Positions 1-64,000 of a DNA stretch of 64,000 nucleotides are shown piece after piece. The position numbers and the translations under genes were made by a program. The notes below the pieces were generated by a model. The model searched no databases. It had not been told where the DNA came from and saw only the letters and a program-made list of their open reading frames with translations. The stretch spans positions 1-64,000 of the forward strand of contig NZ_CP077683.1 in assembly GCF_019063845.1 (NCBI RefSeq), read 5' to 3'. How positions within the stretch are numbered: the first letter of the stretch is position 1; each line of letters begins with the position of its first letter. The stretch comes from Geomonas subterranea. Its GTDB lineage: Bacteria; Desulfobacterota; Desulfuromonadia; Geobacterales; Geobacteraceae.

Positions 1-102
1 CGGAATATCCGATGGGATTCAAGCCGTTTGTGCGGCGCCGGGATCGTCGTCTACCGCTTATTTGCCGTTGCTGGCGACTTTAATTTTTCGATTTGAATAT
101 AT

Positions 103-118
103 TGGTATCGCTATTGCT
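103..118 (+). promoter_or_regulatory. Candidate sigma-54 (-24/-12) promoter
   Basis: The sequence TGGTATCGCTATTGCT has GG at 104-105 and GC at 116-117, the exact spacing of the RpoN consensus, and a good TTGCT -12 element. It would start transcription near position 129 and give a leader of about 130 nt before the cytochrome ATG at 258. No other gene is seen in positions 1-257. No enhancer site was identified, so this is a motif match only. Confidence 0.5.
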
Positions 119-257
119 GTAGGTGTGACGGCTCTCTTTAAAACCGGTTGTAGCAGCACGCTGCATCCCGCACCCCTGCACTCCCCCAAGCGCAGGAAGG
201 ACGGGTGAAGGAACTGCAATGCAGGTTCATAATCCAAATGTCAAAAAGGAACCACTC

Positions 258-3200
258 ATGAAGAGAACGAAAAAGACAAGTTCGCTTCTGACGGTCACAG
301 CGGCAGTCGCCGGGGTTGCCATGGGCGCAAGCATCGCCATGGCAGCGCACCCGCCGATCCAGCTGTACACCTACGAAGAAGTGGCCCAACAGATGGGCTT
401 CCCGAAAGCCCCGGTCATGGTCGACAGGGTAACCAAGCAGGGGATGCCGTACTCCCCGAAGCAGACCTGCTTCGGCGACCAGGGCACCACCGCCTGCCAC
501 GGTAACGCCGCCGCCGGCAACTCGAAGCTCGCGAAGAGCTACGACGACCTCTCCAAGCACGCCTACCACGCAGCCCTCGGTTTCAACGAGTGGATGGACA
601 ACTCCAAGGGGGGGCTTTTCGTCAGTACCGGCGATGCCGACCTCCTGCCCAAGGGCACCCAGACCGGCCTCGCCGCCAACAAGCCGTGGGTACAGTCACA
701 CGGCCACAACGGCAAGTGGTGACCGCCTTCTCTCCGCCAGGTGGCGGATTATCAGCTGAACGGTCAGGGCCAGTACATCAACTACATGCAGCCGGGCGTC
801 GACGGCTTCCAGAACTTCCTTAAAGGGGGCAATGACGCCAACGGCAACCCGTATCCGAAAGTCGAGATGTCCCTTTGGGACCAGGCGACCATGTGCGGTA
901 CCTGCCACGTGGGTGGCGTCTTCTACGAAGAGGACAGGATGGGCACCCGCCTGCCGGCCAGGACCCTCGCCGACTGGGGCCCGGCCTTCACGGGCGCGGC
1001 ACCGAACCTCAACCCGATCACCGCGACCGTGTGGGAGAACTACTCCACCACCGGTAAGGACAAGTCCTTCGTCGCCATGTCCCCCTGGGTCTACCCGGTC
1101 TACATGGGGATGGGCGGCGCTCCCGACCCGAACCTTCCGGACGGCGGCCCGATGATCGTCCCCTACGGTTGGGCGCCCAAAGACATGACCATGGCCAACA
1201 ACAACGGCGGGGCTCCCTACACCGTCAAGGCCGGCCAGCTCATGATGCCCAACGTCAAGGAGATGGACTGCCTCTTCTGCCACCTCAAAGGCTATGACAA
1301 CGTGATGACCTCCGTCATGGTCCAGGCCGGTTCCCTTTCCGCCGCCCCGACCACTGGCGCCGGCCTCTTCGACATGTTCTCCCTGAGCCCGACCTACATG
1401 GGTTACGATCCGAGAAACGGCAAGAGCGCCTTCTACCGTATCGGCGCTGGAAATCTTCCCCCGGCATTCGCGAGCTACTCCTCGCACGAGGTCGTCTTCC
1501 TGACCGCTGCCGTGACGGAGAACATCAAGGGCAAGCCGGACGAGAACAACTGCCACCAGTGCCACGCTTCCAAGACGCTCAAGAACTTCCCCGAGATGTT
1601 CGGCGTCACCGGCACCAGCACCGGCTTCCTCTCCTCCGCCCCGATGGTGTACGACCCGGCCAACGGCGTGGGCCCCCTGGGCAAGAAGATGGTCAACTAC
1701 GACATCAACTCCCCGCTCATGCAGTCCGGCGCCTCCCCGGTCCTCACCGGGAACAACGTCCAGAATTTCATGATGGCCGGCCTCAACTATCCGCAGGCCA
1801 GCGGTCCCTCCGGGTACAACACCCTGGATGCGTCCAAGGGCGAAATCGGCGGCGGCAACCCGGCCATGACCGGTCCGCTGTTCTACTCCACCATGGACGG
1901 CAAGCCTGTCGACCAGAACACCCTGAAGAAGTCCACCATGCCGTTCCCCCGCGCCGAGTGGTTCAAGCGCGGTGACGCATGGCAGGCCGGCCAGGACGTT
2001 CACGGCAGCTTCGGCTGCGCCGGCTGCCACTTCACCGGCAACTCCACCGACAAGAACCAGTGCGACCCGGCCCGCGGCTTCGATGCGGCCTCCACCATCC
2101 AGGACGGCCTGCCGGCCATCAAGGAGCGTCAGCCGGTACTTGAGCAAGGTGAGACGCTGGACGCGGCCATCAAGAAGCACGACACCCGTAACACCATGAA
2201 GCGTTGCGAGTTCTGCCACGTCACCGGCACCGACTACAACGGCAACCCGATCGAGACCTACGGCGCGCCCAACCCGAACCTGGCCCACGCCAACGCGGGG
2301 CTTCTGGCCAACCTGACCCAGATCGTCGACAAAGTCGGCCTGCACGGCGACTTCGGCGGCAAAGGGGTACCCAGGGAGTCCAACTTCACCACCCAGGAAA
2401 AAGGCGCCGTAGACGGCGTTCAAAAGCCGGGCGGCACCATTTTGGGCCGCGGCAACCACCTCGACGTCATGGACTGCACCGTCTGCCACGTCGACAAGGT
2501 GAGCATGGCGGTACGCTCGCTCGACGCCACCTCCGGCATGCGCTTCCCCGCCATCGTCGGCACCGACCCGATGAAGGGCATGCTCGGCCTCTTCGAAGAC
2601 CCGACCGGCATGGGCGCTGCGGCAACCGGCATGGGCGGCGAATTGAAGCACTGGACACCGGTCGTCATGTGGCAGCCTTACGGCAACATGGAGGGAACGC
2701 TTAGCTGGGCCAACAAACCGGCCGACCAGCGCTTCCAGTTCCGCCGCAAGCTGTACCTGACCAACCCCATCAGCGCGATCCTCTTCAACAACGAGGGGAG
2801 CACCGTGGACGCCAACGGCGACGGCGTCACCGGCGGCATGCTGATCGGCGACGACGAGGCCACCGGCCTCCCCACCGCCAGCACCAAGCCGTCCTTGAAG
2901 GGATACCGCGACGTCTTCACCGGCGACGTTCCCAACAAGAACAACACCTCCGGCTTCGAACTGCCGATCTTCGACCCGTGGGCCATGCGCGAACTGAAGT
3001 CCGGCTTCAACTTCGTGCCGGCTCCGCTCTCCGTCATCGGCGCAGGCTTTGGCGGCTTCGGCACTCCGGCCGGCAAGACCGACCCGACCAACGGCGCGTT
3101 CGCAAGCCTCTACGGCCCGAACGGCATGTTCTCCAACGACAACTGGAAGTACGCTTCCGTATGGAGCGGCGCCGTCGTATTCACCGAGCCGGACCAGATC

Positions 3201-4430
3201 CGCGGCTACAAGCAGTACCGCACCGCCATCAAGGATGCCACCGACGGCAAATCCTGGATGAACACCTCCCTCACCATGATCGGCGCACCGTTCATGGTCA
3301 CCCACGGCGTGAAACCGACCGACAGCTACGTCAAGGGTAAATCCTGCGCCGACTGCCACGCGGCGGGCAAAGGGTTCTTCAAAGGTAGCTTCGACATGGT
3401 CGGCCCGGCCATCCCGTCGACCAAGAGCTACGACCCGAGCACCTACCCGATGACCGACGCCAACGGCAACCTCGTTGTCGACACGGCAACGGGCGAGCCG
3501 GTGCGCGGCCCCGCCCAGGGGTGGACCATCCCCGGCGACCAGGGCAACATGATGATGCGTCCGCTTGAACCGATCCGCATCAAGGCCTACAAAGGCGACC
3601 TGCGCGGCTACTTCGAGAGCTACAACAAGCTCGGCCAGCCGCGTGAAGTCAACTTCGTCCACGACGTGAACGTGGGCGGCGTCGACTACAGCTATGCATC
3701 CACCATCGACCGCTCCGAAATCGCCTACCCGGCGGAAGACGGCGCGATCTACTACAAAGTTGGCCAGGTCAACGCTGACGGCTCCGTCAACGGTGGCGCC
3801 CAGCCGCTGACCGGCGCAGCATACGCAACCTACCTCGAGACAGAGATATCCCCCGTCCTTGCCGATTACGGCATCGGGATCGATCCGGTCGCCACCATCA
3901 ACCCGATCGCCGACGCAAGCGCAACCGACCTCGGCGTGCAGGTGAAGCAGAACGCCGACGTGGCTCTCTCCGCCGCTCCGGCACAGATGAACGCCGGCAG
4001 CGAAGTGGGGAGCGCGACCTACGCCTGGACCACCAGCGACGGCACCGCCGTCACCAACGCAGGCTCCAGGACCGGTGCGACCGTCAAGTTCACCACCCTG
4101 GGGACCAAGACCATCACCCTCAAGGTAACCGACGAAGAGGGCAAGGTCAGCCAGACCAGCACCAACGTCGACGTCATCCTGGCGCCGGTCACCATCGGCT
4201 GGAATGGCACCACCGACGTCGCCACCTTCACGACCTTCCCGGCAGGCACCGCCTCCGTGAAGATCGCCTGGGGCGACGGTTTCAGCACCACCAAGAGCGG
4301 CACCGCCCTTACCGACCCGCTCACCGTGAGACACCTGTACTCGACCGGGACCGCCAAGACCATCAAGTTCTACTGCTACAACGGAACTGGCGCCCAGATC
4401 GGCTACCAGCAGGCAACCATCCTGCCGTAA
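258..4430 (+). CDS. Secreted octahaem c-type cytochrome with in-frame UGA (selenocysteine 155), PKD-like C-terminus
   Basis: One gene, read through UGA 720-722, giving 1390 aa. The ATG at 258 is preferred to the in-frame ATG at 219: it follows an AAAGGA-like site and opens a signal peptide with an AMA cleavage site near residue 29. Haem 1 is an expanded C-x8-C-H (C71, C80, H81). Seven canonical CxxCH motifs follow (CGTCH, CLFCH, CHQCH, CAGCH, CEFCH, CTVCH, CADCH). The last ~170 residues form two PKD/Ig-like domains. Reading stays open after the UGA with W-U-P-P-S-x-R-Q, matched by the paralogue at 10327 and by W-S-P in the paralogue at 4608. Likely exported to the periplasm or cell surface for electron transfer; substrate unknown. 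Standard annotation would split it at 722/741. The alternative is a nonsense-broken gene, which the second UGA-bearing copy argues against. Confidence 0.85.
720..748 (+). promoter_or_regulatory. UGA plus bacterial SECIS-like hairpin (cytochrome 1)
   Basis: UGA is at 720-722. A perfect 6-bp stem TCCGCC (733-738) / GGCGGA (743-748) closes the tetraloop AGGU (739-742). Sixteen nucleotides separate the UGA from the loop, and the loop has G at position 2, within the bacterial SECIS rules as I recall them. AGGU is also the start of the E. coli fdhF loop, with its GU at nearly the same distance from UGA. The stem covaries with the copy at 10790-10805. Confidence 0.8.
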
Positions 4431-4465
4431 CGGGTAATTGAACCACTGTGATTGCATGCAATAGG

Positions 4466-4492
4466 GCCCGGAGGAAACCCCTCCGGGCTTTT
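4466..4492 (+). terminator. Rho-independent terminator after cytochrome 1
   Basis: A 9-bp stem GCCCGGAGG / CCTCCGGGC (4466-4474 and 4480-4488) is followed by TTTT. Related GCCCGGAG-type terminators follow all three cytochrome genes here, supporting duplication of the whole transcription unit. Confidence 0.85.
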
Positions 4493-4523
4493 CCTGTAAC
4501 GGCCTTGAACCGCTCACAGGAAA

Positions 4524-4589
4524 TCGCGGATCTTGCAGCACTTCCGCGAGGCCCCGAGCACCGTACACCAACAGGCGGCTTCAACCGCC
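4524..4589 (+). other. Two leader hairpins upstream of cytochrome 2
   Basis: TCGCGGA (4524-4530) pairs with TCCGCGA (4543-4549), and GGCGG (4574-4578) with CCGCC (4585-4589), between the terminator of gene 1 and the start of gene 2. They would fold in the leader RNA. No riboswitch consensus was recognised. Confidence 0.4.
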
Positions 4590-4607
4590 CGATCAAGAGG
4601 GGGTCGT

Positions 4608-7600
4608 ATGAGCAAGATTGTAGGAACTGCTGCAGGTCTGTTAGTAACGCTGCTTCTGGTTGTCACGGCGCCGCTTGTCGCCGAGGCGGCCCATCCCAAG
4701 CCCGGGGAATACGGGGCACGCGGCATGCTGTTCAACCCCGCGATGCTCGGCATCCCCCTGCTCGACTACTTCAACGCGGCGCCCATCATGGTAACCGGGC
4801 CGGCCGTGAACGGCCGCTACAGCGGCCTCCCCCCCTTCGGGACCAAGGCGAGCTGCAACCTGTGCCACTTCGACATCGTCGCCAACGAGAACATGAACCG
4901 CCACGCGACCATGTCCTTCAACAAGATCACCTGGCCGCAGTACGGCTACGGCTACGACAAGGAAAAGCCGTGGATGTCCGGGCCGGGGAAGTTCGGCAAA
5001 TGGTCGCCGTTTTACAACCGGCAGCTCGGCAACATGAAGGCCACCTACGCCACCAAGGCGGACATCCTGACCAAGCTCGACATGGGCGCCTTCGAGTTCA
5101 CCACCGAGTGCGGCGTCTGCCATGTCGGCGGCGGCCCGGGCACCTCCAACCCCTACAATTTCACCTTCCCGTGGCGGGTCAGCGACTACTTCGGGTACGA
5201 CCGCGGCGCGGGGGGGATCCACAGCAACCTCGACAACGAGCAGCGCAACCAGTCCATCGCCAACGACTACATCTTCCCGCTCCCCCTTAACAGCCCCTAC
5301 TACCCGCGCCGCGTGCCGCTCAACCCCTGGGACTTCTTCGTCAACGACGAGGGAACGGTGAAGTCGGTGGACTGGGCCTCATGGGGGATGAACGGGACCA
5401 TGCAGATGGACTGCCTCATGTGTCACCTGCAGGGGTACGACCACCTCGGTCGCAACCAGGAGATCGTCCGATACCAGCGCCTGTACAACGCCGGTACGGT
5501 AGGCTCAGGGATCGCCACGGTGGACCCCTCCGGCGGGGAGGGGTTCAGCATGAACTATGACGCTTCCATGCTGAAGGTGGGAAGCGACGGCACCCTGTAC
5601 CTCGACTCCTCGTTCACCGACAGGATCACCCGCTCGCCACGCGCGGACAACTGCGTCCACTGCCACATGCCGACCGCGGTCAAGAACCAGCCCTACGTCG
5701 ACTGGAAGGCGCGCTTTTACTCCTACGACGCGGTTCCCTCCGACGACCCGGCGAACCCCGGGAACCTGAAGCCCGCGCGCTACCTGAGCGACCTGGTGAA
5801 ACGCGGCGACATCTGGAGCAAGGACGAGGTCCATCTCACCCTGGAGTGCGCCGGGTGCCACACCCAGACCGGCAAGTACCAGGCATGGAAGCCCACGGAT
5901 CCCAATTACATGCACAGCCCCGGCAAGGGGTACGACCCCATGAGCACCGGTTCCGACGAATTCGGCGGGACGGTGAAGTTCTGCTACGACTGCCACGTGC
6001 TGGCCGGCGACCTGAACGGCGACGGGGTGAAGGAGATCGACATCATCGGCGCCCCCAACCCCAACTACGCCCACAAGAACGCGGGGCTCATGATCAACAT
6101 CGTGCCGAAGGCGCGCCGCATCGACAGCCAGGGGGGGGAGGTCGAGTTCACCGGCAACCACCTCGACGTCATCGCCTGCACCTCGTGCCACGTGAGGAAG
6201 AGGTACGCGGCCGGCCGTTCGGTGGACTTCAGCACCGGGAGCCAGTTCTTCAACATGGTCGGGAACCCGCTGGACCAGGAGAACGGCAGCGTCGACGTCG
6301 ACATCGCCTTCAGCTGGAAGGAGACCACGCCGGTGAAGCTGCTCCCCAACGGGAGCCCGAATCCGCTCTGGCGCCGGCTCATCTACCCCTTCAACTACGT
6401 CACCGGCATCTACTGGGACAACATCGGGAGCAAGGACGCCAACGGCGACGGCTTCACGACGGGGATGAGCAACAACGGCAAGGTCGTTTCCGGCGACCCC
6501 TTCTTCCAGAGAAACGTGAAGGAGAACTTCAGCTACGGTCTCAACGGTGAGAACGACAGGGTGCCGACCGGCCTCGCCGGCTCCACGGTCTTCGATTCGC
6601 AGTCCCTGAAGAACGCGGAGGGGGGCGTGGTGTTCAGCCGCCCGGCGGAGATCGAGGCGTACAAGGCGAAGGTGACCGGCAAGGACGCCGGCATGGTGCC
6701 CCAGCTGGTCCTCGAGTCCGAGCCGTACCTGCTCATGCACAACATCGCGCAGGTGGGGAGCTACGCCCTGGGAAGGCACCGGGTCGACGGCGCCGGCAAG
6801 AAGGTCTACGGCTGCTCCGACTGCCACGGCGCCTCCGGCGGCATCTTCAACGGCACCATCAACATGCTGGGCAAGGGGAAGCGGCCGGACAACACGGAGA
6901 CGCCGCTCACCGTGCAGTACAACAGCGGCTCCGACGTCCTCACCAAGGCGCTGTACTGGGACAGGACCGGCGTGCGCAAGAGCTTCTCCTTCGCCGACAC
7001 GGCCAGTTCCCCGAAGAGGACCAGGGACGCGGAGCGCAGGGAGTTCCTTGGGTACGACACGGCCCGGGTGGCCGCGCTGAACGCCCCCCAGGACCCGGCC
7101 CTGTTCGGCATGGAGGTAGACCCGAAGGCTGTCGTCGACCCGGTGGCCGACGCCGATGCCACCATCCTCGGGGTCCAGGTGGTCACCGGGAGCGTGGTGC
7201 AGCTCTCCTGCCCTCCCGGCCAGTACCTCGACGCCAACGGCAACGGCCGGTACGACAGCGGCGAGACCCTGGTCGGCACCGTGACCTACCAGTGGAGCGC
7301 ATCCGACGGCAGCGCCATCACCGGTAACGGCACCCGCAACGCCGGCGTTACCTTCACCGGCAGCGGCGAAAGGAGCATCACCCTGACCGTCACCGACGAG
7401 GAGGGGAAGGTGAGCACCGCCTCGGCGACGGTCACCGTGATTCCCCCCCCCATCAGCATCTCCTGGAACCCCGACACCGACACGGCGACCTTCACCTCCT
7501 TCCCGGCGGGGACCGTGTCGGCCAAGGTGTACTGGGGCGACGGGCTTTCCACCACGAGAAGCGGCGCCTACTTCACCGATCCGCTGGTCATGGTGCACAG

Positions 7601-7694
7601 GTACTCGACCGCCACCCAGAAGACCATCAAGATCTACTGCTACAATTCGGGCGGCACCCAGGTCGGGTACATGCAGAAAACCGTCACGCCGTAA
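4608..7694 (+). CDS. Secreted octahaem c-type cytochrome, Sec-free paralogue (Ser133), PKD-like C-terminus
   Basis: 1028 aa. ATG 4608 follows AAGAGGGGG and opens a clear signal peptide ending near AEA. Eight canonical CxxCH motifs are visible: CNLCH (C83), CGVCH, CLMCH, CVHCH, CAGCH, CYDCH, CTSCH, CSDCH. The protein aligns along its length with the two UGA-containing cytochromes. Its first haem site is a normal CxxCH where they have Cx8CH, and the W-U-P column is W132-S133-P here (codon TCG, no SECIS-like hairpin). It ends in the same pair of PKD-like domains but is more divergent than the other two are from each other. Likely exported for electron transfer to an unknown partner. It lies in line with gene 1 but behind that gene's terminator, so it probably has its own promoter. 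Confidence 0.93.
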   Translation: MSKIVGTAAGLLVTLLLVVTAPLVAEAAHPKPGEYGARGMLFNPAMLGIPLLDYFNAAPIMVTGPAVNGRYSGLPPFGTKASCNLCHFDIVANENMNRHATMSFNKITWPQYGYGYDKEKPWMSGPGKFGKWSPFYNRQLGNMKATYATKADILTKLDMGAFEFTTECGVCHVGGGPGTSNPYNFTFPWRVSDYFGYDRGAGGIHSNLDNEQRNQSIANDYIFPLPLNSPYYPRRVPLNPWDFFVNDEGTVKSVDWASWGMNGTMQMDCLMCHLQGYDHLGRNQEIVRYQRLYNAGTVGSGIATVDPSGGEGFSMNYDASMLKVGSDGTLYLDSSFTDRITRSPRADNCVHCHMPTAVKNQPYVDWKARFYSYDAVPSDDPANPGNLKPARYLSDLVKRGDIWSKDEVHLTLECAGCHTQTGKYQAWKPTDPNYMHSPGKGYDPMSTGSDEFGGTVKFCYDCHVLAGDLNGDGVKEIDIIGAPNPNYAHKNAGLMINIVPKARRIDSQGGEVEFTGNHLDVIACTSCHVRKRYAAGRSVDFSTGSQFFNMVGNPLDQENGSVDVDIAFSWKETTPVKLLPNGSPNPLWRRLIYPFNYVTGIYWDNIGSKDANGDGFTTGMSNNGKVVSGDPFFQRNVKENFSYGLNGENDRVPTGLAGSTVFDSQSLKNAEGGVVFSRPAEIEAYKAKVTGKDAGMVPQLVLESEPYLLMHNIAQVGSYALGRHRVDGAGKKVYGCSDCHGASGGIFNGTINMLGKGKRPDNTETPLTVQYNSGSDVLTKALYWDRTGVRKSFSFADTASSPKRTRDAERREFLGYDTARVAALNAPQDPALFGMEVDPKAVVDPVADADATILGVQVVTGSVVQLSCPPGQYLDANGNGRYDSGETLVGTVTYQWSASDGSAITGNGTRNAGVTFTGSGERSITLTVTDEEGKVSTASATVTVIPPPISISWNPDTDTATFTSFPAGTVSAKVYWGDGLSTTRSGAYFTDPLVMVHRYSTATQKTIKIYCYNSGGTQVGYMQKTVTP

Positions 7695-7713
7695 GACCCG
7701 TTCATGACCACCG

Positions 7714-7740
7714 CGGCCCGGAGCCATGCTCCGGGCCGTT
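7714..7740 (+). terminator. Rho-independent terminator after cytochrome 2
   Basis: The stem GGCCCGGAG / CTCCGGGCC (7715-7723 and 7729-7737) is extended by C7714-G7738 and followed by TTTCC. The U tract is short, so efficiency is uncertain. Confidence 0.7.
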
Positions 7741-7853
7741 TCCTATCCCCTTTTCCACGGTGATGAACCGGGGTTTTTCGTTGCCTGGGAGGCACGGATG
7801 CGGTAATCTACCGTCGCCCCGGATCCCGGGCGCAGCAAGCGAAAGAGGACCAC

Positions 7854-9269
7854 GTGAAAACAGACCTTTTTGCCAGCATCGTCGCCAACCTCTCCGACGG
7901 CATCTACGTCATCCAGCACGACCGGGCGATCTTCCTCAACGAGCGCTTCGGCGAGATCTTCGGCTACCGGGAGCACGAGAGCCTGATCGGCTGCGACATG
8001 TTCGACAAGGTCTACCCGGACTGGCAGAGCGTCGACCTGTTCCGCAAGGTCCACGAGCAGCTTTTGTCTGGCAACCACCAGAAGATCTCCTGGGGGCAGC
8101 CCTCGGCCAAGGTCGACGGCACCCCCTTCTGGCTGGAGGTGGAGGCCCGCCTCATCGAAGTGCAGGGGGAACCGGCCGTCTTCGGCACCTTCCTGGACCG
8201 CACCGACTGCAAGCTGATCGGCGAGGCGATGCACGCCTCCCAGGAGACGCTGCGCCTCTTGCTGGACGCCATGGAGGACCGGGTCTACGTGGTCACCGAC
8301 GACTACCGCCTGGTCTACGCCAACCGCAAGATGAAGGCGGCGCTGCGCGGGGAGATGGAGAAGGAGTTCTGCTACAAGCTCTGCCGCGGCCTGGACTCCC
8401 CGTGCGAGGACTGCTCCACCGATCACGTCTTCATCTCGGACCGCCCGATGCAGAAGGAATACTTCAACCAGCTCGCCCAGTGCTGGTACTCGGTCATAGA
8501 GCTTCCGGTCCGGATGCCCGGGATCGACCGCCCGACCAAACTCGCCGTCGCCCGGGACATCACCGAGCGCAAGGAGGCCGAGGAGAAGGTCCGGGCCCTG
8601 TCGCACCGGCTCATCAACGTCCAGGAGGACGAAAGAAAGCACCTCTCCCGCGAGCTGCATGACGACCTGGGGCAGCGCCTGAACGCGGCCAAGATCGCGG
8701 TGGACCTCCTGGCCCGGGACCTCTGCACCGCGCCGGGGGACGTAGCGCTCCGCCTGGGGCAGCTTTCCCAGATGCTCAAGGGGGGGGTGGAAAGCGTGCG
8801 CCACTTAAGCGCCGGTCTGCGCCCCGCATCGCTTGAGCGGCTCGGGCTCGTCGAGGCGATCCGCAACGACTGCGATCAGCTCGCCGCCAGGCAGGGGGTG
8901 AAGGTCGCCTTCACCCACAACGGCATGGACGGGGTGCGCCTTTCCCAGGACGCCGAGATCAACCTGTACCGCGTGGTGCAGGAGGCGCTCAACAACGTGG
9001 TGAAGCACGCCGGCGCCACCGAGGTCGGGATCCAGCTGGTCGCCTCGTACCCCATCGTCAGGATGCGCATCAGGGACAACGGGGCCGGCTTCGATCCCGC
9101 CTCCTGCAAGGGGAAGCGCTGCGACGGCCTCGGCCTCGTCGGGATGGCGGAGCGGGTGGAGCTTTTGCACGGCTCCTTCAAGATCCACTCGAACCCCGGG
9201 ATGGGGACCCGGCTCACCGTGGAGATACCCATCCCCGACGAGGCGGAAGCCGGGCCGGGGAGAAAATAA
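7854..9269 (+). CDS. PAS-domain sensor histidine kinase, NarX/HisKA_3 type
   Basis: 471 aa, GTG start after GAAAGAGGACC. Two PAS domains (about residues 5-125 and 130-245) precede a HisKA_3 dimerisation helix with the phospho-acceptor motif SRELHDDLGQ near residue 268 and a HATPase_c domain (NLYRVVQEALNN, DNGAGF, GLGLVGM). There is no signal peptide or membrane span, so the sensor is cytoplasmic. The second PAS carries a Cys cluster (FCYKLC followed by CEDC about 7 residues on) that could bind metal, an Fe-S cluster or a redox signal; that is inference. It lies 57 nt upstream of a LuxR-type regulator, its evident partner. The placement between octahaem cytochromes 2 and 3 suggests the pair regulates these genes. 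Confidence 0.92.
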   Translation: MKTDLFASIVANLSDGIYVIQHDRAIFLNERFGEIFGYREHESLIGCDMFDKVYPDWQSVDLFRKVHEQLLSGNHQKISWGQPSAKVDGTPFWLEVEARLIEVQGEPAVFGTFLDRTDCKLIGEAMHASQETLRLLLDAMEDRVYVVTDDYRLVYANRKMKAALRGEMEKEFCYKLCRGLDSPCEDCSTDHVFISDRPMQKEYFNQLAQCWYSVIELPVRMPGIDRPTKLAVARDITERKEAEEKVRALSHRLINVQEDERKHLSRELHDDLGQRLNAAKIAVDLLARDLCTAPGDVALRLGQLSQMLKGGVESVRHLSAGLRPASLERLGLVEAIRNDCDQLAARQGVKVAFTHNGMDGVRLSQDAEINLYRVVQEALNNVVKHAGATEVGIQLVASYPIVRMRIRDNGAGFDPASCKGKRCDGLGLVGMAERVELLHGSFKIHSNPGMGTRLTVEIPIPDEAEAGPGRK

Positions 9270-9326
9270 CGGCCGGGGGGGCTTGCCCGCCGCGCGGCCT
9301 GAACTGCGATGCAATGAGGAGGGGAG

Positions 9327-10001
9327 ATGGCAGCAAAGAGCCGTGTGATCATCGTGGATGACCATCCGCTGTTCCGCGACGGGCTTAAGAGCCTTATCGC
9401 CAGGAGCACCAAGTACGAGACCGTCGGCGAGGCCGGCAGCGGCGAGGAGGCGCTGGGGCTCGCCCAGGAGCTTCGCCCCGACCTCATGACCATGGACGTG
9501 TCCCTGCCGGACATGAGCGGCATCGAGGCCACCAGGAAGATCGTCCAGGCGGTCCCCTCGGTAAAGGTCCTGATGCTCAGCATGTACCAGAACCTTGAGT
9601 ACGCCACCGACTCCTTCAAGGCCGGCGCGCGCGGCTACATCGTCAAGGAGGCCACCAGCGACCGGCTCATCGAGGCGATGGACGCGCTCTCCCAGGGGGA
9701 GCACTTCCTGGACGGGCAGCTCTCCGGCGACATGGTGATCAGGCACCTGTGCGGGCAGGGGAAGGAGGGGGGGGTGCAGGACGCGCGCTACGCGCTTCTT
9801 TCGGCCCGGGAACAGCAGGTGATGCGCCTGGTGGCCGAGGGGGGCTCCTCCCGCAGCATCGCCGAGCAGCTCCAGGTGAGCGCGAAGACCGTGGAGAACC
9901 ACCGCACCAACCTGATGAAGAAGCTGGACGTGCACAGCCGCATCGAACTGGTGCGCTACGCCGCGCGCCTTGGCCTCATCGACCTGGAGCAGTGGAAATA
10001 A
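9327..10001 (+). CDS. NarL/FixJ-family response regulator (REC + LuxR HTH)
   Basis: 224 aa. ATG 9327 follows GAGGAGGGGAG. The N-terminal receiver domain has the acidic pair DDH (about residues 10-12), the phospho-accepting Asp in MTMDVSLPD (near 55) and the conserved Lys in YIVKE. The C-terminal LuxR-type helix-turn-helix reads LSAREQQVMRLVAEG and SAKTVENHRTNLMKKL. It forms a two-gene unit with the upstream kinase and ends at a very strong terminator, so it is separated from the downstream selenocytochrome. Whether it activates that gene is unknown. Confidence 0.95.
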   Translation: MAAKSRVIIVDDHPLFRDGLKSLIARSTKYETVGEAGSGEEALGLAQELRPDLMTMDVSLPDMSGIEATRKIVQAVPSVKVLMLSMYQNLEYATDSFKAGARGYIVKEATSDRLIEAMDALSQGEHFLDGQLSGDMVIRHLCGQGKEGGVQDARYALLSAREQQVMRLVAEGGSSRSIAEQLQVSAKTVENHRTNLMKKLDVHSRIELVRYAARLGLIDLEQWK

Positions 10002-10013
10002 CCTGAACCGCTT

Positions 10014-10070
10014 CTGGGGCAAACACCCCACCGCCGCCTGGGCTGGTGGGGTGTTTGCCCCAGTTTTTTT
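10014..10070 (+). terminator. Strong rho-independent terminator after the two-component pair
   Basis: A perfect 19-bp stem (10014-10032 pairs with 10045-10063), a 12-nt loop and seven T (10064-10070). The arm sequence begins CTGGGGCAAACACC. Confidence 0.95.
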
Positions 10071-10171
10071 GCCCCGCCTTGCCGCCCATGTCATCACCCG
10101 CTTCCACTGTTCATTCCGTAACATCCTTTTTTGATTACCTTTTTAAGCGTAGTTCAATCACCCCACGTGAT

Positions 10172-10187
10172 GGGTACGTTTCCTGCT
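10172..10187 (+). promoter_or_regulatory. Candidate sigma-54 promoter of cytochrome 3
   Basis: GGGTACGTTTCCTGCT has GG at 10173-10174 and GC at 10185-10186 with RpoN spacing; the -12 element is CTGCT rather than TTGCT. It lies about 140 nt upstream of the ATG, similar to the candidate upstream of cytochrome 1. Confidence 0.35.
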
Positions 10188-10242
10188 AACTCCGGGGAAA
10201 GGTTCGGCTCTCTACCGTTCCGCGGAAGTCACGCACCGCACC

Positions 10243-10266
10243 CCGGTTCCCCCACCGGGGAACCGG
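10243..10266 (+). other. 10-bp perfect leader hairpin upstream of cytochrome 3
   Basis: CCGGTTCCCC (10243-10252) and GGGGAACCGG (10257-10266) enclose the loop CACC, about 60 nt before the start codon. There is no U tract, so it is not a typical terminator. It may be a leader control or mRNA-stabilising element; function unknown. Confidence 0.45.
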
Positions 10267-10326
10267 CGTGCTTGCTATTGAGGCCCGGTTGGCCCTGAGC
10301 AATGAAATTTTCAAGGAGGCTACCAC

Positions 10327-13300
10327 ATGCAACACTCGAGGAGGAAGGTCGTCAAGGCGGCCGCCGTCTCTTCCGCGGTCCTGTTAGGGCTCGCGGCGGG
10401 ATCGGCGCTGGGCGCCACCACCGACCACACCAACATCATCCTTAAGGACTGGCAGGGTACCGAGATTGCCCGTCCGGCTGACGGCGTCGCGGCACCTGCC
10501 TACAGCGTGAAGCAGACCTGCTTCGGCACCAACAACGGTGTCGCCTGCCACGGCAACAGCGCCGTCGGCAACGCGAAGTTCAGCTACGACGATATCGAAA
10601 GGCACAGCTACCACACCCAGCTGGGCGCCAACGAGTTCAGGGGCTTCAACCCTGCGAACCCCGACGCCTACAACCCCTACACCACCGACCCCACCAAGGT
10701 CGGCGACAAGTGGCGTCCGGGCGCAGGCCCCCAGGGTAAGAACTGGGTGCAGAGCCCCGGCCACTTCGGGAGCTGGTGACCGCCTTCCGCTCGCCAGTTG
10801 GCGAGAGCATACAAGGATGGTGCAGGTGCAAGCTACAACGGTTCCAGCAGCACGCCGGGCTTCGACGCGGCTAAGGACACGGTCAACTCCTTCAAGACCG
10901 TTCCCTTCGGCAGCGTGCTGATCGATGCCACCAACCCCGGGGCCGGCTACCAGGTCAACCCCACCGGCAAGTTCTACGAGATCTTCCCCTTCGGCGCCGA
11001 CACCGGTGCCGGCCAGCTCGCCTACAAGCAGAAGGTCGACAACTCCAACGCGGGCGTCATGCGCGACTGCGCCGAGTGCCACGTCGGCGGCGGCATGAAC
11101 GAGTACGCCTACGCCAACATGCCGACCGCAGCCTACGACCCGGCCGCACGCACCTCGCTGCGCACCTTCGATTTCGGCAGCGTCGTCACCGCCTGGAACT
11201 ACTTCATCGACATCTTCAACCCGGACGTGACCAAGCGTGGCGATGTCGTCAAACAGGACTATGCCCAGACCGGCGTCCTGGAGATGGACTGCCTCATGTG
11301 CCACCAGACCGGCTACGACTGGGCCGCACGCAAGGAAGCCGTACGCAAGGGTGAGTTCGACGCCTCCCGCGCCGTCGGCGCCAAGCTGGTCAACGAAGTC
11401 GCCAGCGGCACCCAGGTCTTCTACAACTACACCGCCGTCAAGACCAACGCCTCCGGGAAACTCTACGTCGACCTGAGCGCCACGCTGAACAGCAAGCCCC
11501 AGTCGACCAACTGCTCCTCCTGCCACCAGTCGCAGTACAACGTCGACTGGAAAAAGCGCGGCGAGCAGTGGCTGGAAGGTCAGGAAGTCCACTACAGCCT
11601 GGGGTGCATGGCCTGCCACCAGCGCAAGGACGTGACCAACCCGCAGGTCGGCACCTCCGGCCTCGTTTCCGAAGCGAAACTCGGTCTGTGCGATCCCGCC
11701 AAGGGGGGCGCTTCCGACTTCGACGCCATGTGGAACAAGCTTGATACCGTCAACTTCAAGCAATGCTCCGACTGCCACGAGCCGACCGGTACCACCACCT
11801 GGCCGACCTACGGCGCTCCCAACTCCGAGAACGCCCACACCGCCAAGGGGCTCAACGCCAAGATCGCCTTCGACAAGAACGGCGCTCCGGCGAGCCACAT
11901 GGACATCATGGACTGCACCGCCTGCCACATCAGCAAGAACTTCGATGGCGGCGCCATGGTTGACGGCACCGGTGCCGACGCCGAAGGGCGCGTGGCGCTG
12001 CACGACGAGCCGCAGGTCGCCCGCGACATGAACGGCACAGCCGGCAACGCGCTGTACTGGAACAACGGCAAGCTCTACGGCGCCAACCTGCTGACCTCCT
12101 CCTTCCTGCGCGACATGAACGGCATGGATGCAGCCAACTTCGGCCTCGACGGCAACAACGACGGCCGCAACGCCGGCATGGACACCCTGCTGCAGACCCA
12201 CATCAACGACCTGAACAACGCCGTGGGCGCGAAGGCCGTGACCATGGAGAAGAACGCGGACGGCAGCTGGGTGAACGAGGCGGAAATGACCGCGCTCTAC
12301 GCCAGGATCAACGGCGACAGCACCGGTACCGCTTCCACCGGCACCGGCACCTATCCCGGCGGTCTGAAACAGCTTCTGGGCATCAGCGACGCCACCAACG
12401 ACTACAAGCTGATCCCGAAGATGTCCTTCCTCATGGTTCCGTTCAAGGCGAGCCACAACATCGCCCGTACCGCCACCATGGCGTGGGGTAAAGGGGGCTG
12501 CTCCGACTGCCACGGCGCCAACAAAGGGTTCTACAACGGCGCCTACCCGATCCTGGGCAACATGAGCGGCGTGGACACCAACGGCAAGAACAAGTTCCGC
12601 TTCTACTCCAACCAGGTCACCACCTTCACCAAGGTCAACGGTCTCGCCGACATCACCGACTCCCACCCGAGCGTCGTGACCAAGAAGGGCGACAGGACCG
12701 TTCCGGTCACCCTGCTGACCAAGTTCGACGGCCCGTACGTACCGAACGCCTCGGCCGTCGACAACCAGACCCTGCGCAACATCGACAGGAGCGAGGTGAT
12801 CTACGAGGGGACCTTCCAGACCCGCGACACCGCCTGGTACACCACCATCGCCGGTTCCGCTCCGGCTGCTTCCTGTTCCGGCCCGACCAGCCCGTTCTAC
12901 TGCGCGACCCCGACCAACATCGTCGCCCAGGACGCCGTGAAGTCCAAGGCGACCTCCACCAAGGGGTGGCTCCTGAAGGTCGAGGTACGTCCGGCCGGCG
13001 ACACCAACCCCAACAACATCACCTTCCGCACCGCGCAGCTTGGCAAGGACAACGCCACCGCCATGGCTGAAGTCCTGGCTGCCCTGCCGGCAAGCTTCAC
13101 CACCAACAGTGACTTCACCGTCACCGAGGCCGGCGGCGCACTCACCATCACCGCCGCCGCCAACAAGGAGATCCGCATCTCCCCGCAGACCGACTCAGGC
13201 CCGCTGGGGCTGAAAGGCAAGGTCTACAAGGCGGACCCGATCGTTCGCGGCAGCAACAGCTACGCCGGTCGTGACGCATACGTCACCTACCTGAACGGCC

Positions 13301-13881
13301 TGACCAGCCCGGCTGCCTTCGGTATCGGCATCGCCCCGGTCGCCTCCATCAACCCGATCGCCGACGCCAGCGCCATCGACCTCGGCGTGCAGGTGAAGCA
13401 GAACGCCGATGTCGCGCTGACCGCTCCGGCGGCGCAGACCAACGCCGGCGTCGAGGTTGGCAACGTGACCTACGCCTGGACCACCAGCGACGGCACCGTC
13501 GTCACCAACCCCGCCTCCAGGACCACCGCGACCGTGAAGTTCGCGACCCTGGGGACCAAGACCATCACCCTCAAGGTCACCGACGAAGAGGGCAAGGTCA
13601 GCCAGACCAGCACCAACGTCGACGTCATCGTGGCGCCGATCACCATCGGCTGGGATGGCGTCAATGACGTCGCCACCTTCACGAACCTCCCGGTGGGCAC
13701 CGCCTCCGTGAAGATCGCCTGGGGCGACGGTTTCAGCACCACCAAGAGCGGTACCGCCGTTGTCGACCCGCTCACCGTGAGACACCTGTACTCGACCGGC
13801 ACCGCCAAGACCATCAGGTTCTACTGCTACAACGGAACCGGCGCGCAGATCGGCTACCAGCAGGCCACCATCACCCCCTAA
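10327..13881 (+). CDS. Secreted octahaem c-type cytochrome with in-frame UGA (selenocysteine 151), PKD-like C-terminus
   Basis: One gene of 1184 aa read through UGA 10777-10779. ATG 10327 follows a strong CAAGGAGG site. The N-terminus is a signal peptide with the cleavage region SALGA near residue 30; the R-R pair (residues 5-6) lacks a full Tat motif. Haem 1 is C-x8-C-H (C65, C74, H75). Seven CxxCH motifs follow: CAECH, CLMCH, CSSCH, CMACH, CSDCH, CTACH, CSDCH. The in-frame continuation W-U-P-P-S-A-R-Q-L-A matches cytochrome 1 residue for residue around the UGA. The last ~170 residues are nearly identical to those of cytochrome 1, implying recent duplication or gene conversion. Likely exported electron-transfer protein. 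Conventional calling would give a 150-aa and a 1027-aa ORF. Confidence 0.85.
10777..10805 (+). promoter_or_regulatory. UGA plus bacterial SECIS-like hairpin (cytochrome 3)
   Basis: UGA is at 10777-10779. The 6-bp stem CTCGCC (10790-10795) / GGCGAG (10800-10805) closes the loop AGUU (10796-10799), 16 nt after the UGA, identical spacing to cytochrome 1. Relative to that copy, the bottom pair changes T-A to C-G and the second pair C-G to T-A, two compensatory changes that preserve the stem. Confidence 0.8.
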
Positions 13882-13909
13882 CGGGGCGGCTTGCAATCCC
13901 GCAGCACCT

Positions 13910-13942
13910 GGCCCGGAGGAGAAATCCTCCGGGCCTTTTTTT
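13910..13942 (+). terminator. Rho-independent terminator after cytochrome 3
   Basis: An 11-bp stem (GGCCCGGAGGA at 13910-13920 with its complement at 13925-13935), a GAAA loop and seven T. Confidence 0.95.
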
Positions 13943-13943
13943 G

Positions 13944-13972
13944 TTGACCTCATCCGGTTTTGCGGATATGTT
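13944..13972 (+). promoter_or_regulatory. Sigma-70 promoter with overlapping operator for arsR-hgcAB
   Basis: -35 TTGACC (13944-13949) and -10 TATGTT (13967-13972) are separated by 17 nt. An inverted repeat ATCCG (13952-13956) / CGGAT (13963-13967) fills the spacer, where ArsR repressors commonly bind. The predicted start site falls on or next to the arsR ATG at 13979, so the message may be leaderless. Confidence 0.6.
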
Positions 13973-13978
13973 TCCCGC

Positions 13979-14380
13979 ATGGAAAACATCGCACTGCTGT
14001 TTCAGTCACTGGACGACCAGACCAGGCTGCGCCTTTTGGCGCTCTTGCTGCACGCAGGTGAACTGTGCGTCTGCGATCTGGTGGCGGCACTCAGGCTCCC
14101 CCAGTCCACCGTCTCGCGCCAGCTCGCCATCCTGAAAGGGGCGGGATGGCTCAACGGGAGAAGGGTGGGGGCCTGGAACCACTACTCGATCAACGCCTCC
14201 CTCGGGCCGGTGCAGCAGTTCCTGCTCCCTGTGCTGCGCAACTTCCTCCTGGTCACGGAAACGGCGCGGGAGGACCAGTTGCGGCTTCGGCAACGGAAGG
14301 GGGACGCGTGCTGCGGCGAGGTAGTGGCATCCAAAAAAACGGATAATACGGGGTGTGTCCCCGGGGAGGGTGAGGCATGA
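13979..14380 (+). CDS. ArsR/SmtB-family repressor
   Basis: 133 aa. Winged-helix fold with the classical metalloid-binding motif ELCVCDL (about residues 24-30) and the recognition helix QSTVSRQLAIL. The Cys tail (ACCGE near residue 109) could add metal ligands. The binding motif is that of As(III)-type ArsR proteins, but the genes it precedes are hgcAB. An ArsR-like gene next to hgcAB has been noted in other methylators, as I recall. It overlaps hgcA by the ATGA junction at 14377-14380, so the two are translationally coupled. An operator-like inverted repeat sits in its promoter, consistent with autorepression relieved by thiophilic metals or metalloids; the effector is inference. Confidence 0.93.
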   Translation: MENIALLFQSLDDQTRLRLLALLLHAGELCVCDLVAALRLPQSTVSRQLAILKGAGWLNGRRVGAWNHYSINASLGPVQQFLLPVLRNFLLVTETAREDQLRLRQRKGDACCGEVVASKKTDNTGCVPGEGEA

Positions 14381-15540
14381 GCGACGGGATCAAGATACGC
14401 CGGTTCAAGAAGATCGAGGTGAAGCCGCCGGCTCCCTCATCCTGTTCGGCCGACGACGGCGTCAATCCCGACGCCCCCCCCTGCTGAGGTCCCCCCACCT
14501 CCGCCGGCGGCGGAGAGATCACCGAAAAAGTTCCCGGTTTCCTGGACTGGATTGACACCGCACGCGGCCGCGTCCCCCGGATCAGCGGCAGCCTGACCCT
14601 CGGCGACCACGTGGGCGCCTGTCTCGCGCGCTGGGGGATCAACAGGATGACCTTCATGGTCCCTCCAGGCCTCTACGCCATCGGCGCGCCCGATTCGGAG
14701 GCGCCGGTCGTGGTGACGGCCAACTACAAGATGAGCTTCGACATCGTGCGCCGGGCGCTCTGCGGCAGGAACGTGTGGCTCCTGGTTCTTGAGACCTACG
14801 GCATCAACGTCTGGTGCGCGGCGGGGAAGGGGACCTTCGGCACCGGCGAACTGGTGCGCCGCATCGAGAAGAGTGGCCTTGCCGGGGTGGTGAGCCACCG
14901 GCGCCTCATCCTTCCCATCCTGGGCGCGGCCGGCGTCTCCGCGCACCGGGTGAAACAAAGAAGCGGCTTCGAGGTCGCCTACGCCACCATGCGCGCGGCC
15001 GATCTCCCCGCCTACCTGGACCAGGGGGGTACCGCCACCGCCGCCATGCGGGAGCTCCGCTTCAACTGGTACGACCGTCTCGTGCTGATCCCGGTGGAAC
15101 TGGTCCTGGCGGGAAGGCCTGTGCTTCCGGCGGCCGCGCTTCTCTACCTCGTCGCCCGGTTCTTCTGGGGCGCCGGCGCCGCGGCCGTCGCGGCGCCCGC
15201 CTTCCTCGGCGCGGTCTTCACCGGCGTAGCCGTGGGGCCGCTGCTGTTGCCGCTTCTTCCCGGCAGGAGCTTCGCCGTCAAGGGGGCCTGCGCGGGTGCC
15301 ATCTACTGCGCGCTTTTATACCTCTTCGCAGGAGCGGCGAGATGGGGCGGGGGGGCGACGCTGGCCGCCTTTCTGGCGTTTCCCGCCGTTTCCTCCTTCT
15401 ACACGCTCAACTTCACCGGCTGCACCACGTTCACCTCCAAGTCGGGGGTCAAAAAGGAGATGCGCCTGGGACTCCCGGTCATGGCGGGTGCCCTGGGCGC
15501 CGCGCTCATCATCGTCACGGCCGGCCGGTTCTTGGGCTAG
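14377..15540 (+). CDS. hgcA: Mercury-methylating corrinoid protein HgcA, with in-frame UGA (selenocysteine 37)
   Basis: 387 aa read through UGA 14485-14487. ATG 14377 overlaps the arsR stop and follows GGGAGGGTGAGG. Residues 1-36 end in D-A-P-P-C; UGA follows, then the frame stays open (G-P-P-T-S-A-G-G-G) into VPGFLDWID, normal HgcA N-terminal sequence upstream of the first alternative start (GTG 14611). The corrinoid domain carries the signature NVWCAAGKG, with the cobalt-liganding Cys at residue 147. The C-terminal half has about five membrane helices. The protein transfers a methyl group from a corrinoid to Hg(II) together with HgcB. A Cys-Sec pair would be an unusually strong Hg ligand. 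The selenocysteine reading is an inference from frame conservation and hairpin; a broken gene or downstream GTG start are the alternatives. Confidence 0.85.
14485..14515 (+). promoter_or_regulatory. UGA plus candidate SECIS hairpin in hgcA
   Basis: UGA 14485-14487 is followed by a perfect 7-bp stem CTCCGCC (14499-14505) / GGCGGAG (14509-14515) with loop GGC. Eighteen nucleotides separate UGA and loop and the first loop base is G, both inside the usual bacterial SECIS limits. The coding sequence there also encodes a Gly-rich linker, which tends to form GC hairpins by chance, so this alone is weaker evidence than the two cytochrome elements. Confidence 0.65.
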
Positions 15541-15552
15541 GGGGAGGAAGGG

Positions 15553-15846
15553 ATGAAAGGTTTCAGGTATCTGGAAGGAGTCGCCACCCTCGAACTCGAC
15601 GCAGGGCGCTGCATCGGCTGCGGCAGGTGCGTCGAGGTCTGTCCGCACCATGTCTTGCGCATGGAGGGGAAACGGGCGGTCCTCGCGGATCGTGACGCCT
15701 GCATGGAGTGCGGTGCCTGCGCGCTTAACTGCCCCGCCGCCGCGCTCAAGGTGGACGCAGGGGTCGGGTGCGCCAGCGGCATGATCCACGAGTGGCTCAG
15801 GGAGAAGAAGCTTCCCGGCCTGAGCGGCGGGGGATGTTGCGGGTAG
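15553..15846 (+). CDS. hgcB: HgcB, 4Fe-4S ferredoxin partner of HgcA
   Basis: 97 aa, 12 nt after hgcA, with a GGGAGGAAGGG ribosome site. Two [4Fe-4S] motifs (CIGCGRCVEVCP near residues 20-31 and CMECGACALNCP near 50-61), an additional Cys (VGCASG), and the diagnostic C-terminal vicinal pair GGGCCG. The family reduces the HgcA corrinoid to Co(I), and its terminal Cys pair is thought to pass Hg(II) to the methylation site. Complete and in the usual order. Confidence 0.96.
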   Translation: MKGFRYLEGVATLELDAGRCIGCGRCVEVCPHHVLRMEGKRAVLADRDACMECGACALNCPAAALKVDAGVGCASGMIHEWLREKKLPGLSGGGCCG

Positions 15847-15924
15847 CCCTTCGCGGCTTGACTATCAAACCGTGTCTGTTAAAACCTCCTAATGCGAGAA
15901 GGGGGCCGCTCAAGGAGGCAGAAC

Positions 15925-16224
15925 ATGGAAGAGAAGCAGATGGTCAAGATAAGTTCCTGCAACGTGACGCAGTGCGCCTATAACAAACACAATTCCTGCC
16001 ACACGCTCGCCATCACGGTCGGCGGTCCCGGCGACACCTGCCCCGAGTGCGACACCTTCATGCAGGGGAGCCAGAGGGGAGGGATCATCGACGTCCAGGG
16101 GGGCATCGGTGCCTGCAAGGTGGAGAACTGCAGCTACAACCAGGCTCTCGAGTGTACCGCTCCCGCCGTCGACGTCGGCATGCACGAGTCGCATCCCGAC
16201 TGCTTCACGTACAAACCCAAATAG
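15925..16224 (+). CDS. DUF1540-domain Cys-rich protein
   Basis: 99 aa. ATG 15925 is chosen over the earlier in-frame ATG at 15892 because it follows CAAGGAGG at proper spacing. Two tandem DUF1540 repeats are visible: C-N-V-T-Q-C-A-Y-N with CPECDTF, then CKVENCSYN with a final DCF. The eight Cys suggest two small metal-binding knuckles. No enzyme function is known to me. The position just after hgcB invites the guess of a metal-related role, but it is 78 nt away and there is no direct evidence of co-transcription. Confidence 0.85.
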   Translation: MEEKQMVKISSCNVTQCAYNKHNSCHTLAITVGGPGDTCPECDTFMQGSQRGGIIDVQGGIGACKVENCSYNQALECTAPAVDVGMHESHPDCFTYKPK

Positions 16225-16309
16225 CCCGTCGCCGGTTCACCATTCCCAAACAATCGCAGCCCCCTTCCGCAGCACCGCACCTCGGCTCCCGCCCCGCCCC
16301 GGGCGGGGG

Positions 16310-16338
16310 TTCGACATTTGCCGATTAGCGTGTATCTT
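16310..16338 (+). promoter_or_regulatory. Candidate sigma-70 promoter of the ferredoxin gene
   Basis: TTCGAC (16310-16315) and TATCTT (16333-16338) with a 17-nt spacer, about 42 nt upstream of the ferredoxin ATG. Confidence 0.4.
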
Positions 16339-16379
16339 TAACCCGTTCATGACATCCATCTATCCGGAGGGTTTACCAG

Positions 16380-16568
16380 ATGCCGAGCCAGGTGTACGTC
16401 GATCAGCAGATCTGCATAGGGTGCGGGCTTTGCGTGAGCATCGAGCCCGGGGTGTTCCGGTTGAACGGCGACGGCGTTTCCGAGGTGCACGACCAGGGGG
16501 GCGGAGACAGCGGGAAGATCCAACAGGCCATTGACAGCTGCCCGGTCAACTGTATCGGTTGGCGCTGA
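16380..16568 (+). CDS. Small single-cluster ferredoxin
   Basis: 62 aa, ATG preceded by CGGAGGGTTTACC. It has the single [4Fe-4S] cluster pattern CIGCGLC near residue 12 and the distal CPVNC near residue 54. The second Cys-containing half-motif of 2x[4Fe-4S] ferredoxins is missing, as in monocluster ferredoxins (Fer4_13/15 type). It is a cytoplasmic electron carrier whose partner cannot be told from context. Confidence 0.92.
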   Translation: MPSQVYVDQQICIGCGLCVSIEPGVFRLNGDGVSEVHDQGGGDSGKIQQAIDSCPVNCIGWR

Positions 16569-16589
16569 AGCCGGCGCCGGGGAGGGACG

Positions 16590-16862
16590 ATGAAATCAGG
16601 ATTGAAGGACGAGAGACTGCAGGAGCTTTCCGAGAGCAACTACGTCATGCTGAAGGACGTCTACTGTCTGTCACAGCAGCTGAAGGGGCTGGTGGACCGG
16701 CTGCATCTGAGCTACCTGAAGCAGGGGGTGGTTGAGGAGATGGACACGGTGATGGCGATCAAACTGACCTCCGACCGCCTTTACGAGGAACTGGAGCGAT
16801 ATCTCCGTCCGGAGTGCGACCCGGACAGCGCCTACGACCCCGCCAAGCCCGAAACCGAGTGA
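16590..16862 (+). CDS. Hypothetical helical protein
   Basis: 90 aa, 21 nt after the ferredoxin with a GGGAGGG ribosome site, so probably co-transcribed with it. It is predicted mostly alpha-helical and charged (LKDERLQELSESNYVML onward), without Cys pairs, membrane segments or a signal. I do not recognise a family. Confidence 0.7.
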   Translation: MKSGLKDERLQELSESNYVMLKDVYCLSQQLKGLVDRLHLSYLKQGVVEEMDTVMAIKLTSDRLYEELERYLRPECDPDSAYDPAKPETE

Positions 16863-16876
16863 GAACCTGAAACCAT

Positions 16877-17010
16877 CAGCCACGGAGAAAATCTGAGAAC
16901 ATCTGAGAAAAGCAGAAGACGGTAGAACGGCAAACGCCTTTAACCCTTCTTCTGCTTTGCTGTTTTGGACGTCTCCGATTTCCTCCGATGTGCTCCGTGG
17001 CCGATGGCTT
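16877..17010. repeat. Inverted dispersed repeat (CCACGGAG type)
   Basis: The left arm carries CCACGGAGAAAATCTGAG (from 16881) and the right arm the related inverse CTCCGATGTGCTCCGTGG (ending near 17002), with an inner pair CAGAAG / CTTCTG. A further copy of the left arm occurs near 49661. Intergenic 16863-17109 is otherwise empty. Confidence 0.7.
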
Positions 17011-17063
17011 TGACTTTGTGTCTCTCTTTGCGCCTTTGCGTCAAGAGGGGCCTTTAAAAGAGA

Positions 17064-17087
17064 AAGCCCGCCGTTTCCGGCGGGCTT
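17064..17087 (-). terminator. Terminator for the ferritin-like gene
   Basis: AAGCCCGCCG (17064-17073) pairs with CGGCGGGCTT (17078-17087). It lies 23 nt beyond the minus-strand stop codon at 17110. The U tract on the minus strand is poor. Confidence 0.7.
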
Positions 17088-17109
17088 CTTCGTTTCCCGG
17101 CTCAGAGGT

Positions 17110-17589
17110 CTACAACTCCTTCGTGTTGCTGAACTCGCTCCAGGCCAAAAAGGTTTTCGGAGTCTCCACGAACGAGTAGATGTTGGCTACCATTTGCAGA
17201 TGGCGCCGTTCCTCCTCGGCGAGCAAGCGGAGCCCCCGGCGGGTCACATCATCGGTTGCCGCCGCAGCCAGTTCCTCGTAGAAGCGGATGTCCTGCTCCT
17301 CGTTGTTCACCGCGAAGCGGTACAGGTTCGGATCGCGGCCGGTTTCTTCCAGGAGTTCCCTCTGGCTGAGCAGTGGCCTGAACCTGCAGACGTTGCCGTT
17401 GAGCCCCTCCAGTCTGGCGCCTTTGATTCTCTTTCTGAGCCTTCTCAGTTTCCTCTGGTGCTCCTCTTCCGACGCAGCCAGCATGGAGAACAGCGTCTTC
17501 ATCTCAGGCTCCATGGCTTCGGCTTCCAGGCCTTCGTAGTACGATTTTGTTTCTTCCTCTATCTTTATGGCGCAATCGAAAACGTTCAT
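17110..17589 (-). CDS. Ferritin-like/rubrerythrin-family protein
   Basis: 159 aa. The ATG at 17589 is preferred to an upstream in-frame start because it follows AAGGGGGAACACC. Four-helix ferritin-like arrangement with carboxylate-His pairs: EEETKSYYEGL near 11, ASEEEHQ near 39, NNEEQDIRFYEEL near 95 and LLAEEERRHLQ near 122, enough for a di-iron site. There is no rubredoxin domain. The likely role is peroxide or iron handling under anaerobiosis, from the family rather than the sequence. It stands alone. Confidence 0.9.
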   Translation of the reverse strand: MNVFDCAIKIEEETKSYYEGLEAEAMEPEMKTLFSMLAASEEEHQRKLRRLRKRIKGARLEGLNGNVCRFRPLLSQRELLEETGRDPNLYRFAVNNEEQDIRFYEELAAAATDDVTRRGLRLLAEEERRHLQMVANIYSFVETPKTFLAWSEFSNTKEL

Positions 17590-17694
17590 GGTGTTCCCCC
17601 TTGCTGTCAGACAAACCGTGACAGGCACCTCTCGTGCCTATGCCTAATTATAACAAAACACCGCTCACAAAAGATACTGACCTTCACAGTCAAA

Positions 17695-17900
17695 AAGCTC
17701 AACGCAAAGACGCCAAGCTGCGAAGAGTTTGCCATTTTGTGCAGTCTCTGCGTCTTCGCGTCTTCGCGTTAACAAAACAGATTTGAACGCAAAGCCGCGA
17801 AGGCGCAAAGAGAAACTGGAACGTTAAGTCTTTCATGCTTGCAGTTTCTCGTTCATCCTTGTCTTTGCGTCCCGGCGCCTCCGCGCCTTTGCGTTAATGG
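17695..17900. repeat. Two nested inverted repeats of the CGCAAAG family
   Basis: AACGCAAAGACGCCAAG (17701-17717) is matched by an inverse ending CTTCGCGTT (to 17770). GAACGCAAAGCCGCGAAGG (from 17785) is matched by an inverse ending CCTTTGCGTTAATGG (to about 17901). Similar units appear near 17020 and in the 3' end of rdgB. Between 17590 and 17997 I see no gene. Confidence 0.65.
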
Positions 17901-17997
17901 TTTGTTTTTCCCTTTGTTTACCCTATGGAAAATTGTCTCCAATTCGGTTATTGTTCTTTTCCCCGAAAGGGGACGACGACTCTCACGGAGGTGCCGC

Positions 17998-19044
17998 CTG
18001 CCTGTCTTCACCGGACAACTTTTCGCCATGCTTTCCGCGGCACTCTTCGGCGTGTCGCCGGTATTTTGCAAGCTCCTCATCGGCGACATGTCGCCGCTCC
18101 TGCTGGCCGGGCTGCTTTACCTCGGCTCCGGGGTCGGGCTGCAGGCGCTGCTCCTCGTCCAGCGAAAGAGCTCCCGCGCGGAACTGCGCCTGCTCTCCCC
18201 GGGGCACAGGCTGAAGCTCGTCGGCGCCGTCATCTCCGGCGGCATCGTCGCCCCGGTCTGCCTCGCCTTCGGCATCAAGTACGGGACCGCCTCGGAGGTC
18301 TCCCTGCTCCTCAACCTGGAGACGGTGGCCACCACCCTGATCGCGTGGCTGGTGTTCAGGGAGTACATCGGTCCCTACGTCTGGAGCGGAAAGGTCCTGA
18401 TCCTCGTGGGCGCCGGCCTCGTGGTGCTGAAGACGCAAGGGGGACTCTCCTTTTCGCTCTCCGGGCTCCTGGTGGTGATCGCCTGCATCTTCTGGGGTAT
18501 CGACAACAATCTCACCCGTGACGTGGACGAGATCTCGTCCACCGTGCTCGCCTCGGTGAAGGGGCTCGCGGCGGGGCTCTTCTCGATCGTCCTGGCACTC
18601 GTGTTCACCACGGGCGTGGCGACGCCGGGGCAGATCGCCGGGGCCCTCTCGGTGGGCGCGCTCAGTTACGGCCTTAGCCTCGTCCTCTTCGTGGAAGCCC
18701 TGCGCCAGATCGGCGCCGCCCGGACCGCGACCTTCTTCGCGGTCGGCCCGTTCTTCGGGACGCTGCTCGCGGTGGCGCTTCTGGGCGAGCGCCCGCCGGC
18801 GGCGTACTGGTACGCCACCGTGCTGATGCTGGCCGGCATCCTGCTCCTCTACGTGGAGGTGCACGGCCATCGCCACACCCACGAGGAACTGGCGCACGGC
18901 CATCCGCACCGCCACGACGAGCACCACGATCACGACCACCCCGAAGGGGAGCGCGCGGAGCCGCACGATCACTTTCACGTGCACCGGCCGGTCACCCATT
19001 CCCACGTTCACTGGCCCGATCAGCACCACCGGCACGAGCATTAG
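17998..19044 (+). CDS. EamA/DMT-family transporter with His-rich C-terminal tail
   Basis: About 348 aa. The start is uncertain: the best ribosome site (CACGGAGG, 17984-17991) would serve a CTG at 17998; the first ATG of this frame within the domain is 18028. Ten hydrophobic helices make two EamA repeats (LSAALFGVSPVFCKLL and LSGLLVVIACIFWGIDNNLTR). The last ~60 residues are rich in His and Asp/Glu (HGHRHTHEE, HRHDEHHDHDH, HSHVHW), typical of Zn/Ni/Co-handling proteins and unusual for DMT exporters. A metal export or metal-gated role is inference. The membrane core is complete. Confidence 0.88.
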   Translation: MPVFTGQLFAMLSAALFGVSPVFCKLLIGDMSPLLLAGLLYLGSGVGLQALLLVQRKSSRAELRLLSPGHRLKLVGAVISGGIVAPVCLAFGIKYGTASEVSLLLNLETVATTLIAWLVFREYIGPYVWSGKVLILVGAGLVVLKTQGGLSFSLSGLLVVIACIFWGIDNNLTRDVDEISSTVLASVKGLAAGLFSIVLALVFTTGVATPGQIAGALSVGALSYGLSLVLFVEALRQIGAARTATFFAVGPFFGTLLAVALLGERPPAAYWYATVLMLAGILLLYVEVHGHRHTHEELAHGHPHRHDEHHDHDHPEGERAEPHDHFHVHRPVTHSHVHWPDQHHRHEH

Positions 19045-19085
19045 AGCCGGTGCCATAACGACTAATAGCAGCAGGAGGTATAACG

Positions 19086-19613
19086 ATGACAGAAGAAAAA
19101 AAGGAACCCTGGCTCAACTATCTCGCACTCACCACGGTGATCCTGGCGGTCTGCGCCACCCTGGCCACCTTCAAGGGGGGCGGCTTCTCGACCAGGTCCG
19201 TCCTGGTGCAGAACCAGGCCTCGGACCAGTGGGCCTTCTACCAGGCCAAGAGCATCAAGCAGTCCCTGGCCGAGATGGAGCAGGGGCAGCTTGAGAGGGA
19301 GCTCTTGAGAACCGGCGAAAAGCAGGTCGCCGCCGCCATCGAGGCGAGGGTGCAGGCCCTCAAGGGGAAGATCGCCAAGTACGACCAGGAGAAGGCCAAG
19401 ATCCAGGACGACGCCAAGAGGCTCGAGAAGGAGAGGGATGACGCGCAGCGCCACGGCCGCCCCTTCGGGCTCGCCGTCATCTTCCTGCAGATCGCGATCC
19501 TCCTCTCCTCCATCGCCGCGCTTTTGAAGAAGAAGGCGGTCTGGATGGCCGGCGTCGCCGTCGGCATCTGCGGTCTGGTTCAGTTCGCCAACGGCTTCAT
19601 GCTCTTCATGTAG
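19086..19613 (+). CDS. DUF4337 membrane protein
   Basis: 175 aa, with a GCAGGAGGTATAACG ribosome site 41 nt after the transporter. One N-terminal membrane helix (residues 11-30), a long charged coiled-coil region (about 60-120: many K, E, Q, A), and two C-terminal membrane helices (about 125-145 and 152-172). Family function is unknown. Possibly co-transcribed with the His-tailed transporter. Confidence 0.88.
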   Translation: MTEEKKEPWLNYLALTTVILAVCATLATFKGGGFSTRSVLVQNQASDQWAFYQAKSIKQSLAEMEQGQLERELLRTGEKQVAAAIEARVQALKGKIAKYDQEKAKIQDDAKRLEKERDDAQRHGRPFGLAVIFLQIAILLSSIAALLKKKAVWMAGVAVGICGLVQFANGFMLFM

Positions 19614-19645
19614 CCCACGCCGCAGTCTCAACTGGGACAGACGAG

Positions 19646-19682
19646 AAAAGGGGGACGCAGCCAGCGCTGCATCCCCCTTTTT
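19646..19682 (+). terminator. Rho-independent terminator after DUF4337 gene
   Basis: AAAAGGGGGACGCAGC (19646-19661) pairs with the arm at 19666-19681 with one mismatch, followed by T. Confidence 0.85.
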
Positions 19683-19756
19683 CATGGCTCTTCCAACTTC
19701 CGTACTAATCACATCCATTCGTGCCACGAAGCGCTGCCCGTGAACCAGAGTTCCCC

Positions 19757-20032
19757 CTATTACGAAGGTTCATCCGGGAATTCCGGGAAAAGTGCGCTCG
19801 GGACTCCCCCTCCCTTGACGGGAGGGGGATGGGGGGCGGGTGAAGCCGCAAACAGCGGAAATGATGGCATCTTCCCCCACCCCCTTGCCCCCTCCCGCAA
19901 GGGGAGGGGGACGGTAACAGCGGTGTCCACGGAACCGGAAGATACTTTGCAAAGGGGAGGATGCGGGTTGTCGCGTTCGCTCCGTGAACAGCAAATAGGG
20001 TTCCCCGAAATTCCGGGATGAACCTTTGCGAA
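19757..20032. repeat. MITE/REP-like palindromic element
   Basis: The outer arms AAGGTTCATCCGGGAATTCC (from 19765) and its near inverse ending GGATGAACCTT (20017-20027) enclose a second inverted pair, CCCCCTCCC (from 19806) against GGGAGGGGG (to 19910). There is no coding capacity. Intergenic 19614-20070 holds this element and the preceding terminator only. The layout is that of a non-autonomous mobile repeat. Confidence 0.6.
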
Positions 20033-20070
20033 CGGCACACAGGGCCGCTTTGTCCCGCCAGCCCCTTCCC

Positions 20071-21757
20071 CTATCGCTTCACGAAAAACTTCCCGTAGTT
20101 GCGCCAGTACTCCTTCAGCCGGGCCTCGTACTCCCACTGGGCCGCCGCCTTCCCGTTTTGCTTCAGAAAGTTCCCGCAGCGGATGGACGGGGTGGCGGAA
20201 CCGGGGTGATCCCCGGAGCAGGCCTCGACCGGCTCCACCTTGGCCACGTCGCTCCAGAGCGGCGCGCCGGGGATGAAGCTGTACTGGAGGCTATTGCGCC
20301 CGAGGTACTGCAGGTCGTCCCGCGTCAGTCCGTACTTCTGGAAGCCGTAGATCCATTCGTCGGTGAGGTTCGCGTGGGACACCCCCTCGTCGTCGCTGGC
20401 GAAGGCGACCGGCACCCCGTAGGCGCGGTACTGCGCGAAGGGGTGCTCGGCTCCGGCGACCCCGAGGATCTGCGCGTTGCTGGTGAACATGATCTCGACC
20501 AGGGCGTTGCTGCGCCTGATCTGTTCGGCCACCTCCGACTTATCCCCAGGCTTCAGAAATCCGAAGGAAACCCCGTGCCCGATCCGTTTGGCCCCCGCCT
20601 TGAGCGTGCCTGTCAGGTGCTCCTTGAGTGCGGGGTTTCCCTCACCTACGAAACAGGGGGTGAGCTCTCCGGCATGTAGGGCGATGTTGACCCGCGGATA
20701 GGCGTCATGGAAGTAACCGAAGATCCTCATCTGGTCCCGGAACCCCGCCAGGGAGACCGGTGCGTCCTCCTTGCTCAGGAGGTTCACTCCCACAACGCTG
20801 CTCTCCGTGGAGGAGAGCAGCATGGAGAACGCGGCCTGGGTGAACACCTTGGCGAGATCCGGCGAGCCGTCTCCCTGGGCGGAGGTACGGTTGACGGTAG
20901 CCACGAAGGCGTAGGAAACGCCGCAGGCGGGCTCCGCGTCGGCGCTGCCGCACTTCATCAGCGTCCGGGTCCTGTTCACGTACTGCGCGATCTCGGCGCG
21001 TGCCGCGGCTACCGCGTCATTGACCCCCGCCTCGAGGAGGAAACGCCGCAGCACGGGGAACTGGCGCTCGTCGCGGTAAAAGGCGTCTTCCGGAAATTTC
21101 TGCCGCAGCTGCCTGGCCAGCGCGTTCACCGCGGAGGACTGGAAGGAGAGCATGGTCTCCAGGTAGGACACCCCGTCTCCGTGGGAGCGTCTCAGCACCT
21201 CGGCGAGCATGGGTGCCGTGTTGCAGGCGTTGTCGGAGACGGCGCGGAACCTGGCGAAGGTGGCGAAAAAGTGGTCATGCCCCTTCTGGGTGTCGGGATA
21301 GCCGAACCGGTACATGGAGAGGGACCGCAGGAGTTCCTCCCGCTCCGCCGTGGAGGCGCCGGAGATGGGCCTGAAGCCGTCGCCGCAGCTCCCGGAGGAG
21401 GTTCCCGGCTCCAGGGTGTAGCGCCCGGTTTTACCCTCGGGGCCGTAACAGGCGCCGTCGGCGGCGCCCAGGGCCAGGTACGTCTCGGGTGGGACGGTGC
21501 CGGAAAGGTGGTTGTGGAGGTCCCCCCCCTTGGGGAACAGGCGCAGCGCCTCGGCGAGTTCCGGCTGCTCCTTCCTGGTCTTCTCGATCACCGATGCATA
21601 CTCCCGTACCGCGTCGTTGGGTTGCGAGCAGACCGCGCTGGTGCCGGTGGGGGGGGAGGCGGGGGTGAACCCCGGCCGCCAGGGCCGGCGCCGCGCTGAA
21701 GAGCGTCGCCGCGAGAAGCATCGCCAGTGGCCGGGCGGTCTTGGTGAAAAGGTGCAT
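20071..21757 (-). pseudogene. Secreted adenosine-deaminase-like protein, frameshifted at a G8 tract
   Basis: The signal peptide (ATG at 21757; MHLFTKTARPLAMLLAA, cleavage after ALA) and the catalytic domain are in different frames. They meet at a run of eight G (21649-21656, C on the coding strand); removing one base joins them into about 562 aa. The catalytic part shows GGDLHNHLSG (metal-binding HxH), NIALHAGEL, RIGHGV and SDDEG, the ordered motifs of the adenosine/AMP deaminase superfamily. It would be exported and deaminate extracellular nucleosides; the substrate is not predictable. The frameshift may be a sequencing error, phase variation or true inactivation; an internal GTG at 21591 could still yield an untargeted protein. 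Confidence 0.8.
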
Positions 21758-22103
21758 CTGTCTCTCTCTTGTTTGAAGGTGGCTGCCGCGACCGGGGTGC
21801 GGCCGGCACAGCGAATCTATGACGGTTGGACCGGGTTGTCAACGGCTAAAGACCCGGTATCTCTCGCGTTGAGCATACCACGCCCGTCCCGCTGCCGCCG
21901 TCACCGGCGGCTTGCTTGAAGCCGGCGCGAAAGCGCGTATAGTTACCCGGTCGGACGCGGCGCCGGAGCGTTTGCGCCAGCTCTTCACCCGCTAGTCGTC
22001 ACGTATCCGCCGCCGGCCAAGCCCACGGTCGAACCTTGACCGGCGGAACGCAGCGCGCAGCACGCAGAACCTAGAACGTAGAACGTAGAACGTAGAACGG
22101 CTT
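21758..22103. other. Intergenic, with a 9-bp tandem repeat
   Basis: No gene seen. It holds the upstream region of the deaminase gene and, at about 22068-22099, tandem GAACGTA-type 9-bp units (AGAACGTAG three times), a simple repeat like the one near 49795. Confidence 0.6.
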
Positions 22104-24104
22104 CTATCCCCTCCCCGTGCCCCCCCCTGCGAGTTGTTCCAGTATCCCGAGCAGCACCTGCGAGGCCGCCACCATCTCCGCGCATAACTCGGCGGCCCTG
22201 GCCCGGTCGCCGCTGTTGCAGGCGAGGACGGCCTGCTTGCCCAGTTCGTGGACCTTGGCGTGCGGCGCATCGATCTGCCGGTAGAGGTCGCTGTGGCCGC
22301 AATCCTCCCGTCCCTTGCTCTGGTACCATTTGCCGAAGGCGCAGGTGAGGTGGGTTGGGAGTGCCTGCGGGTCGAGCTTCAGGGTGCCGTCCAGGTGCCC
22401 CTTGATCTTGCCCACGAAGATCATGTGCGCGCTCCTCGCCTTGCTGATGATCAGCCCGGTGTCCTCCTTGATCTTGAACTTGCCCAGAAGCGCCATCAAC
22501 TCCTCGGCCATGGAGAGGAGGTGGTTCGCTTCGTGCGTGGTTCTTTGCGTCTCGCTCGAGGTGTCGCGCGCGATCTCCGTCACCCGCTGCACGCTTGCCG
22601 CTATCTCGTGCGTGGTCGCGCTCTGCTCCTCGGCGGCGGTCGCGATCTGGGCCAGGTCCCCGGTCACCCCCTCGATACGGCTGATGATATCCTGCAGCGC
22701 CTGCCCCGACAGCTGAGCCCCCTCGGAACCTTTCTCGACCACGGACACCCCGTGCTCCATCGATCTCACCGCCGCCCTGGTCTCCGCCTGGATCGCGCCG
22801 ATCATTGCCCCGATTTCCTTGGTGGCGCGCGTGGTCCTCTCCGCCAGGGCACGCACCTCGTCGGCCACCACGGCGAAGCCGCGACCCTGCTCGCCGGCAC
22901 GCGCGGCCTCGATCGCGGCGTTCAGCGCCAGCAGGTTGGTCTGGTCCGCTATCTCCTCGATGGTCCCGATGATCTCCCCGATCTGGTCGGAGCGCCGGCC
23001 AAGGCCCGCCACCGTCGTCGCCGATTCCCGTACCAGCTTCGCTATCTGGTGCATTCCCGCCACGGTTTCGTTGACGACCTGGGCGCCGTCGGAGGCGACA
23101 CGGCTCGTGGTCGTACCCCCTTGCGCCGCCTGGGCGCAGCTCCGGGCGATGTCCTGCGAGGTCGCCGACATCTCCTCGCTGGCTGTGGCGACGGAGACCG
23201 ACTGGGCGGCAAGGTCGTCGGCGTTGCAGTTGATCTGCTTGGCCATGCCGTGGACCCGGCTGGACCCGATCACCACGTCGATGCTCACCTTGAGCACGCT
23301 CGCCACCAGCGCGTGGAGCGTCTCGATGAAGATGTTCATGTTCCCCGCCAGCGCGCCCAGTTCGTCGGAGCGGCCGCAGGTGATGCTCCTGGAGAGGTCG
23401 CCGTCGCCCGTGGCGATCGCCTCCACCGCCTTCACCATGTCCCGCAGCGGGTGGGTGATGGAGCGCGCGATGAACCAGGTAAGGAGGAGGGTCAGGGCGA
23501 GCACCACGATGAGACCCGCTCCGATGTACAGCTGCGTCCGCAAAAGCGTGGCCCGAACGTCGTCCAGGTAGATCCCCGTCCCCACCACCCACCCCCACGG
23601 GCGGAACAGCTCGACGTAGGAGAGCTTGGGCTCCGGCGCGCCGTTCGCGCCCTTGGGCCAGCGATAGCTGACAAAGCCCTGTCCCTTCTCGTTGCAGGCC
23701 CGCACCATCTCCATGAACAGCAGCTTCCCCGCCGGATCCTTGAACTGGCCGAGGTCCTTGCCGTTTAGTTCCGGCTTCAGCGGGTGCATCACCATCCTCG
23801 GGGTCAGGTCGTTGATCCAGATGTAGTTGGTCCCCTGGTACCGGGCTGCGGAGAGCTCCTGCATCGTCCTTCGCTGCGCCTCTTCCCTGGTGACCAGTCC
23901 CCGGTCGACCTGGTCCTGGTACCACTTCATCCTGCTGGTCGCCTGTTGCACGATGGCACGCACCGTTTCCTCGCGCTCGTTCATGATGAGAGTGCGCAGG
24001 TACGGTGTCAGCAGGAACACCGATATCCCCACCAGCAGCAGCCATGACAAGAGCGTGGCGCTGATGATCTTGTGAAATATGCCCCAATCGCGAAAACGTT
24101 TCAT
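22104..24104 (-). CDS. Methyl-accepting chemotaxis protein with Cache sensor and C-terminal CZB zinc domain
   Basis: 666 aa. ATG 24104 opens the [13 protein letters not shown] segment directly before the first membrane helix; in-frame sequence further upstream is not protein-like. Order: TM1 (about 14-33), periplasmic Cache_2 domain ([28 protein letters not shown]), TM2 (about 190-212), HAMP, MCP signalling domain with the hairpin [21 protein letters not shown], and a C-terminal CZB domain (about 540-640: CAFGKWYQ with conserved His and Cys). CZB domains bind zinc and can sense hypochlorous acid in other bacteria. The Cache ligand is likely a small organic acid. Confidence 0.93.
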
Positions 24105-24287
24105 CCGATACTCTCCCCTGTCAGCGCCGGTGTGGCTGTTACTGTTCCGGTCGCGGCTAGTATTGTTCCATGTGCTGTCAATATCAGTGTCAGTGCGAGA
24201 AGTATCGGCGCTATTTGCTTCTTTCTTTAGCGGTTTTGTCGGGGAGCCGCGCCCCGGGCGTCCGGCGGGGGGCGGTGGCTGCGGACA

Positions 24288-24322
24288 CAAAAAGAGCCGG
24301 CGTTTCCACTGCACGCCGGCTC
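24288..24322 (-). terminator. Terminator for the downstream-coded chemoreceptor
   Basis: GAGCCGGCGT (24294-24303) pairs with ACGCCGGCTC (24313-24322); on the minus strand it is followed by TTTTT. It serves the gene ending at 24362. Confidence 0.85.
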
Positions 24323-24361
24323 GTTCTTTTTCCCGTGAGGTTTTTGTTGTTGTTTTCCGCT

Positions 24362-26482
24362 TCAGAGCCTGAAGGCGCCCGCCCCCTGCTGCAGGACCTC
24401 GACCTGGCTGGTAAGGTCGCTGGCGCCGGCCTCCAACTGGGCGGCCGCCTGCAGGCAGCGGTCGGCGTCGGAATGGATCTCGGTCACGGCGGCGGCTATC
24501 TGAAGGCTCTCCTTCGCCTGCACGGCGCACGCGGTCTCGATCTTCCTGGACATCTCGCTCACGTCGAGGATGGAATCGGATATGGCACGCCCCACCTTGC
24601 TCTGCTCCATCGTGGCCGAGCGGAACTGCGTCGCCAGCTCCGTCATCTCCGCCGCGGCGAACATGATCGCCTCCTTGGCACCCGACTGCTCCCTGATCGC
24701 CCTTTCGATCTTCTCCGTCATCTGGGTGACCCGGTCCATGGCCTCGCGGATCAGGCTGGTCCCCTTGGCCTGCTCGGCGGTGGCCAGGGCGATGCCGCTG
24801 ACGTGGCTTCTCGCGCTGGAAACACCGGTCACGATCTTCTCCAGCGCCGCGCTGGAACGGGAACTCAGCTCCTCACCCGTCGCGATGCGCTGATCGGCTT
24901 CTTTGATCGCCTTCACCGCGTGCTCGGTCTCCAACTGCACGGCGGCGATCAGCGCGGCGATTTCATTGGTCGAATTGGCCGTGCTCGAGGCGAGCATCTT
25001 GATCTCCTCGGCGACGACGCCGAACGCCTTGCCGTGGGTTCCCGCCTGCGCCGCGATGATGCTGGCGTTGAGGGCGAGCAGGGAGGTCCTCTTGGCGATG
25101 TCGTCGATGACCGAGGAGATGGCTCCGATCTCGTGGGTCCTGGAGGTGAGGGTAGCGATGACCTGGTTGGTGACGCCCGAGGAGGCGCGGATGTCGCTCA
25201 TCCCCTGGCGCATGGCGCGCATCGCCTCGACCCCTTTCAGGGCGTCCTCCTCGACCCCCTGGGCGACCTCCGCGGTCAGCAGGGCGTTTCCCTTCACGCT
25301 GTTGGTCGCCGCCTCCATCTCCAGGATGGAGGACGCGGTGGAGAGCGACGAGGCGACCAGGGATTTCGTGTGCTCGCCGATCTCGCCCGTGGCGGCGGCG
25401 CTCTGCATCATGGCCGCCGTCACCTCTGCCACCAGCCCCGTCAGCCTCTCGGCATTGATCGCGACCTCGTCGGTGCTGGCCGTCATCTCGAGGATGGCGG
25501 AGGACGACTCCGAAGCGGCCTGCGCGAGCCTTTGCGTCCCGGTCTGGATCTCCTCGGCCTTGTCGGCTATGGTCCGCACGTAGCTCGACGTCTCGGTCAC
25601 TTTATCCTGCTGGTGCCTGGCGGCCGCCACCGCGTGTACCGCCTCCGCCGCCAGGCGCCCGGAAATGTCCTGCAGCGCGGTGGCCGAACCGGCGACGCGG
25701 CTGATCATGCCGCACAGCCCCGACACCATCGTTTTCAGCGAGCCCAACAGCTTTCCCGCCTCGTCGCCACCGCCGGCCTGGATGGCAACGGTGAGATCCC
25801 CTTCGGCCACGGCTTCCGTGATGGCCACGGCCTTCCCCAGCGGGGCGAGCAGCATCTTCGTAAACCATGCGGCAAGGCAGCTGGCCAGAATGGTAAAGCC
25901 GATAGCGAGGGATATCACCACGCTCCTCGTGTGTTCGAAGGATTGCAGGAAGTCCGCCGCCTTCACCCCGACGTAGAGAGCGCCGATGACGTGTCCCCCC
26001 GCGTCCAGGATGGGATCGTACGCAGTGAAGTAGGGGATGTTGAGGATGGGAGCGACGCCGCGGTACGGCTCCCCCTTCCGGAACACCGCGTCGAACGCCG
26101 GACCCTGAAGCTTGGTTCCCACCGCCCTGCTGCCGTCCTCCTTGACGACGTTGGTCGCAACGCGCGTGTCATTCATGAATATGGTTGCTGTCCCTCCGCA
26201 GATCCTTGCCACCTTGTCCGGGAGCTCGTTGTTGTCGTTGATGACGTAGTCGCCGGCCATGAGGCGGTCGCCGGCGATCCTTGGTTCCCCCTTCTGCTTC
26301 AAAAGTTCCCAGAAGGTGTTCAGCCTGCTCTCCTGCGAAGCTGTCGCGACGCGCACCATCTCCTGCCGCATCTTCGCAAGCGATATGTAGGTCGTGATGC
26401 TCACCGCCGTGATGACGAGGGTGATAATGAGTGCGGTGATTTTTTTTACAATGCTTATTTTCACAGATTCGTCCTTATTCAT
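24362..26482 (-). CDS. Methyl-accepting chemotaxis protein with Cache_3/Cache_2 sensor
   Basis: 706 aa from ATG 26482, just before the first membrane helix ([21 protein letters not shown]). An in-frame ATG at 26521 is less likely because it would add a Cys-rich non-signal stretch; the ribosome site is weak for both. The periplasmic sensor (about 40-190) contains [33 protein letters not shown] and [18 protein letters not shown], the single-Cache fold of Cache_3-Cache_2 proteins. A HAMP-like segment and a long signalling domain follow, with a divergent hairpin [22 protein letters not shown]. It is adjacent to, but apparently not co-transcribed with, the CZB chemoreceptor. Confidence 0.92.
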
Positions 26483-26865
26483 GCAACGCTCGCACGTTGA
26501 AAAACATGAAGTACTGTTCAAATGGATGCTTTAATGCTTTGGTACACAGTCAAACACCGGCAAAGAACGTGCTTTTGAAACTTCTAAAAGTCTTTAATTG
26601 GTTTAAATATAGGATTTGGCAGCTACTATTTTGTATTACAATTATCGGCCGCGGCGGTTATAGCCGAAAAAACAATCTGCGGCAAGTTATTCGTAAACGA
26701 TAAAGTGTATACGGTTTCGGCTGTAAGAAATGGCGTGGTTAGAAGTACCTGGCGCGCAGGTTTGCGGACTTCACACTGCAACGGGTGATTCGCTGCGGCG
26801 GGGGGGGGACGAAGGGGGAAACAGATGGGGGAAACAGACGGGGGGAAGATGGTGGGCGGCGCGGT
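26483..26865. other. AT-rich intergenic region
   Basis: Positions 26520-26700 are clearly AT-richer than the surroundings and probably hold the promoter of the minus-strand chemoreceptor. From about 26800 a purine-rich GGGGGAAACAGA-type direct repeat occurs twice. No convincing gene on either strand. Confidence 0.5.
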
Positions 26866-27984
26866 TCACCGCACGGCATCGAGGACCGCGTCCATGGCGC
26901 GTTCATCGATCTCGTGCCCGGTGTCACAGATGACGTGGCGGTAATCGAAACCGAGGCTGAAACCGAGCCAGGCGAAACAGTCCAGGATGTAGTTTTTCGG
27001 GAAGATCTCGACCACCCGGCAGGGGGGCTCGCACCAGACCAGGTTGCTCAGGCCGGCGCCGTGGCTTCCGACCACGATTTCCGCCGTGTGGAAGGCGCGG
27101 ACCTGGTCGGCGAAGGAGAGTTCCTCGCAGTGCAGGATCGAGAACCCCACCTCCCGCAGCCTCTCCTCGAGTTCGGCCTCACCCCGCAGGCGGCGCCTGC
27201 TTTTACCCCTCGAGACGTAGATCCTGGTGGCGGACCCGGGCGCGCCATCCGTGCCTTGCAGCGGGGCCACCCTGGTCTTCACCGCCGACCTCAAAAGCTC
27301 CAGCACCTGCGGGTCCGTGAATTCCGGCTGGGCGTGGTACTGCGGCACCACCAGCCGCTCCACCCGGATGGGATTGGAGCAGAAGACGAAGTCGCGCTTC
27401 GCCCCGGGGCCGAGGGCCGTTGCCAGCCCCTCCAGAACGTAGCGCGGACAGTTCTCAGGCAGCACGATCTTCACCCCGGGAAAGGCGGCCACCGCGAAGA
27501 GGACGTTGGGCAGGACCTCGAGGAGCCAATGGTAATAGGAGGCGGGATGGCACACCACCACGGGTTCCGGGATCCGGAGTTCGCTTGCCGGCAGCAGGGG
27601 CTCGTGCTGCACGTCCCCCCAGTCCATGATGCGGCGCAGGGAGCCGACGCTCTCCTCGAGGACCCTGTTTCCGATCCAGGCCATGCCGGAGTGGGGCGAG
27701 ACGGTGGCGTTGCGCAGAAGATAGAGGTTGCGCTTGCCGAACACGGCCTCGGTTCTTATGAAGGGGGGGAGTTTCGCCGCGACCTCGTGTCTCACGATGC
27801 GGGCTTGCGTCATCGGGACGATGTCGAGGATGTGCCTGTTGATGTCGGCGTGAAAGGATGCCTTTTCCAGCGATTCCACGCACGACTTGGGCATCTTTCC
27901 CGCGATCGGCCCGAGCAGGTCGCGGGAGATGAAACGCAGCAGTTGTTTGCGCCGCTTTGCGGCTGTCTCGCTAAGGCCCGTCAT
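26866..27984 (-). CDS. Glycosyltransferase family 61 protein (DUF563)
   Basis: 372 aa. No signal or membrane segment. The C-terminal GT61 domain shows SYYHWLLEVLPNVLF (near 160), a purine-nucleotide-sugar site region RIYVSRGKSRRRLRGE (near 250), and GSHGAGLSNLVWC with VVEIFPKNYI (near 310-330). GT61 enzymes add sugars such as xylose or GlcNAc; in bacteria they usually act on lipopolysaccharide or exopolysaccharide. It stands alone, so the acceptor is unknown. Confidence 0.9.
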   Translation of the reverse strand: MTGLSETAAKRRKQLLRFISRDLLGPIAGKMPKSCVESLEKASFHADINRHILDIVPMTQARIVRHEVAAKLPPFIRTEAVFGKRNLYLLRNATVSPHSGMAWIGNRVLEESVGSLRRIMDWGDVQHEPLLPASELRIPEPVVVCHPASYYHWLLEVLPNVLFAVAAFPGVKIVLPENCPRYVLEGLATALGPGAKRDFVFCSNPIRVERLVVPQYHAQPEFTDPQVLELLRSAVKTRVAPLQGTDGAPGSATRIYVSRGKSRRRLRGEAELEERLREVGFSILHCEELSFADQVRAFHTAEIVVGSHGAGLSNLVWCEPPCRVVEIFPKNYILDCFAWLGFSLGFDYRHVICDTGHEIDERAMDAVLDAVR

Positions 27985-28086
27985 GGGGGCGATCCTAGCA
28001 CAGGAGCCGCTTTCTTTCCAGCAGGTCCGGAACCGGGCTTCGTCGGCAGCCCCCCGCGCCGGGGGTCCCGTATCTCCCGCGTGTTC

Positions 28087-28317
28087 TCAGTACTCCCTGG
28101 GCGGCTCCGCGTAGGAGCATTCGGGATTCTGCTTGACGTGCACGAAGTGCGCGACGTGCTTGTCGCCGGCTGCGCGGGGGCGGACCGGTTTGCCGCATTT
28201 GTCGCACTCGAACTGAAGGGAACGTTTGTATTCCTGCGTCGCTCCGTCCCTCACGGCCAGCGCCTTGTCGACGGTGATGATGTGGCCGAAAAACTTGCAT
28301 TGCAATGCCAGACCCAT
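28087..28317 (-). CDS. Small hypothetical protein with CxxC knuckle
   Basis: 76 aa, with GAGCAGGAGA upstream of the ATG. It holds a zinc-knuckle-like CDKCGKP (about 39-45), a His-rich stretch DKHVAHFVHVK and a distal Cys. Reminiscent of short competence/CoiA-like or Zn-ribbon proteins, but I do not assign a family. Confidence 0.75.
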   Translation of the reverse strand: MGLALQCKFFGHIITVDKALAVRDGATQEYKRSLQFECDKCGKPVRPRAAGDKHVAHFVHVKQNPECSYAEPPREY

Positions 28318-28734
28318 TCTCCTGCTCCTTTACGCAATTGTTGGGAAACAGCTTCCCTTGCGGTCGCTGCCGCCAATCTCGTCGATTAGCTAGAACAATG
28401 TATTATTTTCCTTCTTTTTTGTCAATCCCGCCGACGCGGCGCATTCGTGAAGAACGAGACGGGGTATGTGCCGGCGGAGTTCTTATGTAATTGTGACGTT
28501 GTAAACGATGTTTAGGGAGCTGGAGGCGGCGCGGGCGGGGTGGTGTGAAACCAAAAAAGAACATGATTGGCGCCCTTTGGGGTTGTAATAACAGGAGGTT
28601 CTGTTGTATTAAAAGTTTTTTCCCCTACGTCGCCGTGCGCGCGGCCGCGAGGAGCCTCGCAGGCGGCGGCTCCGGCAGGCCCGTATGGCGGGCGGCGCGG
28701 AGGGGATAATTTCGATGCAGGAGGAGACTGTTAC
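28318..28734. other. Intergenic region between divergent genes
   Basis: No gene recognised. A T-rich tract (28395-28425) precedes the minus-strand small gene; a GC-rich stretch with the imperfect inverted repeat GGAGCC/GGCTCC (28651-28673) lies in the probable leader of the outer-membrane protein gene. Confidence 0.45.
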
Positions 28735-29568
28735 ATGAAGAAGATGGTATTGGCAGTACTGGGCGGGATACTTATGACAACGGCCACCGCGCACGCGGAA
28801 CACAAACTGCTGGTCACGGACGTCCTCGACAAGAAGCAAGTCGAGGCACAGGCCCTGTTCGAGTATTCCCACCTCAAAGGTGACATCACTGACGCGGGGG
28901 ACCCGGGGAAGGGGACCCTCAACGCCGCCGAGTCGGTCTATTCCGTCGGTGTCGGCCTCGGCCACGGTCTGGAAGTGTCCGCCTCGCTCCCGTACGTTTT
29001 CAGCGAGCGGGAGAAGGAAGTGATAGACGGAGTCGGTGCATTTCAGGACAAGCGTGACGGCTTCGGCGACCTGGCGCTCCAGGCGAAATACCGTCTGGTA
29101 GGGGGCGAGGAAGCGCCGTACACCGTCGTGGCGGGCCTTGGGCTGAAATTCGACACCGCCGGCGGCAGCCAGGCGGGAACCGGCACCACCGACGTGAGCC
29201 CGTTCATCGCGGCGAGCGCCAACCTCGGGCACCACAACACCCCTTACGCCATCTACCGTGCCACCATCAGGAACCACGATGAGTACGATACCCACACCGT
29301 CTCGCTGGGCTTCGAGAAGGAGCTCAACCACACGGTGACCATCGACGCCAAGGTGGACGCGAACTTCAACACCGCTACCCGCGACTTCACCGCCAACGAG
29401 GACTTCTCCTTTGAACTGGGGAGCTACCTCCAGATGGCACACAACTTCTACCTGCTGCCGAGCGTGGCCTACGTGGTCGCAACCGATGCCAGGAGCAAGG
29501 ATGGCGAATTCCGCGCCGGTTCCGCCGACGGGTTCCGTGCGGGTTTCTCCCTGTACTACCTCTTCTAG
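28735..29568 (+). CDS. Outer-membrane beta-barrel protein
   Basis: 277 aa. ATG 28735 follows GCAGGAGGAGACTG. A signal peptide (MKKMVLAVLGGILMTTATAHA) is followed by alternating hydrophobic strands and a terminal aromatic strand (GFSLYYLF) ending in Phe, the outer-membrane barrel insertion signature. The pattern (FGDLALQAKYRL, FDTAGGS, DVSPFIAAS) resembles the transporter/phenol-degradation MetA-like barrel family. Substrate unknown. It is monocistronic. Confidence 0.85.
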   Translation: MKKMVLAVLGGILMTTATAHAEHKLLVTDVLDKKQVEAQALFEYSHLKGDITDAGDPGKGTLNAAESVYSVGVGLGHGLEVSASLPYVFSEREKEVIDGVGAFQDKRDGFGDLALQAKYRLVGGEEAPYTVVAGLGLKFDTAGGSQAGTGTTDVSPFIAASANLGHHNTPYAIYRATIRNHDEYDTHTVSLGFEKELNHTVTIDAKVDANFNTATRDFTANEDFSFELGSYLQMAHNFYLLPSVAYVVATDARSKDGEFRAGSADGFRAGFSLYYLF

Positions 29569-29583
29569 CAAAGGCAACAAGGG

Positions 29584-29618
29584 CCGCCCGTCTCCATCCC
29601 GGAGGCGGGCGGGTTTTT
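29584..29618 (+). terminator. Rho-independent terminator
   Basis: CCGCCCGTCTCC (29584-29595) pairs with GGAGGCGGGCGG (29601-29612) with one mismatch, then TTTTT. Confidence 0.9.
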
Positions 29619-29806
29619 CCCTGTCTTTGCTCTCCCCCCCCGTCCCGCTCACGGGGCCCGGCTGCCCGGCCGCCCGCCCATCCTGATCTGTTCCCCCGGG
29701 ATCACATGGCGCATTTGTAAAATTAAATTGATAACGCTTAAACCTGCATGGTATGCTGCGGCGCGAGTTATCTCCTTATTCCCGACCCCCGTACCAGGGA
29801 GGAACC

Positions 29807-31039
29807 TTGTCCGCCTTCATCCTGACCTGCCCCGTTTGCAACTTCTCCAAGCAGGTCGAGGTCGCCGTCGTGCCGCGGCCCGGCACCACGGTCACCTGTC
29901 CCGTCTGCAAGTCCATGTTCCCCTTTGAAAGTGATGAGCCCGCTGCCGCGCCCGGAACAGATGAAGCGCCTTTCGCCGACGAGGCAGGCGAGGCAGGCGA
30001 GGCAGGCGAGGCCACGGCGCCGGTGTCGCCGCCTCCCCGCAAGGAAGCGCGCCGCACGCTCGCCTTCGATTTCACCGGCAGCGCCCGGGAGTACTTCGGC
30101 ATCTGGATCGTCAATACATTCCTGCGCATCGTGACCCTGGGGTTGTACTCCCCCTGGGCCAAGGTCCGCAAACGGCGCTACTTCTACGGCAACACCCTGC
30201 TCGACGGGGTCCCCTTCGATTTTCTCGGCGACCCCTGGGCGATCCTCAAGGGATGGTTTCTGGCCGGTCTGTTCTTCACCCTCTATTCCTTCGCCTCGCG
30301 CGTCAGTCCGCTGGTCTCCGCCCTGCTCATGTTGTTCTTCCTGGGAGTGTTCCCCTGGGTGGTGGTCCGCTCACGCATCTTCAACCTGAGGAACACCTCG
30401 CACCGCAACATCCGTTTTGGTTTCAACGCCGACTACGCCGAGGCCTACCGGGTCTTTCTCTGGTGGCAGTTGCTCCTGCCGCTGACCATGGGAGTCCTCG
30501 TCCCGTACATCTATTACCGTCAACGGCGTTTCCTGGTGGAAAACAGCCGCTACGGCACCACTCCCTTTCGCTTTCACGCCACGCCGGGGCAGTACTTCCG
30601 CATCTTCCTCCCCATGGTGATCCTGTTTCCGGTTGCCTTTGCTGCGGCGATCGGCGCCATCCTGGTGAAGCCCAACGCACTGACGGTGGCGCTGCCGGCG
30701 GTTTTTTTCACAGGTGTTTATCTTTGCGCCGCCCTCTATGTCCGGACCGCACTCACCAATCTGACCTGGAGCTCCACGAGCCTTGGCGATCACAGGTTCA
30801 CCTGCGCGCTCCGGATGCGCGACCTCATCTGGATCTACCTCTCCAACGCCGTCGCGGTCATCTGTACGCTGGGACTGCTGGCGCCTTGGGCAACGGTGCG
30901 TCTGTTGCGCTACCGCCTGGAACGTCTCAGTGCGGCCGGCGCGGGGGGGCTCGATGCCATCCGCGCCTCCAAGGAGACCCAGGTCGGCGCCGCGCCCGAG
31001 GAACTGGGGGACATGCTCGGCTTCGACCTCGGCTTATGA
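29807..31039 (+). CDS. Zinc-ribbon plus DUF898 (YjgN-like) membrane protein
   Basis: 410 aa from TTG 29807, placed by the site GGGAGGAACC five nucleotides upstream. The N-terminal MJ0042-type zinc ribbon (CPVC near 8 and CPVC near 31) is followed by an acidic linker with a 9-bp tandem repeat coding EAGEAGEAG (29983-30012), then a DUF898 domain with about eight membrane helices. Overlaps the next gene by ATGA (31036-31039). In other bacteria DUF898 proteins also neighbour M48 peptidases, suggesting a shared envelope role. Confidence 0.88.
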   Translation: MSAFILTCPVCNFSKQVEVAVVPRPGTTVTCPVCKSMFPFESDEPAAAPGTDEAPFADEAGEAGEAGEATAPVSPPPRKEARRTLAFDFTGSAREYFGIWIVNTFLRIVTLGLYSPWAKVRKRRYFYGNTLLDGVPFDFLGDPWAILKGWFLAGLFFTLYSFASRVSPLVSALLMLFFLGVFPWVVVRSRIFNLRNTSHRNIRFGFNADYAEAYRVFLWWQLLLPLTMGVLVPYIYYRQRRFLVENSRYGTTPFRFHATPGQYFRIFLPMVILFPVAFAAAIGAILVKPNALTVALPAVFFTGVYLCAALYVRTALTNLTWSSTSLGDHRFTCALRMRDLIWIYLSNAVAVICTLGLLAPWATVRLLRYRLERLSAAGAGGLDAIRASKETQVGAAPEELGDMLGFDLGL

Positions 31040-32067
31040 GCGGTTCCTGCACGGCGACATGGTATGACGGACGCACCTCGCAGGGGCACGCGGTGACGGT
31101 GCGCCTTGTGGAAGGTTCCCTGGCGGTATCGGGCGCGGGGGTCGACTCGGTTTATCCCCTGGCGGAGGTCTGTGTGGACCCGCCCCTGGGGAGGGTGAGG
31201 CGCAGGCTGCATTTTCCCGACGGCGCCAGTGCGGAGACCGGCGCGGACGGTTTCGTGGAGGAACTTCTGCGCAGGCAGGGGAGGGGAGGGGTGCTCCTTG
31301 GCGTGCACCGCTGGGAGAAGAGCATCGGCCGGGCCGTGGTTGCGCTGGCACTGCTTGTCGCCATCGTCTTCGGGTTCCTGCGCTATCTCGTTCCCGTCCT
31401 TGCGCTCAAGGTCGCCTTCGCCCTTCCACCCCGGACCGAGGAGTTGATCGGCCGGGAAACCCTGCAGGTCCTGGACCAGGTGATCATGCGGCCGAGCGCG
31501 CTCCCCCGGCTACGCAGGGAGGAAGTGACGCGCCGTTTCCGCGCCATGACCGCGGGGGATCCGCAACGTCAGGGCTGGCGCCTGGAGTTCCGCTCCTCGA
31601 AGGAGATAGGGGCCAACGCCTTCGCGCTCCCCTCGGGGATCGTCGTGGTAACCGACCGGATGGTGGAACTTGCCGAAAACGATGACGATCTGGCCGGCGT
31701 GCTGGCGCACGAGATCGGGCACCTGGAGCGCAGGCACGCGCTGCGCCACCTGTTGCAGAATTCCGTGACCGCCCTGGTGGTTGCCACCCTGACCGGAGAC
31801 CTCGTCTCCGCGGGTTCGCTCGCCGCCACGATGCCCACCGCTCTCGTCGACGCCAAGTACTCGCGCGACTTCGAGTGGGAAGCCGATGCCGCCGCGGTTC
31901 GCTTTCTGAAGCGGCAGGGGATTCCGGTGCGGCGCTACGCCGAGATCCTGGCGCGGCTGGAGGCGGATCATTACCAGGAACGCAAAGATGTTCCCCGCCT
32001 GGGGGAGCTGTTCGACGACCACCCCGCCATGCTGGAGAGGGTGCAAAAGGTGCTGGCCGCCCAGTAG
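31036..32067 (+). CDS. M48-family metallopeptidase
   Basis: 343 aa, start fixed by the ATGA overlap with the DUF898 gene. An N-terminal domain (~90 residues) is followed by one membrane helix (RAVVALALLVAIVFGFLRYLV) and an M48 catalytic domain with the zinc motif HEIGHLERRH and the third ligand region FEWEADAAAV. Family members (HtpX, BepA/YfgC, Oma1) cleave damaged membrane or outer-membrane proteins; the layout is closest to the single-span YcaL/BepA-like group. It acts on the periplasmic side if the helix is a signal anchor. Confidence 0.92.
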   Translation: MSGSCTATWYDGRTSQGHAVTVRLVEGSLAVSGAGVDSVYPLAEVCVDPPLGRVRRRLHFPDGASAETGADGFVEELLRRQGRGGVLLGVHRWEKSIGRAVVALALLVAIVFGFLRYLVPVLALKVAFALPPRTEELIGRETLQVLDQVIMRPSALPRLRREEVTRRFRAMTAGDPQRQGWRLEFRSSKEIGANAFALPSGIVVVTDRMVELAENDDDLAGVLAHEIGHLERRHALRHLLQNSVTALVVATLTGDLVSAGSLAATMPTALVDAKYSRDFEWEADAAAVRFLKRQGIPVRRYAEILARLEADHYQERKDVPRLGELFDDHPAMLERVQKVLAAQ

Positions 32068-32118
32068 GAAGACCGGGAAGGGCCGGCTTTGGAAACGAAT
32101 GAAGCTGAGGGAGGGATG

Positions 32119-33234
32119 ATGAAGGGATTGCGCACCGGCATTCTGGTGCTGGCCGTTTGGCTGGGGGTGGCGGGAGTTTCTTTCGCCAAAGAGGTCGTCT
32201 TTCGGGACGGCAGCGTACTCGACTGCGAATCTTTCTGGCGGCGCAACGGGGTGATCGTGGTCAAGGTGAACCGCGACGTGCTCCTGGAGTTCGCGCCCGG
32301 CGAGGTGAACCTTGCCAAGACCATGGAGCGGGCAAAGCGCAAGCCCGTCCGCGCCGTCCGGCATACGAAGGCGGTGCCCGCCAAGGCGCCCATCGCGGCG
32401 GAAAGCGCCGCGCCCGCTCCGGCAGCAGATCGGGTGAAGCCGGCGCAGGGCGTGAAGCCGGCACAGGGCGTGAAGCCGGCACAGGGCGTGAAGCCGGCAC
32501 AGGGCGTGAAGCCGGCACAGGGCGTGAAGCCGGCACAGGGCGTGAAAGCGCCTGCACCAGTCGCTGCCGTGGCACGCACTGCGGAAGAGCCGGTTCCTCC
32601 CGCCCCGGAGGTGGCGGCGGCACCGGCCGCGCCCCCCGCGCCCGCATCGGCTGCTGCCGCGCCCCCCGCCCCTCTGACCAGGGAGGAGGTGGAGCGCCTC
32701 AGCAAAGAAAACGTGGAGATGATGGCGGATGCCATTAAAAAAGGGGACCCGGAGCTGATGAAGAAGGCCGTGGAAGCGCAGAAGAGCCTGGCGCAGCGGC
32801 AAAAGGAGGCGGGGGGTGCCGCCGTGGTGGCCAAGGGGCCCCGGCCCGAGCCACCCTGGTTCAAGTACTTCCTCATGATGGTGGCGAGCGGCCTGCTGGT
32901 CATCGTCTCCATGTGGATCGTCTTCCGCAAGGCCGGGGAGTCGGGAGTGAAGAGCATCATCCCCATTTACAACTACTACGTACTGATGCAGATAGCGGGC
33001 AAGCCGGGGTGGTGGTGTCTGCTGCTCTTCGTTCCGGTGGTGGGGCTTGCCACCCACCTGCTGGCGATGCTCGCTCTGGCGGAGAAATTCGGAAGAAGTC
33101 CGGTCTTCGGCGTCGGCCTGGTATTTCTCCCCATGATCTTCTTCCCGCTGCTTGCCTTCGGCGACTCCCGGTTTGAAGAGGTCCGGGAGGAGGAGCTGGA
33201 CTTTACCTTCTCCGAGGAGCCCCCGCAGGGATAA
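32119..33234 (+). CDS. DUF5684-like membrane protein with VKPAQG repeats
   Basis: 371 aa. The second of two adjacent ATGs (32119) is best spaced from GAGGGAGGG. A signal peptide (to VSFA, about 21) is followed by a beta-rich ~50-residue domain (VVFRDGSVLDCESFWRRNG), a Pro/Ala linker containing six VKPAQG repeats, a helical stretch, and three or four membrane helices with SIIPIYNYYVLMQIAGKPGWW, the DUF5684 signature. Third gene of the operon with DUF898 and M48. Role unknown. Confidence 0.82.
   Translation: MKGLRTGILVLAVWLGVAGVSFAKEVVFRDGSVLDCESFWRRNGVIVVKVNRDVLLEFAPGEVNLAKTMERAKRKPVRAVRHTKAVPAKAPIAAESAAPAPAADRVKPAQGVKPAQGVKPAQGVKPAQGVKPAQGVKPAQGVKAPAPVAAVARTAEEPVPPAPEVAAAPAAPPAPASAAAAPPAPLTREEVERLSKENVEMMADAIKKGDPELMKKAVEAQKSLAQRQKEAGGAAVVAKGPRPEPPWFKYFLMMVASGLLVIVSMWIVFRKAGESGVKSIIPIYNYYVLMQIAGKPGWWCLLLFVPVVGLATHLLAMLALAEKFGRSPVFGVGLVFLPMIFFPLLAFGDSRFEEVREEELDFTFSEEPPQG
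32434..32541 (+). repeat. 18-bp in-frame tandem repeat (six units)
   Basis: GTGAAGCCGGCACAGGGC repeated six times (first unit has one G/A difference), coding VKPAQG. A seventh, degenerate unit follows. The near identity implies recent expansion by slippage. Confidence 0.95.
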
Positions 33235-33258
33235 CGGGTGCGGTACGTTCCTGGTGGG

Positions 33259-34170
33259 TCAGGGTGCCAGGCGCGTCAGAAAATAGATGGCGGGGAGGGT
33301 CCCGAAGGAGAGGATGATGCCGATGCCGATCATCGCGACGGCGAGGTCGGCCTCCATTCCCGCGACGACGGCCAGGGCGCCGGCGGTCACCATGGGGGGC
33401 ATGGCCGCTTCCAGGACGGAGACGTCGACCACCATGCCGCCAAGCCCGGCCAGACGGCAGACCAGAAGCGCCGACAGCGGAGCCGCCAGGAGCTTCACGG
33501 CCAGCCCGAATGCCAGCGGCCCGAAGACCCTGCGCGGCAAACGGAGCCGCATCTGCAGCCCGATGGCGGTCATCACCACCGGCACCAGGGTCAGGGCGAC
33601 GTTTTGCAGCCCCTGTGCGAGTTTCTCCGGGTAGGGCCAGGAGCGGGCGACGAGGCCGGCCATCAGGGCGATGGTCGGCGGAAAGAAAAGCATCTTCCTG
33701 ACCATCGCGACGAGATTCACGGAGCCGCCGTCCTTGCCGTAGAGGGCGAGGATGAGGGAGCCGTAGCTTACCATGATGAGCAGCGTCCCCAACTGGTCGT
33801 AGATGATGAGGTAGGGAAGCCCCCCAGCCCCGAAGAAGGCCTGGACCATCGGCACGCCGAGAAACGACGTGTTCCCAAGCGGCACCACCAGGAGCAGCAC
33901 GCCGACCGTGCCCCGTTCCCAGCGCCACAGGCGAGCGGCGCCGAGCACGGCAGTGACCGAGAGGAGCAGCAGCCCCCAGGGGACCACGGCCGCGGTCAGT
34001 ATCTCGCGGGAGAGCACGATCTGCGGCACCTTCAGCAGTATCAGCGCCGGCAGCGAGACGTAGAGGGCGAACATGTTGAGGGTCTGCGCAGAATCCTTGG
34101 GGAAGGCTTCAAGGCGGCGAAAGAGCATCCCCAGAAGAACGAACACCCCTATCAATACGAAATTTTCCAT
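33259..34170 (-). CDS. AEC-family (auxin efflux carrier-like) transporter
   Basis: 303 aa, about ten membrane helices in two five-helix halves, with the family motifs YVSLPALILLKVP (near 38), VPLGNTSFLGVPM (near 94) and EAAMPPMV (near 255). Bacterial members export or exchange carboxylates such as malate. No substrate clue from neighbours. Confidence 0.92.
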   Translation of the reverse strand: MENFVLIGVFVLLGMLFRRLEAFPKDSAQTLNMFALYVSLPALILLKVPQIVLSREILTAAVVPWGLLLLSVTAVLGAARLWRWERGTVGVLLLVVPLGNTSFLGVPMVQAFFGAGGLPYLIIYDQLGTLLIMVSYGSLILALYGKDGGSVNLVAMVRKMLFFPPTIALMAGLVARSWPYPEKLAQGLQNVALTLVPVVMTAIGLQMRLRLPRRVFGPLAFGLAVKLLAAPLSALLVCRLAGLGGMVVDVSVLEAAMPPMVTAGALAVVAGMEADLAVAMIGIGIILSFGTLPAIYFLTRLAP

Positions 34171-34212
34171 TACTGCCAGCTTCTCCTGCAGAGGTGGCGT
34201 TTAAGCGGCGGC

Positions 34213-34479
34213 TTAACTGCCGGACGCCTTTTCCGGGAAGAACTCCTGCGTTGCATCCGACTGGACCCGCAGGGTTACCGGTTTCTTCGCGAAGTCCGCA
34301 AGGCACTGCGCCACGCGCGCCCCGTCCTCAACTATCGGTTCGAACGCGGCACGCCGCGCGAACACCACCTTTCTCCCCATCTTGTCATGTCCGTAGACCT
34401 CGAACCCTTTCGGGTAGGGGGCGATATGGATCACCATTTCCGCGACGGTTCCCAAGATGCTGCGTTTTACGTTTGCCAC
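34213..34479 (-). CDS. Small hypothetical protein
   Basis: 88 aa from GTG 34479, chosen for the site TGGAGGGAT six nucleotides upstream; the longer frame upstream lacks protein-like sequence. Compact alpha/beta composition (ANVKRSILGTVAEMVIHIA, GFEVYGHDKMGRKVVF). No family recognised. It follows the AEC transporter's upstream end on the same strand (42 nt), so the two may be co-transcribed. Confidence 0.7.
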   Translation of the reverse strand: MANVKRSILGTVAEMVIHIAPYPKGFEVYGHDKMGRKVVFARRAAFEPIVEDGARVAQCLADFAKKPVTLRVQSDATQEFFPEKASGS

Positions 34480-34691
34480 GGCATCCCTCCAGCAACGATG
34501 AAATCCTGAAGCCTTTGCTGTAACACAGGGAAGGTGCCGCCACAAGTAAAAGAACGCGCCGGACGCGCTGCCGCTCCCGGCGTGTGACCGGATCGTACCC
34601 ACTGGATGAGGGGGGGCGCCAGGGAGTATACTTGCTGGAGGAGGGAATCCTACCGGGAGGAGGGACGGAAAACAGCCAAGGAGGACCCAAC

Positions 34692-35330
34692 ATGAGAACG
34701 AAAAGAATAGGCATCGTCGGATCGGGCAACATCGGCGGCAACTTGGGGATAATGTTAGGCCAGGCAGGCTACGAAGTGTTCTTCAGCTCCAGGCATCCCG
34801 AAAACCTGAAGGAACTCGTGCAAGACGCCGGCCCCGCCGCCCGTGCCGGGACCGTAGCCGAAGCGATCGCCTTCAGCGACGTTATCCTGCTCTCCGTACC
34901 GCTCAAGGCCTACCGCGAACTGGACATCGAAACGAAACAGGCACTGCAGGGCAAAATAGTGATCGACACCTCTAACCCGTACCCTGAGCGGGACGGGGTG
35001 ATGGCGGTGGAAGCCCGGCAGGACCCGGGAGGAATGGGGACCGTGGTGGCCCGTTTACTCCCCGGAGCGAAGATCGTCCGTGCCTTCAACTCGGTTTATT
35101 TCGAGGATCTGAGGAAGACGGTGAACAAGAGAGGCGACAGGATCGGCATCCCCATCGCCGGTGACGATCAGGAAGCGGTGGAAGTCGCGGTCGAACTGGC
35201 CCGCAGCGTGGGGCTGGACCCGGTCGTCGTGGGCGGGTTGACCGAGTCCAGGCTCTTCGACGTCGGCACCCCGGTGTATGCGACCAGCGCCTCCGCGTCC
35301 GAAATCAAGGCGAAGTTGAGAATGGAATAG
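34692..35330 (+). CDS. NAD(P)-binding reductase of the NADPH:F420 oxidoreductase-like family
   Basis: 212 aa; ATG 34692 follows AAGGAGGACCC. The N-terminal Rossmann motif GIVGSGNIGGNLG is followed by SSRHPENL (phosphate-binding Ser/Arg typical of NADP preference), IDTSNPYPERDG and RAFNSV, as in the F420-dependent NADP reductase family (pfam03807). In organisms without F420, members are ferric-chelate or unknown reductases. Monocistronic. The 3' flank has a possible hairpin GGGGGC/GCCCCC (about 35350-35384). Confidence 0.85.
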   Translation: MRTKRIGIVGSGNIGGNLGIMLGQAGYEVFFSSRHPENLKELVQDAGPAARAGTVAEAIAFSDVILLSVPLKAYRELDIETKQALQGKIVIDTSNPYPERDGVMAVEARQDPGGMGTVVARLLPGAKIVRAFNSVYFEDLRKTVNKRGDRIGIPIAGDDQEAVEVAVELARSVGLDPVVVGGLTESRLFDVGTPVYATSASASEIKAKLRME

Positions 35331-35440
35331 ATCCCGCCAAACCAGGAGCGGGGGCGTGCCCTCAGAGAAATTGAAGGTGCCCCCGGTCCTGCCCACCCTC
35401 CCTTGCCCGCAAAAACTAACGAGACATTACAATCCCTCGC

Positions 35441-35468
35441 TTGACCTCAGCCGTCTCTCAAGTAATAT
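35441..35468 (+). promoter_or_regulatory. Sigma-70 promoter of the Fn3 gene
   Basis: TTGACC (35441-35446) and TAATAT (35463-35468) with a 16-nt spacer; the predicted start is about 28 nt before the ATG at 35503. Confidence 0.6.
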
Positions 35469-35502
35469 AAGAGAAAACTAATGTCAAGGGAGGAAAAAGA
35501 GC

Positions 35503-36156
35503 ATGAACGTCACCGATATTTTCGTAATGAACCATGCGGACATGGATCCCCCGGAATTCATACTCTGGCTTGATGACGCTGCCACATTGCAGGCTGCCCA
35601 TCCCTTGATAAGTACGCAAAAGGATCAATGGGCTCCTGGGGAGGTACAGTTCAGAGCACACAAGGAGGCAATCTCGAAGGCGTGGGAGAGAGCCTCCGCC
35701 TTGAATGTGTGCAGTACCAAAGAACTTGATGCGGCGAGAGCGGCAGCGTTAGAGGACGTAAACATCAACGCCAGCTACCTCGTGCTCAGGGCAAAACATG
35801 GAAAAGATGATGCGTGGCTTCACAACAACGGTTACCAAGCGAAGGAAAAGACAAAGAGGATACACGACAGATCCGTTTCCGCCGTTGCCTTGAATCTCAA
35901 GGCTAAAAACGGGCCGAGCATCGGGGAGGTTTCGCTAACGTGGGGAAAAGATCCTGGCGCTGGTTCCTACCAGTTGCAGATCTGTAAGGGGCACCCGCAG
36001 GGCGACGACTCATTTAGTGATTATGGTTTCTTGAAAAAAGTACGGACCGTGGTTGGCGGCCTGGAAAGGGCCTCGTGGTACCACTTCCGAATCAGGAGTA
36101 TCGGCAACAATGAGGTTGGTCCCTGGAGTGAACCTGTCGGCATCATCGTGACCTAG
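35503..36156 (+). CDS. Fibronectin type III domain protein, hypothetical
   Basis: 217 aa, no signal peptide, with AAGGGAGGAAAAAGAGC upstream. The N-terminal 130 residues are helical and unassigned. The C-terminal ~90 residues form one Fn3 domain (VSLTWGKDPGAGSYQLQIC and WYHFRIRSIGNNEVGPWSEP). The N-terminal half resembles small Fn3 proteins encoded singly in environmental bacteria; function unknown. Its 3' flank carries a 12-bp hairpin (36181-36207) without a U tract. Confidence 0.82.
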   Translation: MNVTDIFVMNHADMDPPEFILWLDDAATLQAAHPLISTQKDQWAPGEVQFRAHKEAISKAWERASALNVCSTKELDAARAAALEDVNINASYLVLRAKHGKDDAWLHNNGYQAKEKTKRIHDRSVSAVALNLKAKNGPSIGEVSLTWGKDPGAGSYQLQICKGHPQGDDSFSDYGFLKKVRTVVGGLERASWYHFRIRSIGNNEVGPWSEPVGIIVT

Positions 36157-36299
36157 AGTCAGAGAAATTAAAGCAGAAAAGGCCGGTCCTCCAAGGGAGG
36201 ATCGGCCCTCGCCACTCATCTTCATCTCAATCCTTCCGCTGGGACTAAAATTTCACAGGCCTTCATCCGAACTGATAAGCTTTTTGTTCTCCGTAAAAG

Positions 36300-36850
36300 G
36301 GAACGTTTGCGCTGCTCGACGAATGCATTCTTTGAAAAACGGAGCGCTTTGTCACCCGACGAATGCATTCTCTGGAGGACGGAACGCTTCCGCTGCTCGA
36401 CGAATGCATTCTCTGGAGAACGGAACGCTTCCGCTGCTCGACGAATGCATTCTCTGGAGGACGGAACGCTTCCGCTGCTCGACGAATGCATTCTCTGGAG
36501 GACGGAACGCTTCCGCTGCTCGACGAATGCATTCTCTGGAGAACGGAACGCTTCTGCCGCTCGACGAATGCATTCTCTGGAGAACGGAACGCTTCTGCCG
36601 CTCGACGAATGCATTCTCTGGAGAACGGAACGCTTCCGCCGCTCGACAAATGAATTCTCTGGAGAACGGAACGCTTCCGCCGCCCGAGGAAATCATTCTC
36701 TGAAAAACGGAACGCTTTGTCGCTCGACAAATGCATTCTCTGGAGAACGGAACGCTTCCGCTGCTCGACGAATGCTTTTTATGGAGAACGAAGCGCTTCG
36801 GTCACACGGCGAAAGCGTTCTCTGAAGAATGCAACGCTTTGGTTACACGA
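36300..36850. repeat. 41-bp tandem repeat array (~13 units)
   Basis: The unit GAATGCATTCTCTGGAGAAC continued by GGAACGCTTCCGCTGCTCGAC recurs every 41 bp (40 between the first two) from about 36321; the core units (36361-36640) are nearly identical and the edge units degenerate. It contains the palindrome GAATGCATTC, the dyad TTCTCTGGAGAA and GGAACGCTTCC. 41 is not a multiple of three, and open frames on both strands are by-products of the repeat, so it is judged non-coding. No unique spacers, so not a CRISPR array. It is followed on the plus strand by the terminator at 36925. Confidence 0.92.
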
Positions 36851-36924
36851 CAAGGGAAAGTAAAGTTTGTGAAAATGACTAAGAAAGGTATCCGCTGCGG
36901 ACAACAACAGCAGCGGCGACATGT

Positions 36925-36964
36925 AAAACCGGAGCTCCTTTTGGGGGAGACTCCGGTTTTTTTT
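36925..36964. terminator. Bidirectional terminator between the array and the SGNH gene
   Basis: AAAACCGGAG (36925-36934) pairs with CTCCGGTTTT (36951-36960), with an inner CTCC/GGAG pair, followed by T on the plus strand and preceded by A residues serving the minus strand. On the minus strand it overlaps the stop of the SGNH gene. Confidence 0.85.
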
Positions 36965-37922
36965 ACTTCGCCAGCTCTGTCAGCGCCTGCTGCGCGATGA
37001 TGCCGTGTACCTTCTCGGTGGGATGGATGCCGTCCCAGAAGACGAAAGTGTCGGGTTTGTTGCAGACAAAAGGCGGCGCGCCCGGTGTCAGGCAGGGGGT
37101 GTCGACGACGTTCAGTCCGAAAGCTGAGGGATCTGTGACCAACTCTTCCAGTTTGCCGAAGAAGCTGACGCGCACCATCTGCAGGTCGGGGAGCTGGGAT
37201 GACATCGATGTCAGGAGGTCGTCGAGGAGGAAGTTGTAGTACTGGGATAACTGGTGTGCGCCCGCCGCGGCTCCCGGCATGACCTTGTCGGTGGCGAGAA
37301 GCGCGGGCGTTAGTGAAAGGTCCGGGGCGTTGCATACCAGGAATTTCCTGGCGCCGGCATAGTAGAGAGCGGAGATGTTTGCCTGCAGGGAGGAGACCGC
37401 CTGCCCGATGATGGCGGGATCCTGGGCCTCCAGCGCGTCCCTTATGTCGTTGCTTCCGAATTCCACCACGTAGAGCGCGTCGGGCGGCGCCTGTCCGCCG
37501 AACACGTTGAGGAACGTGGTGACCTCGAAGGTGATGGTCGCCTCACCCGCCTTGTCGTGCGCCCTCGCTCCGCCGATAGCATAGTTGGTTGCGTCCACAC
37601 CGAGTTCGCGGTAAGCGGGCCGGGTATTGTCCGAAAGCGAAAATTGCCGTGCCAACTGTTCCACCCAGGTGGCGCCGTTGCTGAAGTGGTGGCCGCCCCT
37701 GGCGTAAGGCATCTCAGGAACGAGGAGTTGATCCAGGAACTGGTAGGGCGGGGTGTTCGCTTTGCCGACAAACACGAACGCATTGCCTGGATCCGAAAGG
37801 CTGTCGCCGAAGACCACGATGCGGTCGAAGGACGTCTGTGCCAGGGCCCATCCCGGCACCAGCAGCACGAGTGCCAGCAAAAGCCCCAGTATCGTCCGCC
37901 TCTTGGAAAGAATTGTATCCAT
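36963..37922 (-). CDS. Secreted SGNH/GDSL-family hydrolase
   Basis: 319 aa; ATG 37922 follows AAGGAGGATACT. Signal peptide to ALA (about residue 28). Catalytic blocks: VVFGDSLSDPGN (Ser in block I), the block II Gly (NYAIGGA), EFGSNDIRD (block III Asn) and WDGIHPTEKVH (block V Asp-His). The layout resembles the plant-like/thermolabile-haemolysin GDSL esterases. Likely an exported esterase or lipase of unknown substrate. Intact and monocistronic. Confidence 0.92.
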   Translation of the reverse strand: MDTILSKRRTILGLLLALVLLVPGWALAQTSFDRIVVFGDSLSDPGNAFVFVGKANTPPYQFLDQLLVPEMPYARGGHHFSNGATWVEQLARQFSLSDNTRPAYRELGVDATNYAIGGARAHDKAGEATITFEVTTFLNVFGGQAPPDALYVVEFGSNDIRDALEAQDPAIIGQAVSSLQANISALYYAGARKFLVCNAPDLSLTPALLATDKVMPGAAAGAHQLSQYYNFLLDDLLTSMSSQLPDLQMVRVSFFGKLEELVTDPSAFGLNVVDTPCLTPGAPPFVCNKPDTFVFWDGIHPTEKVHGIIAQQALTELAK

Positions 37923-38452
37923 AGTATCCTCCTTTGATAGTCACTGCATAGTGAAACCCCAAGGATCATGACCCGCGCCTTTCACCGTCCCTCCTTTCTG
38001 CAGGTGTGACGACAAGTGTAAGACTTTCCGTCATTTCTTCAAGCCACTCCACGCCCAAAGCACCCATCAGGTTCCGGCTCCTCCCCCTTCGAGTACCTCG
38101 ATACGATGGTCCGGACGCGGTTTTCGCCCTCTCGCGTACGCAAGGGGGACCGGGTAGAGGGCACGCCTTCGGTACTTCCGCTTTGACACGGATGAAGTAA
38201 CTCTATATATTGCGGTTGATTTGTCGGGGCAAATGAGAGTTGATAATGAATGCGGGGGCATTTCGCGGATTGAAGGGAGGATATACGGTTTTCTGTCCAT
38301 CCCCCCAATCGGCGTGAATTCCGGATATGGCCCGCAAGGTTTCCAGCTGCTTATGAAGGCCGGATGATTATAGAGTTATCGCGTATTCGCAGTGGTGAGG
38401 AAGATGACAGCAATTCTGCCTAATAAGTAGTTGGACGAAATGGGAGAACGGG
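37923..38452. other. Intergenic boundary of an AT-richer island
   Basis: No gene or RNA recognised. Base composition shifts from GC-rich to AT-richer at about 38190-38450, marking the left side of the island that continues to about 41800. Confidence 0.5.
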
Positions 38453-38920
38453 ATGAAACTCGATTGCACCAACTTTTATGACGAAATTGAAGCTTTTGCG
38501 GCATTCCCAGAAAAAATAACAAACGTGACGGCAGAAGAATTCAAGAAGGTGTTTGGCTGCGAAGCGGCTGAAAAATCCAAAGAAGTGGTGTATGTGTGGA
38601 GGAGCGAGAGAAAGATAAAAATATTAAAAGGCGAAAGTGACATTCTTTACATCGGCCAGACAAAGCAAAGCTTTCGCGACAGATATTACAAATATGCGGG
38701 AATGCACGCGACTTCCAAAGCAAATTCTCTGAAATTTAAACATATAATTGATATTTATGGTGCAATAACAATATCCGTGGCTCATTTTTCAAAATTTGCA
38801 GATTCCCTCCAGAAAGCTGAAGGCCAACTACTTTGGTGGTATTTTCAGAATCATTGTGAGTATCCACCCATAAACTATACACAGACAAAGATTAGGAATG
38901 ATGCCTTCCAATTACTGTGA
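38453..38920 (+). CDS. GIY-YIG-like nuclease-domain protein
   Basis: 155 aa, AT-rich. Central motif VYVWRSE followed about 16 residues later by ILYIGQTKQSFRDRYYKY, the GIY-YIG core with its catalytic Arg; WYFQNH could carry a late conserved acidic or aromatic site. Such domains occur in homing endonucleases, restriction enzymes and repair proteins. It is small, single-domain, and sits at the start of an accessory island, so a mobile or defence role is possible; inference. Confidence 0.72.
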   Translation: MKLDCTNFYDEIEAFAAFPEKITNVTAEEFKKVFGCEAAEKSKEVVYVWRSERKIKILKGESDILYIGQTKQSFRDRYYKYAGMHATSKANSLKFKHIIDIYGAITISVAHFSKFADSLQKAEGQLLWWYFQNHCEYPPINYTQTKIRNDAFQLL

Positions 38921-39008
38921 GAAGAGTACAACAAGGCGGCGGCACTCAGTTTCTGCTCCGGTGCGCCCCCACGACGTTGAGCATCAGAAATGACATTAAA
39001 GAGCAAAT

Positions 39009-40247
39009 ATGCCTGACTACCGACGTAATCACTATGTACCCGAGTGGTATCAGAAACGATTCCTCCCGAAAGGCCAGCGCTTTTATTACTTAGACCTGAA
39101 GCCGGAGACAGTTGTTTCGAACGGCCACAAATACCACCGGAGAGCTCTTCTCCGGTGGGGGGCTGAAAAATGTTTTTGCGAGCAAGACCTGTACACCACT
39201 CGCTTTGGGAAGTGGGAGTCTACGGAGATAGAACAAAAGTTTTTCGGGAAGATTGACGATTCAGGAAGGGATGCAGTCGAATATTTCTCCACATACAACC
39301 ACGACAGCATAAGTTACGAAGCGCTTTACGCCATGCTGCCGTACATGACGGTGCAAAAACTCAGGACCCCAAAAGGACTTAAGAATCTTGCCCAAGCTGC
39401 AAGGTTGGATAATAAAAACCTTATTCTTTTTAAGCTTCAAGAGATCCAACAGATTTTCTGTGCCCTCTGGAGCGAGTGTATTTGGACCATTGCAGATGCC
39501 TCTGATTGTCGGACGAAATTCTTGGTCAGCGACCATCCTGTAACGGTTTACAACAAAGCTTGCTTCCCCTTGTCGGCATGGTGCAGGGACTGTAATGATC
39601 CAGGAATTTGGCTTTCCGCAAGCCACACGCTTTTTCCTCTCAACCAAGACAAAATCCTGATTCTCACGAACCTGTCGTGGGTGCGAAATCCCTACAGCAA
39701 CCCCCTTGATCGGAGGCCAAATCCCAAGCTTTTCCGGCCGGCGGTCTTCAACTTCCTAAATATTCAAGTGGGAAGGAAGCTATCCGAGCTTGAGGTCGTT
39801 GAAATCAACTACGTGCTTAAGCAGCGAGCTTGGAGGTATATTGCCGCAGCCGAGAAAGAGTGGCTTTACCCTGAGCGTCACCTCAAAACGCAGAACTGGG
39901 ACAAGCTTGGCAGCGGGTACCTCTTTATGCCTGACCCTCGCTCTGTCTCCTTTTCTTCTGAGATCTTAATCGGTTATACGAACCAGCATGTCCAAGGATT
40001 TGACGCCTATGGCAGGAGACCTTGGCATCCAGAGTACAACGGCAAAGACGAGCAAAATAGGGAGTGGGCGACATTCCAGGCATTTAAGGGGGAGTTTGCG
40101 AGGCTGTTCGGCCCAAAGCACAGGGGCAGTAGTAATGACTTCGGGAATTTCCACCTTGGACCGCGCGAGGACAGCCCACAGCTCCACGAATCACACCTGC
40201 AAGCTGAGCGTCGCTATAGCAAAAATCGCTACAAGAAAAGACGGTAA
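39009..40247 (+). CDS. DUF4238 protein
   Basis: 412 aa. It starts with the family hallmark R-N-H-Y-V-P-E-W-Y-Q-K-R-F. Later blocks FLVSDHPV and LFPLNQDKILIL are also typical. No signal, membrane or known catalytic motif. DUF4238 genes are scattered on mobile islands and are often considered defence-associated; no experimental role is known to me. Codon use is AT-richer than the flanking chromosome. Confidence 0.85.
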   Translation: MPDYRRNHYVPEWYQKRFLPKGQRFYYLDLKPETVVSNGHKYHRRALLRWGAEKCFCEQDLYTTRFGKWESTEIEQKFFGKIDDSGRDAVEYFSTYNHDSISYEALYAMLPYMTVQKLRTPKGLKNLAQAARLDNKNLILFKLQEIQQIFCALWSECIWTIADASDCRTKFLVSDHPVTVYNKACFPLSAWCRDCNDPGIWLSASHTLFPLNQDKILILTNLSWVRNPYSNPLDRRPNPKLFRPAVFNFLNIQVGRKLSELEVVEINYVLKQRAWRYIAAAEKEWLYPERHLKTQNWDKLGSGYLFMPDPRSVSFSSEILIGYTNQHVQGFDAYGRRPWHPEYNGKDEQNREWATFQAFKGEFARLFGPKHRGSSNDFGNFHLGPREDSPQLHESHLQAERRYSKNRYKKRR

Positions 40248-40351
40248 ATTTGAGTGGGAATCGTCCCTCTCAACCAGCGGCAAGACCGGTCGGTACCGGT
40301 CAGCCTTATGGCGTTGGTCAGTTTAAAGATGAGTACTAATTGGAGGAATAA

Positions 40352-41047
40352 ATGGTAGTTAAATGTCCATTTTGTGATTTTTCGGGAAATGTTGATGCTG
40401 CAAAGATACCCGAGGAAGGTAAGATAACGCGGTGCCCTAAGTGCGCAAAAGAGTTTGCAATATCAAAAAAAGAAGTTAACGAAAATATGAATAATACAAC
40501 TACCTGCCCAAAATGCAGCAATATCCAGACAAACCAAGAAATATGTGAAAAATGTGGAGTTGTATTCTCAAAGTATAAAAAGAATAACATTACTAATAGA
40601 AGTACAGAATTTATAGATACTTCTAATTGCAACAAGCCATCTGAGATAAATGAGGATAAAAGTTACAATCTTGAATTAGTTAACCAATCAAAGCTTTTGG
40701 TGAAGTCATCTATTGCTATTATAATGATAATGGTATTGACTTTGGCAGGCTATGTTGTGCTTAGATCTAATAGTTGGGAATATAAGGTAGTGAAATTGAA
40801 CGGCAGTATGGAACGAACTGGCGCCGACGCTTTTAAAGTCACAACCATAGTTCCATCTGAGGAAAACATTAATAAATACGGTCGTGACGGGTGGGAGCTA
40901 GTTAGCTCACATCTTGAATACGAAACTGCTTATCCTAATTTTGGTAATACAGACTATGTCACAGGGATTCAACCAAATGTGAGACCGCAGAGCTTAGTGT
41001 TAATATTTAAGCGTAAAGGCAAGTTATTTGGGCCTAAGGGGACGTAG
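40352..41047 (+). CDS. Zinc-ribbon membrane protein with DUF4177-like C-terminus
   Basis: 231 aa, strongly AT-rich; the ATG follows TTGGAGGAATAA. Two zinc ribbons: MJ0042-type CPFC/CPKC (5-31) and CPKC/CEKC (about 52-68). One membrane helix (about 117-137, IAIIMIMVLTLAGYVVL) leads to a C-terminal domain with SWEYKVVKLNG and GRDGWELVSSH, like DUF4177. Role unknown. The topology places the ribbons in the cytoplasm. Confidence 0.78.
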   Translation: MVVKCPFCDFSGNVDAAKIPEEGKITRCPKCAKEFAISKKEVNENMNNTTTCPKCSNIQTNQEICEKCGVVFSKYKKNNITNRSTEFIDTSNCNKPSEINEDKSYNLELVNQSKLLVKSSIAIIMIMVLTLAGYVVLRSNSWEYKVVKLNGSMERTGADAFKVTTIVPSEENINKYGRDGWELVSSHLEYETAYPNFGNTDYVTGIQPNVRPQSLVLIFKRKGKLFGPKGT

Positions 41048-41173
41048 TTGATTAGCTGAGTAGGAGGACGCTGACGTTGAAGGTATTGAGGTATATGGGG
41101 ATAGTGACGACTGGAACCAGTCGAGATAAACCTGCGCCGGGGACAATTGCTGCTACTCAACCAGGGACTAAAC

Positions 41174-41785
41174 ATGCACCCAAAAATCTACACAGTTACA
41201 GCAATAACAGCTTTACTTGCGGCCTGTGCAACACCGCCCGTCGCTCCTTCGTCAACCCAGGGCGCGAATACCGCCGCGTTGTACATTACTGATGGCAATA
41301 AAGCTGGTTTCTCCATTTATCAGAATGGGCGGATGGTGGTTGCCCCGTTGGAAAACGGCTACCTGACCTACCGGTTAACGAACCGCAGCTTCACCATCAG
41401 GACCAAATTCCAAAGCCTGCGGATATACCTTGCAGAAAAGGACGCCGGAGAATTCAGGCAAAGTAAAAAGACGAGGTTGAATGTGCTTTCCTCGGTGTTG
41501 GCTGGAGCGTCAGAAAGCAACTCCGACACCTTGTTTGTAGCAGATCACACCGACCCCCTGTCGTCCAATAACTCCATAGACAGTTACAGCGGGCTGAAAA
41601 CGAGTACAGGATCTGAAAATTCCTATGCAGTGGGTAATTTTTATTTCCTGAAAACCGGCAAAGAAGTCTCTCTGCCAAAGTACGCAGGGACTTTGTTTGG
41701 CTATGCATGGGTTGATCTCAATGGGGACCAAAAAATCGGACTTGATGAAGTCTCCAAAATCAAGCTTCTTATCAACACAAAGTGA
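41174..41785 (+). CDS. Putative lipoprotein, hypothetical
   Basis: 203 aa from ATG 41174, which opens a lipoprotein signal (ITALLAACA; lipobox Cys at residue 18). An upstream in-frame ATG at 41147 would spoil the signal. The rest is beta-rich (AALYITDGNKAGFSIYQNG), with no named domain; DLNGDQKIGLDEV near the C-terminus resembles an EF-hand/dockerin-type calcium loop. It closes the AT-richer island. Confidence 0.75.
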   Translation: MHPKIYTVTAITALLAACATPPVAPSSTQGANTAALYITDGNKAGFSIYQNGRMVVAPLENGYLTYRLTNRSFTIRTKFQSLRIYLAEKDAGEFRQSKKTRLNVLSSVLAGASESNSDTLFVADHTDPLSSNNSIDSYSGLKTSTGSENSYAVGNFYFLKTGKEVSLPKYAGTLFGYAWVDLNGDQKIGLDEVSKIKLLINTK

Positions 41786-41801
41786 TGGGCACACTGAAGG
41801 G

Positions 41802-41870
41802 AAAAGGGGACAGGCTACTTTTGTTAGTTGTGGCAGCAGCAGACAACTGAAAAGTAGCCTGTCCCCTTTT
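41802..41870. repeat. REP-like palindrome with 21-bp perfect arms
   Basis: The left arm (41802-41822, AAAAGGGGACAGGCTACTTT plus one T) is the exact inverse of 41850-41870; a short inner pair AGTTGT/ACAACT extends it. It may also act as a terminator for the lipoprotein gene. Confidence 0.85.
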
Positions 41871-42009
41871 CCTCTGTCCACTCTCAGGGGGGCGGTCTTC
41901 GGCGAAACCTCATCCTGCAAGGCACGTCAGTTGTCAGGCGCGGATTTCCCGGTATGCTCATTGACTCAAGATAACTGACTCAGAGAGCTGCTTCTCTCAG
42001 GGAGGGATA

Positions 42010-42792
42010 ATGGAATTTAAAAATCTGCTGTGGGATGTAAAGGACGGCGTCGTGACGGTGACGGTGAACCGTCCTTCGGCGATGAATGCCATGACGCCCG
42101 AAACTCTGGAGGAACTGCAGCGCGTGGTCGCGGGGATAGAGCACGACGATGAGATCCGTGCCGCCGTCATTACCGGGGCGGGCACAAAGGCGTTCGTGGC
42201 GGGCGCGGACATCTCGCTCATGCGGGACATGACTTCGACGCAGGCACGCAACCTGGCGCTCAAGGCCCATGGCATCTTCGGTGCCATCGAGCGCTCCTCC
42301 AAGCCCTTCATCGCCGCGGTCAACGGCTATGCCCTGGGGGGCGGCTGCGAGCTTGCCATGGCCTGCGATATCCGCATCGCTTCAGACAATGCCAGGTTTG
42401 GTCAGCCGGAGATCAACATCGGAATCCTCCCCGGTTTCGGCGGCTCGCAACGGCTCCCCCGGCTGGTCGGGAAGGGAAGGGCGCTGGAGATCATCCTCAC
42501 AGGGGATATGGTCGATGCCGCGGAGGCTCTCCGCATCGGTCTGGTGAACCGGGTAGTGCCCCAGGGAGAACTGCTGGCCGAGGCGCAGGGACTGGCGGCC
42601 AGGATCGCCTCCAAGGGGAAGGTTGCCGCGAGGCTTTGCAAGGAGGCCGTAGTCAACGGCCTGGAGATGGATCTCGCCCGCGCCTGCGCCTATGAGGCCG
42701 AACTTTTCGGCTACAGCTTCGCCACCGCCGACCAGAAGGAGGGGATGAGCGCTTTCCTGGAAAAACGGGCGCCCGTTTTCCAGGATCGCTAG
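42010..42792 (+). CDS. Enoyl-CoA hydratase/crotonase family protein
   Basis: 260 aa; ATG preceded by AGGGAGGGATA. Crotonase fold with the oxyanion-hole blocks AFVAGADISLM (near 60-70) and GYALGGGCELAMACD, and the catalytic Glu region FGQPEINIGILPGFGGSQRL retaining both Glu positions expected of a hydratase. Likely short-chain 3-hydroxyacyl-CoA dehydration in fatty-acid or butyrate metabolism. A methyltransferase gene follows 50 nt later. Confidence 0.92.
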   Translation: MEFKNLLWDVKDGVVTVTVNRPSAMNAMTPETLEELQRVVAGIEHDDEIRAAVITGAGTKAFVAGADISLMRDMTSTQARNLALKAHGIFGAIERSSKPFIAAVNGYALGGGCELAMACDIRIASDNARFGQPEINIGILPGFGGSQRLPRLVGKGRALEIILTGDMVDAAEALRIGLVNRVVPQGELLAEAQGLAARIASKGKVAARLCKEAVVNGLEMDLARACAYEAELFGYSFATADQKEGMSAFLEKRAPVFQDR

Positions 42793-42842
42793 GACCGTTG
42801 CTGGGTGGCAGGTCTGATTTTTACGAAAGAGGTACCTGATTG

Positions 42843-43616
42843 ATGGCCAAGGGCAGAGAGCAGTCACACCGGGATGCGATCATACAGCAATTCTCGCAGC
42901 AGGCCGTACCATTCACGCAGGTGCCGGGGCATTACGACGCGCTACAGCTCCTGGTGGAGATGTCGGGTGTCGGCAAGCTCGACGAAGTCCTCGACGTGGC
43001 GTGCGGCCCGGGGCTCGTTGCCTGCGAGTTCGCCAGATATGCAAAGCATGTGACAGGGGTGGACATTACGCCCGCCATGATAGAGCAGGCAAGGCAGCGT
43101 CAAGACGAACAGCGGCTGGAAAATCTCTCCTGGGACATCGGTACGGCCGTCCCGCTGGCTTACCCGGACCGCTCGTTTTCCCTGATCATCACCCGCTACA
43201 GCTTTCACCATCTTCTGAAGCCGCAGGAAGCGCTGTCGGAAATGATCCGCGTCTCCCGCCCCGGCGGTGCCGTAATGGTGGCCGATGTCGCCATGCCGCC
43301 GGCAAAATCGGCGGCCTACGACCATTTGGAACTGATCCGCGACCCTTCCCACACCCATGCCTTGACCGAAGAAGAGTTCGAAGCACTGTTCCAGCGCTCC
43401 GGCCTGGTCGACTGTCGCAGGAGTGCTTACGGCGTGGACATCGAATTGGAGACGCAGATACGGGCGTCCTTTCCCAAGCCGGGTGATGACCGGGTGATTC
43501 GGGAGTTGGTGAGCGCCGATGTGGGAGTCGACAGGTTAGGCGTCAATGCGCGCGAGGAAGCCGGAAAGATCGTCTACACCGTGCCGATTGCTGTGTATGT
43601 GGGCAGGAAAAGGTAA
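42843..43616 (+). CDS. Class I SAM-dependent methyltransferase
   Basis: 257 aa; ATG 42843 is preferred to the adjacent TTG for spacing from GAAAGAGG. Motif I VLDVACGPGLVACEF, motif II TGVDITPAMI, and post-I/III blocks (RSFSLIITRYSFHH, RVSRPGGAVMVADV) are those of UbiE/COQ5-like methyltransferases. The substrate cannot be inferred. Confidence 0.92.
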   Translation: MAKGREQSHRDAIIQQFSQQAVPFTQVPGHYDALQLLVEMSGVGKLDEVLDVACGPGLVACEFARYAKHVTGVDITPAMIEQARQRQDEQRLENLSWDIGTAVPLAYPDRSFSLIITRYSFHHLLKPQEALSEMIRVSRPGGAVMVADVAMPPAKSAAYDHLELIRDPSHTHALTEEEFEALFQRSGLVDCRRSAYGVDIELETQIRASFPKPGDDRVIRELVSADVGVDRLGVNAREEAGKIVYTVPIAVYVGRKR

Positions 43617-43667
43617 AAAAGGGGAAGTGGAAATCAAAGGGGGAGAGCGACACCATCCGCCTGTTGT

Positions 43668-43994
43668 CTACTCCTTGGGTGCGGAAGCGTGCTTTTCGGT
43701 CAGCACCACATACTGTTCCAGAATGTTTTTACGGAAATTCTCCGGTATCTCATCCCATATCATCACGTCGACGCGGAATGGCAACGAACTCTCCTCAAAG
43801 GCCTCCTTCAGCGCGGAAACAGGCTCGCGTTGCCCCGGTGCGGCGAAAACAACCAGATCAAGATCCGACGCGGGACGGGAAGTCCACTTGACCCGTGAGC
43901 CGTAGGCCCATACCTCGGTGTCCGGTATGTAGCCTTGCAGCAGAGACATAACGGATTTCCGCTGTTCCGGGGTGATATCGATCGAATTCTTCAT
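43668..43994 (-). CDS. mntA: MntA-type nucleotidyltransferase antitoxin
   Basis: 108 aa; ATG 43994 overlaps the stop of the upstream HEPN gene (ATGA). Minimal nucleotidyltransferase with the GS-x10-D-x-D motif (YGSRVKWTSRPASDLDLVV) and a distal Asp in FRVDVMIWDEIP. In characterised MNT/HEPN pairs the MNT protein AMPylates a Tyr of the HEPN toxin. Order (toxin first) and overlap agree. Confidence 0.88.
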   Translation of the reverse strand: MKNSIDITPEQRKSVMSLLQGYIPDTEVWAYGSRVKWTSRPASDLDLVVFAAPGQREPVSALKEAFEESSLPFRVDVMIWDEIPENFRKNILEQYVVLTEKHASAPKE

Positions 43995-44410
43995 TTCCAC
44001 GTTTCACCGGTCATGGTCTGGTAAAGCCCAACGGCATCTCCGATAAAATCGCCCATCAGTCTCAGGCACTCTTCCGCCTTTTCGCCGCTGTAGTCGTGGG
44101 AGGTGTCGACACGGGCCTGGGCGTATCCCAGCCACCGTTCGACGGAGGGAAAAAGCTTGTTTTCGAAGCCGAGACGGAAAATCGGCTTGGGGCTGTTAGG
44201 GACATCGGGAATGCCCAGTTCTTCCGTCAGGTAGCGCTTCAGAATCTTCCACAGGCAGTCATAGCAGGTTTCAAAACGGTGCACAACCGACTCGGCGAGA
44301 GCTTCTCTGTCCAGTTGGGGGAGGTTTTCGCGCTCGCCTGACCTGCTATAGTTTTCAAACTGCAGCTCAAGATGCTTCAGGGATTTCTTGTATTTGTCAT
44401 AATCGATCAC
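43991..44410 (-). CDS. hepT: HEPN-domain toxin (HepT/HI0074-like)
   Basis: About 139 aa from GTG 44410 (after GGTGGGGGT); this start gives the usual family length and begins at VIDYDKYKKSLKHLELQFENY. A longer frame upstream exists but is not family-like. The RNase/AMPylation motif R-x4-H-x-Y is present as RVDTSHDY near residue 110. The HI0074 branch is recognised by the N-terminal helix pattern. It pairs with the overlapping MNT antitoxin. Confidence 0.85.
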   Translation of the reverse strand: MIDYDKYKKSLKHLELQFENYSRSGERENLPQLDREALAESVVHRFETCYDCLWKILKRYLTEELGIPDVPNSPKPIFRLGFENKLFPSVERWLGYAQARVDTSHDYSGEKAEECLRLMGDFIGDAVGLYQTMTGETWK

Positions 44411-44622
44411 GCGCGGACCCCCACCCTGTCCTGACAATATTGCTGCTGTTCGTGCCGCCGCGTCAACGGCCGCCATTCCTGACCACTTTTGCTTTAGAAG
44501 GTTAGAAATAACTGAGACGATAGCAGTTTTCTGGTTGTTTTTCCAGCCCTTTGACGTGGCATTAGCGGGGAGGCTCTGCCCGAGGTTACGCTGGTGCAAA
44601 GAAAGACACTTGTACCCAGCGC

Positions 44623-44657
44623 AAAAAGGCCCGCCGGAACTAATCGGCGGGCCTTTT
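44623..44657 (-). terminator. Terminator of nrdJ
   Basis: AAAAGGCCCGCCG (44624-44636) pairs with CGGCGGGCCTTTT (44645-44657); on the minus strand five T follow. Confidence 0.9.
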
Positions 44658-44698
44658 CTCAGCTGCGTCTTGATTTTACCGTCTTAATTCTTTTTACC

Positions 44699-46936
44699 TT
44701 ACGCACACTCGGAGTAGCCGCAGACGCGGCAGACGGCGCAGCCACCTTCGTGCTCCACCACGCCACCACACTCGGGGCAGGCGCCACGATCGAAGGCGGG
44801 GGCTTCGATGACTTCGGCCACGCCGGTCAGCGAAAGGTGCGACTGGATGGCTTTTGCCACCGCGTCGGCGCAGGAAAGGACCTTGTTGTCGCCGAAACCG
44901 CTCGGCGCGTGGCAGGAGATGCCGAGGAGCTGCTTCACTACCTGGCGGCCCTGGATGCCGCTTCTCCAGGCGAGCGACACCATGCGGCCGATGGCCTCGC
45001 ACTGGGAGGCGGCGCAGCCGCCGGCTTTGCCCATGGTGGTGAAGACTTCGAAGAGGCCGGTGTTGTCCTCGTTGATGGTGATGTAGAGCGGACCGCAGCC
45101 GGTCTGCATCTGGTAGGTCCACCCTTTGAGGGCTTTGGGACGCTCGCGCTTGGCGTTGCGCTTGTCTTCGACATGCACCGGCGCAGCGGCGACCTTCGCT
45201 TCCTCCTTCTTGCCGACGGAGAGGACCTGCTCGTCACGGGAACCGTCACGGTAGATGGTGACGCCCTTGCAGTTGGTCTCGTAGGCCAGACGGTACACCT
45301 TCTCGACGTCCTCGACGGTGGCCTCGCGCGGGAAGTTGACGGTCTTCGAGACGGCGTTGTCGGTGTGACGCTGGAAGGCGGCCTGCATGGTGATGTGCTC
45401 TTCCGGGGTGATGTCGTGCGCGGTGACGAACACGTCGCGCACGTCCTCGGGGATCGTGCTTATGTCATGGACGGTACCGTGCTCGGCGATCCTCTGCATC
45501 AGCTCATCGGTGTAGAAGCCCTGCTCCTTGGCGATCTTCTCGAAGAGCGGGTTCACTTCGACCAGGATGTTCTTGTCCATCACCTGGCGCACGAAGCTGA
45601 CGGCGAAGAGGGGCTCGACGCCGGAGGAGGCGTTGGCGATGATGGAGATGGTGCCGGTCGGCGCGATGGTGGTGACGGTCGCGTTCCTGATCGGCGCGGC
45701 GCCGGGCTTGTCGTAGATGGAGCCCTTGAAGTTGGGGAAGGCGCCACGGGTTTTCGCCAGTTCGCGCGAGGCGATCTTCCCTTCCTCGTTGATGAACTGC
45801 ATCACCTTCTCGCCCAGTTCGACCGATTCCTCCGAGCCGTACGGGATGCCGAGCATGATCAGCATGTCCGCCCACCCCATGACGCCCAGACCGATCTTCC
45901 TGTTGGAGCGGGTCATCTCGTCGATCTGCTGCAGCGGATAGTTGTTCACCTCGATGACGTTGTCGAGGAAGTGGACGGCGGTGCGCACGACTTCACGCAG
46001 CTTGTCCCAGTCGACCTTGCCGTGCAGCACCATCTTGCCGAGGTTGATGGAGCCCAGGTTGCAGGACTCGTACGGCAGAAGCGGCTGCTCGCCGCAGGGG
46101 TTGGTGGACTCGATCTCGCCGATGTGCGGGGTCGGGTTGTCCTTGTTCAGACGGTCCAGGAAGATGATGCCCGGCTCGCCGTTCTCCCAGGCCTGCTTCA
46201 CGATGCGGTTGAACACCTTGCGCGCGTTCAGCGTGCCGGCCGGCTTCTTGTCGCGCGGGTTGAATATGGTGTAGTCGCGGTCCGCGTCGACCGCCTTCAT
46301 GAACTCCTCGGTGATGCCGACCGAGATGTTGAAGTTGTTCAGCTGGCGCTGGTCGTTCTTGCACATGATGAAGTCCATGATGTCCGGATGGTCGACACGC
46401 AGGATCGCCATGTTGGCGCCGCGGCGGGTGCCCCCCTGCTTGATGGTTTCCGTGGCGATGTCGAACACCCTCATGAAGGAGAGGGGGCCGCTGGAGATGC
46501 CGGTGGTCGACATGACCACGTCGTTGGCCGGACGCAGGCGCGAGAAGGAGAAGCCGGTGCCGCCGCCGGACTTGTGGATCAGCGCGGTGTTCTTGACGGA
46601 TTCGAAGATTTCCTCCATGCTGTCCCCCACCGGAAGCACGAAGCAGGCGGAGAGCTGCCCCAGCTCGCGCCCCGCGTTCATCAGGGTCGGGGAGTTGGGG
46701 AGGAACTCGAAGTTGGTCATCATGGTGTAGAACTTGTCGGAGAGTGCCGGGATGTCGGCCTTCTTGTCGAAGACGGCATCGGCCTGGGCGATCGCGGTCG
46801 CCACGCGGCGGAACATGTCGGCGGCAGTCTCAAGGGGCTTCCCGGCCTGGTCCCTCTTCAAATAGCGCTTCTCCAGCACCGTCAATGCGTTCTTGGTAAG
46901 GCCGGGGATGTGACCCTTTTCGACTGTTTTCTTCAT
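44699..46936 (-). CDS. nrdJ: Adenosylcobalamin-dependent (class II) ribonucleotide reductase
   Basis: 745 aa; ATG preceded by CCAAGGAGGACGAAAGG. It reduces ribonucleotides to deoxyribonucleotides without oxygen or a glycyl radical, fitting an anaerobe with B12. Motifs: FLPNSPTLMNAG, GQLSACFVLPV (first redox Cys), the radical-site triad in STNPCGEQPLLPYESCNLGSI, RNATVTTIAPTGTISIIA, and a C-terminal Cys-rich tail ACPECGG with CRVCGYSEC, which includes the shuttle Cys pair and a probable zinc site. Full length. NrdR-like boxes lie upstream. Confidence 0.97.
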   Translation of the reverse strand: MKKTVEKGHIPGLTKNALTVLEKRYLKRDQAGKPLETAADMFRRVATAIAQADAVFDKKADIPALSDKFYTMMTNFEFLPNSPTLMNAGRELGQLSACFVLPVGDSMEEIFESVKNTALIHKSGGGTGFSFSRLRPANDVVMSTTGISSGPLSFMRVFDIATETIKQGGTRRGANMAILRVDHPDIMDFIMCKNDQRQLNNFNISVGITEEFMKAVDADRDYTIFNPRDKKPAGTLNARKVFNRIVKQAWENGEPGIIFLDRLNKDNPTPHIGEIESTNPCGEQPLLPYESCNLGSINLGKMVLHGKVDWDKLREVVRTAVHFLDNVIEVNNYPLQQIDEMTRSNRKIGLGVMGWADMLIMLGIPYGSEESVELGEKVMQFINEEGKIASRELAKTRGAFPNFKGSIYDKPGAAPIRNATVTTIAPTGTISIIANASSGVEPLFAVSFVRQVMDKNILVEVNPLFEKIAKEQGFYTDELMQRIAEHGTVHDISTIPEDVRDVFVTAHDITPEEHITMQAAFQRHTDNAVSKTVNFPREATVEDVEKVYRLAYETNCKGVTIYRDGSRDEQVLSVGKKEEAKVAAAPVHVEDKRNAKRERPKALKGWTYQMQTGCGPLYITINEDNTGLFEVFTTMGKAGGCAASQCEAIGRMVSLAWRSGIQGRQVVKQLLGISCHAPSGFGDNKVLSCADAVAKAIQSHLSLTGVAEVIEAPAFDRGACPECGGVVEHEGGCAVCRVCGYSECA

Positions 46937-46989
46937 AACCTTTCGTCCTCCTTGGAATATTCAACATGTAGCCATGTCATTTGCGTGTG

Positions 46990-47036
46990 GCCCTATATTT
47001 TGTGGGCGGGCAGAAATAAACCACAACATGTATGAC
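46990..47036. promoter_or_regulatory. Candidate tandem NrdR boxes upstream of nrdJ
   Basis: Box 1 GCCCTATATTTTGTGG (46990-47005) matches the palindromic NrdR consensus at 11 of 16 positions, and box 2 CCACAACATGTATGAC (47021-47036) at 9 of 16, by eye. Their centres are 31 bp apart, a spacing typical of NrdR pairs. The region 46937-47173 holds no gene. Confidence 0.45.
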
Positions 47037-47173
47037 GAAGTCAAGCCTTAATAGATTAAAATTTTGGCTCTTCATAAAAAACGAAATTGCCGCTATTTAC
47101 GCCGCTGGGCCATTTACAAGCGGGGCGTCGCTGTGATATTGATGTGTGGTTAATTTTTCTGCCGGGAGTCGCC

Positions 47174-48244
47174 ATGACCCAGTGTGATTGCAACAGCCAG
47201 AAAGAATCCCTTGAGTCCCAGGTAAAGGCACTCACGGACCTGATAGAGGTCGCCAAAGCAGTCGTCTCCACGCTCGACCTGGACACGGTGCTGCAGGCGA
47301 TTCTCACCTCCGCGATGAGATTCGCCGAAACTCCGGCCGGCAGCGTCGCGCTCTACTACGATGCGAAGCGCGAGTTGAGTCTGCATGCGCACTCGGGTCT
47401 CACGGCGGACTTCGTCAAGAGGGAGCGCTGGGAGGTTGCCCCCGGCGGGCTGACCGAGCAGGTGCTGAGGGCGGGGGAGATCTTCTACATAGAGGACACC
47501 GAGCAGACCCCGTTCTTCAACAACCCGGTCGCCCTCAACGAGGGGATCCGCTCGCTGGTCTGCGTGCCGCTCATCTTCCAGGAGCGGATCGTGGGAATCC
47601 TCTATCTCGACGACTTCGCCCCGAGGCAGTTCGACCGTGAGAAGATGAATCTCCTCTCGATCCTGGCCTCCTTCGCCGCCATGGCGATTCACAACGCCAC
47701 GCTGCACAAGCGGACCACCCTTTTGGCGATCACCGATTCGCTGACCGGCCTGCACAACCACCGCTACTTCAAGCAGTACTTCCGGCAGGAGATGGCGCGC
47801 GCCAAGCGCTACCACAAGCCGTTCTCGATCATCATGATGGACGTGGACGATTTCAAGTCCTACAACGACACCTACGGCCACGCCACCGGGGACCGTCTTT
47901 TGGAGCTGATGGGTGAGGTGATCCTGCAGACCATCCGCGGCGTCGACGTCGCCTTCCGCTACGGCGGGGAGGAGTTCATCGTGCTGTTGCCGGAGACGCG
48001 GCTGGAGCAGGCGATCCTGGCGGCGGAGCGCCTGCGCGACGCCGTGCAAAGCGGCACCGCCAACAGGCTGGTGGAAGGGACCAATCGCGGCGTGACGGTG
48101 AGCATCGGGGTCGCGAGCTATCCCGAGAACGCCGACAAGATGGACGAGCTGTTCAATATCGTGGATTCACTGCTCTACCTGGCCAAGCGCTGCGGCAAGA
48201 ACAAGGTCTACCACCAGGAAAGCCTTCAGATACCGGCGACATGA
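47174..48244 (+). CDS. GAF-GGDEF diguanylate cyclase
   Basis: 356 aa from ATG 47174. The N-terminal GAF domain (about 25-170) senses an unknown ligand; the GGDEF domain follows, with RYGGEEF active site near residue 260 and an RxxD inhibitory site (RGVD) immediately upstream. The guanine-specifying residue in the NDTYGH motif is the usual Asp, so c-di-GMP rather than the hybrid cGAMP made by some Geobacter enzymes is expected. It overlaps the following beta-helix gene by ATGA. Confidence 0.94.
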   Translation: MTQCDCNSQKESLESQVKALTDLIEVAKAVVSTLDLDTVLQAILTSAMRFAETPAGSVALYYDAKRELSLHAHSGLTADFVKRERWEVAPGGLTEQVLRAGEIFYIEDTEQTPFFNNPVALNEGIRSLVCVPLIFQERIVGILYLDDFAPRQFDREKMNLLSILASFAAMAIHNATLHKRTTLLAITDSLTGLHNHRYFKQYFRQEMARAKRYHKPFSIIMMDVDDFKSYNDTYGHATGDRLLELMGEVILQTIRGVDVAFRYGGEEFIVLLPETRLEQAILAAERLRDAVQSGTANRLVEGTNRGVTVSIGVASYPENADKMDELFNIVDSLLYLAKRCGKNKVYHQESLQIPAT

Positions 48245-49584
48245 AAAGATCCCTCGCACTCATCTGCTGCGGGCCGCTTCTGGCGGCCTTTTTGCTTCCC
48301 ACCTTCGCCAAGGCTACGGTGGGCGGGCCCTGGTTCGCCAAGGCTACGGTGGGCGGGCCCACGTTCGCCGAGGCTACGGTGGACGGGCCCAGGTTCGCTG
48401 AGGCTACGGTGGGCGGGCCCACGTTCGCCAAGGCTACGGTGGGCAGGTCTGCTGACGGGCCTTCGTTCCTTATCGCTGCGGCGGGGGAGACGGGGGCAAC
48501 CAAAGGTTCGGGGGGAGAGAGCGCACCGGCGCCGGCTCAGGCTGCGACGGCGGCTGCGGCTGCGGTTCCGGCTGCGGCGCCTTCGCGGGTCGAGGCGGCG
48601 TTCAAACCGCAGCTGTCATACGGGGACCAACTGCTGGCGGAGGATACGGTCTGGCGCGGGGAGGTGCTGGTGGAGGGGACGGTGACCGTTGCGGCCCAGG
48701 CGACGCTCACGGTGGAGCCGGGGACGGTGGTGCGCTTCAAGAGGAGCGAGGGACACACTCCCATCCTGGTGGTGCAGGGGCGGATCGAGGCTGCCGGTAC
48801 CAAGGAGGATCCCATCCGTTTCACCTCCAGCTTCGCCACTTCGGCTGCGGGGGACTGGCTGGGGATCACACTCCTCGGGAGCGAAAAGAGGAACGTCCTG
48901 GAGAACTGCCGCATCGACGGGGCCCAGACCGGTCTCGAGGCGCTCTTCTCCAACCTGACGCTGAAAGGGGTGCGGGCCGAGCGCTGCGCCGTCGGCATGC
49001 GCTTCCAGGATGCGCTGGTGCAGATGGAAGCGGGGGGCGCCTCGGACTGCGACTCCGGCCTCATCTTCGCCAACAGCGAAGCGACCCTGCGCGGACTGAA
49101 CGTGGTCGGCAACCGCGTGGGGATCTCGGCGCTGAAAAGTTCCATCTATCTCGAGGACGGAAGTCTCGCCATGAACCGCTCCGCCCTCTCTTGCGACATG
49201 TGCCGGGTCAAGCTGGCCGGCGGCGCGGCCCTGGACAACGGCCGGGGTGTGACCCTCCTGGAGAGCGAGGGGAGTGTCAGCGGCATGAAGCTCGCGCGCA
49301 ACAGCGATTACGGCCTCTCCCTGACCGGATCGCGCGTACGGGTGGAGGGCAACCTGATCACCGGCAACGGTATGCAGGGGATGCTGGTCTTCGACGGCGC
49401 CGGGGTGGCCTGGAACAACATCATCAGCGGCAACAGCGGGCACGATATCTACAATGCCGGAACCGAGGAGTTCCGCGCCCCCGGCAACTTCTGGGGGGAG
49501 AGCGTTCCCAGGATCTATGACAACGGCGGCCGCGGCAAGGTCAACATCGTGCCGCAGCTGAAAACGGCGCCTAGCCGCAATTAA
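48241..49584 (+). CDS. Exported right-handed beta-helix protein with 10-residue N-terminal repeats
   Basis: 447 aa, start set by the ATGA overlap with the cyclase gene. A hydrophobic signal (residues 4-20) leads directly into five FAKATVGGP-type decapeptide repeats, then an Ala/Pro linker and a parallel beta-helix (about 130-440) of NosD/pectate-lyase-like rungs (GDWLGITLLGSEK, GNRVGISALKSS, DYGLSLTGSRVRVEGNLITGNGMQG). No catalytic motif was recognised. It may be a surface or periplasmic polysaccharide-binding protein; the coupling to a cyclase gene suggests a biofilm link (inference). Confidence 0.85.
   Translation: MKRSLALICCGPLLAAFLLPTFAKATVGGPWFAKATVGGPTFAEATVDGPRFAEATVGGPTFAKATVGRSADGPSFLIAAAGETGATKGSGGESAPAPAQAATAAAAAVPAAAPSRVEAAFKPQLSYGDQLLAEDTVWRGEVLVEGTVTVAAQATLTVEPGTVVRFKRSEGHTPILVVQGRIEAAGTKEDPIRFTSSFATSAAGDWLGITLLGSEKRNVLENCRIDGAQTGLEALFSNLTLKGVRAERCAVGMRFQDALVQMEAGGASDCDSGLIFANSEATLRGLNVVGNRVGISALKSSIYLEDGSLAMNRSALSCDMCRVKLAGGAALDNGRGVTLLESEGSVSGMKLARNSDYGLSLTGSRVRVEGNLITGNGMQGMLVFDGAGVAWNNIISGNSGHDIYNAGTEEFRAPGNFWGESVPRIYDNGGRGKVNIVPQLKTAPSRN
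48301..48450 (+). repeat. 30-bp in-frame tandem repeat (five units)
   Basis: Five 30-bp units with the core TTCGCCAAGGCTACGGTGGG begin at 48301, each coding x-F-A-(K/E)-A-T-V-(G/D)-G-P; the last is degenerate. Frame-preserving and GC-rich. Confidence 0.93.
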
Positions 49585-49832
49585 TGGACCTGACGGCAGT
49601 TCGATATTCGACGTTCGGCGTTTGAACCGGACATCGGACCAGCCGGGAAAACCGTCGGCCACGGAGAAAATCTGAGGACATCTGAGAAAACCTTTTTACA
49701 AGGTGAACATGCAGTTTCAGCAGTTGATGGTGAACGATAAGGAACAGATGTAGCGGCCTGGAAATGGCAGCATGAGTGGAAGCAGTATAACGAACGTTGA
49801 ACGTCGAACGTTGAACGGCTTTTGGAGAGAGA
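49585..49832. repeat. Intergenic with dispersed repeats
   Basis: It contains CCACGGAGAAAATCTGAG (49661-49678), shared with 16881, and GAACGTTGAACGTCGAACG-type 9-bp units (49793-49816). No gene; the ribosome site of rph lies at its right end. Confidence 0.65.
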
Positions 49833-50552
49833 ATGACACGCACAAACGGCCGCGCGGCCGACGCGCTCAGAGATGTGAAGATCACCCGCAATTACCTCAA
49901 ACACGCAGAAGGCTCGGTTCTCATCGAGTTCGGCGACACCAAGGTCATCTGCAACGCGACGGTCGAGGCGAAGGTTCCCTCGTTCCTGAAAGGGAAGGGG
50001 ACCGGTTGGGTGACGGCGGAGTACTGCATGCTGCCGCGTGCAACTCACACCAGGAACCAGCGCGAATCCTCCAAGGGGAAACTCTCGGGACGTACCCACG
50101 AGATCCAGCGTCTGATCGGGAGATCGCTGCGCGCCGTGGTGGACATGGAGAAGCTGGGTGAGCGCTCCATCCTCATCGACTGCGACGTGATCCAGGCCGA
50201 CGGCGGCACCCGCACCGCCTCCATCACCGGCGCGTACGTCGCGCTGGCCGACGCCCTGCAGACCCTGGTGGACAACGGTGAGCTGCCCCAGAGCCCATTG
50301 CGCGAGGCGGTGGCCGCGGTGAGCGTCGGCATCGTCGACGGCGTTCCCGTTCTCGACCTCGACTACCCGGAGGATTCCAGCGCCGAGGTGGATATGAACT
50401 TCGTGATGACCTCGTCCATGCGCTTTGTCGAGGTGCAGGGGACCGCCGAGGCCGAGCCGTTCACCATCGAGCAGATGGACGCCATGCGCAACCACGCCAT
50501 GCTCGGGCTTTCCCGGCTCTTCGAACTGCAGCGGGAGGCGCTTCAGGCATGA
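49833..50552 (+). CDS. rph: Ribonuclease PH
   Basis: 239 aa; ATG follows TTTGGAGAGAGA. A phosphorolytic 3'-5' exoribonuclease that trims tRNA 3' ends. Signature blocks [13 protein letters not shown] start, [38 protein letters not shown] and DMNFVMT are all present. Full length. It overlaps rdgB by ATGA and lies upstream of a tRNA cluster. Confidence 0.97.
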
Positions 50553-51160
50553 AAGAGCTCCTGGTGGCGTCGGGCAACAAGGGAAAGCTGAGGGAGTTCG
50601 CCGAGCTGTTGCGCGGGGTGGTGGAGACGATTCTCTCTCCGGCGGATTTTCCGGAGCTGCCGGACGTGGTGGAGGACGGTGACACCTTCGAGGAGAACGC
50701 GATCAAGAAGGCGCTCTCGGCCGCGCGGTTCACCGGAAAGCCGGTGCTCGCGGACGATTCCGGACTCTGCGTCGACTACCTTGGGGGGCGTCCCGGCGTC
50801 TTCTCGGCCCGCTTCGCCGGAGAGCACGCAAGCGACGCCGACAACAACGCGCTCCTTTTGAAGGAGCTGGCCGGCGTGCCTCGCGAGGAGCGCACGGGCG
50901 CGTTTCACTGCGTCATCGCGCTCTGCCTCCCGGACGGGACCTGCCAGACCTTCGACGGGATGCTGGCGGGGGAGATTTTGGAGGCGCCGCGTGGGGAGGG
51001 GGGCTTCGGGTACGACCCGCTGTTCCTGGTGCCCGAGTACGGGGAGACCTTCTCGGAACTGCCCATGGAGGTGAAGAACTCCATCAGCCACCGCGGGCGG
51101 GCCATGCAGATGCTCAAAGAGGCACTCACGCTAAGCCGCCAAGACGCAAAGAAGAACTGA
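50549..51160 (+). CDS. rdgB: XTP/dITP diphosphatase (RdgB/HAM1)
   Basis: 203 aa. House-cleaning nucleotide pyrophosphatase removing dITP/XTP. The motifs [12 protein letters not shown] (substrate/Mg site), [28 protein letters not shown] and SHRGRAM are intact. The last ~10 residues ([11 protein letters not shown]) are encoded by a copy of the dispersed CGCAAAG-type repeat, which has replaced or extended the normal C-terminus. Confidence 0.97.
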
Positions 51161-51172
51161 AAAACCGGTTTA

Positions 51173-51262
51173 CAGGGATAAAGGGGATAAAGGGGATAAA
51201 GGGGATAAAGGGGATGGTTAAACCTTCCAGGGACGTTATCCCTTTTATCCCCTTTATCCCTG
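51173..51262 (+). repeat. GGGATAAAG tandem units forming a hairpin
   Basis: GGGATAAAG-type units repeat about five times (51175-51215), and the inverse ATCCCCTTTATCCCTG closes the element (51247-51262). The transcript would fold into a long stem. It may act as a transcription terminator for rph-rdgB; there is no clear U tract. Confidence 0.7.
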
Positions 51263-51336
51263 TTCATTGCCTTATGTTTACAGAAAAAAGATCTTGCACA
51301 GCCCGAAACCCTGTGCTATAAACGTGCTTCTTGAAT

Positions 51337-51414
51337 CGGGGTGTAGCGCAGCCTGGCTAGCGCACCTGCCTTGGGAGCAGGGGGCCGGAGGTTCGAATCC
51401 TCTCACCCCGACCA
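51337..51414 (+). tRNA. tRNA-Pro (anticodon TGG)
   Basis: Acceptor CGGGGTG pairs with CACCCCG, the anticodon loop CTTGGGA carries TGG, the T-arm has GTTCGAATC and CCA is encoded. Confidence 0.96.
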
Positions 51415-51432
51415 CTCAAGCAGTTTCTCTCT

Positions 51433-51509
51433 GCGCCTGTAGCTCAGCTGGATAGAGCAACGGCCTTCTAAGCCGTAGGTCAGAGGTTCGAACCCTCTCA
51501 GGCGTACCA
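51433..51509 (+). tRNA. tRNA-Arg (anticodon TCT)
   Basis: Acceptor GCGCCTG pairs with CAGGCGT, the anticodon loop CTTCTAA carries TCT, the T-loop is GTTCGAACC and CCA is encoded. Confidence 0.96.
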
Positions 51510-51520
51510 CAATTGAATAT

Positions 51521-51597
51521 GGTGGGTATGGTGAAGCGGTTAACACAAACGACTGTGACTCGTTCATACGTGGGTTCGAATCCCACTACCCACCCCA
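51521..51597 (+). tRNA. tRNA-His (anticodon GTG)
   Basis: The encoded extra G (position -1, 51521) pairs with the discriminator C, as in bacterial tRNA-His. Acceptor GTGGGTA/TACCCAC, anticodon GTG, CCA encoded. Confidence 0.96.
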
Positions 51598-51656
51598 ACC
51601 TATAAAAAGCGACCCCGTTTAAAAAGCGGGGTTTGTTGTTTCAGCTGTTCGATTTT

Positions 51657-51741
51657 GCGAGAGTGGCGGAATTGGCAGACGCACCAGACTTAGGATCTGG
51701 CACCGCAAGGTATAGGGGTTCAAGTCCCCTCTCTCGCACCA
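51657..51741 (+). tRNA. tRNA-Leu (anticodon TAG)
   Basis: 85 nt with a long variable arm. Acceptor GCGAGAG/CTCTCGC, anticodon loop CTTAGGA, CCA encoded. A weak hairpin (51612-51635) separates it from tRNA-His. Confidence 0.96.
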
Positions 51742-51752
51742 GTAATAAAATC

Positions 51753-51784
51753 AAAGGGTTATCCGGTTTCGGGTAGCCCTTTTT
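51753..51784 (+). terminator. Terminator of the tRNA cluster
   Basis: AAAGGGTTA (51753-51761) pairs with TAGCCCTTT (51774-51782, one G-T), and T residues follow. Confidence 0.8.
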
Positions 51785-51870
51785 GTTTGCATCCTAAGCG
51801 ATTTGCATCCTTTTGTGCATCCTTTTTGCCGTTGTTCCAGCCTCTCGTGCAATCTCACGGTGTAGCGTAG

Positions 51871-52011
51871 CCGTGCAGCGGGTTCGGTGAATTGGAGGTG
51901 ACGGGGAAGTTTGTCGGGAAGGGGATGTCCGGATTCGTTCAGAAGCCGTACAATTTCAAGGCCCTGCGCGAGAGCATTCTCGGTCTGGACTCCGACACAA
52001 ATAGCGATTAG
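51871..52011 (+). pseudogene. Remnant of a hybrid-kinase receiver domain
   Basis: Open frame of 46 codons without a start, directly after a stop. It reads CSGFGELEV, then GKGMSGFVQKPYNFKALR, the end of a receiver domain with its conserved Lys-Pro, and stops at TAG 52009. The rest of the kinase is absent. A truncated leftover downstream of tRNA-Leu, suggesting past insertion or deletion at this tRNA. Confidence 0.65.
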
Positions 52012-52422
52012 ACGCCGGCGCCAGGCAAATTGTCAAGTCCGCTAACGGTTTGAAAAGGGGTGTTTCCGAGCCGTAAAGCAGGCTTAATTTAAAGAACTGG
52101 CCCGGGTAAGCTCGACCAGCAATTCCTCAAGCAGCTGGAGCGTAGGGGGGGGGTACAACCGCTCCGAAACCGAATCGGGCGAAAGCAGCGAGAACGTGAA
52201 AAGGGGCTTCATTGCCTTAGTGGCTCCTCCGTTTGCTCCAATGTTTGCAATCACCACATACAATTCGCCTACCCGACGTCACGATCCTACAGCCACCTTA
52301 CCGAGAGTAAGCACGCGACACGGGCAAAGCAGGAGAATTCCGTGCATTCCCCCAGCCAGCCGGCGGGGCCGTCAGATCGGGACTTGGGGGTACGGCGTTG
52401 AGAATGGTGGCGAAGCTGAGTG
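52012..52422. other. Intergenic region, no gene seen
   Basis: No convincing coding region, RNA or repeat. A G9 tract lies at about 52145-52153. It probably contains decayed sequence belonging with the receiver-domain remnant, and the 3' flank of kdpE. Confidence 0.4.
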
Positions 52423-53157
52423 CTATTCGCTGCGAAGCCGGTACCCTACCCCAACTTCCGTGGTGATGTAGTAAGGCCTGGACGGGTCGTGTTCGATCTT
52501 CTGGCGCAGGTTCCGGATCGTGACCCGCAGAACGTTTTGCTGCTCGACATGGGCGACGCCCCATATCTGCTTAAGGAGCTGGCTGTGCGTCAAGACACGT
52601 CCGGCATGGGTGACCAGCAGGCGCAAAAGCTCGTACTCGGTCGGAGTAAGAACCACCTCCTTGCCGGAGAGCCGCACCCGGCGCAGCGGCAGATCCACCT
52701 CCAGTTCGCCGCAGCGGTACACCGGCTCGGGCGCCTGCTGCAGGCTCCTTCTCAGCGAAACGCGGATGCGGGCCTGCAGCTCGGCGATGCTGAAGGGCTT
52801 GATGAGGTAATCGTCCGCCCCCGCGTCGAGAGCGCCCACCTTGTCGTCGTCGCTGTCACGCACCGACAGGACGATGATGGGGACCTGGGACCACTCGCGG
52901 ATCCTCTTGATCACCTCCACCCCGTCCAGGTCGGGCAGACCCAGGTCCTGCAGAATGATGTCGGGTCGGACCGCAGCGGCGGCCGCAAGGGCCGCATGAC
53001 CGTTCTCCGCTTCGAAGAGCGTGAACTCGGACCCGGGCAGTGCGGCGCGCAGAAAACGCAGCACCGACACCTCGTCGTCCACTACGAGCACGCGCGGCAG
53101 GTTTTTCCCTTTTCCCTGTGCCGCTACAGCACCGTCAGTTCTGGTAGCACTTTGCAC
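52423..53157 (-). CDS. kdpE: KdpE response regulator
   Basis: 244 aa, GTG start at 53157 after GAAGGAGAATAAG, two nucleotides from the kdpD stop. OmpR family: receiver domain with VVDDE and phospho-Asp in DLGLPD, Lys in DYLIKPF; C-terminal winged helix LTPTEYELLRLLVTHAGRVLT and YYITTEVGVGYRL. It activates kdp transcription when phosphorylated by KdpD. Confidence 0.96.
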   Translation of the reverse strand: MQSATRTDGAVAAQGKGKNLPRVLVVDDEVSVLRFLRAALPGSEFTLFEAENGHAALAAAAAVRPDIILQDLGLPDLDGVEVIKRIREWSQVPIIVLSVRDSDDDKVGALDAGADDYLIKPFSIAELQARIRVSLRRSLQQAPEPVYRCGELEVDLPLRRVRLSGKEVVLTPTEYELLRLLVTHAGRVLTHSQLLKQIWGVAHVEQQNVLRVTIRNLRQKIEHDPSRPYYITTEVGVGYRLRSE

Positions 53158-53158
53158 C

Positions 53159-55840
53159 TTATTCTCCTTCTCTCGTCTTTTCTACCGGGAGCTCGATGGT
53201 CACTTTCAAACCGCCGCCGTTGCGGTTGTCTGCACGAATCTCTCCACCGTGTGCCTCCACGATCCCCTTGCAGATGGAAAGCCCCAGTCCGGTGCCTCCC
53301 GCCCCCTCGGGAACCGGGACACGGTAGAACTTGTCGAAGATCCGTGCCAGATCCTCTGGCGGAACGCCGGGCCCTCGGTCCGCGATCTCCAGGGTCACCC
53401 TGCCGTCCGTAGCGCCTGCCGTCAACTCTACGATCCGGTCACGCGGCGCGTACTTCAGGGCGTTGTCGATCAGGTTCACCAGCACCTGGGTCATCAGGAC
53501 CATATCGATGCTCACCAAGGGGAGGTCGGGCTCCACCCGGATCTCCAGCCTGGTCTTGGCAAGCTGCGGTTCAAGCGCGGCCAGTGCGCACCCCACCAGG
53601 TCCTGCAGGTCCGATGGAATCCGCTTCAGCTTCAGCGCACCCGCCTCCAGCCTGGTCATGTCGAGGAGGTTGGCGACAAACCGGTTCAACCGTGCCGCCT
53701 CTTCCCAGGCCGCATCGAGAAGGTCCTGCCTGGAGGGCTCATCGAGTACCGTGGTCCGGTCGCGGAGCGCCCCGAGCGCCCCGCTGATGGTGACCAGGGG
53801 GGTGCGCAGGTCGTGGGAGATAGAGTTCAAGAGTGCACGTTCCAGACTCTCGCGTGCTTGAAGAATCTGGGCCTGCTCCGCTTGCTTGACCAAAAGCACC
53901 CTTTCTATGGCAAAGGACATTTGGGTGGCGAAGGCGTGTAACAGGCGTCTGGTCAGGGGGGAGGCGTAGTCGGATTCTGCTTTGAGCCGTATCCCCAGGA
54001 CGCCGAGCACGTTTCCCGAGGTCTGCAGCGGCAGATACAGAAGTTGCGAGGAAATCAGCGTGTCGGTGCCGCGCCCCGCCGGGGAGCTGTTTCTGAAGGA
54101 CCAGTCCGCCACCGCATGTTCTTTGGTCTCCAGGACCAGCCCGGCGCTCGCAGCCCGCAGGGCCAGGCGCTCTCCTTCCGGCATCAGCACCGCCACCTCG
54201 CCGCCGATGCTCTGTTCGATGTTTCTCATGGTGGCGGACACGATACCGCTCAGATCTGAGGCCACAGCCAGATCGCGGCTCAAGTAATAGAGGCTCGCCG
54301 TCTGTTCTTCACGCTCCCTGATCGACTCGGCCCTCTCGCGTGCTTGAGAGACCAGGGTGCTGATGACGACTCCGACGGTGAACAGCGCGATGAACGTGAT
54401 CACGTATTCCGTATCGGCAACGGCGAAGGTCAGGTACGGCGGCACGAAGAAGAAATCGAAGGCGAGCACGCTGAAAAAGGCTGTGAGCACCGCCGGACGG
54501 CGCCCGAGCCTGGTCGCGGCAAGTACGAGCCCAAGGAGGTAGATCATCATCAGGTTCGTTGGGGCCAGCAAGCCCCGCAACACCTGGCAGAGCAGGGTGA
54601 TGGCCGCAACCAGCACCATCCCCTTCAGGTACCCTGCCCACGGAACCGATTTCTTGGGGGCGACCGCCGCCGGTTTGGTCTTTTCAGCAGCGACGTCGAT
54701 GCTGACGACGTAGATGTCGATGGGGCCGGAGAGCCTGATGAGCTCGTCCACCAGGGGCTGGCGCAAAAACTCGCGCCAGCGTGGCTTGGTCGGTTTTCCC
54801 ACCACGACCTTGGTCACGTTGTTTTGCACGGCGAATTGAATCAGGGCCTGGGCCACCGAGGTTGCCGTCAGCGTCGCCACGTCCGCACCGAGGCTCTCCG
54901 CCAGGCGCAGGTCGCGCCAGACCCGCTCCCGGTTCTCGCGGGCATGTTTGCTCAAACCGGGAGTCTCGATGTAGACGGTGTGCCAGCGCGCCTTCATCTC
55001 GTCGGCGAGCCGTCTCGTGGTACGGATCAGCTTCTCGCTGTAGGGACTGCCGCTCACGCATACCAGCAGCTTTTCCGCCGCCGGCCAGGGGCCGGTGATG
55101 GAGCGGGCCTCCATGTAGGCGCGCATCTGGTCGTCGACGCGGGAGGCAGCGCGCCGCAGGGACAGCTCACGCAGGGCCATCAGGTTACCCGGCTTAAAGA
55201 ACTTCTCGGTGGCGAGCATCGCCTTTTCCGGGATGTAGACCTTTCCCTCGCGCAGCCGTTCCAGAAGGTCTTCCGGCGGTATGTCCACCAGCCTGATTTC
55301 CACGGCCAGGTCGAGCAGTTTGTCCGGGACCGTCTCGCGCACGATGACCCCGGTGATCTGGGCCACCACGTCGTTCAGGCTCTCGAAGTGCTGGATGTTG
55401 ACGGTGGAATAGACGTCGATCCCGGCGCAGATGAGCTCCTCGACATCCTGCCAGCGCTTTTCGTGGCGCGAGCCGGGGGCGTTGGTGTGGGCCAGTTCGT
55501 CCACCAGCGCAATCTGGGGCTTGCGGACCAGCACCGCGTCGATGTCCATCTCGGGGAGGTGCACCCCCTGGTACTCGATCTGCAGCTTGGCTACGACCTC
55601 GAGCCCTTCCAGGAGCAGGTCGGTCTCGCTCCTGCCGTGGGATTCCACGTAGGCCGCGACTACGTCGCGCCCCTCGCGCTTGCGCACGTGTGCCGCCTCC
55701 AGCATCGCATAGGTCTTACCCACCCCCGGCGCGTACCCGAGGAAGATCTTCAATTTTCCTCGCCCGCTTTGCGCCTCTTCCTCAGCCTGGGCGACCTTGA
55801 GGAGCGTTTCCGGCGACGGCCGTGTATCGTCGTCTCGCAT
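53159..55840 (-). CDS. kdpD: KdpD potassium sensor kinase
   Basis: 893 aa. Order: KdpD N-terminal domain with Walker A GYAPGVGKT and DELAHTN (about 30-240), universal-stress-protein domain (LLVCVSGSPYSEKLIR), four membrane helices (about 405-500), a GAF-like domain, HisKA with SISHDLRTPL (His near 670) and HATPase_c (NLIDNALKYAP, GTGLGLSICKGIVEAHGG). Full length with all parts. Senses K+ limitation and phosphorylates KdpE. Confidence 0.97.
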   Translation of the reverse strand: MRDDDTRPSPETLLKVAQAEEEAQSGRGKLKIFLGYAPGVGKTYAMLEAAHVRKREGRDVVAAYVESHGRSETDLLLEGLEVVAKLQIEYQGVHLPEMDIDAVLVRKPQIALVDELAHTNAPGSRHEKRWQDVEELICAGIDVYSTVNIQHFESLNDVVAQITGVIVRETVPDKLLDLAVEIRLVDIPPEDLLERLREGKVYIPEKAMLATEKFFKPGNLMALRELSLRRAASRVDDQMRAYMEARSITGPWPAAEKLLVCVSGSPYSEKLIRTTRRLADEMKARWHTVYIETPGLSKHARENRERVWRDLRLAESLGADVATLTATSVAQALIQFAVQNNVTKVVVGKPTKPRWREFLRQPLVDELIRLSGPIDIYVVSIDVAAEKTKPAAVAPKKSVPWAGYLKGMVLVAAITLLCQVLRGLLAPTNLMMIYLLGLVLAATRLGRRPAVLTAFFSVLAFDFFFVPPYLTFAVADTEYVITFIALFTVGVVISTLVSQARERAESIREREEQTASLYYLSRDLAVASDLSGIVSATMRNIEQSIGGEVAVLMPEGERLALRAASAGLVLETKEHAVADWSFRNSSPAGRGTDTLISSQLLYLPLQTSGNVLGVLGIRLKAESDYASPLTRRLLHAFATQMSFAIERVLLVKQAEQAQILQARESLERALLNSISHDLRTPLVTISGALGALRDRTTVLDEPSRQDLLDAAWEEAARLNRFVANLLDMTRLEAGALKLKRIPSDLQDLVGCALAALEPQLAKTRLEIRVEPDLPLVSIDMVLMTQVLVNLIDNALKYAPRDRIVELTAGATDGRVTLEIADRGPGVPPEDLARIFDKFYRVPVPEGAGGTGLGLSICKGIVEAHGGEIRADNRNGGGLKVTIELPVEKTREGE

Positions 55841-55842
55841 GG

Positions 55843-56415
55843 TTACCTGCTCTCTTGTTTATCCAGCGCCAGGTTCAACTCCAGCACGTTCACCCGCGGC
55901 TCGCCCAGGAAACCGAGCTGGCGGTCACTGGTGTGGTCGGCAAGAAGCTTCTCCACCTGTTGCAACGCCATGCCGCGCGCCCTGGCAACCCGGGCCACCT
56001 GCACCATGGCCGCATCGGGCGTGAGGTCCGGGTCGAGGCCGCTACCCGATGCCTGCACCAGTCCGGACGGGATGCTTCCCGCGGCACCGGCATCGTGCTG
56101 CGCCTTGACCCGGTCGGAAACCGTCTTCAGGTAGTCGGGATTGGTGGGGCCGGAGTTGGAACCGCCCGAAGCCGTCGGGTTGTAGCCGAAGTCCGCCGTG
56201 GCCGAGGGGCGGGGCCAGAAATACCTGGCGTCGGAGAAGGGCTGGCCGATAAGTTTGGAGCCGATCTCGCGGTGGTTCTTGTCCGTTATGATGCTTCCCT
56301 GCGCTTGACTTGGGAAGAGCGCATAGGCAATGCCGGTGACAAGGCCCGGGTAGATCCCGCCACAGATGACGGTGAACAGTATGAACATCAGTAAGGCCGG
56401 TCGCAATTCTTTCAT
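55843..56415 (-). CDS. kdpC: KdpC subunit of the K+-transporting ATPase
   Basis: 190 aa from ATG 56415. One N-terminal membrane helix (LLMFILFTVICGGIYPGLVTG) and the periplasmic domain with GQPFSDARYFWPRPSAT, SGGSNSGPTNP and a C-terminal LGFLGEPRVNVLELNLAL, as in all KdpC. Stabilises the KdpFABC complex. The remaining in-frame upstream sequence lies between kdpB and this ATG. Confidence 0.96.
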   Translation of the reverse strand: MKELRPALLMFILFTVICGGIYPGLVTGIAYALFPSQAQGSIITDKNHREIGSKLIGQPFSDARYFWPRPSATADFGYNPTASGGSNSGPTNPDYLKTVSDRVKAQHDAGAAGSIPSGLVQASGSGLDPDLTPDAAMVQVARVARARGMALQQVEKLLADHTSDRQLGFLGEPRVNVLELNLALDKQESR

Positions 56416-56458
56416 AGAGGTATCCTCGGTATGTCTTACTCTATCTGAGTCGGTCGCT

Positions 56459-58528
56459 TCACGCAAACAGTGACACTGCCATATCGATGGCCTTGATGCC
56501 GATAAACGGCGCTATCATTCCCCCCAGACCGTAGATGAGCAAGTTGTGGATCAACAGCTTCTCGGCAGGCATGGGACGAAACTTGGTTCCTTTGAGCGCC
56601 AGCGGCACCAGGATCGGAATGATGATCGCGTTGAAGATCACCGCCGACAGTATGGCGCTGAAGGGGCTGGATAAGCGCATCACGTTCAGCACGTTCAACT
56701 GCGGATAGATCGACAACATCATGGCCGGGATGATCGCGAAATACTTGGCCACGTCGTTGGAGATGCTGAAGGTGGTCAGATTCCCCCTGGTCATCAGGAT
56801 CTGCTTGCCCACCTCGACGATGTCCAGGAGCTTGGTCGGGTTGGAGTCGAGATCGATGATGTTGGCCGCCTCGCGCGCCGGCTGGGTGCCGGTGTTCATG
56901 GCGACCGCGACGTCCGCCTGGGCGAGCGCCGGGGCGTCGTTGGTCCCGTCGCCGGTCATGGCCACCATGAAACCCTGCTCCTGGTTCTCCTTGATCAGAC
57001 GCAGCTTGTCCTCGGGTTTGGCCTGGGCCAGGAAGTCGTCCACCTGCGCTTCGGCCGCTATGGCCGCCGCGGTGAGCGGGTTGTCACCGGTGATCATCAC
57101 CGTCTTGATGCCCATGCTGCGCAACTGCTGGAAACGCTCCTGGATCCCCCCCTTGATGATGTCCTTGAGGTTGATCACGCCCAGGATCTCCGCGTCGCTG
57201 CATACCACGAGCGGCGTCGCCCCGGCCCGGGCGATCCGGTCCACCACGTCGGCGAGATTGGAGGGAACCGACGCGGCGCCCATGCCTTTGACGAAGGCGA
57301 TGGCGGAGTCGGAGGCGCCCTTGCGGTATTTCTTGCCGAAAGTGTCCACTCCGGACAGGCGCGTTTCCGCGCTGAAGGCGATGGTCTGTGCGTCGGCGGG
57401 GAGCGACGCCATGTTCAGATCGTACTTCTTCCTGGCCAGGACGACGATGCTCCTTCCCTCCGGGGTCTCGTCGGTGAGCGATGCGATCAGCGCAGCCTCA
57501 GCCAGTTCCTTTTCGCTGTGCCCGCCCACGGGGACGAACTCCACCGCTTCGCGGTTGCCCAAGGTGATGGTGCCGGTCTTGTCGAGCAGGAGCACGTTGA
57601 CGTCGCCTGCCGCCTCGATGGCGCGGCCGGAGAGGGCGATCACGTTTTTCTGGAAGAGCCGGTCCATGCCGGCGATGCCGATGGCCGGCAGCAGCGCGGC
57701 AATGGTGGTCGGCGCCAGGCAGACGAAGAGGGCAACCAGCACGGTGAGCGATACCGGCGTTCCCTGTCCCGCCGCCCGCACCGAGTAGAGCGAAAGGGGG
57801 CTTATGTTGGCGCAGACCAGCAGGAACACCAGGGTAAGCGCGATGAGCAGCACCTCTAGGGCGATCTCGTTGGGCGTTTTCCTCCGCTTGGCACCCTCGA
57901 TGAGGGAGATCATGCGGTCCAGAAAGGTTTCGCCGGGGTTGGCCGTGATCCTGACGATGATCGAGTTGGCGATCACCTCGGTGCCGCCGGTGACTGCGCT
58001 CCGGTCGCCGCCCGACTCCCTCACCACCGGGGCGGACTCGCCGGTGACCGCAGCCTCGTTGACCAGCGCCGCACCGGCCACGACGTCGCCGTCCCCGGCG
58101 ATCATCTCGTGGGCCTCGACCAAGATGTAATCGTCCTTTCTGAGCGATTGCGCCGGGACCGTCTCGAAGGGGGCGCCGAATTCAGGCTTTTTCAGTCGCT
58201 TCGCCGTTACATCGGTGCGGCTTTTCCTCAGGGAAGCAGCGCGCGCCTTGCCGCGTCCCTCCGCCAGCGCCTCGGCGAAGGTGGCGAAGATCACGGTAAG
58301 CCAGAGCCAGATGGAAACGAGCCCGGTGAACCACGCCGGCTCCTTGTTAGCGCCGGTGAGCGACATGACGAAGGTGACCAGGGTGATGACGCTGGCGATC
58401 TCGACGCAGAACATCACCGGGTTGCGCCAAAGCCCCCTAGGGTCCAGTTTCTTGATCGATTCCAGCAGGGCGGGCTTCAGTATGCGAAGGTCGAACATGG
58501 ATATCGGTTCGGGTGCGTGTTTGGACAT
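56459..58528 (-). CDS. kdpB: KdpB, P-type ATPase subunit
   Basis: 689 aa. P-type ATPase: phosphorylation loop [12 protein letters not shown] (Asp near 315), actuator VTGESAPV, nucleotide-binding KGASDSAI region, hinge [17 protein letters not shown], and seven membrane helices. It energises K+ uptake through KdpA. Full length. Confidence 0.97.
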
Positions 58529-58529
58529 G

Positions 58530-60314
58530 TTACTTACCTCCCAGCATGATCAGGTGTTCGACGATCGGTCCCAGCGACAGCGCTGGGAAGAAGGTGAGCG
58601 CACCGACGATGAGTATCACCAGCGTGAGCCAGAGGGCGAAGGGGACCTTGTCCGTAGGGAGGGTGCCCAGGCTCGGCGGGACGTATTTCTTACCCGCCAG
58701 AGAGCCGGCCATGGCCAGCGACGCCACGATGGGGGCGAAGCGCCCGAGGAACATGGCAACCGCTCCGGAGAGGTTGTAGAAGGCGGTGTTGCCGTTTAGG
58801 CCTGCGAAGGCGCTGCCATTGTTGTTGGACATGGAGGCGAAGGCGTACAGCACCTCGGAGAGCCCGTGCGCCCCCGGGTTGGCCATCGAGGAGACCGCCG
58901 ACGGCAGCAGCAGGGCAAGGCCCGAGAAGATAAGCACCAGCATGCCGGAGGTGAGCACGGTGATGATGGACATCCACATCTCGCGCACCTCGATCTTTTT
59001 CCCCAGCAGTTCCGGCGTTCGCCCGATCATCAGCCCCGCGATGAAGACCGCGATCACCACGAAGGCTATCATGGTGTAGAGTCCGGTCCCGACGCCACCG
59101 AAGACCACCTCCGAAAGGAGGATCAAGGACAGCGGAACCATCCCGCCCAGGGGCGTCATGGAATCGTGCATGGCGTTGACCGCACCGCAGGAGGTGCCGG
59201 TGGTCGCCGTTGCGAACAGTGAGGTGCCAGCGAGACCAAAGCGTGTCTCTTTCCCCTCCATGTTGACGCCGTGCACGCCGAGCTTTGCTACCAAGGGGTT
59301 GCCGCTCGTTTCCGCACAGTAGAGGACGGCGGTCGCGGTAACCAGGATTGCAAGCATCACCGCCAGCAGCGCCCATCCCTGGCGGGTGTTCCCCGCCATC
59401 ACCCCGAAGGTGTAGGTGAGGCTGCCGCCGATGAGAAGGATCAGGAAGACCTCCGCGATGTTGGAGAGCGGGGTTGGATTCTCGTAAGGGTGCGCCGAGT
59501 TCGCGTTGAAGAAACCGCCGCCGTTGGTGCCCAGCTCCTTGATCGCCTCCTGGGAAGCGACCGGCCCCATGGGAAGGGTCACCTCTTTCACCGTGACCGT
59601 TTCGGTCACCGCGTTCCCCTTGGCATCCTTCAGGGCGTTCCCTTGCGCATCCAGCTTCGGCTTTTCATAGCTGGTCGCCTGGACCAGCGGCACCGTCTTA
59701 TAGCCGCTGAAGTTCTGGATCACCCCTTGGGACACCAGGAATACCGCGAAGGCCAGCGAGATAGGCAGCAGGACGTAGAGGGTGCACCTGGCGAGGTCGA
59801 CGTAGAAGTTGCCGATCTCCGAGACCCTGCGCCGGACGAATCCGCGAATGGTGGCGATGGCGACCACGATGCCGGTAGCGGCGGAGAGGAAGTTGTGCAC
59901 CGCGAAGCCGGCCATCTGGGTGAAGTAGCTCGCGGTAGACTCGCCGCCGTAGTTCTGCCAGTTGGTGTTGGTCATGAAGCTGACCGCCGTGTTGAGCGCG
60001 AGGTGCCATGAAAAAGCCGGGAACTTCTGCGGGTTCAGAGGAAGGATCCCCTGGAGCAGCAGGATCGCGAGCAGGGAGACCCCGCAGATGAAGTTGAAAA
60101 GGATCAGCGCCCACGCGTAGCGCTGCCACTGCATTTCCTCATCCTTGTCCACGCTGCAGATGCGGTAGAGGAAGCTCTCGCAGGGGACTAGGACCGGCGA
60201 GAGGAACGTTCGCTGTCCCTGGAAGACCTTGGCCAGATAGCTCCCCAGCGGCTTTATCGCCAGCAGCAGGAGTACGAAAAAGAGGATGGTCTGAAGCCAT
60301 TCGTACATGTTCAT
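58530..60314 (-). CDS. kdpA: KdpA, K+-binding channel-like subunit
   Basis: 594 aa, ten membrane helices with four repeated selectivity regions (e.g. [59 protein letters not shown]). ATG 60314 overlaps the stop of a small upstream gene (ATGA). Full length. I found no separate kdpF, which is often too short to call. Confidence 0.97.
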
Positions 60315-60586
60315 GGTGTTCTCCGTGTGGTTATCTCCACTGCTGTTTTAGTCGGTGGCAATGATACAGGCTGTTGTGCCTTCCAAAACAAAGCTCCCTG
60401 GCTGCTCAACACCCACCGTTCTTCGGCCGCGAGGAAGACTGGCACTTCTCCAGTGCCGTAACTTGGGGGAGCAATGGTTGTGGCCCCTGTTGGAAAATCG
60501 GGGGAAGACCCGAAAACCAGAGCGGCATCGGCAAAATCCTCTCCTTGGTAAACACCTGTTTTGGGGCAGTAAAGATAGATCTTCAT
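60311..60586 (-). CDS. Small unknown protein translationally coupled to kdpA
   Basis: 91 aa from ATG 60586, which follows CACCTGGAGAATCCC. It ends in TGA overlapping the kdpA ATG. Sequence [20 protein letters not shown], then Pro/Thr-rich, hydrophilic, no membrane helix, so it is not KdpF. No family recognised. The position makes it the first gene of the kdp operon; a role in translation coupling or K+ regulation is inference. Confidence 0.75.
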
Positions 60587-60831
60587 GGGATTCTCCAGGT
60601 GGTTTCGTTCTACACCTCGAGTATCAGCATATCGATGAAGATCTAAAGACGGCGTTAAAATGCCCCCTAAAGGCATTAAAAAGTCGTGAAAGCAACAGCC
60701 TCACTCCTGATGCGGCAGGAGAGACCGGCACCATTCATGTCACCGAAGCCGCTGCCACCCATTATCCTGCGGGTCCCCACATGGGGAGCCCCCTGTTCGT
60801 ATTCTAGCAAAGGTTCGGAGGCTTCACCTGT

Positions 60832-61012
60832 TGGTCAGACGATCTCCAACGAGATCAGAAAGCTCAGAGGCGACGTCAAGGCCCTCTTTGTGAGCGGCTA
60901 TACCAACGATATTATCAATAAGGCCGGGCTGGAAAACCAGGGGCTGCACCTGATGCCTAAGCCGATTCAGCCGGCCGCACTTCTGCGCAGGATTCGGGAG
61001 TTGTTAGACTGA
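60832..61012 (+). pseudogene. Remnant of a second hybrid-kinase receiver domain
   Basis: The frame reads EIRKLRGDVKALFVSGYTND and then HLMPKPIQPAALLRRIRELL to TGA 61010, the C-terminal half of a receiver domain with conserved Thr and Lys regions. No N-terminal part or kinase precedes it. The rest of 60587-61131 shows no gene; the kdp promoter must lie within it. Confidence 0.65.
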
Positions 61013-61131
61013 GAGGCACGGCTGCTTGGGATGGAGATTCTGACGCTCAAGTAACATTGGTGAAATGTACCGTGATGGCATTGGAGTTTAACCAGACACC
61101 AGCTGAGGAGGGGGCGACGGTTGGAGGGGGG

Positions 61132-61527
61132 CTAGATTTTAACTCCCCTTCCTTTCTGGATTGAATTCTTGCTGGTCACAATGAGACTGCCAAGTTCGAC
61201 ATTGAGGGATGGAATATCCGTTTCCAGGACCTTCCATACGGCATCTAGACTCACCCCGAAGTAATGATGAATCAGCCTATTCCTCATGTCGCTGATCTGC
61301 CTGAACGGTATGCTTTTGTTTTCAGCTACAAACGCCGGGTAATGTTTCAACAGCTTGCCGGAAACTTCACCCAGTATCTGAATATGCCTGATGGCGGCAT
61401 CCTGCTTGTCCTCGTTGGCCATAAACGCAGCCTCGCCTGCACCTGAAATCTCGATCAGACGATTGACCGACCTTTGCATGTCGTCCAGGTATTCGCTGAG
61501 CGTCCTCGGTTTTCGGTCATCGGTCAT
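61132..61527 (-). CDS. hepT: HepT-like (DUF86) HEPN toxin
   Basis: 131 aa; overlaps the upstream MNT gene by four nucleotides. DUF86 family with IRHIQILGEVSGKL and the RNase motif R-x4-H-x-Y seen in RNRLIHHYFG. It cleaves RNA when not AMPylated by its partner, according to studied relatives. Order is antitoxin first, opposite to the pair at 43668-44410. Confidence 0.9.
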   Translation of the reverse strand: MTDDRKPRTLSEYLDDMQRSVNRLIEISGAGEAAFMANEDKQDAAIRHIQILGEVSGKLLKHYPAFVAENKSIPFRQISDMRNRLIHHYFGVSLDAVWKVLETDIPSLNVELGSLIVTSKNSIQKGRGVKI

Positions 61528-62036
61528 AAGGCCACTGCCTCCTTGTTGATCCTGTCTCTGTGCTCCGCCGGTATTTCCGTGTCCAGGACAACATCGACCG
61601 GGACTTTGATCAATTTCTTGACCTTCGCTGCGATTTCCACCAGCTCCATCAACCCAGTTTTCCCCTTGATCGGTGACACCAGCAGATCGAGGTCACTTCT
61701 GTTGGTATCTTCACCGCGTGCGGTCGAGCCGAAGACCCTGACGTTGGTGACATGATGCGCCAGGGCGATGGCCTTGATTTGCTCCCGGTAAATGGCTACC
61801 TGCTCACTCGGCCGGGGGCGGGGGGGGCGCTTGGGCCTAGTGGGGCGGAGCGGCGTCCCGTGCTGTTTCAATCCGCCTCCATCGTTTGCATCAACTGCGG
61901 CTTGCCTGATCAGGTGTCGGACAAAAGAAGACAGCGTTGTTTCCACCCCGGTCCGGCGGCTGTATTCGGCAGCAAGCTGCTCGGCCAGTTCCTTTTCTTC
62001 GGGGTCTATGACGATGTTCAGACGTGCGGTTTTCAC
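61524..62036 (-). CDS. MNT nucleotidyltransferase with N-terminal RHH-like domain
   Basis: 170 aa, GTG start after AAGGAGGTGGAGCAAG. Residues 1-50 (ARLNIVIDPEEKELAEQLAA onward) resemble a ribbon-helix-helix DNA-binding domain, then a Pro/Arg linker, then the nucleotidyltransferase domain with VFGSTARGEDTNRSDLDLLV (GS-x10-DxD) and VPVDVVLD. Typical MntA antitoxins lack the DNA-binding part, so this fusion could both modify the toxin and repress the operon. A palindrome lies just upstream. Confidence 0.82.
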   Translation of the reverse strand: MKTARLNIVIDPEEKELAEQLAAEYSRRTGVETTLSSFVRHLIRQAAVDANDGGGLKQHGTPLRPTRPKRPPRPRPSEQVAIYREQIKAIALAHHVTNVRVFGSTARGEDTNRSDLDLLVSPIKGKTGLMELVEIAAKVKKLIKVPVDVVLDTEIPAEHRDRINKEAVAL

Positions 62037-62052
62037 CTTGCTCCACCTCCTT

Positions 62053-62081
62053 ATTTTATGTACATAATATACACATAATGC
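62053..62081 (-). promoter_or_regulatory. Candidate operator of the MNT/HEPN operon
   Basis: The perfect 12-bp palindrome TTATGTACATAA (62056-62067) is followed by a related ATTATGTG half-site (62073-62080, minus strand), very AT-rich, immediately upstream of the ribosome site. Confidence 0.5.
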
Positions 62082-62105
62082 GAGAGGAAGGCAAGGATGT
62101 TGGCC

Positions 62106-62294
62106 CTATGCCGGGGCCGGATCATCGGGTGTTTCCTGATTTTGTTTTTCGAAACGACAGCTGAGGCAGCAACATGCGGCGCCGCCAGGCTTCTCCTGCA
62201 TTTTCCCGTTCTTCCCTACATCTTTGACGTTCAGCCTACCTCGGCCTTTGCCGTCGCCCCCCTTCCCCTGCAGGGCGATGTGGAGTTTGGCCAT
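62106..62294 (-). pseudogene. traL: Degenerate TraL-like ATPase start
   Basis: 62 aa. It begins MAKLHIALQGKGGDGKG, the start of IncP-type TraL/ParA ATPases, but the Walker A has Asp for Val and lacks the terminal Ser, and the sequence then diverges and stops at TAG. It follows traK with overlapping stop and start (TAATG), the normal traK-traL order. Judged a truncated remnant. Confidence 0.6.
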
Positions 62295-62683
62295 TAGTAT
62301 AGGTCCTCCTTGTTTGCTGAAGGATTAAAGGTGAAGCCCTTTATCTCAGGTGTCTCCTTCTCCGGAGCGGCCGTCGCGGGCTTCGCGGTTTTGCTTGCGT
62401 CGCCTGTGCTGCCGCGTTCATTAGCAGGTTGTTCCATGGGGCGGCCAGGCGGAGTCTGGATCAGGCTCTTCGTGTAGTTCCAGAAAGCAGCATAGCCGAA
62501 GGCCACTTTCCCCTCTTCGTACAGGATTCCCCAGATACTCTTGATAGACCAACCATCGCCGAGTGCCTGTATGATTTCCTGGCGCAGGGCCAGGAAGATG
62601 GCCCGGTTTTGATTTCTATTGGAGGCGAGGGGCTTTTTGCCGACAGCCTTGGCCGCTAATCGATCGGAGATGGTTTTGTTCAT
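62294..62683 (-). CDS. traK: TraK-like oriT-binding relaxosome protein
   Basis: 129 aa. The central block RAIFLALRQEIIQALGDGWSIKSIWGILYEEG with YAAFWNYTKSLI matches the IncP TraK family, which wraps the oriT leader region and helps the relaxosome. Transcribed away from oriT, as in RP4. The Pro/Ala-rich C-terminal tail is variable in the family. Confidence 0.82.
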   Translation of the reverse strand: MNKTISDRLAAKAVGKKPLASNRNQNRAIFLALRQEIIQALGDGWSIKSIWGILYEEGKVAFGYAAFWNYTKSLIQTPPGRPMEQPANERGSTGDASKTAKPATAAPEKETPEIKGFTFNPSANKEDLY

Positions 62684-62998
62684 GGTGTCGGACCGAGATT
62701 TTCCGCGATTGGAAGGTTACTTATTCCATATTCTGTGTATTGAGCGATATTTTTCGAAATCTTACCATATTGTTGGAAGATTTTTATTGATCAGCTCAAA
62801 TTCTTGGAAAATCAGGGTAAAATTGCGACGTGGTCGAAAGTCGTATTGAGGAAATCGTTGCTCGGAGCAGGGCAGGATAGGTGAAGGTGGCCACCCGGCA
62901 AGCCGGTCGCCCCCCTTCACCACCCCTTATTCGCGCTGTGCGCTCAACGGGTATCCTGCTCTGCGAGGCGGACGGCTACCGCCATCCAAGAGGTCAAA
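62684..62998. other. oriT: Origin of transfer (oriT), IncP/RP4 type
   Basis: The nic region GGGCAGGATAGGTGAAG (62870-62886) matches the RP4 sequence as I recall it; the expected nick is on the minus strand between 62873 and 62872. Downstream, CCCCTTATTCGC (62923-62934) and CTCAACGGG followed by ATCCTGCTCTGCGAGGC (62943-62970) also follow RP4, including the TraJ-binding side. The left part (62700-62850) is AT-rich, as expected of the TraK-bound segment. It lies between divergent traK and traJ. Confidence 0.85.
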
Positions 62999-63364
62999 AT
63001 TACGAAAGAAAAGAGACCAACACGTAGAAAGCGGCTGCGCGTTCCTGTGCTGCCGGACGAAGAGGCTGCCATCAAGAAGATGGCGGCTTCCACCGGCCTT
63101 CCCGTCGCCGTGTTCCTGCGGAACGTGGGTTTGGGCTACCAGGTCCGCAGCATTCTGGACCACAAGGCGGTTGAAGAACTGGTACGCATCAACGGTGATC
63201 TAGGCCGTTTAGGGGGGCTTCTGAAACTTTGGCTTGCCGATGACCCGCGTGCTGCGCAATACGGGGAGAGGCTTGTCCGAGCCCTCCTCACAAAGATAGA
63301 AGACACCCGCGATCAGATGCACAGGATCATGCAGACTGTGGTCATGCAAAGGCCCGGTCGGTGA
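62999..63364 (+). CDS. traJ: TraJ-like relaxosome accessory protein, apparent ATT start
   Basis: 121 aa if started at ATT 62999, which follows AAGAGGTCAAA and aligns with the initiator Met of RP4 TraJ (K-R-P-T-R-R against K-P-T-R-K). The only later conventional start (GTG 63047) would remove the conserved N-terminus. The core INGDLGRLGGLLKLWLADDPR is strongly TraJ. It binds next to nic and directs the relaxase. The codon choice is the uncertain point. Confidence 0.82.
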   Translation: MTKEKRPTRRKRLRVPVLPDEEAAIKKMAASTGLPVAVFLRNVGLGYQVRSILDHKAVEELVRINGDLGRLGGLLKLWLADDPRAAQYGERLVRALLTKIEDTRDQMHRIMQTVVMQRPGR

Positions 63365-63392
63365 ATTTTAGCGGCTGAAATACGAGACCGTC

Positions 63393-64000
63393 GTGATAGC
63401 CAAAAAAGTACCCATGAGGTCCATCCGCAAGAGCGATTTTGGTGCCTTGGTGGAGTATCTCACCGACGGCCAGGGCAAACATGAACGTATTGGAAATGTG
63501 TGGGCCACCAATTGCCAGTCGGAAGGCTGGCAAGTCGCGATCACAGAAGTTCTAAACACACAGGCGCAAAACACCCGAGCGAAAGCGGACAAAACCTATC
63601 ACGTCATCGTCAGCTTCCGGGCCGATGAACAGCCGGATGGGGCAACCCTCAAGGCCATTGAGACTCGTATCTGCGAGGGTTTGGGCTACGACAACCATCA
63701 GCGTATCTGTGTCGTGCACCCCGACACGGACAACCTGCATTTTCACATCGCCATCAACAAGATTCACCCGACCCTCTACACGATTCGTGATCCCTATAAC
63801 GACCACTGGACGTTGGGAATCCTCTGCAAGAGATTGGAACAGGAGTACCACCTCCAAGCCGACAATCATCAGGTCGGAAAAACGGGGAGTCAAGACCGGG
63901 CTGCCGACATGGAGCGGCAGGCCGGGGTGCAAAGCCTGTTGGGCTGGATCCAGCGCGAATGTGCCGACCAACTGAAGAATGCACGAAGCTGGGGGGAACT
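63393..64000 (+). CDS. traI: TraI-like relaxase, N-terminal part (runs off the window)
   Basis: At least 202 residues from GTG 63393; open to the window end. It starts V-I-A-K-K-V-P-M-R-S-I, collinear with RP4 TraI, placing the catalytic Tyr at residue 22 (LVEYLTDGQGK). The metal-binding motif appears in HPDTDNLHFHIAINKIHP, and DKTYHVIVSF is also conserved. Cleaves nic and stays bound to the 5' end during conjugation (MOBP family). Starts 28 nt after traJ. Confidence 0.93.
   Translation, partial: MIAKKVPMRSIRKSDFGALVEYLTDGQGKHERIGNVWATNCQSEGWQVAITEVLNTQAQNTRAKADKTYHVIVSFRADEQPDGATLKAIETRICEGLGYDNHQRICVVHPDTDNLHFHIAINKIHPTLYTIRDPYNDHWTLGILCKRLEQEYHLQADNHQVGKTGSQDRAADMERQAGVQSLLGWIQRECADQLKNARSWGE

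Follow-up and report, generated by a model that had tools for sequence, protein, structure and literature searches.

The closest described relatives of the protein analyzed here are the selenocysteine (Sec) forms of HgcA. A 2026 review lists HgcA (NF040863, motif CU) among predicted selenoproteins in its Table 1, citing Haft and Gwadz (2023) for the entry (its references 61 and 63), and lists HgcB with the motif GVGU as another (PMC13188914, sections consulted). Some hgcA and hgcB homologs are also described as possible selenoproteins in the consulted sections of PMC11588087. Selenium-containing HgcA is already in print, and the locus reported below adds one more case: it has the same protein family and the same CU motif, with nothing different in kind from the HgcA selenoproteins of NF040863 (PMC13188914, same sections). 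Apparently additional to those sections are the figures on how often Sec and Cys occur at the column, the hairpin statistics, the repeated swaps between the two residues, and the extra Cys-Cys pair of the Cys forms. We found no test of the selenium dependence of HgcA in the portions of the literature covered by our search.

The HgcA of P. mercurii ND132 is like the present one in its corrinoid domain, conserved Cys, membrane domain, and partner HgcB with a Cys-Cys end; it differs in that the consulted sections of PMC11588087 mention Cys93 and a band of 37 kDa but no Sec. The same sections propose that the Cys-Cys tail of HgcB handles Hg, and describe recombinant P. mercurii HgcAB as functional with an N-terminal tag. 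The gamma subunit of CFeSP (2h9a and relatives) shares a corrinoid-binding domain with HgcA residues 93–216, but this match leaves the membrane domain and the Cys-Sec arm of HgcA uncovered. Main-text searches of PMC2398784 and PMC5029168 for CO dehydrogenase and acetyl-CoA synthase had no hits.

Results

The hgcA locus

The window is a 64,000-nt stretch of the Geomonas subterranea genome, and all features of the locus lie on its forward strand. A gene for an arsR-type metalloregulator (13979..14380; NF033788 HTH_metalloreg, 77.9 bits, cut-off 55) ends in a stop codon that overlaps the ATG of hgcA at 14377 (ATGA). This ATG is preceded by a Shine-Dalgarno-like GGGGAGG read in the sequence (14363..14369), and a GGAG-like run stands before the equivalent start in the five same-genus relatives printed (ATG, or GTG in L002). 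The hgcA gene (14377..15540) has 387 codons, one of them UGA, followed by the stop codon TAG (15538–15540). Next comes hgcB (15553..15846; NF040864, 127 bits, cut-off 99), a ferredoxin gene whose product ends in Cys-Cys-Gly.

The product of the gene matches NF040863 over residues 66–385 (430.3 bits, cut-off 275). Cys147 of the NVWCAAG motif (14815..14817) is invariant in our alignment A1, as is the whole region from N144 to K151; we take Cys147 to be the equivalent of Cys93 of P. mercurii HgcA. The structure model places long helices between residues 231 and 386. By score, motif, membrane helices, and adjoining hgcB, the gene is identified as hgcA, and Hg methylation is predicted for the organism. 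Since NF040863 begins at residue 66, the model is blind to the N-terminal arm (residues 1–50; 14377..14526, bounded by structure-model pLDDT), which contains the UGA.

A conserved UGA at the position of a Cys-Cys pair

An earlier note on this DNA had proposed that hgcA is read through a UGA to give a Cys-Sec pair. We confirmed that the UGA (14485..14487) is in frame with hgcA and directly 3′ of a Cys codon, and that the frame is open from 14377 to 15540. The Cys codon is TGC (Cys36; 14482..14484), nearly invariant in A1, and the UGA would encode Sec37, an assignment based on conservation, a hairpin, and Cys-Cys homologs; the context of the CU pair is PPCUGP. That the frame stays open through a TGA is weak proof by itself, because several dozen frames in this G+C-rich window also cross one (at least 30 codons before and at least 120 after). 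What marks this UGA as real is its conservation in the family, purifying selection on both sides, and a hairpin exceeding synonymous shuffles.

We surveyed the position in three partly overlapping draws of genomes. In the family draw, 40 of the 48 genomes searched had an hgcA match at E ≤ 1e-20, and with one locus taken per genome the C-UGA arm was found in 40/40 loci. A sequencing error at UGA 14485 was rejected on this ground. The phylum draw comprised 395 genomes, 126 with an hgcA match, from which we read 111 loci in 109 genomes; it omits 17 genomes with fragments or remote matches only. These 111 loci divided into 43 Sec, 33 Cys-Cys, 15 single or spaced Cys, 19 with none, and one truncated. 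Among 79 hgcA loci of named-species genomes, there were 57 Sec, eight Cys-Cys pairs, three single or spaced Cys, 10 with none, and one truncated.

Variants of the pair occur. Within the 43 phylum Sec loci, the order is UC in four and U stands alone in five. Our first rule returned 14 loci with a UGA lacking an adjacent Cys, nine of which we judged by eye to lie upstream of the true start and removed by hand (L049, L050, L059, L060, L064, L070, L206, L223, and L231). A UGA without adjacent Cys is seen in L140, L160, L174, L202, and L228, and a reversed Sec-Cys pair in L155, L165, L177, and L199, which belong to other clades. One genome (G331) has two hgcA copies (L140 and L203), one with a UGA arm and the other with a Cys arm.

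In the protein database, 7,046 homologs scored above threshold, and we examined the best 120. The suggestion in the earlier note that related HgcA proteins carry Cys-Cys at this place proved correct: Cys-Cys occupies the Sec37 column in 98/98 of those among the best 120 that reach it, and homologs without Cys, which would have spoken against Sec, did not appear among them. The other 22 of the 120 begin downstream of the column, including the prediction for the window's own gene (294 aa). Such late starts would be expected if a UGA had cut the gene calls short, a reading grounded in DNA for the window's own gene. The list favors Cys forms and gives no estimate of prevalence, because proteins cut at a UGA score lower.

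A positioned hairpin follows the UGA

Bacterial SECIS elements are hairpins located soon after the UGA, and their loop begins with G. The hairpin described in the earlier note is present behind UGA 14485 (14499..14515): a 7-bp stem pairs 14499–14505 with 14509–14515 around the loop GGC (14506–14508; CTCCGCC/GGC/GGCGGAG), and the G-first loop starts 18 nt after the UGA. We scored stems closing a loop of 3–6 nt, with a G among the first two bases of that loop, 14–28 nt after the UGA, and compared each gene with 300 synonymous recodings using its own codons. A hairpin was counted when its stem had at least 5 bp and a score of at least 14. The stem of the window's hgcA scored 20, where its shuffles averaged 11.5 (p=0.007).

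The 137 Sec loci reduced to 121 unique genes, of which 110 had a hairpin 17–24 nt after the UGA and 11 failed. The mean stem score was 17.9 versus 9.6 in shuffles, and 101/121 reached p≤0.05; as the sequences are related, these p-values are not independent. The same test behind the pair of Cys-Cys homologs gave 4/40 stems (2/40 at p≤0.05), and control windows 30–150 codons downstream in the Sec genes gave four to 20 stems out of 120–121, with one to eight at p≤0.05. Three Geobacter-type Cys relatives (L010, L047, and L134) had no hairpin (scores of 6, 6, and 8). Hairpins were found across different encoded peptides (SAGGG 60/62, AVSG 13/14, PPEAAG 6/9, QxS 21/25, others 10/11), and stem pairs vary on both strands of the stem; the second pair, for example, may be C-G, G-C, or T-A. 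The two residues encoded by the loop are constrained among Sec forms (0.38 and 0.86 bits) and free among Cys forms (2.60 and 2.31 bits). The predicted hairpin is conserved beyond the requirement of the protein.

Only the positioned test was positive. It replaced a test of plain minimum folding energy, which over the 51 nt after the UGA was not unusual (mean z of −0.37; +0.99 for the window's hgcA). An Rfam search of 14300–14700 at a lax threshold gave nothing relevant to the hairpin.

Both sides of the UGA are under purifying selection

Across six same-genus genes including the window's, dN/dS was 0.29 before the UGA and 0.36 from the UGA to GTG 14611, compared with 0.14 for the core and 0.18 for the membrane region. 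A set of 17 genes gave pN/pS values of 0.49, 0.45, 0.31, and 0.39 for the same four regions. Purifying selection before and after the UGA indicates that both sides are coding, under weaker constraint than the core.

These data bear on whether the UGA might instead be a genuine stop that ends a short, arsR-coupled leader peptide, with functional HgcA starting at GTG 14611 or ATG 14656. The earlier note had expected a gene-calling pipeline to start at GTG 14611; this is indeed the first start after the UGA, but the database prediction starts later still, at residue 94 (P0003, 294 aa). That prediction, the 22 of the best 120 matches that begin past the column, the beginning of NF040863 at residue 66, and a purine-rich stretch upstream of ATG 14656 would all suit a downstream start. 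A leader peptide accounts poorly, however, for the selection on both sides of the UGA, the Cys-Cys pair in all 98 column-reaching homologs among the best 120 of 7,046, and the positioned hairpin, and no Shine-Dalgarno-like sequence was seen upstream of GTG 14611. We regard it as very improbable. Taken on sequence evidence, UGA 14485 is almost certainly a selenocysteine codon, and Sec insertion into HgcA in the cell is predicted.

Selenocysteine machinery and other UGA-containing frames

The genome encodes selA, selB, selD (with a UGA of its own), and selC, the tRNA-Sec with anticodon TCA, so that all four genes on which the earlier note made its proposal depend are present. A selB match was found in 353/395 phylum genomes. 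Comparing the lists by eye, we found seven of the 126 hgcA genomes to have no selB match (G086, G089, G133, G329, G332, G333, and G423); none of the six whose arms were read (all but G133) had a UGA arm, which is a weak test of co-occurrence because selB is so common.

Two other UGA-crossing frames in the window belong to multiheme cytochromes. A multiheme cytochrome frame (10327–13881) has one UGA (10777), following Trp in the context GSWUPPSARQ. It has matches in 16/48 family genomes; the matches that cover the site each contain a single TGA. In 13/13 unique WUPPSARQ sites, 12 of them at p<0.05, a hairpin of 6 bp (loop AGTT) lies 16 nt after the UGA, and four chance WU frames in the same cytochrome loci had no hairpin. 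No NCBIfam model scored above its cut-off for this cytochrome. It is likely to be a further selenoprotein and may stand close to ExtKL, a family mentioned in the consulted sections of PMC13188914. A second, paralogous multiheme cytochrome frame (132–4427) has a UGA at 720 (GKWUPPSLRQ) and the same type of hairpin with an AGGT loop (p=0.003), again with no NCBIfam match above cut-off. Elsewhere, the window contains a traJ-II RNA (RF01760; 62870–62970; 90 bits, above the gathering score).

Sec and Cys appear to have exchanged repeatedly

A FastTree tree of 203 cores required 16 changes between Sec and non-Sec, at least seven of them on starred branches. We then considered a Geobacter-type set of 76 Sec and 98 Cys forms, defined by the motif flanking the pair and cleared of duplicate cores and of those shorter than 230 aa, such as L047. 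This set showed 14 changes with FastTree (at least four on starred branches) and 15 with IQ-TREE quick (at least five on starred branches); stars from these quick methods are less reliable at junctions of long branches, and such junctions occur here. Geobacter-type HgcA appears to have undergone no fewer than four or five well-supported exchanges between Sec and Cys, counted in either direction.

Cys forms tend to carry a second Cys-Cys pair up to 24 residues upstream: it is present in 70/98 Cys versus 1/76 Sec forms of the Geobacter-type set, and outside it in 21/37 Cys-Cys versus 5/43 Sec forms (Fisher tests, 2.9e-24 and 2.8e-5, with kinship ignored). Starred branches offer only four to five independent Sec/Cys pairs, of which one to three agree with the trend and none disagree, numbers with which a sign test is unable to reach 0.05. 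The trade-off between Sec and the second pair is a strong pattern in the sequences that may reflect kinship.

The N-terminal arm is predicted to be flexible

Mean pLDDT in 10-residue blocks was 43–50 over residues 1–40, 77 over residues 41–50, and 96 over residues 51–60, so that residues 1–40 are likely disordered or flexible in the model. Confidence is also low at residues 147–152, beside the corrinoid Cys, and the structure model gives the arm no fixed place relative to this site. What is conserved in the arm is two soft ligands side by side (CU or CC), with the order reversed in some cases and the adjacent Cys missing in others; such ligands on a low-confidence arm would suit a mobile binder of Hg(II). 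Not every HgcA needs the pair, since 19 of the 111 phylum loci have neither Cys nor Sec in the arm window.

We also considered Sec in HgcB as a partner and rejected it for the window, whose HgcB has Cys-Cys. Across the 121 Sec rows, 87 had an HgcB with Cys-Cys near the tail, 19 fell under "other," and 15 had no HgcB by motif. No GVGU tail was noticed in an informal reading of the "other" tails printed.

Discussion

The reading that we consider probable is that the UGA of hgcA is decoded as Sec with SelB, tRNA-Sec, and the hairpin, and that a probably flexible arm with the Cys-Sec pair would take up Hg(II) and deliver it to the enzyme. SelB and tRNA-Sec would read the UGA as Sec, aided by the hairpin just downstream; the Cys-Sec pair on the mobile arm would then capture Hg(II) as a soft-metal ligand; and the arm would hand the metal to the corrinoid site around Cys147, perhaps jointly with the Cys-Cys tail of HgcB. 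Like the earlier note, we infer that the pair is an Hg(II) relay site and that Hg methylation in this organism would be selenium-dependent. Sec as a metal ligand has been considered for other families (PMC13188914, sections consulted).

Sec might be inserted and yet serve a different purpose, with the Cys-Sec pair acting not as an Hg(II) ligand but as a redox center, whose selenenylsulfide would protect the corrinoid or the clusters of HgcB or reduce them. An adjacent Cys and Sec could form such a bond. Many selenoproteins are, moreover, implicated in antioxidant or redox functions (PMC13188914, sections consulted). Metal capture is nevertheless the better fit to the replacement by Cys-Cys, the extra pairs, the shifted and reversed positions, and the low-confidence arm, and HgcB likewise ends in a Cys-Cys proposed to handle Hg (PMC11588087, sections consulted). 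We hold a redox center to be unlikely.

A somewhat smaller chance goes to a variant in which the Sec-bearing arm is a ligand for a soft metal or metalloid that was selected by arsenic or some other native substrate, Hg methylation being a side effect. It draws on the coupling of hgcA to an arsR-type regulator at this locus and on the ArsR control of hgcAB and the arsenic response reported in P. mercurii (PMC10349881, sections consulted).

As for Hg(II) capture by the arm, we infer that a single Cys-Sec pair may replace the two Cys-Cys pairs that Cys forms usually have. A broader and more tentative proposal, which we think possible but would not favor, is that the arm of HgcA is an Hg catcher whose ligand strength is set by swaps between selenium and sulfur, one Cys-Sec being worth two Cys-Cys, with many exchanges between them, and that methylmercury production in the Geobacter family would for this reason be run by selenium.

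HgcAB makes methylmercury, and the route by which Hg(II) reaches the enzyme is an open question. The natural exchanges between Sec and Cys are ready-made pairs for comparison. If the arm does bind Hg(II) through selenium, gene calls and constructs that start past the UGA would lack the arm, and methylation by a whole family of iron reducers would depend on the supply of selenium.
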